44,172 nt of DNA from Natrialba swarupiae (GTDB lineage Archaea; Halobacteriota; Halobacteria; Halobacteriales; Natrialbaceae), in the NCBI RefSeq assembly GCF_008245225.1, contig NZ_VTAW01000029.1, positions 1 through 44,172 on the forward strand, given 5' to 3'. The first letter of the stretch is position 1, and every line of letters starts with the position of its first letter. Below, one piece after another: positions 1 through 44,172 of the stretch. Under the pieces are notes generated by a model. That model searched no databases, was not told the DNA's origin, and was given only the letters and a program-made list of their open reading frames with translations. Both the position numbers and the translations under genes were made by a program.

Positions 1-76
1 AGACGGGCCGAGCACAGTTCAACCAGATTCAGCGCCTACTGGACAAGACAGTGAGGCTGTCGGTGTGATCGACTGA
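1..76 (+). CDS. possible C-terminal end of a gene entering from the left
   Basis: An open frame read from base 2 gives 24 codons (ending SEAVGVID) before TGA at 74-76. It is Pro/Ser/Asp rich, compatible with the tail of a haloarchaeal protein, but too short for recognition. The next 190 bases hold no convincing gene. It could equally be chance reading through intergenic DNA. Confidence 0.25.
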   Translation, partial: DGPSTVQPDSAPTGQDSEAVGVID

Positions 77-263
77 GACTTGATGCGCAGATATCTACAA
101 CCAATAACCGGTTTTCCAAGAACAACTCGATACCGCAGCAAATCGGCTTCTGAGGCTGAATTCAAGTCCACCCTCGTCGCTACCGTTGCTCGTTCTTTGA
201 GACAGGAATCGTTCACCGTAATTGGAAAATTCTGCGTGTACTCCGAAATAAACAAAAAAGAAT

Positions 264-284
264 CATTTATATATAATATTTAAC
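264..284 (+). promoter_or_regulatory. TATA-box promoter of the lipoprotein gene
   Basis: A long A/T block (TTTATATATAATATT, 266-280) lies in otherwise GC-rich DNA. Its centre is about 26 nt before the ATG at 296, the spacing expected for an archaeal TATA box driving a leaderless transcript. This supports the start at 296. Confidence 0.65.
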
Positions 285-295
285 ATAGACTCCGC

Positions 296-1069
296 ATGCG
301 TTCGAAACTTCGCCGACGGCAGTGGCTCACACTCTGTACCAGCGCGTCTCTGACAAGTATTGCAGGTTGTACGGGAGGTGACGATGGAGACACCGACGAC
401 GATGAGAATCGTGGCCGTACAGCGGACGAACAGTTTGACGGAGACACCGACGACGATGAGAACAGTGGCCGTACAGCGGACGAACAGTTTGACGGAGACA
501 ATGACAGAGATCCAATCGAGCTGGACATCGATCCGTCCGAAGGGTGGGCAACGGTACACGCGGACGTAGCCGTCCCTGACAATCGAGGGGAGGCCGTCCT
601 CAGCATTGGCGGTGAGACGTACGAACTGTCCGCGTCTGGGTTCGCGGGTGAAATTCAACCACCCGGCGAATCGGGCCGACCGCCCACGTTCTTCGAACTC
701 AGCATCGCAACGGTTGGCGACGAGTTGTCCGTACAACCGCTCCGTCGGCGACTCGGGATACAACAGGAAAGACAGACCTATCGGGTGTTCGAACAGATGG
801 CGCTCGTCGACCCGAACGCGACCCCTCTCGGCGAGGTACGGTACGGCCTACTTGCAGACGGTAGCCACAGTGAGAGTAGTGGAATCGGTCTGACGACGCA
901 GATGGACGAATCGTTCGTCCGCGTCGACCGATCGGGAGTAGTTACAGCACGAGGTGAATTCGTCACAGACGACCGCGGCAAAGACGCAGGGTATTCACTC
1001 GATGGCCCTTTTGAGTTCGGAGCCCGATTGCAGGACGGATGGAACGCCGATCTCGACGGCGGCGAGTGA
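296..1069 (+). CDS. secreted lipoprotein of unknown function with acidic repeat linker
   Basis: A 257-residue protein with a basic N-terminus (RSKLRRRQWL), a hydrophobic stretch and a lipobox SIAGC with the lipidation Cys at residue 25, so it is probably anchored to the outer face of the membrane. After the Cys comes a very acidic linker made of two copies of an 18-residue unit (DGDTDDDENRGRTADEQF and a near copy) plus a partial third, common as a spacer in haloarchaeal lipoproteins. The remaining ~190 residues contain beta-rich stretches such as EAVLSIGGETYELSASGF, but I recognise no family or catalytic motif. It stands alone, with a strong TATA box just upstream and an IS relic downstream. 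The N-terminus lacks a clear RR-x-FLK consensus, although RRR is present, so Tat export is likely but not certain. Confidence 0.7.
   Translation: MRSKLRRRQWLTLCTSASLTSIAGCTGGDDGDTDDDENRGRTADEQFDGDTDDDENSGRTADEQFDGDNDRDPIELDIDPSEGWATVHADVAVPDNRGEAVLSIGGETYELSASGFAGEIQPPGESGRPPTFFELSIATVGDELSVQPLRRRLGIQQERQTYRVFEQMALVDPNATPLGEVRYGLLADGSHSESSGIGLTTQMDESFVRVDRSGVVTARGEFVTDDRGKDAGYSLDGPFEFGARLQDGWNADLDGGE
383..507 (+). repeat. 54-bp tandem duplication inside the lipoprotein gene
   Basis: Units at 383-436 and 437-490 are nearly identical, and a partial third begins at 491. The unit length is a multiple of three (18 codons), so the duplication keeps the frame and lengthens the acidic linker after the lipobox. 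The few differences (gatgga/gacgga, aatcgt/aacagt) suggest a fairly recent event. Confidence 0.9.
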
Positions 1070-1096
1070 TCGTTCGGATCGAATAGTTGAATGTTC

Positions 1097-1718
1097 TGCT
1101 CTGTTGAAGAGCGATCTAATCGGCTGAAAATGTGGGTGTGGCGGGCGTTGCTGCGCGTTTAAGCGCAGCAACACCCGCAGTCTGGACACGTCGCTCTCGA
1201 CAGTACGTTCTTCGACCGACGCGCTGCTTCATCGTACTATTGTCTGCAATCCGGGAATAGCGTGCAGACGCTGAAAGTGACGACACTAACCGATGTAGAG
1301 CCTCTTGCAGTTCTTGACGTCCATATCTCAGCCCGGTGAAAACACGATACGAAGACAGGGCCGCAGGTCGTCCGCCGAAACGCGGACGACCTGCGTTCCG
1401 TCGCTGCTGACAACGCCTTCCACAACTGGCACACCACATACGAGTTCTACGCCCTCGGTGTCGAACTCCTGATCTGACAGCGTGGGTCGAGGCCACTCAC
1501 GACAGGGAACAACGCGCTCATCCGGACAAAAGGCTACACTCAGCGCTGGATGGCGGAAACTTCGTACTCGACGACGAAGCGCTCGCTCGGTGATGCCGTG
1601 CGAGCGCTGGGCTGGTATCGACAATTGCGTGAAATTGACCTCATGTTCGCCATCAGCAACATAGAAAAGCTCTGTGAACCGCTCTAACCATCATTCAGCA
1701 GCTATTCAACAAAACACT
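1097..1718 (+). mobile_element. decayed IS5-family insertion sequence
   Basis: The interval holds a degenerate IS5-type transposase frame flanked by related ends. On the left, ctctgttgaagagc (1100-1113) resembles the complement of the right end, gttttgttgaatagc (reverse complement of about 1700-1714). I take these as eroded terminal inverted repeats. The left-proximal part of the transposase gene (roughly the first 80 codons) is missing, so the element has lost its N-terminal portion as well as its reading frame. No clear target-site duplication was seen. Confidence 0.6.
1130..1687 (+). pseudogene. IS5-family transposase remnant with three nonsense codons
   Basis: One continuous frame from ATG 1130 to TAA 1685-1687 reads through in-frame stops at 1160 (TAA), 1337 (TGA) and 1475 (TGA) with no frameshift. 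Between them are hallmarks of haloarchaeal DDE transposases of the IS5 group: AQQHPQSGHVALDSTFFDR (first catalytic Asp region), VQTLKVTTLTD and VLDVH, QVVRRNADDLRSVAADNAF (second Asp region), and near the end KGYTQRWMAETSYSTTKR with ALGWYRQLREIDLMFAISNI (catalytic Glu region). Family members are usually about 270 residues; only about 186 codons remain. The TGA at 1337 sits where a Trp (TGG) is expected, consistent with a point mutation. The remnant cannot give an active enzyme. Confidence 0.75.
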
Positions 1719-1840
1719 CTGAACGACGCCTGAATCGGGAGGAGATATGAACGGAATCGTACTCGTAGTAACCGTCAACCGCTTTCACTCCACCCCGCAA
1801 CGGGCCGGCTTTTTCACGACGCCCGTAGACGTACGTCACC

Positions 1841-2272
1841 GTGGTCGTCGGAGACCTCGCCGCGCTTGCCGTCCGAATCCTCGCTCTCTGGATCGGCGCT
1901 CGCCCGCTCGTGACCGGGGCCTCAAGACTCGCGGGTGCGGCCGGCGTCTCGCCGCTGGTGATCGGACTCACCGTGGTCGCCTTCGGCACCTCCGCGCCGG
2001 AAATCGTCGTCTCGACGGGAGCCACACTCGACGGTCGTGGAACCTTCTCGAGCGGCAACGTCGTCGGCTCGAACCTGTTCAACCTCCTCGGCGTGCTCGG
2101 CACCGCCGCCGTTATTCAGCCGACGGACGTCGGCCTCGGGCTGGCGTGGCTCGTCATCCTGACCGGGTTCGCGGCGGTGGTTCTCGCGACCGGGCGGCGG
2201 GTGACGCGACTCGAGGGGGCCGCCCTGCTAGTGGTCGGTGCGAGCTACTGGATCGCGAGCGTCGCGGTCTGA
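1841..2272 (+). CDS. half-length CaCA-family cation/proton exchanger (probably a deletion derivative)
   Basis: The product (143 residues) contains one alpha-repeat of the Ca2+/cation antiporter family: LTVVAFGTSAPEIVVSTGA (GTSxPE at residues 49-54) followed by GNVVGSNLFN (72-81). Full-length members of this family carry two such repeats in about 300-350 residues, so this protein covers one half. The N-terminus matches the usual first helices (LVTGASRLAGAAGVSPLVIG), while the C-terminus (GRRVTRLEGAALLVVGASY) resembles the last helices of a full exchanger. That suggests an internal deletion between the two repeats. The GTG start at 1841 is supported by a TATA-like ttttt at about 1809-1815, 28 nt upstream. 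It is either a non-functional remnant or a small transporter that dimerises. Confidence 0.6.
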   Translation: MVVGDLAALAVRILALWIGARPLVTGASRLAGAAGVSPLVIGLTVVAFGTSAPEIVVSTGATLDGRGTFSSGNVVGSNLFNLLGVLGTAAVIQPTDVGLGLAWLVILTGFAAVVLATGRRVTRLEGAALLVVGASYWIASVAV

Positions 2273-2360
2273 ACTCGGAACGAAGACGCCCAGCGGCCGC
2301 GAAACGCGGTAACACCGACGTTAGCGGAGTCATTTGTACCCTCGAGGACGTACGAGCGGT

Positions 2361-3368
2361 ATGAATATGCTCGTCGACGGCGAGTGGCGAACCGACGCGT
2401 ACGAATCGACCGACGACGACGGCTCCTTCCAGCGTCAGGAGACCGCGTTTCGGGACTGGGTTCGCGACGATCCCGACGCCGAGTTCCAGCCGGAGGCCGG
2501 TCGGTACCACCTCTACGTCTCCTACGCGTGTCCGTGGGCACACCGAACGCTCGTCAGTCGCGCACTCAACGGGCTCGAGGATGCGATCCCGGTGTCGGTC
2601 GTCGATCCCTACCGGGACGATGACGGCTGGCAGTTCACACCGGAGAAGGAGGGCTGTACCCGAGATCACGTTCACGACGCCGACTATCTGCGGGAGCTGT
2701 ACGTCCGCGCGGACCCGGATGCAACCTGTCGCGTGACGGTGCCGGTGTTGTGGGACACCCACGCGGACACAATCGTCAACAACGAATCGAGGGAGATCAT
2801 GCGGATGCTCGAGACGGTCTTCGACGAGTACGCGACCCGGGACGTGGACCTCTACCCGGAGGGGTATCGCGACGAGGTCGACCGGATTCTGGACGACATC
2901 TACGAGCCGATCAACAACGGCGTCTACCGGGCCGGCTTCGCAACCGACCAGGGACCGTACGACGAGGCCGTCGACGACCTCTTCGCGGCGCTCGATCACT
3001 GGAACGACGTCCTCGAAGACCAGCGGTATCTCGCCGGTGACCGACTCACCGAGGCAGACGTTGCCATGTTTACGACGCTCGTCAGGTTCGACAGCGTCTA
3101 TCACACCCACTTCATGTGTAACGTCCAGTACGTCCGCGAGTACGACAATCTGTGGCCGTACCTCCGCGATCTCTACCAGACGCCGAGGGTCGCCGAGACG
3201 GTGAACATGACCCACATCACGGAACACTACTACACCACTCACCCGGTGGTCAACCCACACCGGATCGTCGCTCGAGGCCCGGACCTCGAGTTCGACGCTC
3301 CCCATGATCGGGACGAACTCCCGGGTGGGCCGCCGTCGGAGCTCGTCGCAGCCGGCACGGATGGATAA
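2361..3368 (+). CDS. xi-class glutathione S-transferase / glutathionyl-hydroquinone reductase-like protein
   Basis: A 335-residue protein of the ECM4/YqjG (GST omega/xi) type. The N-terminal thioredoxin-like fold has the signature SYACPWAHRT with the catalytic Cys at about residue 57, then VPVLWD and NNESREIMRML (the ES thiol-binding site). The C-terminal helical domain has YLAGDRLTEADVAMFTTLVRFD. Bacterial relatives reduce glutathionyl-hydroquinones. Haloarchaea use gamma-glutamylcysteine as main thiol, so the natural thiol substrate here is probably that compound (inference). ATG 2361 was chosen because a TATA-like catttgtac (2331-2339) lies about 26 nt upstream. ATG 2367 is an alternative start. 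It appears monocistronic. Confidence 0.85.
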   Translation: MNMLVDGEWRTDAYESTDDDGSFQRQETAFRDWVRDDPDAEFQPEAGRYHLYVSYACPWAHRTLVSRALNGLEDAIPVSVVDPYRDDDGWQFTPEKEGCTRDHVHDADYLRELYVRADPDATCRVTVPVLWDTHADTIVNNESREIMRMLETVFDEYATRDVDLYPEGYRDEVDRILDDIYEPINNGVYRAGFATDQGPYDEAVDDLFAALDHWNDVLEDQRYLAGDRLTEADVAMFTTLVRFDSVYHTHFMCNVQYVREYDNLWPYLRDLYQTPRVAETVNMTHITEHYYTTHPVVNPHRIVARGPDLEFDAPHDRDELPGGPPSELVAAGTDG

Positions 3369-3610
3369 ACCGGTCTGGGTCGGCCGTAGACCGGATCGTT
3401 CGTCGTCAGCAAAATAGCGTACGGCGATTCGTCTCACACGGACTACTGTACGTCATCGACGGGACAATTGCGAGCAGTTCAGCGGTCACACCGGTACAGC
3501 AGGCCGTATCATAGGGATTATCGTAGCCAACCACCGGTTTCGAATCCTCTCTTTCGGCACTGTCTCTCGGTTCTTCACTGGGAAACAATGAACTCCTACG
3601 AGAATCCCTA

Positions 3611-3865
3611 TCAGTCCTCGTCCTCGTCGTCCGTCTCCGGTTCTGGTGGCGAGGGCCGCAGCCGATTCGGATCGTTTCGCCACGTCTCGTAACTGGGTTC
3701 CACGTCGTCGCCCGCGACGAACACTCGCCAGAGAAGCCACACGAGGACGACGACGGGGAGGACCGGAAGCATGACGATCGCGATAATCGCCGCCATGACG
3801 TACCCGAACGCCGACATCTGGACGTTCGAGACGTAGCCGGTCGACTCGGACACCTTGGTAGACAT
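3611..3865 (-). CDS. small single-pass membrane protein, haloarchaeal
   Basis: An 84-residue protein starting MSTKVSESTGYVSNVQ. It has one or two closely spaced hydrophobic segments (FGYVMAAIIAIVMLPVLPV and VVVLVWLLWRVFV, residues about 20-52) and an acidic, proline-rich cytoplasmic-type tail (PSPPEPETDDEDED). No catalytic motif is seen. The architecture (short polar N-terminus, hydrophobic core with VLPVVV, then DVEPSYE-W) resembles an uncharacterised small membrane-protein family common in haloarchaea. It lies just downstream of and in the same direction as the SDR gene (74 bases apart), so it may be co-transcribed. Confidence 0.6.
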   Translation of the reverse strand: MSTKVSESTGYVSNVQMSAFGYVMAAIIAIVMLPVLPVVVLVWLLWRVFVAGDDVEPSYETWRNDPNRLRPSPPEPETDDEDED

Positions 3866-3939
3866 ACGTGACGGTTCGAACGACCCGATATTCGGTCTTT
3901 CGATACGGGGAGCCACCGCTCCGGAGACGGCGGCCCGTC

Positions 3940-4746
3940 TCAACCGGTCTCGAGCCCCGTTCGTCCGTTCACCTCGTCCTCGAGCACCGTCTGGGAGTCG
4001 TCCTGGGGTCGGTAGCCGAGTTCGAGCATCGTCTCGGAGAGCGAGAGGAACCGTTCGGCGTTGTCGGAGATGCCGTGGGCGATCAACGGCGTCCGACGGA
4101 GCGAGTGCGTCGCGGCCGCTTCGACGACGCGTCGACAGTCCTCGGGGCTGAGCCACATCGCGCGGACGTACCGCTCGCCAGCGCCGTCTCGGTCGGCACA
4201 CTCCTCGCGGAGTTCGTCGCGGGTGAGCAACCAGCCGATCCGGAGGGAAACGACGTCGAGTCCGTGCCGGTTCGCGTAGTACGCACCCATCGCCTCGCCG
4301 AAGGCCTTCGTGACCCCGTAGTAGGTGTCCGGATCCGGCGGATCGTCCGGCCGGACGACCTCCGGGTTGGCGACCGTCGATTCCGGACGGATTGGCGAGA
4401 CGGTGTTTTCCATGTTCACCGCGTGGTTCGAACTCGCAAAGACGATACGCTCGAGGTCGTTCTCGACCGCAGCGGCGTAGACGTTGTACAGCCCCTCGAC
4501 GTTCGGTCCCGAGACGGTGTCCCACTCGGCGCGTGGATCGGGGTTGGCCGCCAGATGAATCACCACGTCCTGTCCCTCGAGTGCGTCGAAGACGGCCTGG
4601 CGCTCGGTGATGTCGACCGGCGTCGTCTCGAGGCCCTCGGTCTCGCTGTGTGAGAAGAGCGTCAGCGTCTCGTCGCGGTCCGAGAAGGCCGCGATCGCTT
4701 CCCGTCCCACAGTGCCCGACGCGCCGGTGATCGCCACGTTGGTCAT
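3940..4746 (-). CDS. NAD-dependent sugar epimerase/dehydratase-type SDR (Azf/uronate dehydrogenase-like)
   Basis: A 268-residue extended short-chain dehydrogenase. It has the Rossmann motif TGASGTVGRE (Gly at 8, 11, 14), the NNAG-equivalent HLAANP (about 64-69), the catalytic-Ser region FASSNHAV, and the YxxxK pair in TYYGVTK (Tyr143, Lys147). The sequence around SSNHAV...YYGVTKAFGEAMG resembles the group containing uronate dehydrogenases and the haloarchaeal NAD-dependent glucose-6-phosphate dehydrogenase Azf. An oxidative step on a hexose phosphate or uronate is therefore likely (inference); other sugar-nucleotide substrates are possible. The ATG at 4746 is used; a TTG two codons upstream is less likely. 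Confidence 0.7.
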   Translation of the reverse strand: MTNVAITGASGTVGREAIAAFSDRDETLTLFSHSETEGLETTPVDITERQAVFDALEGQDVVIHLAANPDPRAEWDTVSGPNVEGLYNVYAAAVENDLERIVFASSNHAVNMENTVSPIRPESTVANPEVVRPDDPPDPDTYYGVTKAFGEAMGAYYANRHGLDVVSLRIGWLLTRDELREECADRDGAGERYVRAMWLSPEDCRRVVEAAATHSLRRTPLIAHGISDNAERFLSLSETMLELGYRPQDDSQTVLEDEVNGRTGLETG

Positions 4747-4822
4747 AGACAACCGACACCGCTCGAGGAGAAATACGTCGGGCCGGCACGTTCTGGCCTC
4801 GCTCCCGGTTCGCTTCGACGGA

Positions 4823-5836
4823 TTACGGCTGGACGACCAGCTTCCCGACGCTCTCGCGCTCGCTCATCGCCACGAACGCGTCGGCCGTCTCCGCGAGTGC
4901 GTACGTCTCGTCGATCGCGGGCTCGAGATCGCTGGCTGCGACGAGGTCGACCAGCCGACACAACTCGTCCTGTGTCCCCATCGTCGAGCCGACGATTCGC
5001 TTGTGCTCGAGAAAGAGGTCGGCGACGTCGATCGTCGAGGTCCCTCCGGCCGTGCGTCCGCAGACGACCATCGTCCCGCCGCGGGCCATCACTCGTTGAC
5101 CGAGTTCGGTGTACTCCCCGCCGAGGTGGTTGACGACCGCGTCGGGCGCACCGATCTCTCTCACCTGCTCGTAGATCTCGTCGGTGTCGGTCGACTGGAT
5201 TCCGTGATCGAGCCCGAACTCGCGGACCTGCTCGAGTTTCGACTCCGAGGAGGACGTGCCGACCGTTCGCGCGCCGAGGATCGTCGCCAGTTGCACGGTC
5301 GCGACGCCGACGCCGCCGGTCGCGCCCGGGACGAAGACGAGGTCGGCGGGCCCGACGTCGGCCCGCCGGAGCATGTGGAAGGCGGTCGTATACGCCGTCG
5401 GGATCGACGCAGCGACGGTCGTCGACACCTCGTCCGAGAGCGCAACGAGCCGGTCGGCCTCGACGCGTGCAGCCTCCGCGAGACCGCCGTGGGACAGCGA
5501 GAAGTTCGCACACAGGTTCTCGGGCCCCTCCCGGCAGAACCGACACTGCCCACAGGTTTCGTTCGGGCAGAGCACGACACGGTCGCCGGGTTCGACCCTC
5601 GAGACGCCCTCCCCTACCTCGCGGACGGTGCCGGCGACGTCGAGACCCGTGACGAACGGCAGGTCGTCAGTCTCGACCATCGCCGACTCCCCCTCGAGGA
5701 TCCACAGATCGTGGCGGTTGATCGCACAGGCGTCGACGTCGACGACTGCCCCGTCGGATCCGGGATCGGGCGTCTCGCAGTCGATCACGTCCACTCCGTC
5801 CGGGCCGATCAGATCGGTGAATGCTGCGACACGCAT
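4823..5836 (-). CDS. medium-chain zinc-type alcohol dehydrogenase / quinone oxidoreductase
   Basis: A 337-residue MDR protein. A GroES-like N-domain carries Cys37 (CAINRHD), and a structural-zinc lobe has four cysteines at about 95, 98, 101 and 109 (TCGQCRFCREGPENLC). A Rossmann domain follows with PGATGGVGVATVQLA (nucleotide-binding loop, about 168-182). The usual GHE of the catalytic zinc site reads GLD here, so one catalytic zinc ligand seems to be missing while the structural zinc is kept; this is seen in some quinone-reductase-like MDRs. It is probably an NAD(P)H-dependent oxidoreductase of aldehydes, alcohols or enones; the substrate is unknown. It lies 76 nt upstream of the SDR gene and in the same direction. 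Confidence 0.75.
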   Translation of the reverse strand: MRVAAFTDLIGPDGVDVIDCETPDPGSDGAVVDVDACAINRHDLWILEGESAMVETDDLPFVTGLDVAGTVREVGEGVSRVEPGDRVVLCPNETCGQCRFCREGPENLCANFSLSHGGLAEAARVEADRLVALSDEVSTTVAASIPTAYTTAFHMLRRADVGPADLVFVPGATGGVGVATVQLATILGARTVGTSSSESKLEQVREFGLDHGIQSTDTDEIYEQVREIGAPDAVVNHLGGEYTELGQRVMARGGTMVVCGRTAGGTSTIDVADLFLEHKRIVGSTMGTQDELCRLVDLVAASDLEPAIDETYALAETADAFVAMSERESVGKLVVQP

Positions 5837-5922
5837 CGGCTCGGAAAACGAGCGCTCGAGAAAAGTATCTGGTCACCGACTCGATCACGGTCGTAACTGC
5901 GTCTCGCCACGACGACCGTCCA

Positions 5923-6579
5923 TCACACCAGTTCCGGCAGCGCCTCGAGCGAGTCGATCTCGTAGCGCGGCTCGTGGTCCGTGAGGTCGTACTCGAGGCG
6001 GTGATCGCGCCTGACGAAGGCGGCGTCGATCCCGGCTGCGTCGGCTGCGACGACGTCGACGCGACTGTCGCCGACGTACAGCGGGTTCCTCGCGCCGAGA
6101 TCCTCGATCGCCAGCTCGAGGTAGTACGGCGTCGGTTTCTTCCGGGCGATCCCCTCGATCGTCGGCTCGCGCCCGTACCAGACCTCGATCGGCTCGAGTG
6201 CGCAGTTGTCGAGGATGTTCTCGATCGTCTCGTGTTGGTTGTTGCTGACGATTCCGGTCGGAACGGGAAGCGACTCGAGGGCGGTGACGTCCTCGTAGAC
6301 GCGTTTTCGTCCGGCTTCGATCTCGGCGCGCTGGGCGTCGATCGCAGCCCGTTCCCGTGCGCGCCACAGCGCGGCGGCGTCGATCCCGTGGTGGTCCGCT
6401 ACCCGACGAAGCGAGGACCGGTCGGGGCCGAGGAGCGTTCGAATCTCCTCGTCGGACGGGTTCGAGACGCCGACGGATTCGAAGGCGTCGTGGATCGCCT
6501 CGAGCAAGACGTCCCGGTCGGTCGGCGTCGTCAGTACCCCGTCGTTGTCGAATACGACCGCGTCGTAGCTGGCTGCCAT
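5923..6579 (-). CDS. HAD-superfamily phosphatase (phosphoglycolate phosphatase-like)
   Basis: A 218-residue haloacid-dehalogenase-type hydrolase. Motif I is VVFDNDGVL (nucleophile Asp11, acid/base Asp13), motif II is TGIVSNNQ, motif III Lys lies in KKPTPYYLELA, and motif IV is PLYVGDSRVDVVAADAAG. A helical cap between motifs I and II (about residues 20-95) places it in subfamily I, with phosphoglycolate phosphatase, beta-phosphoglucomutase and related enzymes. NDGV instead of the commoner DGT leaves the exact substrate open. It is 86 nt upstream of the MDR gene on the same strand and may share a transcript with it. Confidence 0.75.
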   Translation of the reverse strand: MAASYDAVVFDNDGVLTTPTDRDVLLEAIHDAFESVGVSNPSDEEIRTLLGPDRSSLRRVADHHGIDAAALWRARERAAIDAQRAEIEAGRKRVYEDVTALESLPVPTGIVSNNQHETIENILDNCALEPIEVWYGREPTIEGIARKKPTPYYLELAIEDLGARNPLYVGDSRVDVVAADAAGIDAAFVRRDHRLEYDLTDHEPRYEIDSLEALPELV

Positions 6580-6794
6580 GATGGCGTGGCCGCCACCTTG
6601 GGCGCGAACGAATATCGTCGTTGCGTCCGCGGAACCCGCTGCCGCGTCTCGAGAACGATTTCTGCCGGCCGGACGCGGCGACCCCGGTCCGGAGGTTCAA
6701 GTACGGGCGGGCGACCAGAGCCGGTGATGTCCGACCACTCAGGTGTTCGATCGCGTTCGATCGTCGATGGCCGTCAATCACGAGCGTGACCGCG

Positions 6795-7418
6795 ATGGGG
6801 CACAGAGCACTCGTCGCCTACCGGCGCCCGGACCGTCTGTACGACGTTCGTTACAGCCACTGGGGCGGCGAGGACCTCTCGCTCGCCGATCGAATCACCG
6901 AATCGACGCCGCTCGCGGAGGGGGTCGTCGACGCCACCGTCCTCGCAGGTTCCATCGCGCGCGATCGGATTCTCGTGGATCTCCTCGATCCCTGCGTCCA
7001 CGAAGCGCTCTACCTCGTCTCGCCCGACGACGACTACGCCGTCGACGTCTACCGCGTCTGCTGGCTTGAGTGGGGGGACGGTCGCGACGACGGCCGCGGT
7101 GCGATCGTCCGGGCGGACCCGGCCCGCGACGGGGAGATCAGAGCCTGGTTTCGCGCGGTCAAGACGACGCTGGGCGATGCGATCGAGATGGGCGCGCTCT
7201 CCCGCCGAGCGGCACAGGCCTACCTCGAGTCCCGGATCTGTGAGGACGAGGACGGAATCGTCTACACGTTCGGAAACGGCCAGCAACACGGCGAAAGCCT
7301 CCCATACACGCCGCGGCCGGACGTCTGGCCCGCGGAAGACGGTCGCCGGGAGGACGTCACCGGCCGAACCGATGACGATCGGGACCGCGATCGAGACGGG
7401 GACGAGAATCGAGAGTGA
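6795..7418 (+). CDS. uncharacterised haloarchaeal protein (DUF6735-like)
   Basis: A 207-residue soluble protein starting MGHRALVAYRRPDRLYDVRYSHWGG. The conserved-looking N-terminal half (YSHWGGEDLSL, VLAGSIARDRILVDLLDP, ALYLVSPDD) resembles a protein widespread in haloarchaea but without known role; I believe it is catalogued as DUF6735. The C-terminus is a low-complexity charged tail (TDDDRDRDRDGDENRE). No catalytic motif or membrane segment is visible. The ATG at 6795 gives the family-like N-terminus; the frame is open further upstream, but that part is Arg-rich shadow sequence. It is convergent with the MutS-like gene. Confidence 0.65.
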   Translation: MGHRALVAYRRPDRLYDVRYSHWGGEDLSLADRITESTPLAEGVVDATVLAGSIARDRILVDLLDPCVHEALYLVSPDDDYAVDVYRVCWLEWGDGRDDGRGAIVRADPARDGEIRAWFRAVKTTLGDAIEMGALSRRAAQAYLESRICEDEDGIVYTFGNGQQHGESLPYTPRPDVWPAEDGRREDVTGRTDDDRDRDRDGDENRE

Positions 7419-7442
7419 CCGACCTGTGGCGGACGAACCGGG

Positions 7443-9245
7443 TTACTCGTTCCAGCGGGCGTCCGCAAGCGTCCGCTGGACGACCTCGTTTCCGACGGCC
7501 TCTGCGAGCGTCTCGAAGCCGACCCGTTCGCCCCGGTCGGTCGCGTTCGCGACCAGTCGCGAGACGATGAACTCGGGCGTCGACCGACCCACGGTGTCGA
7601 ACCGCGGCTGGTAGTCGACGAGCAACTCGAGGTCGGGGTTCAGCCCCTCCGCGAAGATGCCGTCGACGCGTGCCTCCGGCGGCAACGGCTCGAGATCGTC
7701 CGCGAGGTGGGTGACGAAGACGCCGAGGGCGTCGCGATCGACGGTCAGCGTAACGAGTCCGTGAAGCAGGTCCGCCGCACTCCCGGGTTCGGTGATCGCC
7801 TCGAACTCGTCGACGAGCATCAACGTCCGGCCGTCGGAGGAAAGCGGCGGCACGACCGAACGCAGCGTCGACTCGAGGACGCCCGCGTTGAAACTCGCGT
7901 GGCGACGGTGAAAGACCAGCGAGTCGACCGGCGTCACCTCGGCCCGCTCTGCGGGAACCGGCAGTCCCATCGTCGCCAGCAAGACGACCTGACACAGCGT
8001 TTCGAGCAGCGTCGTCTTCCCGCCGCTGTTCGCCCCCGTGAGGACGGCGACGCGCTCGCGGCCGGGGACACCGGGGCCGTCCTCGTCTTCGGAACCGGGT
8101 TCGAGGCCACCGGGAACGTCCGTGACGTCGTGATCGCCCAGCGCGTACGTGATCGGCTGGACGTCCTCCGCGTCACGCGTCGAAAGCGAGAGGTTTCGCG
8201 CCTCGATCACCGAGACGGCGGCCTCATCGCCGTCGACGAACGTCGGACGCGTACAGTCGTAGGCGAGGGCGAACCGGGCGAGCGAGAGGTGGAGCGCGAT
8301 CTCGTCGACCGCCTCGACGGCCCGATCGACGGTCTCGCGTGACTCCTCGAGGGCCGCCTCGAGTTCGGCGGCGACGGTCTCTTCGCGCTCGTCGATCGCC
8401 GCGGTGAGATCGCTCCGGAGCGTCCGCAAGGTGGCCCCGACGAAATCGGTCGCGTCCGTGGCATCGGTCGCCATCGCATCACGCACCCGGTCGATCGTCA
8501 CGTTCGTCTCGCCGAGGAGGTGGTCCTCGAACGCCTCGCGGAACTGGTCGACGTCGCGAACGCCGCCGGACCGGAGCTGCTCGATCAACTCGAGCGCGTT
8601 GGCGTCCATATCCTCGACGGCACCGAGCGCGTCCCGGAGTCGATCGAGTTCTCCGTCGGCCCCGCCGGCGACGCGCCCGCGATTGCCCTCGAGCGCCGCG
8701 AGCGCCTCGGCTGCCGCCTCGAGTCGGTCCCGTTCGAGGTCGGCGATCGCTGCGAACGGACCGGAGTCGACGCCCGCCTCGAGCAGTGCGATCGCCGCCT
8801 CGACGGCAGCCAGTTCGCTCCCGTCGCGTTCGTCGTAGCGGTCGTACGCCGACAGGACCGATTCCCGATCGTCCTCGGGGAGGTCGCGCCAGGCGTCCCG
8901 CGCCGCGAGGACGTCCTCGAGCCGTCGCTCCATTGCCGCCCGACTGACGAGGGGTGTGAGGACCCGAATCCGATCGGCCGCACGCTGTGTAACCGCGTGT
9001 TCGACCGCGAGATCGAGCAGTTCCTTGTACGCCGAGCGCGCGTCGCTCGTCGCCAGCGTCTCCATGCCGTCGCCGCCGGTCGCCCGACGCAGGATGCGGG
9101 TCGCCCGCCCGCGAGCCAGTCCAGCGTCTGCGAGCGCTCGAACGTCGCCGCTCTCGATCGCCCGGATCGCCCGCTCGCGGCCGAGTTCCTCGACCAGCGT
9201 CTCCCGCGTCTTCGGGCCGACACCCCAGTACTCCTCGAGTCGCAT
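7443..9245 (-). CDS. helix-hairpin-helix MutS-family ATPase
   Basis: A 600-residue protein that begins with a helix-hairpin-helix-like DNA-binding segment (MRLEEYWGVGPKTRETLVEE to about residue 55). A long helical, Asp/Glu-rich middle (clamp/lever-like, 60-330) follows. The end is a MutS-type ABC ATPase: Walker A TGANSGGKTTLL (about 403-414), Walker B TLMLVDEFEAITEPGSAADL (475-494) and FVTHLADDL (His switch). It lacks the MutS mismatch-recognition domain I (no FxE motif) and a C-terminal Smr nuclease. It therefore resembles the archaeal MutS-related group rather than true mismatch-repair MutS, and a role in recombination or junction processing is inferred. ATG 9245 was chosen; upstream open sequence lacks coding character. 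It is divergent from purF. Confidence 0.8.
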   Translation of the reverse strand: MRLEEYWGVGPKTRETLVEELGRERAIRAIESGDVRALADAGLARGRATRILRRATGGDGMETLATSDARSAYKELLDLAVEHAVTQRAADRIRVLTPLVSRAAMERRLEDVLAARDAWRDLPEDDRESVLSAYDRYDERDGSELAAVEAAIALLEAGVDSGPFAAIADLERDRLEAAAEALAALEGNRGRVAGGADGELDRLRDALGAVEDMDANALELIEQLRSGGVRDVDQFREAFEDHLLGETNVTIDRVRDAMATDATDATDFVGATLRTLRSDLTAAIDEREETVAAELEAALEESRETVDRAVEAVDEIALHLSLARFALAYDCTRPTFVDGDEAAVSVIEARNLSLSTRDAEDVQPITYALGDHDVTDVPGGLEPGSEDEDGPGVPGRERVAVLTGANSGGKTTLLETLCQVVLLATMGLPVPAERAEVTPVDSLVFHRRHASFNAGVLESTLRSVVPPLSSDGRTLMLVDEFEAITEPGSAADLLHGLVTLTVDRDALGVFVTHLADDLEPLPPEARVDGIFAEGLNPDLELLVDYQPRFDTVGRSTPEFIVSRLVANATDRGERVGFETLAEAVGNEVVQRTLADARWNE

Positions 9246-9390
9246 ACCCGAGGTGTTCGAGCCGATACTCTTGAACGCTGTGTCACGTCGTGGCGCTGGC
9301 GCGTGTCCGAACCGCCGTCCGGAGTGGAAGTATGCACAAACGTGGATATTACTTAGGCTCGAGGACAGGATTGGAGGCACAAACACGGGG

Positions 9391-9398
9391 ATTTTTAT
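9391..9398 (+). promoter_or_regulatory. TATA box of purF
   Basis: The sequence atttttat sits 25-32 nt before the ATG at 9423. That spacing implies transcription starts at or next to this ATG (leaderless), favouring 9423 over the in-frame ATG at 9462. Confidence 0.6.
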
Positions 9399-9422
9399 CC
9401 GCGCGCCACCCTACTGACGCCT

Positions 9423-10934
9423 ATGACTGATGGGCGGGGCGAAACTCCCCGGCGAACAGGAATGACCGAGAAGTGCGGCGTCGTCGGCGTCTCACTGGCC
9501 GGTCGCGACGCGGCACGACCGTTGTACTACGCACTCTATGCACTCCAGCACCGCGGGCAGGAATCTGCCGGGATCGTCACCCACGACGGCTTCCAGCAAC
9601 ACAGCCACGTGGAGATGGGACTGGTCGGCGAGGCGTTCGACGAGGGCGATCTCGACGTCCTCAACGGCTCGACGGGGATCGGCCACGTCCGCTACCCGAC
9701 TGCGGGCTCGGTCGACACCTCCTGTGCACAGCCCTTCTCCGTCTCGTTCAAGAGCGGCTCGCTCGGGCTCTCGCACAACGGCAACCTCGTCAACGCCGAC
9801 GAGATCCGCGAGGAACTCGCCGCCGTCGGCCACGCCTTTACCAGCGACGGCGACACCGAGGTCATCGCACACGACCTCGCGCGCAACCTGTTAGAGGAAG
9901 ATCTCGTACGCGCGGTCAAGCGAACGATGAACCGCATCCACGGATCCTACGCGCTGACGATCAGCCACGACGACACCGTCCTCGGCGTCCGCGACCCGAA
10001 AGGCAACCGACCGCTCTGTATCGGGAAACTCGAGGACGGCTACATCCTCGCCTCGGAATCTGCGGCGATCGACACCCTGGACGGGGAACTCGTCCGTGAC
10101 GTGCGTCCGGGTGAGCTGGTCGTTCTCGAGGAAGACGGGCAGGGTTTCGACTCGTACCAGTTAATCGATGCCGAAAACACGGCTCACTGCTTTTTCGAGC
10201 ACGTCTACTTCGCCCGGCCGGACAGCGTCATCGACGACACGCTGGTCTACGAGGCACGGCGCAACCTCGGGCGCAAGCTCTGGAAGGAAAGTGGCGTCGA
10301 GACCGACGTCGTGATGCCCGTTCCCGACTCGGGACGTGCGTTCGCCTCCGGCTACGCCGACGCCGCCGCCGAGACGACCGCCGACGGCGAACCCCGAGCG
10401 GACGGCGACAACGGCGTCGAGTTCGCCGAGGGGCTGATGAAAAACCGCTACGTCGGCCGGACGTTCATCATGCCGACCCAGGACGAACGCGAACGCGCGG
10501 TCCGCCTGAAACTCAACCCGATCAAATCGACGATCGAAGGGAAGACCGTCACCGTCATCGACGACAGCATCGTCCGCGGGACGACGTCGACGCAACTCGT
10601 CACGCTGCTCAAAGACTGTGGTGCTGAGGAGGTTCACGTCCGAATCGGTGCGCCCGAAATCGTCGCCCCGTGTTATATGGGCATCGACATGGCCACTCGT
10701 GAGGAACTGATCGCTGCCGACAAGACCGTCGCCGAAATCAGGGACGTGATCGACGCCGACAGTCTCGCGTACCTCTCGACGGACGCCGTCGCCGAGGTCC
10801 TCGGAAACGACCGGATCGACCTCTGTCTGGGCTGTGTGACCGGCGAGTACCCCTACGACATCGACGGCGAGGAGACCGATCGAGACGTCAGTCGCCCCGA
10901 TCTCGGCGGGCAGACGATTCTCGCCGACGACTGA
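9423..10934 (+). CDS. purF: amidophosphoribosyltransferase (first step of purine synthesis)
   Basis: Converts PRPP and glutamine to 5-phosphoribosylamine. The 503-residue protein has the N-terminal nucleophile glutaminase domain (CGVVGV, YALQHRGQESAGI, GHVRYPTAG, LSHNGNL) and a C-terminal phosphoribosyltransferase domain with the PRPP loop TVIDDSIVRGTTS (about 377-389). The catalytic Cys is residue 18 from ATG 9423, so maturation would remove a 17-residue propeptide; from ATG 9462 it would be residue 5. Cys256 (AHCFFEH), Cys417 (APCYMG), Cys468 and Cys471 (DLCLGCVTGEYP) match the four [4Fe-4S] ligands of the Bacillus-type enzyme, so an oxygen-sensitive structural cluster is expected. A short acidic insertion lies at about 316-334. 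It is a stand-alone gene with its own TATA box. Confidence 0.95.
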   Translation: MTDGRGETPRRTGMTEKCGVVGVSLAGRDAARPLYYALYALQHRGQESAGIVTHDGFQQHSHVEMGLVGEAFDEGDLDVLNGSTGIGHVRYPTAGSVDTSCAQPFSVSFKSGSLGLSHNGNLVNADEIREELAAVGHAFTSDGDTEVIAHDLARNLLEEDLVRAVKRTMNRIHGSYALTISHDDTVLGVRDPKGNRPLCIGKLEDGYILASESAAIDTLDGELVRDVRPGELVVLEEDGQGFDSYQLIDAENTAHCFFEHVYFARPDSVIDDTLVYEARRNLGRKLWKESGVETDVVMPVPDSGRAFASGYADAAAETTADGEPRADGDNGVEFAEGLMKNRYVGRTFIMPTQDERERAVRLKLNPIKSTIEGKTVTVIDDSIVRGTTSTQLVTLLKDCGAEEVHVRIGAPEIVAPCYMGIDMATREELIAADKTVAEIRDVIDADSLAYLSTDAVAEVLGNDRIDLCLGCVTGEYPYDIDGEETDRDVSRPDLGGQTILADD

Positions 10935-11037
10935 TCGAAACTCGTGTGCGGATTGTCGTCCGGCTCGCTCGTCGAACGGACGCCGGTTCGTTGCGCAACC
11001 GCGACCGATTCCGACCTGGAACGGTGTGGATGCCGGA

Positions 11038-11047
11038 AGTTAAGTAA
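11038..11047 (+). promoter_or_regulatory. TATA box of the rubrerythrin/DtxR operon
   Basis: The A/T-rich gttaagtaac is centred about 26 nt upstream of the ATG at 11069, indicating a leaderless transcript for the first gene of the operon. Confidence 0.5.
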
Positions 11048-11068
11048 CAGGCACACCGACGGGTAGCT

Positions 11069-11563
11069 ATGAGTCTGGGACAGCGTGTCTCGAGCGACCA
11101 CCAACTCGCGCGACTCCTCCAGATCGGGGTCGTCTTAGAGGAGGTCGTCGAGTCACGCGCCGCCCACCACCTCGAATCCCTCCCAGCCGAAAAGCGGGAT
11201 GCGGTCGACGAGGAGGTGCGGGAGTTGCTCGTCGAGGCCAACGAGGAGTCGGCCGACCACCGCGAGCGACTCGAGGCGCTGATCGACGACCTCGACGCCG
11301 AAACCGTCGCCTACGAGGAGATCAACGCGTTAGTCGACGCACAGTATGGCCCGCCCGAGGACACCGACGGCGTCCTCTACGACCAGCTGTGCAACGAGGA
11401 GACGGCTTACAAGTTCTACGACGACCTGATCGACGCAGTCGAGGCCTCTGATACCGAGTTCGCCCTCGACCGCGACCGGTTGCTCGAGACGCTGTACGAC
11501 ATTCGCGAGGAAGAAAAGGACGGAGCCGAAGAAGTGACCGAGATCATGGAGCACCGGGCATGA
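11069..11563 (+). CDS. rubrerythrin/ferritin-like di-iron protein
   Basis: A 164-residue all-helical protein with ferritin-like spacing of metal-binding residues: LLQIGVVLEEVVESRAAHHLESL (Glu..Glu-x-x-His-type helix), EEVRELLVEANEESADHRERLEAL (Glu-E-x-x-H: ESADH), and a later helix with EETAYKFYDDLIDAVEAS (YKFY as in rubrerythrins). It has no rubredoxin-type Cys4 domain. Its likely role is iron handling or peroxide detoxification (inference). The next gene, 46 nt downstream on the same strand, is a DtxR-type metal regulator, which supports a link to iron or manganese homeostasis. Confidence 0.7.
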   Translation: MSLGQRVSSDHQLARLLQIGVVLEEVVESRAAHHLESLPAEKRDAVDEEVRELLVEANEESADHRERLEALIDDLDAETVAYEEINALVDAQYGPPEDTDGVLYDQLCNEETAYKFYDDLIDAVEASDTEFALDRDRLLETLYDIREEEKDGAEEVTEIMEHRA

Positions 11564-11598
11564 TCGGAGAACAGATCGGGACGAACACCGACACCGAC

Positions 11599-11605
11599 GG
11601 AGGGA
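11599..11605 (+). promoter_or_regulatory. Shine-Dalgarno-like site of the DtxR gene
   Basis: GGAGGGA ends 4 nt before the ATG at 11610. An SD site is expected for a downstream operon gene, in contrast to the leaderless first gene, and it fixes this start. Confidence 0.55.
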
Positions 11606-11609
11606 CGCG

Positions 11610-12038
11610 ATGAACACTGCAGATCAGTATCTCAAGGCAATCTACCTCGCACAGCGCATGGAAGAGGGACCCGCGTCGACCGGAACGCTCGCGGACATAC
11701 TCGACGTCAGCCCGGCGAGCGTCAACGAGATGATCGGCAAACTCGAGGATCGCGGCCTCGTCGAGCACGAAAAGTACAAGGGGGCGAGTCTGACGGACGA
11801 CGGACTCCAGCGGGCACACGAGGCGTTGCAGACGTACTGCATCATCGAACGGTTCCTCGTAAACGTCCTCGAAGTCGAGGAGTTTCGCGCAGAAGCCCAC
11901 GCGCTCGAGAGCGTCATCGACGACACCGTCGCCAACCGGCTCGACACCATTATCGACCGCCCTGAGGAGTGTCCGGACTGTTTCGACCCCGAACACGACT
12001 GCTGTATCCACCTCGAAGCCTGCGGTCCCGTGAACTGA
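11610..12038 (+). CDS. DtxR/MntR-family metal-dependent transcriptional repressor
   Basis: A 142-residue regulator. Residues 1-60 are a winged helix (QYLKAIYLAQ, TGTLADILDVSPASVNEMIGKLEDRGLVEH), the DtxR DNA-reading head. Residues 65-115 form the dimerisation/metal-binding helices (ALQTYCIIERFLVNVL with Cys77, EFRAEAHALESVID with Glu and His ligands). There is no SH3-like third domain, so it is the short MntR/SirR type. The C-terminus is Cys-rich: Cys121, 124, 131, 132 and 138 (CPDCFDPEHDCCIHLEAC), possibly an extra metal or redox site. By family it would bind Fe2+ or Mn2+ and repress uptake or storage genes, probably including its own operon with the rubrerythrin. Confidence 0.88.
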   Translation: MNTADQYLKAIYLAQRMEEGPASTGTLADILDVSPASVNEMIGKLEDRGLVEHEKYKGASLTDDGLQRAHEALQTYCIIERFLVNVLEVEEFRAEAHALESVIDDTVANRLDTIIDRPEECPDCFDPEHDCCIHLEACGPVN

Positions 12039-12074
12039 TACGGATAGCGGTCCGTTCGATACCGTCAGACGTCG

Positions 12075-13880
12075 TCACTCTTCTGTGGCCACTCGCCGAT
12101 CGCCGAACCGGACGTACCGCCAGCCGACGAGCGCCGCAACGGCGAGAACGGCGGCGGCTGAGAGGCTCAATCCGATCGGGAGCGTCCAGACGTCCCCGTC
12201 CCAGTCGCCTTCGAAGACCGCCGCGTAGTACTCTGCCGCCGACTCACCGTGGAGGACGAGTAACACCTCACGGTTGTTCTCGAAGGCGTTCTCGTTCCAG
12301 TTTGCACTTCCGACGACGGCCGCCTCGCGGTCGACGATTACGCCCTTCGCGTGGATCTTCTCGAACCGGTCGGTTCGGTCGACGACCGTCGCCTCGAGCG
12401 CCAGTTCTTCGTCGGCCGCAATCGCTTCGAGATCGTTCACCAGCGCCGCGTTCTCCTCCTCGTGGTACCAGGCCGAATCGAGGAGGATTCGAACGTCGAC
12501 ACCGCGGCGGGCGGCGTCGAGCGTCGCCTCGAGAACGGAGACGTCGGCGGCGATGCTCGCCTGTTTGATCAGGATCTCGTCGTCGGCGTCGGCGATCAGC
12601 GCCTCGAGGCGATCCGCCGCGTTGTCCGGAGCGACGAGCAGTTCGACCGACTCGACGGGAACGGTTTCGGCGCCGTGGTTCGTCTCGAACGTGGATTCCG
12701 GATGGTCCCCGCCGATGCCGTCGTCCTCGACGAACGTGGCCGTCGACCGGAACTGCTCGCTCGAGCGGGTATCCCACCCCTCGTAGTCGGCCCGAAACGT
12801 CGCCGCGAGCGCGTCGGCGATCTCGTCGTCCTCGAGACGGACGCCCCACCCGCGGCTCGCCTTGCCTCCCGTTCCTGAGGGTTTCCAGTTCTCACTGGTC
12901 ACCAGCACGTGATCGTCGGCGACCGTGTACTTCGGGTGATGAAACCGGTAGCGAGCCCCCTCGCCGCCGATCGCGCGGACGTCGACGCCACCCTCCGCCA
13001 ACGACTCGAGGAGCGGTTCGGTTGCGGCAGGCGTCCCGCCGACGGGTCCGGCCTCGAGAAGCACGGCGACGTCGACGCCCCGCGCCGACGCGTCGACGAG
13101 CGCGTCGGCGACCTCGACCGACGTGATGGTGTACCCCGCGAGCACGAGCCGATCGTCGGCCGAACGGATCGTCTCGAGGGGAACGTCGGGCGAATCCGGG
13201 AGGACGAAGGTCGTCGCCGCCGTCGGTTCGGCGCGAACGACGGGAAAGCAGGTGCCATCGCGGGGATGCCAACGACCCTCCGCCCGGTCAGCTTCGCTGC
13301 CGCCGTCAGTACGATACCAGCGTTCGGCGATCGGCGCGTCCTCGTAGGCCACCGCGTCGACCGCCTCCGTCCCGTTTCGCAGTTCGAGTTCGTCGCCGTC
13401 GACAGCGAGCCGGACCGTCCCCTCGAGTTCGAGAACCCGGTGGTCGGTCAGTTCAGCGGTGGTTGCGGGATCGGTACTGAACGCAACTCGGCCGTCGATC
13501 GTCTCGTTCGGAATCGTTGCCGTCGTGTGACCGTCCGTCACCGTCCAGTTCTCGAGGCGAGTCTCTCTTTGTACCTCGAGGACGAGGTACTCGCCAGCGT
13601 TGCCGTGGGTCGTCGGGTTGGGATAGAGTTCGACGATACGCGCCTCACGGTCGTTGCGGTCGCCCTCGGCCGACGTCGGCGGCTCGTCGCCGGCACTGGA
13701 TAGTGGCGGCGGTGCACACTCGAGTCCGTTCGCGGTTTCGTCCTCGAAATCCGACGGATGAGCGGTCGACGGGTGAACAGTCACCCCGTGTTCGGTTCCG
13801 GCGAACGTGCTCGCAGACCCGGCGATCAGGAGCACCGACGTAGCGAGGACGACACAGAGGACGATCCGTCGCGAGGCCAT
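12075..13880 (-). CDS. secreted/membrane-anchored phospholipase D-like protein with lamin-tail domain
   Basis: A 601-residue exported protein: an N-terminal signal sequence (RRIVLCVVLATSVLLIAGSAS), a lamin-tail-like beta domain (about 80-175; ARIVELYPNPTT, GEYLVLEV, LENWTVTDG), and two phospholipase-D modules. The HKD motifs are HPKYTVAD (His about 315, Lys 317, Asp 322; followed by VLVTSENW) and HAKGVIVD (His about 510, Lys 512, Asp 517; followed by VVGSANWNENAF). A C-terminal membrane helix (about 567-588, LSLSAAAVLAVAALVGW) and a short basic end follow. Both HKD motifs look intact, so phosphodiesterase activity outside the cell is plausible, on phospholipids or nucleic acid; which one cannot be told. 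It starts at ATG 13880, is convergent with the DtxR operon, and lies downstream of the HEAT gene on the same strand. Confidence 0.85.
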   Translation of the reverse strand: MASRRIVLCVVLATSVLLIAGSASTFAGTEHGVTVHPSTAHPSDFEDETANGLECAPPPLSSAGDEPPTSAEGDRNDREARIVELYPNPTTHGNAGEYLVLEVQRETRLENWTVTDGHTTATIPNETIDGRVAFSTDPATTAELTDHRVLELEGTVRLAVDGDELELRNGTEAVDAVAYEDAPIAERWYRTDGGSEADRAEGRWHPRDGTCFPVVRAEPTAATTFVLPDSPDVPLETIRSADDRLVLAGYTITSVEVADALVDASARGVDVAVLLEAGPVGGTPAATEPLLESLAEGGVDVRAIGGEGARYRFHHPKYTVADDHVLVTSENWKPSGTGGKASRGWGVRLEDDEIADALAATFRADYEGWDTRSSEQFRSTATFVEDDGIGGDHPESTFETNHGAETVPVESVELLVAPDNAADRLEALIADADDEILIKQASIAADVSVLEATLDAARRGVDVRILLDSAWYHEEENAALVNDLEAIAADEELALEATVVDRTDRFEKIHAKGVIVDREAAVVGSANWNENAFENNREVLLVLHGESAAEYYAAVFEGDWDGDVWTLPIGLSLSAAAVLAVAALVGWRYVRFGDRRVATEE

Positions 13881-13942
13881 CACCCCGTCTGGCCGCCCGA
13901 TGGTACCTAAAGGTCAGGTCGAACGGTTCCGCAAGCCACCGG

Positions 13943-15334
13943 TCAGGTAGCCGGCTCGAGGTCGGCTCGTTCGGCTTCCGCCTGGACGAGATACGCACGG
14001 TCGTCGGCGTACTCCGCGACGACCTCGAGGGCCTGTCGAGTCCCGATCCGGTTGAGTGCCCAGGCAGCGCTTGCCCTGACGCGATCCTCCTCGTCCTCGG
14101 CGAGTACGTCGCCAAGCGGGTCGATCGCGCGGGTGTCGCCGATCAGACCGAGCGCGCGAGCGGCCCAGCTTCGGACGTCCGGGTTCTCCTCTGCGAGCTG
14201 GTTCGCGATCGGCTGGACAGCTTCCGCCGCTCCGATCTCTCCCAGCGCGCGAAACGCCGGCTTCTGGAGGTCCGGGTTGCTGTCGACGTAATCGAGGAGC
14301 GTGTCGACGACGTCGTCGTCTGCGACGCCGATCTTCCCGAGGATACGCATCGCGGCCTGGTTGCGCCGGTTGGCCTGGGCGAGCATCGGCTCCGTGGCCT
14401 CCTCCGGCCCCATCCGCTCTAAGGCTTCGAGGCAGTGTTCCTCCATGAAATCCGAGTCGAGGCTGTCGTAGGCCAGCAGGATATAGTCGACGTCGCCGCG
14501 TTTCTCGTGGACCTTGAGCGCGTGCCACTCCGGCGGGAAGTCCTTGACGTGGTCGAGGACGTCGTAAAAGCCCTCGCGGCGCAGCTGTTCGCGCACCTCG
14601 AGGTCGGTCCACTCGGTCGCGTCGTCGACGTCCGACTCGAAAGTGTCCGTCGCCTCGAGCAACCCAGCGATCGTCTCCGCGTCGTCGTCGGCGTCGAGAT
14701 GGGCGTCCTCGACGGCCGTCGTCGCGTCCTCGAGCGCGTCCGCGAGTCCCTCGGGCACGGTGCTCTCCTCCTCGCCACCCTCGCCGAATTCGGCGCCGCT
14801 CGCGGGCTCGAGGTCGGTGGGGATCGAGACGTCGCTTCCGACCAGATCGTCGACGTCCGCGAGGAAGGAGTCGACGGCCGCGATCAGTTCCTCGTCGCCC
14901 TCGACGGTCCAGCGGGTGCCCGTGATCGTCCCGCTGACGCCGTCGATCTCGCCCACGACGTCCTCGGCGTAGGGGCCACGCTGATCCTCGAGGTCGTCCT
15001 CGAGATCCGAGAGATCGGACTCGATCTCGTCGTAGCGGTCCTGGAGCTCCGCCTCCCGGGCAGGTTCGTCGTCTTCGTCGTCCTCGTCCTCGTCCGTCTC
15101 GGGCGGATCGGGAATCTCGATTTCCTCGAGATCGTCACGAAACGCCTCGAGATCGGCTTCGACGACGTCGAGGTCGTCTTCGGTCTCGGCCGCCTCGAGG
15201 TCTTCGCCGAGCTCCGCGAGGTCGGCCTCGGACGCCTCGAGATCGTCCTCGATGGCGTCGAGATCGGGGGCCGACGCGTCCGTCTCGGCTTCCTCGTCCG
15301 CGCCGTCTTCCGCTTCGGGGTCGTCGTCACTCAT
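13943..15334 (-). CDS. HEAT-repeat protein with long acidic N-terminus
   Basis: A 463-residue protein. Residues 1-135 are extremely acidic with heptad-like repeats (EASEADLAELGEDLEAAE, DEIESDLSDLEDDLED), likely a coiled coil. A middle region (about 140-260) starts with an EIDGVSGTITGTRWTVEG beta segment. Residues about 290-450 hold HEAT/PBS-lyase-type repeats, for example CLEALERMGPEEATEPML, AAMRILGKIGVADDDVVD, AFRALGEIGAAEAVQPIA, AARALGLIGDTRAIDPL and AAWALNRIGTRQALEVV. HEAT arrays act as protein-protein scaffolds; the partner is unknown. It lies between the pssA-like and PLD genes, all on the minus strand, with gaps of 72 and 62 nt. Confidence 0.75.
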   Translation of the reverse strand: MSDDDPEAEDGADEEAETDASAPDLDAIEDDLEASEADLAELGEDLEAAETEDDLDVVEADLEAFRDDLEEIEIPDPPETDEDEDDEDDEPAREAELQDRYDEIESDLSDLEDDLEDQRGPYAEDVVGEIDGVSGTITGTRWTVEGDEELIAAVDSFLADVDDLVGSDVSIPTDLEPASGAEFGEGGEEESTVPEGLADALEDATTAVEDAHLDADDDAETIAGLLEATDTFESDVDDATEWTDLEVREQLRREGFYDVLDHVKDFPPEWHALKVHEKRGDVDYILLAYDSLDSDFMEEHCLEALERMGPEEATEPMLAQANRRNQAAMRILGKIGVADDDVVDTLLDYVDSNPDLQKPAFRALGEIGAAEAVQPIANQLAEENPDVRSWAARALGLIGDTRAIDPLGDVLAEDEEDRVRASAAWALNRIGTRQALEVVAEYADDRAYLVQAEAERADLEPAT

Positions 15335-15406
15335 GCGTACACCCTCCTCGAGAGACGACGCTCACGCGTGACAGCGTTCATACGCTACGGTCGTGTCAGG
15401 ATCGCC

Positions 15407-16132
15407 CTAAGCGTTTCCATGCGCGTCGGCGTTCGGCGGCGCGGAACTCTCGCGCCAGTAGAACACCGGACCGAAGACCATGTACGCGATACCGAGGATC
15501 AAGAGCGCGAAGGGAAACGATCGGTTGGCAAAACCCGGGACGAGAATGGCGAGTACGTGGACGACGCCCATGATCCCCGCGTCTCGAGCGAGCAGATCCG
15601 GATACTGGATCCGCGAGACCATCAGGTAGCAGAACGCCCCGGTGATCGCGAGGACGAGCCACGGGCCGGCGACCTTCGCGAGGATCGCCGCACCCAGGAT
15701 CGTCGCCGCCAGCGTCGTCTGGATCCCCTCGGTGTAGTCGCCGGAGACGTCGTAGGCGGTGTACATCCCCAGCCGGGTAACCGCCGTGGCGACGAACAGC
15801 GTACAGACCGCGAGGACGAGCGCCAACTCAACCGTCATCGAGTCGAATCCGATGCCGAGGCCGTCGGTGACGACGACGAACGCGAGCGCCGCAGGCGCGA
15901 CGGCGAAGGAGGCGACGTCGGCCAGCGAGTCGAGGTAGGGGCCGGCCTCGGTACCGCCGTACCGGCGGGCGAGAATGCCGTCTAACCCGTCGGCGACCGC
16001 AGCCAGCAGGATGAGTCGGGCGGCGAGGTCGATGTCGACGAAGGCGACGACGACCGCGACGAACCCCAGGGCGGCGTTGGCGATCGTCACTGCGTCGGCG
16101 ACTCCCAATCTGCCGACGAACCGCGGAAGCAT
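15407..16132 (-). CDS. pssA: CDP-alcohol phosphatidyltransferase, probable phosphatidylserine synthase
   Basis: A 241-residue multi-pass membrane enzyme of archaeal phospholipid synthesis. It carries the CDP-alcohol phosphotransferase signature D-x2-DG-x2-AR-x7-G-x3-D-x3-D as DGLDGILARRYGG then GPYLDSLAD (Asp48, Asp51, Asp68, Asp72), which binds the metal and the CDP-lipid. At least six hydrophobic helices follow. Size and the MLPRFVGRLGVADAVTIANA start resemble haloarchaeal PssA, which makes archaetidylserine from CDP-archaeol. Archaetidylglycerol-phosphate synthases share the motif and cannot be fully excluded. The ATG at 16132 is preferred; an in-frame ATG at 16180 would add 16 polar residues. 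Confidence 0.75.
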   Translation of the reverse strand: MLPRFVGRLGVADAVTIANAALGFVAVVVAFVDIDLAARLILLAAVADGLDGILARRYGGTEAGPYLDSLADVASFAVAPAALAFVVVTDGLGIGFDSMTVELALVLAVCTLFVATAVTRLGMYTAYDVSGDYTEGIQTTLAATILGAAILAKVAGPWLVLAITGAFCYLMVSRIQYPDLLARDAGIMGVVHVLAILVPGFANRSFPFALLILGIAYMVFGPVFYWRESSAPPNADAHGNA

Positions 16133-16256
16133 GTTCGCCGATTCGGCGGGCGGATACCTTACGTGTTTTCGTTTCGCCATGGACAGGCGAGCAAAATCGC
16201 CAGCCGACTTGCTCGAGCCTACACGGTTCCAGTGACGCGAGAACGAACCGGGGTGG

Positions 16257-16262
16257 TTATAT
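16257..16262 (+). promoter_or_regulatory. TATA box of the halocyanin gene
   Basis: ttatat at 16257-16262, preceded by a G-rich stretch, is about 26 nt before the ATG at 16286. A leaderless transcript is expected. Confidence 0.6.
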
Positions 16263-16285
16263 GCGGACTCTCCTAACCGGCGAGT

Positions 16286-16723
16286 ATGAACCGGCGCGCC
16301 TACCTCGCGTCCGTCGGAACCGTCGCCTCTGTTGGGCTCGCGGGTTGTACCTCCGTTCTCGGCGTCTTCGAGGACGACCCCTGTGGCGGCGACGGCTGCG
16401 ACGTCGGGATGACGCGCAACGAGTTCGTTCCCGAAGAGTACGAGGTCCGCGTCGGCGAGACGGTCGTCTGGAAGAACACCAGCGGCGCAGACCACACGGT
16501 GACGGCCCTCGAGAACACCCTCCCCGAGGGCGCGGCGTACTTCGCAACCGGCGACTACGAGGACGAGCGGACCGCTCGAGACGCCTGGCACGAGTACCGC
16601 GGCGGTCGCCTCGGCACCCGCGAGACCTACGAGCACACGTTCGAGGTTCCGGGAACGTACGACTACATCTGTGAACCCCACGTCCGAGGCGGTATGGTCG
16701 GGACGATTATCGTAACCGAGTGA
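16286..16723 (+). CDS. halocyanin-like blue copper lipoprotein
   Basis: A 145-residue membrane-anchored cupredoxin that carries electrons between respiratory complexes outside the cytoplasmic membrane. The N-terminus MNRRAYLASVG is Tat-like (RRAYL) and ends in the lipobox GLAGC with Cys21. The plastocyanin/azurin fold is shown by GETVVWKNTSGADHTVTAL and GTYDYICEPHVRGGMVGTIIV. These give the type-1 copper ligands His70, Cys129, His132 and Met137, all present. The insert EGAAYFATGDYEDERTARDA is typical of haloarchaeal halocyanin domains. It is monocistronic, divergent from the pssA-like gene, and is followed by a convergent histidine kinase. Confidence 0.9.
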   Translation: MNRRAYLASVGTVASVGLAGCTSVLGVFEDDPCGGDGCDVGMTRNEFVPEEYEVRVGETVVWKNTSGADHTVTALENTLPEGAAYFATGDYEDERTARDAWHEYRGGRLGTRETYEHTFEVPGTYDYICEPHVRGGMVGTIIVTE

Positions 16724-16869
16724 TCCAGCGACGGCCGCCGACTACTCTCGCTCGAGCGTGTCACAAAATAGCCCCAATACCCTCCGTGACGATTTATCAA
16801 TCGACACGCACGGGTCACACAGTTACCGCAGTTACCGCTAATAAGGTCGGTCTGGCTAATAGGAATTTC

Positions 16870-18279
16870 CTACTCTACAAATTCGACATCCGTAATCTCG
16901 AATTTGGCACCACCCTCAGCTCCGGTCGTGATCTGTAATGACCACTCATGCGCTTCGACGATCTCCTGAACGATTGCCAATCCAAACCCGGTTCCGGTAT
17001 CTGTCGTTGAAACACCCCATTCGAGTGCTGTCTGGCGTTTGCTTGGTGGAACTCCCGGGCCATCGTCTTCCACGAAGAAACCCGACTCATCGTCCAATCG
17101 ATCGACCGTAATCGTGACGTCCGTTCCAGCGTGTTCGATAGCGTTTCTAAATAGGTTCTCGAAAATTTGTGCGAGTCTTATATTATTCGCGTAAATCGTG
17201 ATATCCGTCTCATTGTTGAGGGTTGCCTCGGGCTCAGCAATCGAGTTCCAACACGCTTCGGTTAAATCCGGCAGCGAAATCGGTTCCACCTCGTCTACTG
17301 TCTCCCCGATTCTGGCTAGCTCCAGTAAATTCGTAATGATCTGATCCATCCGCGTTAACGCATCCGATACCGCCTCCAGTTCCTGGTTATCTCCTCTGGA
17401 ACGGGCGGCTTCCAAAAAGCCGTTAGCAACGTTCCATGGGTTTCGAAGGTCGTGTGCAACGATGGAAGCAAAGCGGTCTAGCTGATCATTCTTCCGTCTT
17501 AGTTCCTGCACCTGGGCTTTCCGTTGTGAAATATCCCGAGTATATCCAACAATTCTGATCACGTCACCGTCTACGATGACCGGTTTGACGTGAGACTCAA
17601 CCCACTTTTCATCCGGGCCAACGGTAGCAATTCGATAATCGATTTGAACGGATTGGCCAGCAGAAACGCGTTCCATCGACATCGATACCCGCTCACGGTC
17701 GTCAGGGTGAACCGCCTGGACGAAGACTGACGGAGTGTCTTTGATCATCTCCACTGGTTGCTCGAAGACCGTTTCATACGCCGAATTGATGAATAAAACA
17801 TCACTCCAATCACCATCAAAGATAAACAGGACATCGTCAGCCTGTTCGCTCAGTTCGTGGAGGTGCTGTTCAACTTGATCCGCCCGATGAGCTACCCGAC
17901 GTTGTTCTACAGTGTTGGCGATCTTGGTTGCCAGCAATTCGTACTGTTCCGCAATGGTACCCTTGATCATGTAATCCGTGACTCCCGCACTAATGGCACG
18001 ACTTGCCACCTCCTCGTTTCCCGTATCGGTAAATAGTATAATTGGAATGTTGGGATACTCCATTCGAGCCGCTTCGAGAACATCTAAACCGGTTCCGTCG
18101 CCCAGTTGATAATCACTAACAATACACTCTGTTCGATCCCCTACCTGGTTGAGTCCTTGCTCAACCGAGGTCGCCGCTTGGACACTGAGCCGATTGTTCT
18201 CGCGCTCGAGATTCGTCGCGACCAACCTGGCCAGATCGGGCTCATCGTCGATATGGACGACCTGGATCGATTCAGACAT
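16870..18279 (-). CDS. hybrid response-regulator / PAS / histidine kinase
   Basis: A 469-residue cytoplasmic signalling protein. The receiver domain spans about 5-120 (acidic IDDE, phospho-acceptor Asp56 in IVSDYQLG, FTDT, Lys106 in YMIKG). A PAS domain spans about 140-255 (DVLFIFDG, RIVGYTRDISQRK). A HisKA helix has His276 (FASIVAHDLRNPWNVANGF), and a HATPase domain has the N box LFRNAIEHA, G1 DDGPGVP and G2 GTGFGLAI. This receiver-first layout is common in haloarchaeal kinases. No membrane segment or DNA-binding domain is seen. The gene has more A/T at third positions than its neighbours and few CTCGAG words, suggesting different ancestry. Its partner regulator is not nearby. ATG 18279 was chosen to include the complete receiver domain. 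Confidence 0.9.
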   Translation of the reverse strand: MSESIQVVHIDDEPDLARLVATNLERENNRLSVQAATSVEQGLNQVGDRTECIVSDYQLGDGTGLDVLEAARMEYPNIPIILFTDTGNEEVASRAISAGVTDYMIKGTIAEQYELLATKIANTVEQRRVAHRADQVEQHLHELSEQADDVLFIFDGDWSDVLFINSAYETVFEQPVEMIKDTPSVFVQAVHPDDRERVSMSMERVSAGQSVQIDYRIATVGPDEKWVESHVKPVIVDGDVIRIVGYTRDISQRKAQVQELRRKNDQLDRFASIVAHDLRNPWNVANGFLEAARSRGDNQELEAVSDALTRMDQIITNLLELARIGETVDEVEPISLPDLTEACWNSIAEPEATLNNETDITIYANNIRLAQIFENLFRNAIEHAGTDVTITVDRLDDESGFFVEDDGPGVPPSKRQTALEWGVSTTDTGTGFGLAIVQEIVEAHEWSLQITTGAEGGAKFEITDVEFVE

Positions 18280-18698
18280 GAAAAAATAAAACGACAAGCA
18301 TAGATGAGAATGCTTTGGCCAAACCAATCATATAATTTACTTAACCACAAGTGTCACTCGTGTGTCGAGTGAGATCCCACAATTTCAGCGATAAGAATAC
18401 GGTTGTAATAGACACCCAGTTGTTGGCACGGTTGAAGCCGATGGGGTTTCGTCTTGCTACCGCTGTAACTGGCCAACTGTCGGTGCTCGGTTCGCATGTC
18501 GCTCGATCGGCTGATTCGACAATTTGTGATGGGCCGCAAGACGCGTCAGGGAGAACTCGATGGCGGGATATTCTGAACCGACAGGTACATCACTCGTCTC
18601 CCCTCGAGAGGTTTGCTCTGCTGAACGTTTGATCCGGTTGTCTATCCAGACGACCGTCACGACAGACTTTTCACTACCGGCGAATACCACCTAGTTGT
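18280..18698. other. intergenic region between divergent kinase and thi4 genes
   Basis: No convincing gene. Close to the kinase start is an A/T run (aaaaaataaaa, 18282-18292), and an A/T block tcatataattta (18329-18340) could be the kinase TATA box with a ~30-nt leader. The 90-codon open stretch on the plus strand (18351-18632) has no recognisable motif. Any thi4 promoter should lie near 18665-18675 (gacttttcac), which is only weakly TATA-like. Confidence 0.5.
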
Positions 18699-19628
18699 AT
18701 GAGCGACTTCGAGCAGTTCAGCCAGGTCGGCGAAGCGGATGTAACGCGTGCAATCGGACAGGAGTGGACCGAGGAGTTCATGGACTTCTCGGATTCGGAC
18801 GTCATTATCGTCGGCGGCGGCCCCTCGGGGCTGACCGCCGCGAAGGAACTCGCCGAGCGCGGCGTGAAGGTGATGGTCGTCGAGAAGAACAACTATCTCG
18901 GCGGCGGCTTCTGGCTCGGCGGCTTCCTGATGAACAAGGTGACGGTGCGAGATCCCGCCCAGAAGGTCCTCGACGAACTCGACGTCTCCTACAAGGAGTC
19001 CCAGGACAGCGAGGACCTCTACGTCGCCAACGGTCCGGAGGCCTGTTCCGGGCTCATCAAAGCCGCCTGTGACGCCGGCGCGAAGATGCAGAACATGACC
19101 GAGTTCACGGACATCGTCATCCGCGAGGACCACCGCGTCTCGGGAATCGTCATGAACTGGACGCCAGTCCACGCGCTCCCCCGCGAGATCACCTGCGTCG
19201 ACCCGATCGCCGTCGAGGCCGACCTCGTTATCGACGCGACGGGCCACGACGCGATGGCGATCACCAAACTCGACGAGCGCGGGGTCCTCGACGCCCCCGG
19301 CATTCAGGACGCCAAAGAGCGCGGCCAGGTCATGGACCAGACCGATTCGGACACCTACGGCGCGCCCGGCCACGACTCGCCCGGCCACGACTCGATGTGG
19401 GTCGGCAAAAGCGAGGACGCCGTCGTCGAACACACTGGCCTCGTCCACGACGGCCTGATCGCGACCGGGATGGCCACCGCGACGACCTACGGCCTGCCGC
19501 GGATGGGTCCAACCTTCGGTGCCATGCTCGTCTCGGGCAAACGCGCCGCCCAGGTCGCCCTCGACGAACTCGAGGTCGACGCTCCCGAGGTCGAACTGAC
19601 CTCGCGCGCTCAGCCGGCCGACGACTGA
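18699..19628 (+). CDS. thi4: thiamine thiazole synthase Thi4, cysteine (sulfur-donor) type
   Basis: A 309-residue FAD/NAD-type flavoprotein fold that makes the thiazole moiety of thiamine from NAD+, glycine and sulfur. The dinucleotide-binding loop is [15 protein letters not shown] (34-48), then [20 protein letters not shown] (glycine/NAD pocket). Cys166 in PREITCVDP aligns with the sulfur-donating Cys of yeast THI4 and of the Haloferax enzyme, whereas methanogen Thi4 has His there and uses sulfide. This predicts a single-turnover or Cys-dependent enzyme. [18 protein letters not shown] near the C-terminus is also conserved in the family. It is monocistronic. Published work on Haloferax links thi4 to the regulator ThiR, but I cannot identify an operator here. 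Confidence 0.95.
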
Positions 19629-19986
19629 TTGCCGGTCGATCGCCTGCCGTTCTGCGATCGACGGGAAAAACTCGTAGCAATCCGTACGAATCCTCGTAGA
19701 CCGAATCCCGTACCACGAGTAACACGTTACCGTAGTCCCGATCGACGACGTACACGGCGTCCCGGAGAGCAAACAGTGCCCTCCGCAAGCGCCTCGTCTC
19801 ACGCCCCCGACTCCGTCTTTGTTCCCGTTCAGTGTCTTTCCGGCTCGAGTTCGGGCAGAGACAGGAGTCGTCTACCGATGTCCCCCCCTGCGTCCCGCCA
19901 GAACGGGCGTCGAACCTCGATCGATAGTGACATTTCGGTCTACCAATAACGGATGAAATAATGCGATACCAGTTGCCGAACCGTCG
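19629..19986. other. intergenic region upstream of the AAA ATPase
   Basis: No supported gene. A minus-strand frame with a short protein-like patch (ALFALRDAVYVVDRDYGN, about 19720-19780) is open but runs through thi4 and the AAA gene without a sensible start. Near the end, gaaataatg (19955-19963) is about 28 nt before ATG 19987 and is the likely TATA box of the next gene. Confidence 0.5.
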
Positions 19987-22596
19987 ATGCTGTTCGCCGC
20001 TCCGGGAGGTGACCGGGCGCGAATGATTCCAGCCGAGATCGAGATCGATCGCGCTCTCCCCTCCGGGGGACGGGTCAAACACGCACTCCAGTCTTACACC
20101 GAGCAAGCCGTCGGAGCAGACGCCGATATCACGCGATTTCACCGCGTATTCTACCCCGTCTTTCGCGTCGAGTACGAGTACGAACGGTCAGGACGACTCC
20201 CCTGGGGCGAGGAGACCGTCCGTGACGTGACACTGATCGACGGACTGTGGACCGACAATCACGGACCGCTCCAGCGATACCGGGCCGAAACCGACTCCAT
20301 CGAGACGGTTTCACTCGCCGCGTACGATTTCGGCATGGACCGGGCAGGTCTCGGCCGGTCGGTGTTGCTCGACTTCCAGGTGCCAACCCAGCGAGCGGCG
20401 GCGTTGCTCCCGAACCGACTCGAGGGGATCGCCGAATCCAAGGCGTTCGCCGATCCATCGTCGATAACGTCGTCGTTCGAGGAGCAGTTGACCGAGGCGT
20501 TCGGCCTTCCCGACGACCTCGAGCCCGGATCGTTCCGCGGCGTCGCCGACGTGAGCCGGCTCTATCTCCCGTTCTGGGTCTGCGAAGTGTACCGGCCCGA
20601 GAGTCGGGATCTCATCGGTGCCGTGCGAACGGTCGACGACGCTCGAACCGACGGCGAGTCACCACACGAGTGGCTCTCCACGTTCTTCCGGGAGGACAAC
20701 AGTCGGCTCGCACGCTACGCACACACCTCGATCCGCCGAGCGATCGATCCGCCGGAACCGACGGAAAGCCAGGATTCGGACATCGATGGAAACGGGTCGG
20801 TCGACGACCACGCTTCAGATCCCGCCACCGAACGCGTCTCCGAGACCGATGCGGGCGAGAGATCCGACACCTCGAGTGCGACGAACGAGCGGGGGGCGGA
20901 CGAACCGTCCGACTCCGCCGGAACCGCGGAGCCGAGAGATTGCCAATCGGAGTCGAACGAACCGATCCAGCCCGAAGACGCCGAACTCGACGCCGCGACG
21001 CTCGTCGATCCGAGTCCGGACCGATGTTTCGGCGACGTCGGCGGCATGGCCGACCTCGAGCGGACGCTCCGACGATCCGTGATCGGCCCCGTCCAGCAAC
21101 CGGAGACGTTCCGGGAGTACGGCCTCGATCCCGTCTCCGGGGTCTTGCTTCACGGCCCACCGGGCTGTGGAAAGACCTACGTTGCCGGTGCGCTCGCTGG
21201 CGAACTCGAGTACGCGTTCCTCGAGGTGACGCCGGCGGATCTCTCGAGTAAGTACATGGGGAAGCCGGCCGAAAACGTCCAGGACGCGTTCGCGATCGCC
21301 GAGGCCAACGCGCCCTGCGTGCTCTTTCTCGACGAGATCGACGCGATCGCCAGCGCCCGCGAAGACCAATCGAGTACGAGCGAACGCGGCATGGTCAACC
21401 AGCTACTCACCGAACTCGAGGACGTCTCCGAGGACGTACTGGTACTCGCCGCGACGAACCTCCTCTCGGACGTCGACGACGCCATCGTCAGGACGGGGCG
21501 GTTCGACGAACACGTCGAGGTTCCGCCGCCGGACGTTCCCGCACGCCGGGAGATTCTCCGGATCCACCTCGAAGGACGACCGCTCGCGGACGATCTCGAT
21601 CTGGATTCCGTCGTCGATCTGACGGCTGGCTACGCGGCGAGCGATCTCGAGTACATCGCGACCGACGCCGCACGGCGTGCGCTTCGAGACGGCGAGGCGA
21701 TCGGAACGGATCACGTCCTCGCGGCGGCTGAGGACGTCGACTCGAGCGTACCGGACTGGGCCGGCTCCGCGCTGGGCGACGGAAAAACTCTCACGCAACC
21801 GGACGACGTCGATCTGAGCGCGCGATCGCTGGTGACGCCGAGCGTCGACAGACAGTTCGACGACGTCGGCGGTATGGACGGGCTCAAGGACCGCCTCGAG
21901 GAGACCGTCATCGATCCGCTCGAGAACGCAGGACAGTACGCCGAGTACGGGCTGGGCGTGACAACCGGCGTCATGCTGTTCGGCCCGCCGGGCTGTGGAA
22001 AAACCCACATTGCGGGCGCGCTCGCGGGCGAACTCGACTTCGCGTTCCTCGACGTAACGCCCGCTGACCTGACGAGCAAGTGGATGGGCAAACCCGCCCG
22101 GAACGTCGCCGATCTCTTCGAGATCGCCCGACAGAACGAGCCGTGTCTGGTCTTTCTCGACGAGATCGACGGCATCGCCAGCGCTCGGGGCGGGAGCGAC
22201 GGAACCAGCCAGCGCCAGATGGTCAACCAGTTACTCACCGAACTCGACGGACTCGAGGACGAGGACGTCGTCGTCGTCGCCGCGACGAATCTCCTCTCGG
22301 ACGTCGACGACGCCATCGTCCGCTCCGGACGGTTCGACGAGCGGATCGAAGTGCCACCGCCGGACGCGACGGCGCGTCGAGAGATCCTCGAGGTCCACCT
22401 CCGAGAGCGGCCCGTCGCGGACGACTGTCGCTGGGACGACGTCGTCGAGTACACAGACGGCTACGCGGCGAGCGACCTCGCCTTGCTCGCGGACAACGCC
22501 GCCCGGACGGCGATGCAAGCCGGCGACCAGGTTCGCGAACGACACCTCCTCGAGGGGGTTTCGGAGACGGCCTCGAGCATCGACGGCTGGTCGTAG
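19987..22596 (+). CDS. double AAA+ ATPase (Cdc48-like) with atypical N-terminal domain
   Basis: An 869-residue protein with two complete AAA modules. D1 has Walker A GPPGCGKT (390-397), Walker B CVLFLDEID (444-452) and the second region of homology ATNLLSDVDDAIVRTGRFDE (489-508) with both Arg fingers. D2 has Walker A GPPGCGKT (666-673), Walker B LVFLDEID and the same ATNLLSDVDD..RSGRFDE. Pore-loop residues are KYMGKP in D1 and KWMGKP in D2. Unlike Cdc48/VAT there is no recognisable double-psi-barrel N-domain. Residues 1-255 contain FHRVFYPVFRVEYEYERSG and VSRLYLPFWVCEVYRP, beta-rich segments of a kind I cannot assign. A ~90-residue Ser/Asp/Glu-rich linker (255-345) joins them to D1. It is likely an ATP-driven unfoldase or remodelling machine; the substrate is unknown. 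A TATA-like site supports ATG 19987; ATG 20023 is an alternative. Confidence 0.88.
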   Translation: MLFAAPGGDRARMIPAEIEIDRALPSGGRVKHALQSYTEQAVGADADITRFHRVFYPVFRVEYEYERSGRLPWGEETVRDVTLIDGLWTDNHGPLQRYRAETDSIETVSLAAYDFGMDRAGLGRSVLLDFQVPTQRAAALLPNRLEGIAESKAFADPSSITSSFEEQLTEAFGLPDDLEPGSFRGVADVSRLYLPFWVCEVYRPESRDLIGAVRTVDDARTDGESPHEWLSTFFREDNSRLARYAHTSIRRAIDPPEPTESQDSDIDGNGSVDDHASDPATERVSETDAGERSDTSSATNERGADEPSDSAGTAEPRDCQSESNEPIQPEDAELDAATLVDPSPDRCFGDVGGMADLERTLRRSVIGPVQQPETFREYGLDPVSGVLLHGPPGCGKTYVAGALAGELEYAFLEVTPADLSSKYMGKPAENVQDAFAIAEANAPCVLFLDEIDAIASAREDQSSTSERGMVNQLLTELEDVSEDVLVLAATNLLSDVDDAIVRTGRFDEHVEVPPPDVPARREILRIHLEGRPLADDLDLDSVVDLTAGYAASDLEYIATDAARRALRDGEAIGTDHVLAAAEDVDSSVPDWAGSALGDGKTLTQPDDVDLSARSLVTPSVDRQFDDVGGMDGLKDRLEETVIDPLENAGQYAEYGLGVTTGVMLFGPPGCGKTHIAGALAGELDFAFLDVTPADLTSKWMGKPARNVADLFEIARQNEPCLVFLDEIDGIASARGGSDGTSQRQMVNQLLTELDGLEDEDVVVVAATNLLSDVDDAIVRSGRFDERIEVPPPDATARREILEVHLRERPVADDCRWDDVVEYTDGYAASDLALLADNAARTAMQAGDQVRERHLLEGVSETASSIDGWS

Positions 22597-22689
22597 GGAT
22601 TATCGGCAAAGCGCAGCGATTCTGCACACGTGACCGAGTGACGGTCCGCAAGCAGAGACCCGCAGCCGTAGCGGAGGCGACACTCGACG

Positions 22690-23832
22690 TCAGAGTGCGT
22701 GGAACTCGATCGCCATCCCCTGTCCGTGGCCGACACACTCGGTGGCGAGTCCGAGTTCGCCATCCCGTCGGCGCAGTTCGTGAAGCAGGGTCACGGGCAG
22801 TCTCGCTCCTGACGCACCGAGCGGGTGGCCGAGTGCGATCGCGCCGCCGTTGACGTTGAAGACCGCGTCGTCGAAGCCGAGTTCGCGCTTGCAGTACAGC
22901 GTCTGCGAGGCGAAGGCTTCGTTCAACTCGACGAGGTCGTAGTCGTCGGGGTCGCGTCCGGTCCGCTCCTCGAGTCGCCCCACGGCGTGGACCGGCCCGA
23001 CGCCCATGATCGTGGGGTCGACGCCCGCGACCTCGTGATCCCCGACGACGGCCAGCGGCTCGAGCCCGTGCTCCTCGGCGAACGCGCGGCTGGTCACGAG
23101 CAGGGCTGCCGCTCCGTCACTGATCTGCGAGGCGTTGCCGGGCGTGACGCTGCCGTCCTCGGCGAACACCGTCGGGAGATCGGCGAGCGCCTCGAGGGAC
23201 GTATCGGGTCGAATGCATTCGTCAGTGTCGACGACCGTTCCATCGACGTCGACAGGAACGATCTCGTCGTCGAAGCGGCCTGATTCGGTCGCTGCGGCCG
23301 CGCGTTCGTGGCTCCGCAGCGCGTACTCGTCCTGAGCCTTGCGGGAAACGTCGAACCGATCGGCGACCGCCTCGGCGGTCGCACCCATCCCGAGCGACTC
23401 GAGAGCGTAGCGCTCGCCGAGGTCGGGGTGAACGTTGTCGACGTTACCCTCGATGGCGACCCGACTCATGTTTTCGACGCCGCCGACGAGAAGACAGCGC
23501 CGCTGGCCGCTCGCGACGGCGTCGGCGGCGCGGGCGATCGCCGCCGCGGAGGAGGCACACCACCGGTTGATCGTCGCGCCGGGGACCGACTCGAGGCCGA
23601 CGAGCATCGCGACGACTCGCGCGAGGTTGTTCCCCTGTTCGGCACGCTGCTGGGCGACTCCCCACAGGAGGTCGTCGACGTCGGCACCCTCGAGGCCGGT
23701 GCGCTCGAGGATCGTTTCGACGAGCGGGACGGAGAGATCCTCGCTGCGGACGTCGGCGAATACGCCGCCCTCGCGGCCCTGCGGCGTTCGCACCGCTTCG
23801 ACGACGACGGGCGTTGGCGTGTGCGCCGACAT
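22690..23832 (-). CDS. acetyl-CoA acetyltransferase / 3-ketoacyl-CoA thiolase
   Basis: A 380-residue thiolase that cleaves a 3-oxoacyl-CoA with CoA, or condenses two acetyl-CoA. The acyl-accepting Cys92 is in [21 protein letters not shown] is at 304-308, the catalytic His336 in [16 protein letters not shown], and Cys366 in [12 protein letters not shown]. The last motif reads CVGHGQG where CxGGGxG is usual. It starts 1 nt after the TAG of the upstream aminotransferase gene, so the two are translationally coupled. In this context it probably performs the last step, releasing acetyl-CoA from the product of the CoA-transferase/ligase reactions encoded nearby (inference). Confidence 0.9.
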
Positions 23833-23833
23833 G

Positions 23834-25165
23834 CTATCGGCTCGCATCGACAGCGGCTCGTAGCCCCTCGAGTGCGCGCTCCAGTTGCTCGCGGGAGATC
23901 GACAGCGGCGGCTGGAGGCGCACGACGTTCTTGTGGTAGCCGCCGACGCCGGCGACGATCTGCTCCTCTTCGCGGAGATAGTCGGCGATGGCGGCGGCGC
24001 GTTTCGGCGCCGGCGCCGGGACGTCCGCGGGGCCGGGACCGCGCTCGTCGGGAGCGACGATCTCGAGGCCCCACATGAGCCCGCGGCCGCGAACGTCGCC
24101 GACGACATCGTACTCGTCCGCGAGCACGCCGAGGTGCTCGGCGAGCCACTCGCCCTGATCGCGCGCGTTGGCGATGACGTCGTCCTCGAGGCGATCGATA
24201 GTGGCGAGCGCGGCGGCACAGCTGACGGGGTTGCCGCCGAACGTCGAGAGGTGGTCGCCGGACTCGAACGCGTCCGCGATCTCGGCCGACGCGGTGAACG
24301 CGCCGAGGGGGAGCCCGTTGGCGATCCCTTTCGCCTGAGTCAGGATGTCCGGCTCGACGTCGACGTGATCGACCGCCCAGAACTCGCCGGTCCGGCCGTA
24401 GCCGGTCTGGACCTCGTCGGCGATCAGCACGCCCCCGTGGTCGCGGGCAATCTCGGCGACGCGCTCGAGGTAGTCCGCGGGCGGGACGATGATGCCGCCC
24501 TCGCCCATGACCGGTTCGACGACGACGGCAGCGATCTCGCCGCTGGTGTGGGTGCCGATCGTGCGCTCGAGGTCCGCGGCGGCGGCCGCCGCGAACGCCG
24601 CGTCGTCGAGGTCACGGTGTGGCGAGCGATATTTGTCGGGTGCGGGGGCGTGCACCACGTCGTTGATCGTCGACCCCATCCCGTGTTTGTAGGCGTGGTT
24701 GCCGGTGAGCGCGAGGCTGCCGAGCGTGCGGCCGTGGAACCCCATCTCGAGGGCGACGACCTCCTGATTCCCGGTGTACTTTCGAGCGAGTTTGATCGCG
24801 CCCTCGACGGCTTCCGTCCCGGAGTTACAGAAGAACGACTTCTGTAAGTCGCCGGGAGTCAGCTCCGCGAGCCGTTCCGCGAGCTCGGCGACGGGTTGGT
24901 TCGGGTGAACGTACGAGCAGCCGTGGACGAACGTCTCGAGTTGTTCCGTCGCGGCCTCGACGACGGCCTCGTCGTTGTGGCCGAGGTTGGCGACGGAGAT
25001 GCCCGAGAACAGGTCGAGGTACTCCGTGCCTTCGAAATCCTCGAGGGTGCAGTTCGACGCACGCTCGACCGGCACGTTCAGCGACTTCCAGATCGGCATG
25101 ACGTACTCGTCGTAGGCCGCTTCGACGTCGGCGTTCGACGGTTCGGTAGTGGTCTCTCGTTTCAT
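23834..25165 (-). CDS. class III PLP aminotransferase (omega-amino acid / GABA type)
   Basis: A 443-residue fold-type I aminotransferase. It has NSGTEAVEGAIKLARKYTG (phosphate-binding loop), MGFHGRTLGSLALTG, DEVQTGYGRTG with Asp250 contacting the PLP nitrogen, and Lys279 (TQAKGIANGLPLGA) forming the Schiff base. VRLQPPLSIS at the C-terminus is family-typical. Such enzymes move the terminal amino group of omega-amino acids or diamines to pyruvate or 2-oxoglutarate; AGXT2-, GABA- and beta-alanine-type specificities cannot be separated by eye. It is the first gene of a two-gene unit with the thiolase. Its upstream region holds an inverted repeat at 25193-25207. Confidence 0.9.
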   Translation of the reverse strand: MKRETTTEPSNADVEAAYDEYVMPIWKSLNVPVERASNCTLEDFEGTEYLDLFSGISVANLGHNDEAVVEAATEQLETFVHGCSYVHPNQPVAELAERLAELTPGDLQKSFFCNSGTEAVEGAIKLARKYTGNQEVVALEMGFHGRTLGSLALTGNHAYKHGMGSTINDVVHAPAPDKYRSPHRDLDDAAFAAAAAADLERTIGTHTSGEIAAVVVEPVMGEGGIIVPPADYLERVAEIARDHGGVLIADEVQTGYGRTGEFWAVDHVDVEPDILTQAKGIANGLPLGAFTASAEIADAFESGDHLSTFGGNPVSCAAALATIDRLEDDVIANARDQGEWLAEHLGVLADEYDVVGDVRGRGLMWGLEIVAPDERGPGPADVPAPAPKRAAAIADYLREEEQIVAGVGGYHKNVVRLQPPLSISREQLERALEGLRAAVDASR

Positions 25166-25186
25166 ATATTGGTAGCCGTATCAGCG

Positions 25187-25207
25187 AACTAGTTGAACAT
25201 TGTTAAA
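25187..25207. promoter_or_regulatory. promoter/operator region of the aminotransferase-thiolase unit
   Basis: AACTAGTT (25187-25194) is an 8-bp palindrome. TTGAACATTGTTAAA (25193-25207) is an imperfect inverted repeat (7-1-7, one mismatch). Both lie 22-42 nt upstream of the minus-strand ATG at 25165, where the TATA/BRE should be, so a bound regulator would block or recruit transcription factors (inference). Confidence 0.4.
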
Positions 25208-25330
25208 TGAGGCCAAAAAGCTATCGCCGCCAGTCGTCGTGAATACCTGATACGATCTCGGAATTTCCGAGTGGGTCGTGCAGTTAGATGGGTTTTGGAT
25301 ACGCGGTTGGACTGGATATCCCTCCCCGCA

Positions 25331-25338
25331 GTTTAAGG
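25331..25338 (+). promoter_or_regulatory. possible TATA box of the acyl-CoA ligase gene
   Basis: gtttaagg (25331-25338) would place the transcription start near 25360. That argues against ATG 25288 and ATG 25351 and for the ATG at 25378. The match to a TATA box is modest. Confidence 0.35.
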
Positions 25339-25377
25339 ACCGGAAACGCGATGGGTGATACAACTGTAATCCAGACC

Positions 25378-26973
25378 ATGACATCACATCGCACGGATCC
25401 GATGGGTGGGGGGACGCTTCCGGCACTGTTTTCTACGGCACTCTCTCGGCGCCCCGATCGGGTGGCACTCTGGGACGACGCCGATTCGATCACGTACGGC
25501 GAACTCCACCGCCGATCGAACGCGCTGGCGAACGCGTTTCGCGACCTCGAGATCGGCCCCGAGACGCGGGTCGCGACCGTCCTGCCGAACCGGCTCGAGG
25601 CACCGATCGTCGACATCGCGGTTTTCAAGGCGGGCGCGGTCCGGCTGCCGGTGAATCCGGCGCTCTCGAGCGACGAGATTGACCACATTCTCACGGACGC
25701 GATGCCCGCTGCCGTCGTCTGCGACGAGGCACGGATCGAACCCGTCGAGGAACTCCTCGCAGACCTGCCGACGCGACCGACGTGTATTGCCGTCGGTTCC
25801 GGCGATCCGCCCGCGGGGTGGCGGGCCGCGAGCGCCCTCGAGGACGCGGCAAACGCGACTCGCCCCGACGTCTCAGTCTCGCCGGACGCGACCGCGGGCC
25901 ACTTCTACACCGGCGGCACGACCGGCGAGCCAAAGGGCGTCCGCTACACGCAGGCTGCGCTGACGACGAATCTCCTCGCACACCACGCCGACCTCGGCTT
26001 TTCGAGTACGGACACGGGACTCGTGGCGACGCCGATTTCGCACTCCGGTGGCACCTTTCTGCTGGCGGCGCTGCTCGCGGGCGGGACGGTCGGACTCCAC
26101 CGGGAGTTCGACAAGGAGGCGTTCCTCGAGGCCATCGCAGATCGCGACGTGACCTGGACCTTCCTCGTCCCGACGATGCTCTACCGACTGCTCGAGGAAC
26201 CACTCGAGGAGTACGACCTCACCTCGCTCGAGAACGTGATCTACGGCGCCGCGCCGATCCGACCAGATCGACTGCGGGAGGCGCTCGAACGGCTCGGCCC
26301 GATCTTCACCCAGTTTTACGGCCAGACCGAAGTCCCGAATCTCATCACGACGCTCGACCGCCGCGATCACGCCCGCGCACTCGAGGACGACGACGATCGA
26401 TTGCTCCGGTCGGCGGGACAGCCCTGTCTGCTCTCGGACGTGACAATCGTCGATCCGGACACCGGTGAGGAGTGCGCGCCCGGCGAGGAAGGCGAACTCC
26501 TCGCGCGAGCACCCTACGCCTTCGACGGCTACGTCGATCGGCCGGACGAGACGGCCGACGCGTTCGTCGACGGCTGGGTCCGAACCGGCGATATCGGTCG
26601 GATCGACGAGGATGGCTACCTCTTCCTGCTGGATCGACGCAGCGACGTGATCGTCACCGGCGGTATGAACGTCTACACTGCCGAGGTCGAACGCGTCCTC
26701 GGCGAACACCCGGACGTTGCCGACGTGTCGGTGATCGGCGTTCCCCACGAAGAGTGGGGAGAGGCCGTCCGCGCGGTCGTCGTTCCGCGCGAGGACAGTC
26801 CGCCAGTCGATGTGGACGATATCCTCGAGTACGCCGGGGAACGGCTGGCGGGGTACAAGCGGCCGAAGTCCGTCGAGGTGGCTGCCGAACTGCCGACGAC
26901 GTCGATCGGAAAAATCGATAAAGCGACGCTACGCGATCGGCACTGGGCGGACGAGGACCGCCGGATCGGGTGA
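25378..26973 (+). CDS. AMP-forming acyl-CoA synthetase
   Basis: An ANL-superfamily ligase of 531 residues that activates a carboxylic acid to its CoA thioester via an acyl-adenylate. It has the ATP-binding loop FYTGGTTGEPKGVRYT, FYGQTEVPN (A5), DGWVRTGDIGRIDEDGYL (A7/A8 hinge with DRRSDVIVTGGMNVY) and C-terminal TSIGKIDKATLRD with the catalytic Lys. The acid pocket (around SHSGGTFLLAALLAGG) suggests a medium or small aliphatic acid, but the substrate is not readable. It is divergent from the aminotransferase/thiolase unit and convergent with the second aminotransferase. The start was chosen from the promoter position; starts at 25351 or 25288 would add 9 or 30 residues. Confidence 0.88.
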   Translation: MTSHRTDPMGGGTLPALFSTALSRRPDRVALWDDADSITYGELHRRSNALANAFRDLEIGPETRVATVLPNRLEAPIVDIAVFKAGAVRLPVNPALSSDEIDHILTDAMPAAVVCDEARIEPVEELLADLPTRPTCIAVGSGDPPAGWRAASALEDAANATRPDVSVSPDATAGHFYTGGTTGEPKGVRYTQAALTTNLLAHHADLGFSSTDTGLVATPISHSGGTFLLAALLAGGTVGLHREFDKEAFLEAIADRDVTWTFLVPTMLYRLLEEPLEEYDLTSLENVIYGAAPIRPDRLREALERLGPIFTQFYGQTEVPNLITTLDRRDHARALEDDDDRLLRSAGQPCLLSDVTIVDPDTGEECAPGEEGELLARAPYAFDGYVDRPDETADAFVDGWVRTGDIGRIDEDGYLFLLDRRSDVIVTGGMNVYTAEVERVLGEHPDVADVSVIGVPHEEWGEAVRAVVVPREDSPPVDVDDILEYAGERLAGYKRPKSVEVAAELPTTSIGKIDKATLRDRHWADEDRRIG

Positions 26974-27031
26974 CTCGTCGGTTCACTCCGACCCGTTCGA
27001 GCCGCTCGAGCCGCTCGCTGCTCTCAGACCG

Positions 27032-28432
27032 CTACGACAGCGCGCCCTCGAGGTCCGTGAACGTCGCGTGCATCCGGTCGACGACCTCGTCGGCGAGTTC
27101 CTCGTCGATCGTCAGCGGCGGCGTGATCAGGGTGTGGTCCCCGTACTGGCCGTCGACGTGGCCGCCGCCCGGATAGGTGACGATACCGTTGTCCAGTCCC
27201 GTCTCGAACAGCAGCGACTGGAACTCGCCGCCCGTCTCGGGGAGCGGTTCCTTCGTCTCGCGGTCGCCGACGAACTCGACGCCGAGCATCAGTCCCTTGC
27301 CGCGGACGTCGCCGACGAACTCGTACTCGTAGAACTCCTCGCAGCGCTCCCGGAGGTACGCACCGACCTCGCGGGCGTTCGAGACAAGGTTGTGTTCGTC
27401 CATGTACTCGAGGACGGCCGTCCCGATCGCGGCCGACGCCGGGTTGAAACAGAACGTGTGCCCGTGCTGGAACCCGTCCTCGACGTCCTCGAAGACCTCG
27501 GTGACGCGCCGATGGGGCATCGTGCCGCCGATCGGCGAGTAGCCGCCGCTCATTCCCTTCGCGCCGGTGATGATGTCGGGCGTGACGTCCCAGTGTTCGA
27601 TCGCGAAATTCTCGCCGGTCCGGCCGAAGCCGGCCATGACTTCGTCGACGATAAAGAGGACATCGTACTCGTCGCAGATCTCGCGAATTCGCTCGAAGTA
27701 GCCGTCGTGGGGCGAGGCGGCGGCGTTGGCTGCACCCGTCACGGGTTCGGCGATGAAGGCCGCGACCGTCTCCGGGCCCTCGTCCTGAATGAGCCGTTCG
27801 ACGGCGTCGGCACACTCGCGGCCGCAGGCTCGGCCGCCGTCGCCGTCACAGCGCTCGCAGCGATAGGGCGTCGCACTCGGCGCTTTCGGGAAGTTCGCGA
27901 ACAGCGGCTCCATCTTCGTCTTCCGGGCCGGAAAGCCCGACACGGCCATCGCGCCCGCGGTGTTGCCGTGGTAGCTCCGCCGGCGCGAGATCACCTTGTA
28001 CTTGCCCTCGTTGCCCCGTTCGTAGTGGTACTGGCGGGCCAGCTTGATCGCGCTCTCGTTGGCCTCCGAGCCACTCGAGACGAGCCACGTGTGCTCGAAG
28101 CCGTCGGGCGTAAACTCCGCGATCTTCTCGGTGTACTCCATCGCGGGCTCGTTCGCGAACAGCATGCTCGAGGTGTACTCGAGGCGCTCGATCTGTTCGT
28201 GGGCGGCGTCGGCGATTGCCTCGCGGCCGTGGCCGATGTTGACGTTCTGGTTGCCCGAAATCGCGTCGAGGTACCGGTTGTCGTCGCCGTCCCAGACCCA
28301 CGAGCCGTCGCCGCGGACGATGGTGACGTAGTCCTTGGCGAACGCGCGCGGGAACATGCCGCCGAGTTCGGTGCCTGGCGTCGTGGACCGCTGTCGTCGG
28401 TCCTGGTTTCGGGCTCGTTCGTTTGCAGTCAT
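27032..28432 (-). CDS. class III PLP aminotransferase with a four-cysteine insertion
   Basis: A 466-residue class III aminotransferase, paralogous to the one at 23834-25165 but distant. It has VSSGSEANESAIKLARQ (phosphate loop), RRRSYHGNTAGAM, IVDEVMAGFGRTG with Asp263 for the PLP nitrogen, and Lys292 in ITGAKGMSGGYSP. Between the large-domain strands it carries CERCDGDGGRACGREC (Cys192, 195, 203, 207), a pattern that could bind zinc or form disulfides and is unusual for the family. Its ATG overlaps the TGA of the CoA-transferase B gene (ATGA), making it the last gene of a four-gene operon. It probably transaminates an omega- or beta-amino acid formed in the same pathway. Confidence 0.9.
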   Translation of the reverse strand: MTANERARNQDRRQRSTTPGTELGGMFPRAFAKDYVTIVRGDGSWVWDGDDNRYLDAISGNQNVNIGHGREAIADAAHEQIERLEYTSSMLFANEPAMEYTEKIAEFTPDGFEHTWLVSSGSEANESAIKLARQYHYERGNEGKYKVISRRRSYHGNTAGAMAVSGFPARKTKMEPLFANFPKAPSATPYRCERCDGDGGRACGRECADAVERLIQDEGPETVAAFIAEPVTGAANAAASPHDGYFERIREICDEYDVLFIVDEVMAGFGRTGENFAIEHWDVTPDIITGAKGMSGGYSPIGGTMPHRRVTEVFEDVEDGFQHGHTFCFNPASAAIGTAVLEYMDEHNLVSNAREVGAYLRERCEEFYEYEFVGDVRGKGLMLGVEFVGDRETKEPLPETGGEFQSLLFETGLDNGIVTYPGGGHVDGQYGDHTLITPPLTIDEELADEVVDRMHATFTDLEGALS

Positions 28433-29415
28433 TGTGTATCGTGTCGGGTGGAATCGTCGTGAATCGATCGGAGTTCGTCCCAGTGCTCGCGGACGGTCTC
28501 GGTCCACTCGTCGAACTCGACCTCGTAGACGTAGTCGGTTCCGCGAAGGACGACGTCGGCAGGGTCGATCGTGCGTAACATCGCGACTTCAGAGCGTGTC
28601 GGCTCGGCCGTCGTTTCGACCTCGTCGGCGACACGAAGGTCCCATTGGACCTCCTCGCGGACGTCCGCGACGGAGACGCCGGGATGGGTCGACTCGAGTA
28701 CCATCTCGCCGTCGTCGTCGAAGCCGAAGACGGCCATATCCGTAACGACGGCACAGGGACCGTCGCCGGCGAATCCGAGTTCCTCGCGCCGATCCGCGTG
28801 CTCGAGGTGGCCCGGTGCGGTGACGTAGTCGACGTCGGTCGTGAACGCGCGCCGTTGCTGGCGCATCATTACGACGGTTCGGTCGCAAGAGGTCATGATG
28901 TCGTTGCTCCCGCCGGAACCGGGGAGTCTGACTTTCGGCTGGTCGTAGGTTTGATCGCCGATGACCGCCGTCGAGTTCGTGTTGCCGCGGCTGTCGATCT
29001 GGCCGGCACCGATGATGCCGACGTCGAACGCGCCGCGCTGATTGTCGACGAAGATCTCACACTGGTCGGTCGCGACGAGCGCGTCGACCCCGAGGACGCT
29101 GTCCGAGATGGACTGGACGACGCCCGGCGGCACGGAGCCGACGTAGCCCGATTCGGCGACGAGCTGGCAGTTCGGCGCGTGGGTGTACTTCGCGAGCACG
29201 CCCGACATCAGCGACATGCCGACGCCGATGAACGCGGTCTCGCCGTCGTCGATCTCGTGGGCGGCGGCGACGGCGAGCAGTTCCGTCGTCGTGTAGTCGG
29301 CGGCCGTCTCGTGGGGCCGGTCGACATCGAGCGGGTTCGCGGGCTCGTCGGCAGTGTCCGTCGACTGGTCCGCCGTCGGTTCCGCATCCGTCGTCGGCTT
29401 CGGCTGTTCACTCAT
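28429..29415 (-). CDS. class I CoA-transferase, subunit B (glutaconate CoA-transferase-like)
   Basis: A 328-residue beta subunit that carries the catalytic residue of the heterodimer. The ESG motif in LVAESGYVGSVPPG offers Glu88, which would form the acyl/CoA-glutamyl thioester. Other features are AFIGVGMSLMSGVLAKY, RGAFDVGIIGAGQID and GSGGSNDIMTSCDR. The N-terminal 35 residues are a Thr/Ala/Asp-rich extension. It starts inside the end of subunit A (8-nt overlap) and its TGA overlaps the next ATG by 4 nt, so the two subunits and the aminotransferase are made together. Family members move CoA between acyl-CoA and dicarboxylates or 3-oxo acids. Confidence 0.85.
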   Translation of the reverse strand: MSEQPKPTTDAEPTADQSTDTADEPANPLDVDRPHETAADYTTTELLAVAAAHEIDDGETAFIGVGMSLMSGVLAKYTHAPNCQLVAESGYVGSVPPGVVQSISDSVLGVDALVATDQCEIFVDNQRGAFDVGIIGAGQIDSRGNTNSTAVIGDQTYDQPKVRLPGSGGSNDIMTSCDRTVVMMRQQRRAFTTDVDYVTAPGHLEHADRREELGFAGDGPCAVVTDMAVFGFDDDGEMVLESTHPGVSVADVREEVQWDLRVADEVETTAEPTRSEVAMLRTIDPADVVLRGTDYVYEVEFDEWTETVREHWDELRSIHDDSTRHDTQ

Positions 29416-30406
29416 GGGTTTCCTCCGCGTTCGCAGCGTCCGCAGGCGGAGTTCGGTCCCCCTCCGGAGCCGGCGTGTTGATCTCTCCCTCCATTCGCTC
29501 GAGCGTCGCAAGCCGATCTTCGCCGATCCGCTCTATGTACTCCTCGTGCGGGCAGATCCACTCCTCGAGCCACTCGAGGAAGTCTTCGCGGTCCTGTGAT
29601 CGGAGGCCGTACTCCCGGTAGAAGGGGAGGTCGGCGTAGTAGCGGCCGTAACAGTGCCACGGGTGAGAGCCGAACGGTACTTCGGCGACCGCGTCGACCG
29701 TGTAGAACGGGATGCGGGTGAGTTCCGGGGCCTCCCGGATCTCGTCGGTCGTGACGAGCTCCTCGCAGGTGATGATCGTCTTCTCTGCGGCGCGAGCCTT
29801 GAGGTGGTCGTTGACGACGTTCCCCCTGATCTGGGCGTTGCCCAGCGGATCGCACCGCTGGACGTGGATGATCGCGACGTCCGGCCGGGCCGCGGGGACG
29901 AGCGCGAGCGGATCGCCGGAGCCGAACGGATCCTCGATCACCTCGAGGTCGTCGTTGTGTTCGGGGATGTCCGTGCCGAGCATCGACCGCGTCGGCACGA
30001 AGGGAACGTCCATCGCCCCCGCGAGGAACATCAGCGACGAGCCGAAGTTCGACACGTCGCGCATCTCGAGGTGGTGTGGAACGCCGTTCTCGACGGCGTT
30101 TCTGATGTTGTGGCCTTGCGAAATGAGGCTCGTCCCGACCCAGGAGCCGACGTACTCGTCGACACAGCCCGCGCCGACCATGATGTCGAGCAGGGTGGTA
30201 CGGGCGTCGTCAAGGACGGTCAGGCCCGTCTTTTCCTGGCGGACGATCTCGCGAGCGGCCGCCTCGGGGTCGCGTCCGCCCATCCCGCCGAACGCGACGC
30301 TCGAGCCATCGGTAACGTAGTCAGCGATTGCGTCCTCGAGCGTCGTCGTCTTGTCGTACGTTTCGGCCGGCGCGTCCGGGCGATCGTCGGTAAAGAGTTC
30401 AGTCAC
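29408..30406 (-). CDS. class I CoA-transferase, subunit A (glutaconate CoA-transferase-like)
   Basis: A 332-residue alpha subunit with the CoA-binding Gly-rich start of the fold (DGSSVAFGGMGGRDPEAAAREI), VGAGCVDEYVGSWVG, and VAIIHVQRCDPLGNAQIRG. It resembles the glutaconate/3-oxoadipate CoA-transferase alpha family. The GTG at 30406 is proposed because GTGACTGA couples it to the stop of the upstream M20 gene (8-nt overlap) and gives MTELFTDDRPDA. A GTG at 30427 would add seven residues. Subunit B follows with overlap. Confidence 0.83.
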   Translation of the reverse strand: MTELFTDDRPDAPAETYDKTTTLEDAIADYVTDGSSVAFGGMGGRDPEAAAREIVRQEKTGLTVLDDARTTLLDIMVGAGCVDEYVGSWVGTSLISQGHNIRNAVENGVPHHLEMRDVSNFGSSLMFLAGAMDVPFVPTRSMLGTDIPEHNDDLEVIEDPFGSGDPLALVPAARPDVAIIHVQRCDPLGNAQIRGNVVNDHLKARAAEKTIITCEELVTTDEIREAPELTRIPFYTVDAVAEVPFGSHPWHCYGRYYADLPFYREYGLRSQDREDFLEWLEEWICPHEEYIERIGEDRLATLERMEGEINTPAPEGDRTPPADAANAEETHE

Positions 30407-31715
30407 GGTCGACCACCTCGTAGCCACACCACTCCGTGGCGAGCACCGCCAGCGCGACCGTCAGGTCGACGAGTTCGTCGACCGGCACGTACTCGTCGGT
30501 GCCGTGAATGTTGTACGCACCCGTCCCGAAACAGACCGCCGGTGTGTCGGCGTAGTTGACGAAAAACCGGCTGTCGACCCCGCCCGGGAACCCCTTCGCG
30601 TGTGCTGGGCGATCGAGTTCCGTCTCGGCGACCGACTGTACCGTCTGGACGATCGGCTCGGACGGCTCGATCCGCGCCGAACTCCCGCGCCAGCCGAACC
30701 ATTCGACCGACGCCGGATGGTCATCGAACCACGGGTCGTCGGCCGTTGCCTCCCGAACCGTCGCCTCGACGATATCGTGAATCTCTTCTCGCGTCTCCGC
30801 GGGCGCGTGCGATATCCGTGCCCCGAGAGTCGCTTCGTCGGGCACGCTCGAGGCCCACTCGCCGGCGCGAACCGTCCCGAGGTTCAGCGAGACGGTGTGT
30901 TCGTGCCACTCCTCGAAACGGTCGTCGTGGACGGTGGTCTTCCGCTCGTCGTGTAACTCCTCGAGTGCGCTGTAGATCGGCAGAAGCTTGGACATGGCGT
31001 TGACGCCGTTGTCGGTCTCCGCGGCGTGGACACCCTTGCCCTGGACGGTCACCCGGAAGTAGGAGACGCCGACGTTCGCGATCCACTGATCGAAGCCCGT
31101 CGGCTCCGGGATGACCACTGCGTCGGCGTTCTCGACCGCATCACTGGCGTCGAGTACGGTCGCGAGCGACCCGCCGAAGCCGCCGGCTTCCTCCTCGATC
31201 ACGGTGTTGATCGTCAGATCGCCCGTGAGTTCGATCCCCGCGCGCTCGAGCGCGGCGAGGGCGTAGATCATCGCCGCGACGCCGCCTTTCATGTCGGAGG
31301 CGCCGCGACCGAGGAGGCGGCCGTCCGCGACCTCACCCGCGTACGGATCGAACGACCACTGCTCGACGTCGCCGGCCGGGACGACGTCGACGTGACCGTT
31401 GAACAGCAGGGACTGTCCCTCCCCGCAGCCGGGGCTGGTCGCGAGCAGGTTCGGTCGATCGTCGTACTCCTGGCCGACGTCCGAATACTCGGGATGGTTC
31501 TCGAGCCCGTCGACGGTCGACGCGTCGATCTCGCTCACCTCGAGCCCTAGCGATTCGAGACGTGTACGGACGAGCGCCTGCGCGTCTCCCTCCTCGCCCT
31601 GCACGCTTGGTTCGCAAACGAGGTCCGCGGCAAACTCGATCAGTTCCGGCCGGAGTTCGTCGACGGCGGCACGGATCCGGCTCCGAGCACTTTCGGGCTC
31701 AGCGCTCATAGTCAT
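30399..31715 (-). CDS. M20-family amidohydrolase (ArgE/DapE-like deacylase)
   Basis: A 438-residue zinc hydrolase of amide bonds in N-acyl amino acids or short peptides. Metal ligands and catalytic residues are visible: NGHVDVVPAGD (His108, Asp110), GRGASDMKGG (Asp141 bridging), VIEEEAGG (general-base Glu174 and ligand Glu175), and the C-terminal YNIHGTDEYVPV (ligand His). The lid/dimerisation domain (about 215-330) contains GVSYFRVTVQGKGVHA. It is first in the operon with the CoA-transferase and aminotransferase genes, so it may release a free amino acid or amine that those enzymes then process. Acetylornithine deacetylase, succinyl-diaminopimelate desuccinylase or carbamoyl-amide hydrolase are alternatives. 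An ATG at 31709 is an equally good start. Confidence 0.85.
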   Translation of the reverse strand: MTMSAEPESARSRIRAAVDELRPELIEFAADLVCEPSVQGEEGDAQALVRTRLESLGLEVSEIDASTVDGLENHPEYSDVGQEYDDRPNLLATSPGCGEGQSLLFNGHVDVVPAGDVEQWSFDPYAGEVADGRLLGRGASDMKGGVAAMIYALAALERAGIELTGDLTINTVIEEEAGGFGGSLATVLDASDAVENADAVVIPEPTGFDQWIANVGVSYFRVTVQGKGVHAAETDNGVNAMSKLLPIYSALEELHDERKTTVHDDRFEEWHEHTVSLNLGTVRAGEWASSVPDEATLGARISHAPAETREEIHDIVEATVREATADDPWFDDHPASVEWFGWRGSSARIEPSEPIVQTVQSVAETELDRPAHAKGFPGGVDSRFFVNYADTPAVCFGTGAYNIHGTDEYVPVDELVDLTVALAVLATEWCGYEVVDRD

Positions 31716-31771
31716 CGTTCCTCGCCGAACAGCCGTCGATCGCTCGTTGCTCGCCTGTCAACTTTGGTGAG

Positions 31772-31833
31772 TTTACCATCGGTAACTAAACAACAGTTAT
31801 TCGATAACATCGTTCGTCACTAACCGAATTTAG
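31772..31833. promoter_or_regulatory. three inverted repeats in the divergent promoter (candidate operators)
   Basis: TTACC-ATC-GGTAA (31772-31784), GTTAT-TCG-ATAAC (31795-31807) and ACTAA-CCGAAT-TTAGT (31818-31833) have perfect 5-bp arms, and their centres are about 23-24 bp apart. The group lies between the M20 operon (start 31715) and the transporter operon (start 31877). This is the kind of array bound by a dimeric winged-helix regulator, possibly the one encoded at 35961-36497 (inference). Confidence 0.5.
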
Positions 31834-31841
31834 TTGCCAAC

Positions 31842-31848
31842 ATTTATT
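31842..31848 (+). promoter_or_regulatory. TATA box of the transporter operon
   Basis: tttatta in the A/T stretch 31839-31851 is centred about 32 nt before the ATG at 31877. Transcription would start about 5 nt before the ATG, giving a nearly leaderless mRNA. The box is immediately next to the third inverted repeat. Confidence 0.5.
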
Positions 31849-31876
31849 ATCTTTCCGCTCCTCGCTACCGTTGTAC

Positions 31877-33094
31877 ATGGGGAAGACTGATCGATTTACC
31901 GATGGAAACCGACTGAACGACACCGACTCAACGCGGCGCTCGAGCGAGGGACGACGGACGTTCCTGAAAACGACTGCTGGCGGTGTCGCGCTCGGACTGA
32001 CCGGACTGGCTGGCTGTCTCGGTGGGGACGAAGACGGGAACGGCAATGGCAATGGGAACGGGAACGGCGACGACAGTACCAGCACCGATCCACTCGAGGT
32101 CGATCCTGCCGACGAACTGATAATCCAGATGCCCGGCGGCCACTACCTCAATTCGTTCGAAGAACGGGTTTTCGAGGAGTTCGAATCGGAGTACGGCATC
32201 ACCGTCGAGATCGAGCTCCACGGCGATCAGTTCGCGGGCTACTCCCAGATTCAGTCAGGTCAGTCCGACGCCGATATGTTCAAGTCCTCGCCGGCGACCC
32301 ACCAGATGGGTGCAGTCGAAGGCGTCTGGCACGCGTTCGATGCCGACGCGCTCGACAACTACGGCAACCTCCTCGAGACGTTCCAGAATCCGATCTACGA
32401 TCCCGAGGATCACCTCTACGGCATCCCGTACGTGTACGGCACGGTCGGAATGGCGTACAACCGTGACGAACTCGGTGAACTCGACTCCTGGGAGGCGTGT
32501 TGGGATACGGCGAACGACGGAGACATCAGCATGCAGGGAACGGACTTCCTGCGAGTGTTCACGACCGCGATGTACCTCGGTATGGATCCAAACGACATCG
32601 AAGTCGACGGCTCCTACGAGGCGGGGATCGAACAGATCTGGGACGCGGTTCGCGAACAGCGAGAGCTCGTCACGACCTACTGGTCGACCGGTGACGAGCA
32701 CGTCCGCCTGTACGCACAGAACGAAGCGCTCGTCGGCGAGGCCTGGGGTGGCCGAATCTACGGTGCAGTCCAGGACGGCCACGACCATCTCGGCTACGTA
32801 GTTCCGGAGGAAGGTGCCTACGGCTGGTCCGACAACTGGACGATCATCGACGAGACGTCGCCAGAACGAAAAGCCGCCGCGTTCGCGTTCCTCGATTACC
32901 TGCTCGAGGACGACACGATCCAGGGACTGAGCGAGATGCTCGGCTACCCCCCGGCGACGACCGCCACGTCCGACGAGATCGAAGGCCTCTACGACTACGA
33001 CCCGACGGGCGGCGATCGACTGACCTTCCTCGATCCGGCGTACAGTGACCAGCACGAAGACGAGTGGTCCGACGCCTGGGAATCGATTCAATAA
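31877..33094 (+). CDS. potD: polyamine-type ABC transporter substrate-binding lipoprotein
   Basis: A 405-residue extracellular solute receptor. The N-terminus has a Tat motif (RRTFLK, Arg26-27) and lipobox LAGC (Cys47), followed by a Gly/Asn spacer (GNGNGNGNGNGDD). The mature domain belongs to the spermidine/putrescine-binding family (COG0687 type): LIIQMPGGHYLNSFEERVF, DADMFKSSP, LYGIPYVYGTVGMAYN, GEAWGGRIYGAVQDG and NWTIIDETSPERKAAAFAFL. These domains bind cationic amines, but some relatives bind amino acids or other small nitrogen compounds, so the ligand stays open. It is the first gene of the operon, with 54 nt before the ATPase gene. Confidence 0.85.
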   Translation: MGKTDRFTDGNRLNDTDSTRRSSEGRRTFLKTTAGGVALGLTGLAGCLGGDEDGNGNGNGNGNGDDSTSTDPLEVDPADELIIQMPGGHYLNSFEERVFEEFESEYGITVEIELHGDQFAGYSQIQSGQSDADMFKSSPATHQMGAVEGVWHAFDADALDNYGNLLETFQNPIYDPEDHLYGIPYVYGTVGMAYNRDELGELDSWEACWDTANDGDISMQGTDFLRVFTTAMYLGMDPNDIEVDGSYEAGIEQIWDAVREQRELVTTYWSTGDEHVRLYAQNEALVGEAWGGRIYGAVQDGHDHLGYVVPEEGAYGWSDNWTIIDETSPERKAAAFAFLDYLLEDDTIQGLSEMLGYPPATTATSDEIEGLYDYDPTGGDRLTFLDPAYSDQHEDEWSDAWESIQ

Positions 33095-33148
33095 GTATTG
33101 TTCAGCACAATTGCTGTGTATTTACCAGCGACACTCTGGTGATTCCAC

Positions 33149-34264
33149 GTGACATACCTTCACATAGATAATCTGACTAAACGGTTCGGCAATCTAACCG
33201 CCGTCCAGGACGTCTCGTTTTCGGTCGACGAAGGCGAGTTCGTTACCGTCGTCGGACCCAGCGGCTGTGGCAAGACGACGACGCTGCGGATGATCGCCGG
33301 GCTCGAGGAGCCGACATCCGGAACGATCCGCATCGACGGCTCCGACATCACGTCGTTGCCCGCGTACCGTCGGGATATCGGCGTCGTCTTTCAGGACTAC
33401 GCGTTGTTCCCACACAAGACGGTCTTCGAAAACATCGCGTTCGGACTGAAGATGCGCGGTGAAGACGAGCAGACCCAACGCGAGGCTGTCGACGAAATGC
33501 TCGAGATCATCGACCTCGAGGGGTACGAGGACACGTACCCCCACGAGTGCAGTGGCGGTGAACAACAGCGCGTCGCCGTCGCGCGTGCGCTCGCATTCGA
33601 TCCGGACCTCGTTCTCATGGACGAGCCGCTGTCGAATCTCGACAAGAAACTCCGTCAGTCGATGCGGACCGAACTCAAACGAATTCAGGCTGAAACGGGC
33701 GTCACGACGATTTACGTCACCCACAATCAGACGGAAGCGCTGTCGATGGGCGACGATATCGCCGTCCTCAACGACGGCCAACTCCAGCAGTTCGACGATC
33801 CCAAACGCGTCTATCGCGAGCCCGAAGCGCCGTTCGTCGCAGATTTCCTCGGGCAGTCCTCGCGCGTCGACGGCGTCCTCGAGACACCCTCGAGGGTCGA
33901 TCTCGGAGATGGTAACTCGGTCGCGATTTCCGAACGGGACGGATTCACACCTGGCGATGAGGTTGCCGTCTTCCTTCGTAACGAACTCGTCTCGATCGCG
34001 ACCGAGCAGCCGTCCACGGGGAACGTATTCGAGGGAATCGTCACGGAACTGGATTACCAGGGTGGCGAGGTCAACTACTTCGTCGACGTTCCGTCGCTGG
34101 ACATTTCGGTGCAGGTGAGTACGGTCGTCAGTCAGACCGATTCGTTTCTCGAGGCCGGGATGGACGTGTGGATGCAGATCGATCCGTCCGACGTGATCTA
34201 CACGCGGATAGACGACCAGTCCCGCACGGAGGTGTCGCCAGCGGAGGCGGCGGTAGAGCAATGA
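33149..34264 (+). CDS. potA: polyamine-type ABC transporter ATP-binding protein
   Basis: A 371-residue ABC ATPase. It has Walker A GPSGCGKT (36-43), a Q-loop (VVFQDYALFPHKTVFENIAFG), signature CSGGEQQRVAVARAL, Walker B LVLMDEPLSNLD and switch His in YVTHNQTEALSM. The C-terminal TOBE region (about 240-360) is typical of importer subunits of the spermidine/putrescine type (PotA/FbpC/UgpC). It starts with GTG 33149; the stop overlaps the ATG of the first permease by 4 nt. Confidence 0.9.
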   Translation: MTYLHIDNLTKRFGNLTAVQDVSFSVDEGEFVTVVGPSGCGKTTTLRMIAGLEEPTSGTIRIDGSDITSLPAYRRDIGVVFQDYALFPHKTVFENIAFGLKMRGEDEQTQREAVDEMLEIIDLEGYEDTYPHECSGGEQQRVAVARALAFDPDLVLMDEPLSNLDKKLRQSMRTELKRIQAETGVTTIYVTHNQTEALSMGDDIAVLNDGQLQQFDDPKRVYREPEAPFVADFLGQSSRVDGVLETPSRVDLGDGNSVAISERDGFTPGDEVAVFLRNELVSIATEQPSTGNVFEGIVTELDYQGGEVNYFVDVPSLDISVQVSTVVSQTDSFLEAGMDVWMQIDPSDVIYTRIDDQSRTEVSPAEAAVEQ

Positions 34265-35169
34265 GCAGTGCAACCCAGCGGGCGACTCGCGTTCAGGACC
34301 GGCTCGCGGACAACCGGTACGTTCGGTTCCTGCTCTCCCCGGGGCTCGGATTGTTGTGGGTGCTCGCGTTACTGTTCCTCCCGCTGACGATCATCGTCCT
34401 CTACAGTTTTTATACTGCGGGGGAGTTCGGAGCGATCGTCCCAGAGTTCACCCTGGCGAACTACCAGCGACTCTTCGGGAGTTCGACGTATCCGGTTATC
34501 ATCGCAAAATCGTTCCTGATCGGGCTCGTGACGACGCTGATAGTCCTGCCGCTTGGCTACACGCTGGGTTACTTTCTGGGACGTACTGAGTCGACCTGGA
34601 AACCACTGTTGCTCGGGCTCGTCGTCGTCCAGTTCTGGGTCCCGATCATCATCCGAACCTACGCCTGGATCCCGATCCTCGGAACCGAAGGTGTGGTCAA
34701 TCAGGCCCTTCTCTGGATCGGCCTCATCAACGAACCGCTCTCGTTGCTGTACACGATGCCAGGAATGCTCGTCGGACTCGTCGTCAGTCTGCTGCCGTTC
34801 ATGATCCTTCCAGTCTACGCCGCCGTCAGTACGATCGACGACGACGTTATCCAGGCGGCGAAGACGCTCGGCGCGAGCGACTGGCGTGCGTTCTGGGAGG
34901 TGACGTTACCGCTCTCGTGGCCGGGAATCGTCTCGGGTATCCTGTTTACGTTCATCATCGCTGCCGGCGCATTCCTCGCCCCGGAACTGCTTGGCGGCCC
35001 GGGCGAACGGATGATCGCCCCGGTGATCGCCGACGTGTTCCTGGGTGACTTTAACTGGCCGTTCGCCGCCGCACTGTCACTCGTATACTTCCTGCTGATC
35101 GGCGTCTCGCTGTACCTCTTTACGAGGAAAGCAGACCTCGAGGAAGCACTGGAGGGGGTCTCGGTATGA
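34261..35169 (+). CDS. potB: polyamine-type ABC transporter permease, PotB-like
   Basis: A 302-residue inner-membrane permease with six predicted helices; the first is LGLLWVLALLFLPLTIIVLY. The EAA loop AAKTLGASDWRAFWEVTLP (about 200-218) contacts the ATPase. VPIIIRTYAWIPILG is typical of PotB. ATG 34261 overlaps the potA stop, and a GGAGG lies 13 nt upstream. The TGA overlaps the next ATG (ATGA). Confidence 0.9.
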   Translation: MSSATQRATRVQDRLADNRYVRFLLSPGLGLLWVLALLFLPLTIIVLYSFYTAGEFGAIVPEFTLANYQRLFGSSTYPVIIAKSFLIGLVTTLIVLPLGYTLGYFLGRTESTWKPLLLGLVVVQFWVPIIIRTYAWIPILGTEGVVNQALLWIGLINEPLSLLYTMPGMLVGLVVSLLPFMILPVYAAVSTIDDDVIQAAKTLGASDWRAFWEVTLPLSWPGIVSGILFTFIIAAGAFLAPELLGGPGERMIAPVIADVFLGDFNWPFAAALSLVYFLLIGVSLYLFTRKADLEEALEGVSV

Positions 35170-35960
35170 CCGGCCAGTGGAACTGGCGAGCCGTCAAGCT
35201 GGTTTCGGCGCTCGTCTACGTGAGTATGTTCGTCCCGCTGTTGGTCGTCGTGGTCAACTCCTTCCATCCACAGCGGATGGCGAGTTTCCCACCGTCGTCG
35301 CTGACGCTGCACTGGTACGGCGAGTTCTTCGCCGATCAGATGCTTCTCGACGCGGTCTGGATGAGCACCAAAGTCGGCGTCGCGACGGCGATCTGTGCCG
35401 GAGCCGTCGGGACGCTCTCTGCGATGGGGTTCGTCCGAAAACAGTTCCCTGTCAAGAAGGGACTCGTGATCGTGATGCTCTCGCCGATGCTCGTGCCGCC
35501 GGTTATCGTCGGTCTCGCCTCGACGATGTTCTTTACCGAACTCGGCTGGGAGCGAAGCATCCTCTGGCTCGTCACGATGCACACGCTCATCGCGCTCCCG
35601 TACGCGTTTCTCATCGTCCGCAGTCGGCTCTTCCTCTTTGACGAATCGCTCGAGGAGGCGGCCCAAACGCTGGGTGCCGATCACCTGACGACGTTTCGCG
35701 AGGTGACGTTCCCGATCATCTCACCGGCGATCCTGACGGCGATGATCATCTCCTTCGTCATCTCCTTTGGCGAGTTCACTGCGACGCAGTTCTGGGTCTC
35801 GCGCGAAACGACTACCGCACCCGTCGTCATCTACACGATGCTCGAGACGCTTATCACGCCGAAGGTGAACGTCCTCGCCACGCTGGTGCTCGTGATCACG
35901 ATCGCGATTCCGATCGCCGGCATGGCGCTCCAGCGCTGGCTGGCAAGTCCAACCGAGTAG
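35166..35960 (+). CDS. potC: polyamine-type ABC transporter permease, PotC-like
   Basis: A 264-residue permease partner of the PotB-like protein. It has six helices, a large first loop (HPQRMASFPPSSLTLHWYGE) characteristic of PotC, and the EAA loop AAQTLGADHLTTFREVTFP. Translation is coupled to potB by ATGA overlap, with a GGAGG 10 nt before the ATG. It is the last gene of the transporter operon and converges head-on with the regulator gene, its stop abutting that gene's stop at 35961. Confidence 0.9.
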   Translation: MTGQWNWRAVKLVSALVYVSMFVPLLVVVVNSFHPQRMASFPPSSLTLHWYGEFFADQMLLDAVWMSTKVGVATAICAGAVGTLSAMGFVRKQFPVKKGLVIVMLSPMLVPPVIVGLASTMFFTELGWERSILWLVTMHTLIALPYAFLIVRSRLFLFDESLEEAAQTLGADHLTTFREVTFPIISPAILTAMIISFVISFGEFTATQFWVSRETTTAPVVIYTMLETLITPKVNVLATLVLVITIAIPIAGMALQRWLASPTE

Positions 35961-36497
35961 TTATCGGTCGGACGGTCCGTTATCGAGCAGTTCGAAAATT
36001 TCGGGATCCGTCCTGAATTTCAACAGATTGTGGACGACCGAGTTACGGACGTTCGAGACGACATCGCCGTAATCTCGGTAGAACTCGTGGATCCACTTCG
36101 ATTCCGCTTCGCGGCTTCGGAACATCATGATCGTCTTCCACTGGTACTCGCCATTCGAGATGAAGTACATCAGGGTGTGTTCGTCGTCCATGATGTACTC
36201 CATCGCTTCCTCCCAGTGGTCGTCAAAGTGTTCCGGATTGAACTTGAACTCGAACAGCGCGAAGTTGTAGAACTGCTCGTTCGGCAAGATTGCCTCGCGG
36301 AAGACGTCGTTTTCCCGCATCTGTCGGATCGTCTCGCTGACCGTTACGTGCGAGACGTCGATATCGTATTTGTCCGCTAACAGGCTCGCCAGTTCCCGAC
36401 TCGAGATCTGGGGGTCCGCCGCAAGTTCTCGGAGGATCTTGAGATCGCGCTCTTTGAACTCCCAGTCGACGCCATACGGTTGTGCCTGCTCACCCAT
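35961..36497 (-). CDS. winged-helix transcriptional regulator (Lrp/AsnC-like HTH)
   Basis: A 178-residue protein. Residues about 15-65 form a winged helix (ERDLKILRELAADPQISSRELASLLADKY, then SHVTVSETIRQMRENDVFR). Residues 70-165 are a separate domain (FYNFALFEFKFNPEHFDDHW, LMYFISNGEYQWKTIMMFRS) that looks like a ligand-binding or dimerisation domain but lacks the classic Lrp RAM signature. It sits directly after the transporter operon, tail to tail, so it is the best local candidate to control the transport/catabolism genes. Its own promoter has ATATTTAC at 36522-36529, about 28 nt before the ATG. Repressor or activator role is unknown. Confidence 0.75.
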   Translation of the reverse strand: MGEQAQPYGVDWEFKERDLKILRELAADPQISSRELASLLADKYDIDVSHVTVSETIRQMRENDVFREAILPNEQFYNFALFEFKFNPEHFDDHWEEAMEYIMDDEHTLMYFISNGEYQWKTIMMFRSREAESKWIHEFYRDYGDVVSNVRNSVVHNLLKFRTDPEIFELLDNGPSDR

Positions 36498-36521
36498 ACT
36501 GATGATTCACCGAGGGCACGC

Positions 36522-36529
36522 ATATTTAC
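36522..36529 (-). promoter_or_regulatory. TATA box of the winged-helix regulator gene
   Basis: On the minus strand this reads GTAAATAT, centred about 28 nt upstream of the ATG at 36497, indicating a leaderless transcript. Confidence 0.55.
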
Positions 36530-36694
36530 GTTCCGTTCGGGACGTCGTCGGAACTCTGGTCGGCGTTCGTGGTGTTCTAGCCGGTCGCCCAGCCCAGGAC
36601 AACGACCGCCGAGTTGTCCGTCCGATCGTCGACTTGCCGTCGGTCGTCCCGGTCGATCGCAAACGTTTCACCCAGTGGTACGACTAGGTAGTAC

Positions 36695-37462
36695 ATGGTC
36701 GATCGAGTGTTTATCTACCGTGCCCCCTCGACTGTCGCCGACGTCGATCAGGTCGCGGAGTGGCTCGAGGAGCGAGTCGACGCCGAGATACCCGTCAGAG
36801 AGCGGTTTCTCGAGTGCCACCGAACCGAGGATCTTCCCGAACGGTTCGCCGAGGCGCGGGTGACGTCCCCGTACGATCGTGCGACCGGGAACACGATGCT
36901 GGGGACGATCCGGTACGAAGAACGAGCGCTCGAGAACCCCGAGCGCGAGGGTGGCGTTCTCTACGACGGCGTCCAGGTTCAGCGCGCGCTCAACGCCGCG
37001 CTTCCGCCGGAGGAACGCGACCTCGAGACCGTCCACGTCGCCGTCCTCGACCGGGCGATCGGAACGTGGGGCGACCACGACGGGCGCTGGCACAAGCGAG
37101 TGAACGTCCTCGGCCAGCCCGCAGTGATCTCCGTTCCCGGGCTCTACGAAGCGCCAGCTAAACCCGAGGAGTACTACAAGGAAAAGCAACGACACGCCCT
37201 GCTCTCCGGTGACACGCCGCCACGGGAAGTACTCGAAAACCAGGTTGACGACGAGTTCCTGATCGAGAACGACCCGCGGACGACCGATGCCCTGAAGGGG
37301 TACGTTCTGCAGGCGTATCACTACCTCGAGACCGGCGAGGGGTTCTGTGACCGGGAGGAGTGTCGGCTGTTCAACGCTCACTACCACGAGGATCTGATCG
37401 ACGCGCAGTTACGCGAACCAGAGTTTTGCTCCGAGCACGCGCAACTGTACGGACGCGGATAG
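36695..37462 (+). CDS. degenerate archaemetzincin-like protein
   Basis: A 255-residue protein without signal peptide. Its C-terminal segment GFCDREECRLFNAHYHED...FCSEH has Cys218-x4-Cys223 and Cys245-x2-His248. That matches the spacing of the second (structural) zinc site of archaemetzincins (HExxHxxGxxHC-x4-CM-x17-CxxC), with a slightly longer gap and His in place of the last Cys. Where HExxHxxGxxH should stand, the protein reads AYHYLETGEGF, so the catalytic zinc site is lost. The upstream parts (GVLYDGVQVQRALNAALP, VHVAVLDRAIGTWG, VNVLGQPAVISVPGLYE) fit the metzincin layout of strand, fold and conserved loops. It is therefore probably a non-catalytic relative used for binding or regulation (inference). 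Confidence 0.6.
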   Translation: MVDRVFIYRAPSTVADVDQVAEWLEERVDAEIPVRERFLECHRTEDLPERFAEARVTSPYDRATGNTMLGTIRYEERALENPEREGGVLYDGVQVQRALNAALPPEERDLETVHVAVLDRAIGTWGDHDGRWHKRVNVLGQPAVISVPGLYEAPAKPEEYYKEKQRHALLSGDTPPREVLENQVDDEFLIENDPRTTDALKGYVLQAYHYLETGEGFCDREECRLFNAHYHEDLIDAQLREPEFCSEHAQLYGRG

Positions 37463-37589
37463 TCGATCCCGTTCGTATCGAGGTCCGTCTTTCCGGCGGT
37501 ATCCGGCATCGACCGTCACGTTCCGAGCGAAGAGCGCGGTGGTTCACTGTACGAACGCACGCGACAGGTTCTATATACCGTTATACGAT

Positions 37590-38501
37590 TTACCCGTTCG
37601 TCTCGAACACCGTGTCGAACGAACCGTCGACGATCGAGTCGGCGACCGAATCGGCGTCGAGATCCTCCGGGAGTCGCCGTGGGTACTTCCGGCGGAAGTA
37701 TCCCAGGATGTTCTCAAGGTCGCGTCGAAGGAACTCGTCGGCGTTCTCGTGGTCGGTCGGGACGGCCTGGGGCCAATCGAAGATAGTCACCCCCGCTTCG
37801 CTCACGAAGACGTTGTATTCGCTCATATCTGCGTGGACGTACCCTAGCTCGTGCGCGCGCGAGATTTCACTCACCAACAGATCGAGGACACCGACTACCT
37901 GTTCGTCCTCGAGTCGGGTTCGTGAGAGCTCGACCCCGTCCATCTTCTCCATGACGATTGCGTGACGATTTTGGCCGATCGGCTGGGGGACGGCTACGTC
38001 CGGGTAAAGCGCCTCGAGCGTCTCGTACTCTCGCTCGGCGGCTTTCCGTGCGGTGTACATCCACGAGACGTGCTCGTTGTCCGATGCGTAGTCGCGTTCC
38101 TTGTGAACCTCCCGAAAGTTCGTGTACCCTTCGCGGTGGTACTTCAGCGCGTGTGGTTTGTACGATCGCACTTCGTAGACGTCACTTTCCTTGCCGACGC
38201 CGAGTGGCGAGCCGAACTCGGTGATCGTCTCCCGCTCGGCGAACGTCCGCAACGCGAGTACGTCGTATCCCTCGAACTGGAGCGTATACCCCTCGTACTG
38301 AATGGTCTTCTTCTCGATCAGGCCTCGTTTGAGACAGCGCTCGAGGCGGTACTCGACCTCGTCTTCGGTCAGGCTAGAGTAGTCCGGCAGCTTCTCCCGC
38401 TGGACCCACTCGGAGAATCGCATTCCCTGCTCGACCCCCGACAGGAGATAGAAGTCCTCCGCCTCGAGTTCCGGAAGAAGTCCGGCGACGTTCCGCACCA
38501 T
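37590..38501 (-). CDS. rio2: RIO-type atypical serine/threonine kinase, Rio2
   Basis: A 303-residue kinase needed in archaea and eukaryotes for maturation of the small ribosomal subunit. The N-terminal winged helix (about 1-85, AEDFYLLSGVEQGMRFSEWV to LEKCLKRGLIE-like) is diagnostic of Rio2 versus Rio1. The kinase core has the nucleotide loop LGVGKESDVYEV, Lys in HALKYHREGYTNFR, hinge VMEKMDGVEL, catalytic loop YVHADMSEYNVFV (Asp and Asn) and metal motif TIFDWPQAV. It starts at ATG 38501, with a TTTTTAC TATA box (38524-38530, minus strand) 26 nt upstream. Confidence 0.92.
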   Translation of the reverse strand: MVRNVAGLLPELEAEDFYLLSGVEQGMRFSEWVQREKLPDYSSLTEDEVEYRLERCLKRGLIEKKTIQYEGYTLQFEGYDVLALRTFAERETITEFGSPLGVGKESDVYEVRSYKPHALKYHREGYTNFREVHKERDYASDNEHVSWMYTARKAAEREYETLEALYPDVAVPQPIGQNRHAIVMEKMDGVELSRTRLEDEQVVGVLDLLVSEISRAHELGYVHADMSEYNVFVSEAGVTIFDWPQAVPTDHENADEFLRRDLENILGYFRRKYPRRLPEDLDADSVADSIVDGSFDTVFETNG

Positions 38502-38523
38502 ACACGCAGTAGCCGACGTGAAC

Positions 38524-38530
38524 GTAAAAA
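38524..38530 (-). promoter_or_regulatory. TATA box of rio2
   Basis: On the minus strand this reads TTTTTAC, centred about 26 nt before the ATG at 38501, so the mRNA is expected to be leaderless. Confidence 0.5.
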
Positions 38531-39202
38531 CGTCGTGACGTGCAAATCGAGATTGGCGACTGGTCGGTAGCGTTCTCCCGTGGCGAGCGTACTGGTGTTC
38601 CAAGCCTGCACTACAGGGTCGAACTCGGTGGCGTAGCTCGGTTCGTCCCCTCAAACGATTTACTGTCAGTCAGTTCCGGCCCACTCGCGACCGGGACGGC
38701 GGTTGCGCCGGGACATCGGGACAACAGCCCGTATCAGTCGAGGTGTGGGAGGGTAGTACGATCCGAAGTTGGCCGAGCGGATATCTCGATACGAAAAATA
38801 AATCATATGTTGCGATATGAAATGTCCTGGCTCGGATGCTATCGAAAGCGTTCGGGAAGTCTGCGTCGACGCGGGACGTCGTACCAACTGCTGTACCGAC
38901 GGATCGGTGAAACCACTCCTATTTCTGCAGGTGTGCCAGTATCGACGAACAGCAGTCCGTGTGAAGGTGAACGTCTGCGGCCAGGGTTCGAATGTCAGTC
39001 CCGTTCTGTTGGAAGTGTGTCTGATGCCAACAGTTAACGGTGCATAGAGCGAACCGACGACTACCGTTCGTAGATAGCCGCGCTGGATGTGGATCCGGTC
39101 ACAGTGGGCCAAGATCTATGAATCATCGGTCACGGATAACTGAGACTGCGAGTGTTGCCGATCGCCCCACGGGATAATCCGACTGAACTCGTCGGTGCTA
39201 CT
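38531..39202. other. gene-poor intergenic region
   Basis: About 670 bases with lower GC than the neighbours and no recognisable protein. The A/T patch aaaaataaatcatat (38794-38808) could be a promoter for the 76-codon plus-strand frame at 38817-39047, but that frame is Cys-rich and without family likeness, so I do not call it. gggataatcc (39171-39180) is the probable TATA box of the following regulator gene. Confidence 0.45.
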
Positions 39203-39895
39203 ATGGTGTTAACGGCCGAAATCACGGTTTCGACGGATACGTTCGCTCTCGGCAGCCTGTTCGAGACGTTCCCGAACGCAGTCGTCGAGTTCGAACCGGT
39301 AGTGCCACTACAGGGTGACCGAGAGACGAACACCCCGCTCGTCTGGATCACCGGTGTCGAACCGGAGCGGTTACTACCGGCCCTGCGCAAGACCGACGAC
39401 GTCGAAGCCGTCCAACGGCTCGCAACCGTCGACGAGAACGTCCTGTTAGAACTCGAGTGGGGCGACGATCTCGACGGAATCGTCCAACCACTGCTCGACA
39501 CCGGTGGGCGACTCCTCACCGCCAGAGGGACAGCAACCAACTGGAAGTTCGACCTGCTTTTCGACTCACACGTGTCGCTTTCGGAGTTCAACATGACGGT
39601 CACGAACAACGGGATTCCGGTTACGTTACGTAAACTCTCCAGTTCGACGGTCCAGCGAGAGCCCAGCGACGGCGATTCCGATCGCTCGATCCTACCGAAT
39701 CACCGAGAGACACTGTTACTGGCCTACCACAGCGGTTACTACGATACGCCACGCGAGTGCCAACTCGCCGAGCTCGCGTCGAAAGAGGACGTAAGCGACA
39801 GCGCGCTGTCGAAGCGACTTCGCCGTGCAACTGCGAGCCTGATCGAACGGACGCTTCTCGACGATGAAAGCGTCGGTGACCCGAGTTACGAGTGA
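39203..39895 (+). CDS. Bat-type HTH transcriptional regulator
   Basis: A 230-residue regulator of the bacterio-opsin-activator class found throughout haloarchaea. The N-terminal ~150 residues form the usual small-molecule or protein sensing domain (EITVSTDTFALGSLFETFP, VWITGVEPERLLPALR, EWGDDLDGIVQPLLDTGG). The C-terminal HTH_10 domain spans about 168-225 (LPNHRETLLLAYHSGYYDTPRECQ, LAELASKEDVSDSALSKRLRRA, IERTL). There are no PAS or GAF domains, so it is the short form. The TATA-like GATAAT at 39173-39178, 27 nt upstream, supports ATG 39203. Target genes are unknown; the nearest downstream genes are the secreted acidic-protein family. Confidence 0.88.
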   Translation: MVLTAEITVSTDTFALGSLFETFPNAVVEFEPVVPLQGDRETNTPLVWITGVEPERLLPALRKTDDVEAVQRLATVDENVLLELEWGDDLDGIVQPLLDTGGRLLTARGTATNWKFDLLFDSHVSLSEFNMTVTNNGIPVTLRKLSSSTVQREPSDGDSDRSILPNHRETLLLAYHSGYYDTPRECQLAELASKEDVSDSALSKRLRRATASLIERTLLDDESVGDPSYE

Positions 39896-40319
39896 GACGG
39901 ATGCTGTCGTACGGGCTGCGATGACTGGTCGTCGGTCGACACTCGCCAGCCGGCGATCGACCGGGACAGACACGTTGCGGTCCGTATCAGTCGGTGTCGG
40001 TGAGTACCCAGTCCGTCCTGCGGTCGCGCCGGTAGAGCAGATCTCGGTCGGTACGGAGATCCCGTCCGTTCCGACGTACAGCTTCAGTTGTGAACCGACT
40101 CTCCGTATGCTGGGAGAATTGCGCGTTCAGTTGTGAGGCGTGTCAGTGAACACACACCGTTCAGAGCTGTCTGTGGGGGTTTACCTCTACTGGTCGGGTC
40201 CGTTCACCCGGTGACAGGGAGGTTCACGCCGAGACAGTAATCGGTGCTACTGCAGAGTGGACGAACGAAGGCTGGCACGCGAGTCGAGCGAACGATCAGA
40301 ACCCCACACGCCACGAGAC
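39896..40319. other. intergenic region before the secreted acidic-protein genes
   Basis: No gene is supported. There are short repeated words (cagttgtga at 40084 and 40129) and an imperfect inverted repeat gtgtcagtgaacacac (40140-40155). No strong TATA box sits at the leaderless distance from the ATG at 40320, so that operon may have a leader. Confidence 0.4.
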
Positions 40320-40763
40320 ATGACAGACAAAAACCAGAATCAGACAGGCGATACGAGGCGAGCGTTCATCAGGAACGGAACACTCGCGGCCACCGCACTC
40401 GCGGTTGGGACTGGAGCGACGACCACCGCCACCGCGGCCCCCGACGAAGACGCCGTCCTCCACGGGAGAGATTACTATCCGGACGTCGACTTCGATATCC
40501 TGACCCAGTTCGGAACGGGGACGCGAAACAACTTCCTCGAGGAGTACGACCCGGATGAGGACGTGTTCACCGATCCGGACGACTGGGAGGTGTTCGTCAT
40601 CCGAATCGACATCGGCGAGAGTGAGGGCGAGCTGGGACACCTGATGCTCGACGTCGACAACGACGAGCCGGACGTCGACCCCGGCGACTCGGGCTCGATG
40701 GGCGAAATTGGCTCGTTTCGCGATCCCGAACGAAATCTGATCGAAACGGAGGTCGATCTCTGA
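40320..40763 (+). CDS. Tat-exported protein, paralog 1 of a three-member family
   Basis: A 147-residue protein with a Tat signal (DTRRAFIRNGTLAATALAVGTGA). The mature domain of about 105 residues shares a pattern with 40766-41404 and 42429-43034: RDYYPDVDFDILTQF, FLEEYDPDEDVF, DDWEVFVIRIDIGE, GELGHLMLD, GDSGSMGEIGSFRDPERNLIETEVDL. It stops right after this domain and lacks the acidic tail and DDGILG end of the other two. It has no catalytic motif. Many Asp/Glu side chains suggest a salt-adapted or cation-binding extracellular protein (inference). The next paralog starts 2 nt downstream, so the two form an operon. Confidence 0.7.
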   Translation: MTDKNQNQTGDTRRAFIRNGTLAATALAVGTGATTTATAAPDEDAVLHGRDYYPDVDFDILTQFGTGTRNNFLEEYDPDEDVFTDPDDWEVFVIRIDIGESEGELGHLMLDVDNDEPDVDPGDSGSMGEIGSFRDPERNLIETEVDL

Positions 40764-40765
40764 TC

Positions 40766-41404
40766 ATGACGTCAAACGATCGAAACCAGACGGACGAGCC
40801 AGCGGACTCCCGAACACTGGAGACAGCCACAGCAACCGCAGTCGTGGCCGGTGGCGGTATCGCGGCCACCGCGGGTACTGCAACGGCCCAGGACACCGAG
40901 GACGTCGTCGTCAAAGCGAGAGATTACTACCCCAACGAAGAGTTCGTCGTCCTGACCGATTTCGAGGAACGAAATCGAAGCGAGTTCCTCGAGGAGTACG
41001 ACGACGGCGAAGACGCATTCGACGACCACGACGACTGGAACGTCTACTCGATACTCATCGAGGCCGGCGAGCCGGCGGGGGAATTAGCGGTCATGATGAT
41101 CGACAACGACGTGGATCCGAGCCCGGGCGACCGAGGGACGATGGGCGAGTCGCCGTCGTTCTGGAATACCGAATGGGATCTGCTCGAGGTCGACGCCACG
41201 TTCAACGATGAGGAGGATGAGAACGACGAAGACGATGACGACGAAGACGATGACGACGAAGACGAAGCCGATGACGACGAAGACGATAACGACGAAGCCG
41301 ATGACGACGAAGCCGATGACGACGAAGCCGATGACGACGAAGACGATAACGACGAAGCCGATGACGACAATGACGAGGAGAACGACGACGGAATCCTCGG
41401 CTGA
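40766..41404 (+). CDS. secreted protein with Asp/Glu repeat tail, paralog 2
   Basis: A 212-residue protein starting 2 nt after paralog 1. The N-terminus has a hydrophobic signal-like stretch (TATATAVVAGGGIAATAGTATA) but only a single Arg (SRTLE), so the twin-arginine motif seen in paralogs 1 and 3 is lost. It is either exported differently or not exported. The core repeats the family pattern (ARDYYPNEEFVVLTDF, FLEEYDDGEDAF, DDWNVYSILIEAGE, GTMGESPSF, DLLEVDATF). The last ~65 residues are almost only Asp, Glu, Asn and Ala in 5-residue units (DEADD/DEDDN), ending DEENDDGILG, the same end as paralog 3. Confidence 0.7.
   Translation: MTSNDRNQTDEPADSRTLETATATAVVAGGGIAATAGTATAQDTEDVVVKARDYYPNEEFVVLTDFEERNRSEFLEEYDDGEDAFDDHDDWNVYSILIEAGEPAGELAVMMIDNDVDPSPGDRGTMGESPSFWNTEWDLLEVDATFNDEEDENDEDDDDEDDDDEDEADDDEDDNDEADDDEADDDEADDDEDDNDEADDDNDEENDDGILG
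41225..41365 (+). repeat. 15-bp coding repeat array (acidic tail)
   Basis: There are nine units of 15 bp (gacgaagacgatgac, gacgaagccgatgac or gacgaagacgataac): two at 41225-41254, a 6-bp partial, then seven at 41261-41365. Each unit codes for five residues (DEDDD, DEADD, DEDDN). The frame is kept throughout, so units can be gained or lost without harming the downstream DDGILG end. Confidence 0.9.
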
Positions 41405-41657
41405 CGACACCGCTTTCGGTAGCCGGTCGTGTCTGTAGGGCCCGCCAATGTTACGGGCTGGGAGGGGTCTCTCCCAGTCGATTGCCGCCCGTCTGCGATC
41501 GACCGGCGACCAGTCATCGCAAACCGTCTGCGCCGTAGCCGGATGGCGGTCTCGGGCGGCTACGCGAGTTGCGATCGCGGTCGGTTCTGGAAGCGAGCCA
41601 GGGATCGGCCTGCGACTCGTTATCGAGCTGGTGTGGAATGGCGTCGACCGACCGCGT

Positions 41658-41677
41658 CCCGTTCACTTGTGAACGGG
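41658..41677. repeat. perfect 9-bp inverted repeat with 2-base centre
   Basis: cccgttcac tt gtgaacggg. As RNA it would make a tight stem, limited by the very short loop. As DNA it is a near-palindromic protein-binding candidate. Nothing adjacent decides between these. Confidence 0.5.
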
Positions 41678-42124
41678 CCCTCTATGCAGGCCCGTGTACG
41701 TCGGATCCGGCGCAATCGTCGCCTGATCCGACTTCCTTCGGACGGCCGTCACAACACCCCGTGTCAGTCGTTTCGACAGTTTTCGTAACGGACACACACT
41801 GGGGACTTATGATCCTCGTCGGTGGAGAGAGACCCGTTCGTGCCAGTCGAGTAGCTCGCAGGAAGTGAAGAGTTGTAAGTTCCCGAACACGTCACTACGG
41901 AGATTAGTGGCCGCGAACACCGACAACGCCGTCGACCGTGTCACCACCACCACCGAACTGGGACGGTACGGCTGACGGATTGACCGAACAGTTTGCGAAC
42001 GAACGCTAGCGTGTAGCCAGGCGTAACGATCCTTTCACGCACCCTCGGTCGAGCGTGAAGAGCCATCGCCTCGCGACGCCTTCCGATACGACGCACCCAT
42101 GAACGAAACTCGAGGGAGCGGGCC

Positions 42125-42289
42125 GTGACGAACGCGCCCGGTGACGATCTCGTACGATCTGTCGTACGGCAGTGGCTGTTCAATCGCGACCCACCTGCAA
42201 TCAAAGCGGTACATCGCCGGCTTGACCGAAACGCCGTTCGAACCGACCGTGTTTCGCTCGTTGCACTCGAGTGGCTCACTGGGCGCTGA
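42125..42289 (+). CDS. possible small protein of 54 residues
   Basis: A GTG-started frame reading MTNAPGDDLVRSVVRQWLF, then PPAIKAVHRRLDRNAVRTD, ending SLVALEWLTGR. The composition looks helical and protein-like, with mixed acidic/basic residues and no Ser/Arg-rich shadow character. It lies in otherwise empty DNA. No TATA box or SD site was recognised and no family is known to me. It may be a chance frame. Confidence 0.3.
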   Translation: MTNAPGDDLVRSVVRQWLFNRDPPAIKAVHRRLDRNAVRTDRVSLVALEWLTGR

Positions 42290-42428
42290 CTGGTGATCGC
42301 AAACGGAATCGTTCGAGACGGGTATCCAAGATCGCTTCGGTCCCGCCACGATGGGACGGCGGGGTCACCCTGCCGTGACCCCGGATGTCGTCGTGGATCC
42401 GTTCGATCCCGAAGTAGAGAAGAAAGGG

Positions 42429-43034
42429 TTACCCGAGGATGCCGTCGTCGTTTTCTTCGTCGTCCGGCTCTTCATCGTTCGGTTCCTCGTCGTTTTCGTC
42501 TTCCATATCCTCGTCGTTTTCGTCGGCGGGCTCGTCGTCAGGGTCTTCCTCGTCCTCCTCGTCGTCAGGGTCCTCCTCGTCGTCAGGGTCCTCCTCCTCT
42601 GCCGTAACGTCGACCTCGAGCAGGTTGTGCTCCGGACTGCGGAAGGAAGCGGTCTCGCTGAACGTCCCCGTGTCGCCATCACTGAGGTTGAGTTCCTCCT
42701 CGTCCATGAGGTAGCCCAGCGGGCTCCCGTTGCCATCCGTCTCGATCCGGATCGCGTACACGTTCCAGTCATCCGGAGCGTCGAACACGTCGCCGTCTTC
42801 GTCGAGGTTCTCGAGGAAGCTGTCACGCGTCGGCGTGTCGAAGTCGGCGATCACCTGGAAGCTCGTATCCGGGTAGAAGTCGTGGGCGTGCACCACGGCT
42901 TCCCCCTCGTCTTCTTCTTGGGCAACAGTACTCCCCGCGGTAGCGCCGGCACCGACTGCGAGGGCGGTCGCAGCCAGTGTGCCTTTCTTCATAAATGAAC
43001 GCCGTGAGTCTCCGTTTTGATAGTCCTTGCTCAT
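42429..43034 (-). CDS. Tat-exported protein with acidic repeat tail, paralog 3
   Basis: A 201-residue protein with a clear Tat signal (DSRRSFMKKGTLAATALAVGAGA). The mature core repeats the family pattern (AHDFYPDTSFQVIADF, FLENLDEDGDVF, DDWNVYAIRIETDG, GTFSETASFRSPEHNLLEVDV). The C-terminal ~65 residues are acidic with EEDPDD-type repeats and end DEENDDGILG, like paralog 2. Codons of this end differ between the two genes, so the match is at protein level. It is convergent with the paralog 1-2 operon. The A/T patch aataaata at about 43079-43086 is the likely TATA box, giving a short leader. ATG 43043 is an alternative start three codons upstream. Confidence 0.75.
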   Translation of the reverse strand: MSKDYQNGDSRRSFMKKGTLAATALAVGAGATAGSTVAQEEDEGEAVVHAHDFYPDTSFQVIADFDTPTRDSFLENLDEDGDVFDAPDDWNVYAIRIETDGNGSPLGYLMDEEELNLSDGDTGTFSETASFRSPEHNLLEVDVTAEEEDPDDEEDPDDEEDEEDPDDEPADENDEDMEDENDEEPNDEEPDDEENDDGILG

Positions 43035-43726
43035 ATCTCTCATGCCCTTGTGGGCATCGGCGATTGACCGACAATACGAATAAATAGCTGCGTCCGTTTC
43101 GGTCCCCCACAGAACCATTTCAGGAGTTAATACCGGGAAACGGTCGGTGTATCTGTGTTCGTTCTCGGCGTTGACCACTTTCATACGGTCTGTTGTCTGT
43201 ATTCTCAGCGTACTGGAGGCAGGATCCGAGTACGATGGACACGAAAACACCGGTCAGTATCGGACGGTCTCCACAAAATGTAATTACAGTCGGAGTGAGT
43301 GGACGGTATCGACAAACACGCCGTTTATACGGCAATCATACACCGGTAAATCAGTTGTGTAGCTACAGAACCCGCAGACTTCGAACCCGATCGTGATTTT
43401 CGACGCTCTGAACGTTTTTCTGACCAATGCAGTCATTTCCACGAGCGGCGTACAGTTTCAGACGATTATATCTCACAAAAAGTCGTGTTAACGCCAGGTT
43501 CCGGTCAGCGGAATCCGCGTTACGCCGCCCGTTCTCACACGACCGTCCGCTGGAACGTCGTGACAGTCACCTCGCTGTAAAAAGCAGGATATGCAGATAG
43601 CGCCCCTCATTCCCGGCGTTGCGAACATAGCGGGGTGTCTCCTCGTATCGGCGTTTCGTATGTTGTCACTACTTTCGACAGGATACAGTCCAAAATATTA
43701 TGTGCAACACCTGATCAAAACACGGT
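43035..43726. other. gene-poor intergenic region
   Basis: Nearly 700 bases with lowered GC and no supported gene. It contains the promoter of paralog 3 (about 43079-43086), a small inverted repeat gccgt-ttat-acggc (43320-43333), and aaatatta (43692-43699), which lies about 30 nt before the ATG at 43727. Confidence 0.45.
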
Positions 43727-44085
43727 ATGCGCCGCGCACTCGCGTCGATACTGACGCTCTCGTTTCTACTCACCGTTCTGTTCATGGCTATCCGATCACG
43801 TACCTCGGCGGCGTGCTCGCAGGAATCGTCCCACTCTCGCTGTTTCTCTTCGGCGGCGGCTGGTTCGTCTCGCTCGGATTCGCGGGACTCGTCGGAGCGT
43901 GCAGGCTGATTGGCGAGCGAGTCGAGGTCGACGGCTGGTACGTCCGCCAACACAGCCCGTTGCTCGCGGTACGTCGCCTCGAGGGCGACGTGAGGTCCCA
44001 GAACGGGTACGTCCACCTCGGCAGGTACGTACGCGGGATTCTGGCGTTGCTCGGTGGGCTACAGTTCTCGGCGCTGGCGTCGTGA
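43727..44085 (+). pseudogene. small membrane protein gene with a single-base frameshift
   Basis: ATG 43727 has a TATA-like aaatatta about 30 nt upstream and opens with a hydrophobic segment (MRRALASILTLSFLLTVLF). After residue 19 this frame turns Ser/Arg-rich and stops at 43909. From base 43786 the neighbouring frame continues as a sensible protein: GYPITYLGGVLAGIVPLSLF, LFGGGWFVSLGFAGLVGAC, a soluble part GERVEVDGWYVRQHSPLLAV, then a last hydrophobic stretch to the stop at 44085. Joining the two at 43784-43786 (loss of one base in ATxGGC) gives about 120 residues with two to three membrane helices. A sequencing error or a recoding event would give the same picture. No family is recognised. 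Confidence 0.5.
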
Positions 44086-44114
44086 TCTAGTACCGTCCCA
44101 ACCGTGGACAGCTA

Positions 44115-44124
44115 GGTTATATCC
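44115..44124 (+). promoter_or_regulatory. TATA box of the right-edge gene
   Basis: ggttatatcc, centred about 26 nt before ATG 44146: a standard leaderless arrangement. Confidence 0.6.
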
Positions 44125-44145
44125 TCTGGGCACGTATCTCTAGGA

Positions 44146-44172
44146 ATGAGCCGAAAGAAGTACACTGTCGAT
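44146..44172 (+). CDS. start of a gene cut by the window end
   Basis: Nine codons, MSRKKYTVD, run to the last base of the window. The call rests on the well-placed TATA box at 44115-44124. The product cannot be named. Confidence 0.45.

Follow-up and report, generated by a model that had tools for sequence, protein, structure and literature searches.

An unnamed haloarchaeal family of small proteins with Tat signals, tandem paralog pairs and a recurring acidic-hydrophobic C-terminal tip

The window analyzed here, a 44,172-nucleotide stretch of Natrialba swarupiae DNA (contig NZ_VTAW01000029.1), contains three genes for paralogous proteins, P1, P2 and P3, in which an export signal and an acidic tail are distributed differently. 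Both elements are found on one chain in P3, as in most family pairs, and are split between the two chains in P1/P2. How a paralog with a degraded signal could leave the cell, and what the identical C-terminal end of P2 and P3 may be used for, are the questions raised by this locus, whose features are the following.

39152..39895, + strand: gene of a BAT + HTH_10 regulator, bacterio-opsin-activator type, located upstream of P1/P2 (Pfam; neighbourhood clustering)
40320..40763, + strand: P1, core-domain paralog with an intact Tat signal (DTRRAFI) and no tail
40320..40439, + strand: P1 Tat signal peptide, MTDKNQNQTGDTRRAFIRNGTLAATALAVGTGATTTATAA
40440..40760, + strand: P1 core domain (alignments)
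40766..41404, + strand: P2, core-domain paralog with a degenerate leader lacking the twin arginine, an acidic tail and a DDGILG tip
40766..40888, + strand: P2 degenerate leader, Ala/Gly-rich, with ATAQ at its end
40889..41203, + strand: P2 core domain
41204..41401, + strand: P2 acidic low-complexity tail
41372..41401, + strand: P2 terminal decamer DEENDDGILG
42429..43034, − strand: P3, core-domain paralog with an intact Tat signal (DSRRSFM), an acidic tail and a DDGILG tip
42918..43034, − strand: P3 Tat signal peptide, ending in ...STVAQ (TIGR01409 Tat model just under cut-off)
42600..42917, − strand: P3 core domain, modelled by AlphaFold2 as six strands and one helix (mean pLDDT 91.9)
42432..42599, − strand: P3 acidic tail, predicted disordered (pLDDT 54-60)
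42432..42461, − strand: P3 terminal decamer DEENDDGILG

Open reading frames were found at exactly 40320-40763, 40766-41404 and 42429-43034, where the sequence-only reading of this DNA had placed three paralogous genes. P1 and P2 form a tight pair on the + strand, with a gap of 2 nt between the P1 stop and the P2 start, and the core of about 100 residues shared by the three proteins is ~43-49% identical for any two of them. That reading had recognized no named family in this core, in agreement with our searches of P1-P3 by sequence against Pfam, NCBIfam, PHROGs and the PDB, which returned no significant match, only the Tat signal and low-complexity noise. Some relatives are labelled "calcium-binding protein" by NCBI, and no calcium-binding domain model (EF-hand, RTX) was matched in Pfam or NCBIfam. 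Structure prediction, which had also been proposed for the core, gave a confident AlphaFold2 model for P3. A Foldseek search of the predicted P3 structure against the PDB and viral models gave nothing below E 0.1, and the best VIA-align matches (Z 4.3 or less) were ribosomal S28e, EutN, SSB and gene V protein. As these matches were weak and tied among unrelated folds, no fold is named for the core.

Relatives of P1-P3 were detected in 77 of the 125 Natrialbaceae genomes by whole-genome search, and a profile search added f17, a second haloarchaeal family in which members were present in 20 sampled genomes, often in multiple copies, but no other sampled family; a scan of genome contigs with P3 as the sole query gave no match. 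Three plasmid records matched the family, and phage records did not. In the best-supported reading, P1-P3 are members of a haloarchaeal family, as yet unnamed, of small proteins that are exported by Tat and have a mixed beta/alpha core. The family is real, conserved and uncharacterised, and has an interesting export layout.

Several members depart from the common architecture. At L091:2396-3364 (−), the family core is joined to a copper-binding domain of the plastocyanin/azurin type (PF00127, E 3e-15); no other domain fusion was seen, and this one may point to redox surroundings. Longer exported proteins at L092 (genome G032) match the core only in part (E 1e-11 to 1e-16) and are possibly a distant sister family. 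In f17 (L289-L300), up to eight family matches are present in one genome; the first gene nearly always carries a MKKGALATGALALGLGS-type Tat signal, and the tails are short and Gly/Thr-rich or missing.

All three proteins had been described as secreted. This description holds for P1 and P3, whose clean Tat signals, read from the sequence, comprise a twin-arginine motif, a weakly hydrophobic h-region and an AxA-type cleavage site, but not in full for P2, whose degenerate leader (DSRTLETATATAVVAGGG...ATAQ, beginning DSRTLETATATAVV...) has a single Arg and no twin-arginine motif. Because this leader is degenerate, the export of P2 is not established by sequence. In haloarchaea, 39-55% of exported proteins go through Tat, and in Haloferax volcanii the twin arginines, which can be tested by RR-to-KK replacement, were described as essential for Tat export (PMC2945643); partners without RR thus need another route. 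Such a route is known, since Tat exports folded proteins and signal-less subunits can ride with a signal-bearing partner (PMC10924467).

In a hitchhiker arrangement of this kind, the tandem paralogs of the family would probably form complexes in the cytoplasm and be exported as one cargo of the Tat translocase, the chain with the RR signal bringing along the paralog whose signal had decayed or vanished. In the window, a pair of this sort would be formed by P1, which has an RR signal and no tail, and P2, which has a tail and lacks RR; P3 combines signal and tail on one chain. We infer from this layout that P2 is exported in a complex with P1. Co-export as a heteromer appears to be the simplest route for the RR-less partners, a proposal to which we give somewhat less than an even chance.

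The members of 59 tandem pairs were classed by the presence of an intact Tat motif. Exactly one RR motif was present in 44 pairs, and exactly one tail in 50 of the 59; 12 pairs had two RR motifs and 3 had none, which speaks against co-export. Label shuffling gave p ~1e-4 for one RR per pair, a statistic that ignores kinship, and the association between RR and tail, with a Fisher p of 2e-13 on raw counts, became weak when kinship was respected (median p 0.07 with independent pairs on the tree), which also counts against co-export. As these p values either ignore kinship or weaken with it, the co-export claim is built on recurrence and gene layout. On the tree, a minimum of 13 changes was counted for the RR state and of 4 for the signal-less state, indicating that the difference between partners had several origins. 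Some 17 partners lack a signal of any kind: they start where the mature chain of the RR paralog begins (MVQDDG...), and their start codon often overlaps or abuts the stop of the RR gene. The same layout of an RR gene and a signal-less gene is found in f17, with its own signal-less partner, and the close, overlapping arrangement of the genes is conserved between genera and in f17. Orthologs of P1 and P2 occur together in seven loci, and the six P2 orthologs that lie beside P1 orthologs do not match RRx[FVLIM], L046 retaining an RR in KRRTAA. This RR/non-RR pairing, the feature most telling on mechanism, had been missed by the sequence-only reading.

Many non-RR partners retain an h-region and an AxA-like site, and might thus still be exported alone; in the co-export reading, their degenerate signals would be non-functional. 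Alternatively, each protein may work alone, the RR copies as soluble Tat exports and the degenerate or signal-less copies as cytoplasmic homologs, e.g., inhibitors, chaperones or regulators acting on the exported copy while it is still in the cell. The partners devoid of any signal fit this explanation, and tandem duplication by itself would put such copies side by side. However, Ala/Gly-rich h-regions and AxA-like sites would be odd in a cytosolic protein, P2 has kept the long tail and the tip of its exported relatives, and the overlapping gene order is conserved over the range given above, so that we consider independent action unlikely.

In many loci (L058, L062, L070, L079, L082 and L088), the RR and signal-less pair is followed by a further, divergent paralog of the core, the third in the row, which has ~200 residues and a degenerate N-terminus of its own.

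The co-export reading has precedents in Ni-Fe hydrogenase, formate dehydrogenase and PaoABC, in which one neighbour gene encodes an RR signal and the other does not, and in which one or the other subunit bears a C-terminal tail (PMC10924467, PMC4273604). Signal and tail are on one subunit in hydrogenase and on two subunits in formate dehydrogenase (PMC10924467). Unlike these hitchhikers, the partners in the P1-P3 family are paralogs that share a single small domain, for which no cofactor is known, their tail is acidic and disordered instead of a transmembrane helix, and their complex and co-export are proposed from the gene layout.

The tails of P2 and P3 are built, as had been noted, from different repeat units (EADDD-type in P2, EEDPDD-type in P3) and finish with the same ten residues, for which 4 of the 30 coding bases differ, all synonymously, before TGA and TAA stops, respectively. 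In the model of full mature P3, the tail has a pLDDT of 54-60 and no secondary structure, and is thus predicted to be disordered. The D/E-rich composition of both tails makes chance terminal matches of 3-4 residues common, and more than 8 identical terminal residues were never obtained in 200,000 shuffles. P2 and P3 belong to different subclades of the tree, each fully supported, so that their shared end is old and has been retained, not newly copied. This result, together with the variation of the Gly codons, upholds the earlier argument for selection on the protein end against recent copying.

Among the ~130 family members, the tail may be acidic, Gly/Asn-rich, Asn/Glu, of another type or absent. 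The tip, an acidic run followed by G-[ILV]-[FL]-G at the extreme C-terminus, was identified in 17 members, as D/N-D/N-G-[ILV]-[FL]-G or a near variant. Its Gly is invariant (17/17) and is encoded by all four synonymous codons; the next residue is I, L, V or F in all of them, the following one F, L or I in 16, and the final Gly is found in 13, the chain ending 1-3 residues past the tip Gly. A single clade of 33 rows (support 100/98), which includes P1, P2 and P3, accounts for 16 of the 17 tips, and shared ancestry thus explains much of the sharing. The single tip outside this clade belongs to L034, a locus of Natronorubrum bangense. Well-supported branches force at least five gains or losses of the tip.

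These data bear on whether the tip has a role of its own. Outside the cell, the disordered acidic tail would serve as a soluble spacer, and by the short motif of the tip (DDG-hydrophobic-hydrophobic-Gly-COOH) the protein would dock onto a partner at the surface or in the envelope. That the tail holds out a docking tip in this way is a tentative proposal, for which we would claim no more than a modest likelihood, well under an even chance; the tip is lacking in most of the family and in some close P2 orthologs (L040, L046 and L021), which argues against it. The tail may instead be a generic halophilic spacer, for solubility or cation binding, and the shared tip an inherited remnant with no role of its own. 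The concentration of tips in one clade is what would then be expected, and Gly-rich or Asn/Glu tails replace the acidic tail in other members, suggesting that the spacer itself is freely exchangeable. Nevertheless, the Gly and hydrophobic positions stay constant while the spacer is freely rewritten and the Gly codons turn over, and a similar end is found in the unrelated DUF6517 proteins described below and once outside the main clade, which makes a mere remnant rather unlikely. The earlier suggestion that selection conserved the end is thus sustained in one respect, the tip being kept while the spacer changes, and weakened in another, much of its sharing being accounted for by ancestry.

Two other roles of the C-terminus were considered. 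Folding of Tat substrates takes place in the cytoplasm, where the tip could be read before the protein is exported, either for quality control or as a C-terminus that shields an unstructured tail from proteases. A long disordered tail would be a natural proteasome entry point, but most tailed family members have no tip, and we find this explanation very unlikely. As for an anchoring or processing signal like the PGF-CTERM tail of archaeosortase substrates, the likeness lies in a conserved C-terminal element on exported haloarchaeal proteins; the family, however, has no PGF motif, transmembrane helix or basic cluster at its end, and only 1-3 residues follow the tip Gly, so that such a signal is highly improbable. 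The docking proposal resembles, as a working principle only, the C-terminal tip of bacterial SSB, in which a folded core is followed by a disordered linker and an acidic-hydrophobic end that docks partners (PMC7145534). Unlike SSB, the P1-P3 family is exported and has no SSB sequence match, its OB-like fold matches being weak and tied (Z ~4).

The occurrence of the ending in other acidic-tailed proteins had been put forward as a test of whether it is a tag. The only two instances of the pattern [DN][DN]G-hydrophobic-[LF]-G-stop in the window genome are the ends of P2 and P3. With the looser DDG-hydrophobic-hydrophobic, 0-3 residues, stop, the acidic-tailed exported proteins among the in-frame matches read in this genome were P2, P3 and the product of a DUF6517 gene, whose C-terminus is ETDDGIIDL. 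In the 125 Natrialbaceae genomes, most of the other stop-ended tip matches were DUF6517 lipoproteins (PF20127), in which an acidic or Ser/Asn/Asp linker leads to DDG[IVL]LG or related forms. Like the P1-P3 family, these proteins are exported and have an acidic low-complexity linker and often a DDG[ILV]LG or DDG-hydrophobic end; unlike it, they have an unrelated core, an N-terminal lipobox and a more variable ending. A Pfam scan found no DUF6517 core in P1-P3, the C-terminal end alone being shared. The ending thus recurs in unrelated exported proteins and the idea of a tag survives this comparison, but is unproven. We infer a partner for the tip, which may also recognize the similar end of the DUF6517 lipoproteins. 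Outside Natrialbaceae, the exact tip gave only 4 matches in ~296 genomes, which is the chance level.

An acidic linker with a hydrophobic tip as a general rule of exported proteins was rejected: a 1.2 Mb ORF scan of a close relative (G079) found three Tat or lipobox ORFs with a strongly acidic tail, of which only the family member has the tip. SDR reductases ending in RVDDGLLG (L137, L141-L143) look cytosolic, lack an acidic linker and were set aside as a coincidence. A very acidic repeat protein of ~430 residues (L108, G034:C1:1372961) has a signal-like N-terminus, ends in DDGLLG and had no Pfam match. A secreted hydrolase-like protein (L102-L107, L112 and L113) has an acidic run and an aromatic tip (DDDDDGWW, GDDGWGWF), a design that superficially resembles the family tip.

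Taken as a whole, the reading of these as Tat-exported proteins whose paralogs leave the cell in paired complexes, equipped with a disordered tail and a docking tip, is one that we favor tentatively, at not far below an even chance. Its broadest form, a new widespread Tat module in which the signal was repeatedly lost in one partner of co-exported paralog heteromers, and in which a new, extracytoplasmic docking motif at the C-terminus (acidic run-DDG-[ILV]-[FL]-G-COOH) common to at least two unrelated exported families serves one receptor, is doubtful. If the reading is true, these loci would offer paralog pairs in a natural gradation, from two signals through one worn signal to none, on which paralog hitchhiking could be tested in organisms amenable to genetics; the tip, as it recurs, would be a precise six-residue target in the search for an extracellular docking partner.

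Finally, the gene neighbourhoods of the family loci revealed no functional partner besides the BAT/HTH_10 regulator. Neighbourhood clustering placed homologs of its gene (39152-39895) in six further family loci, and this regulator may control the P1/P2 pair.
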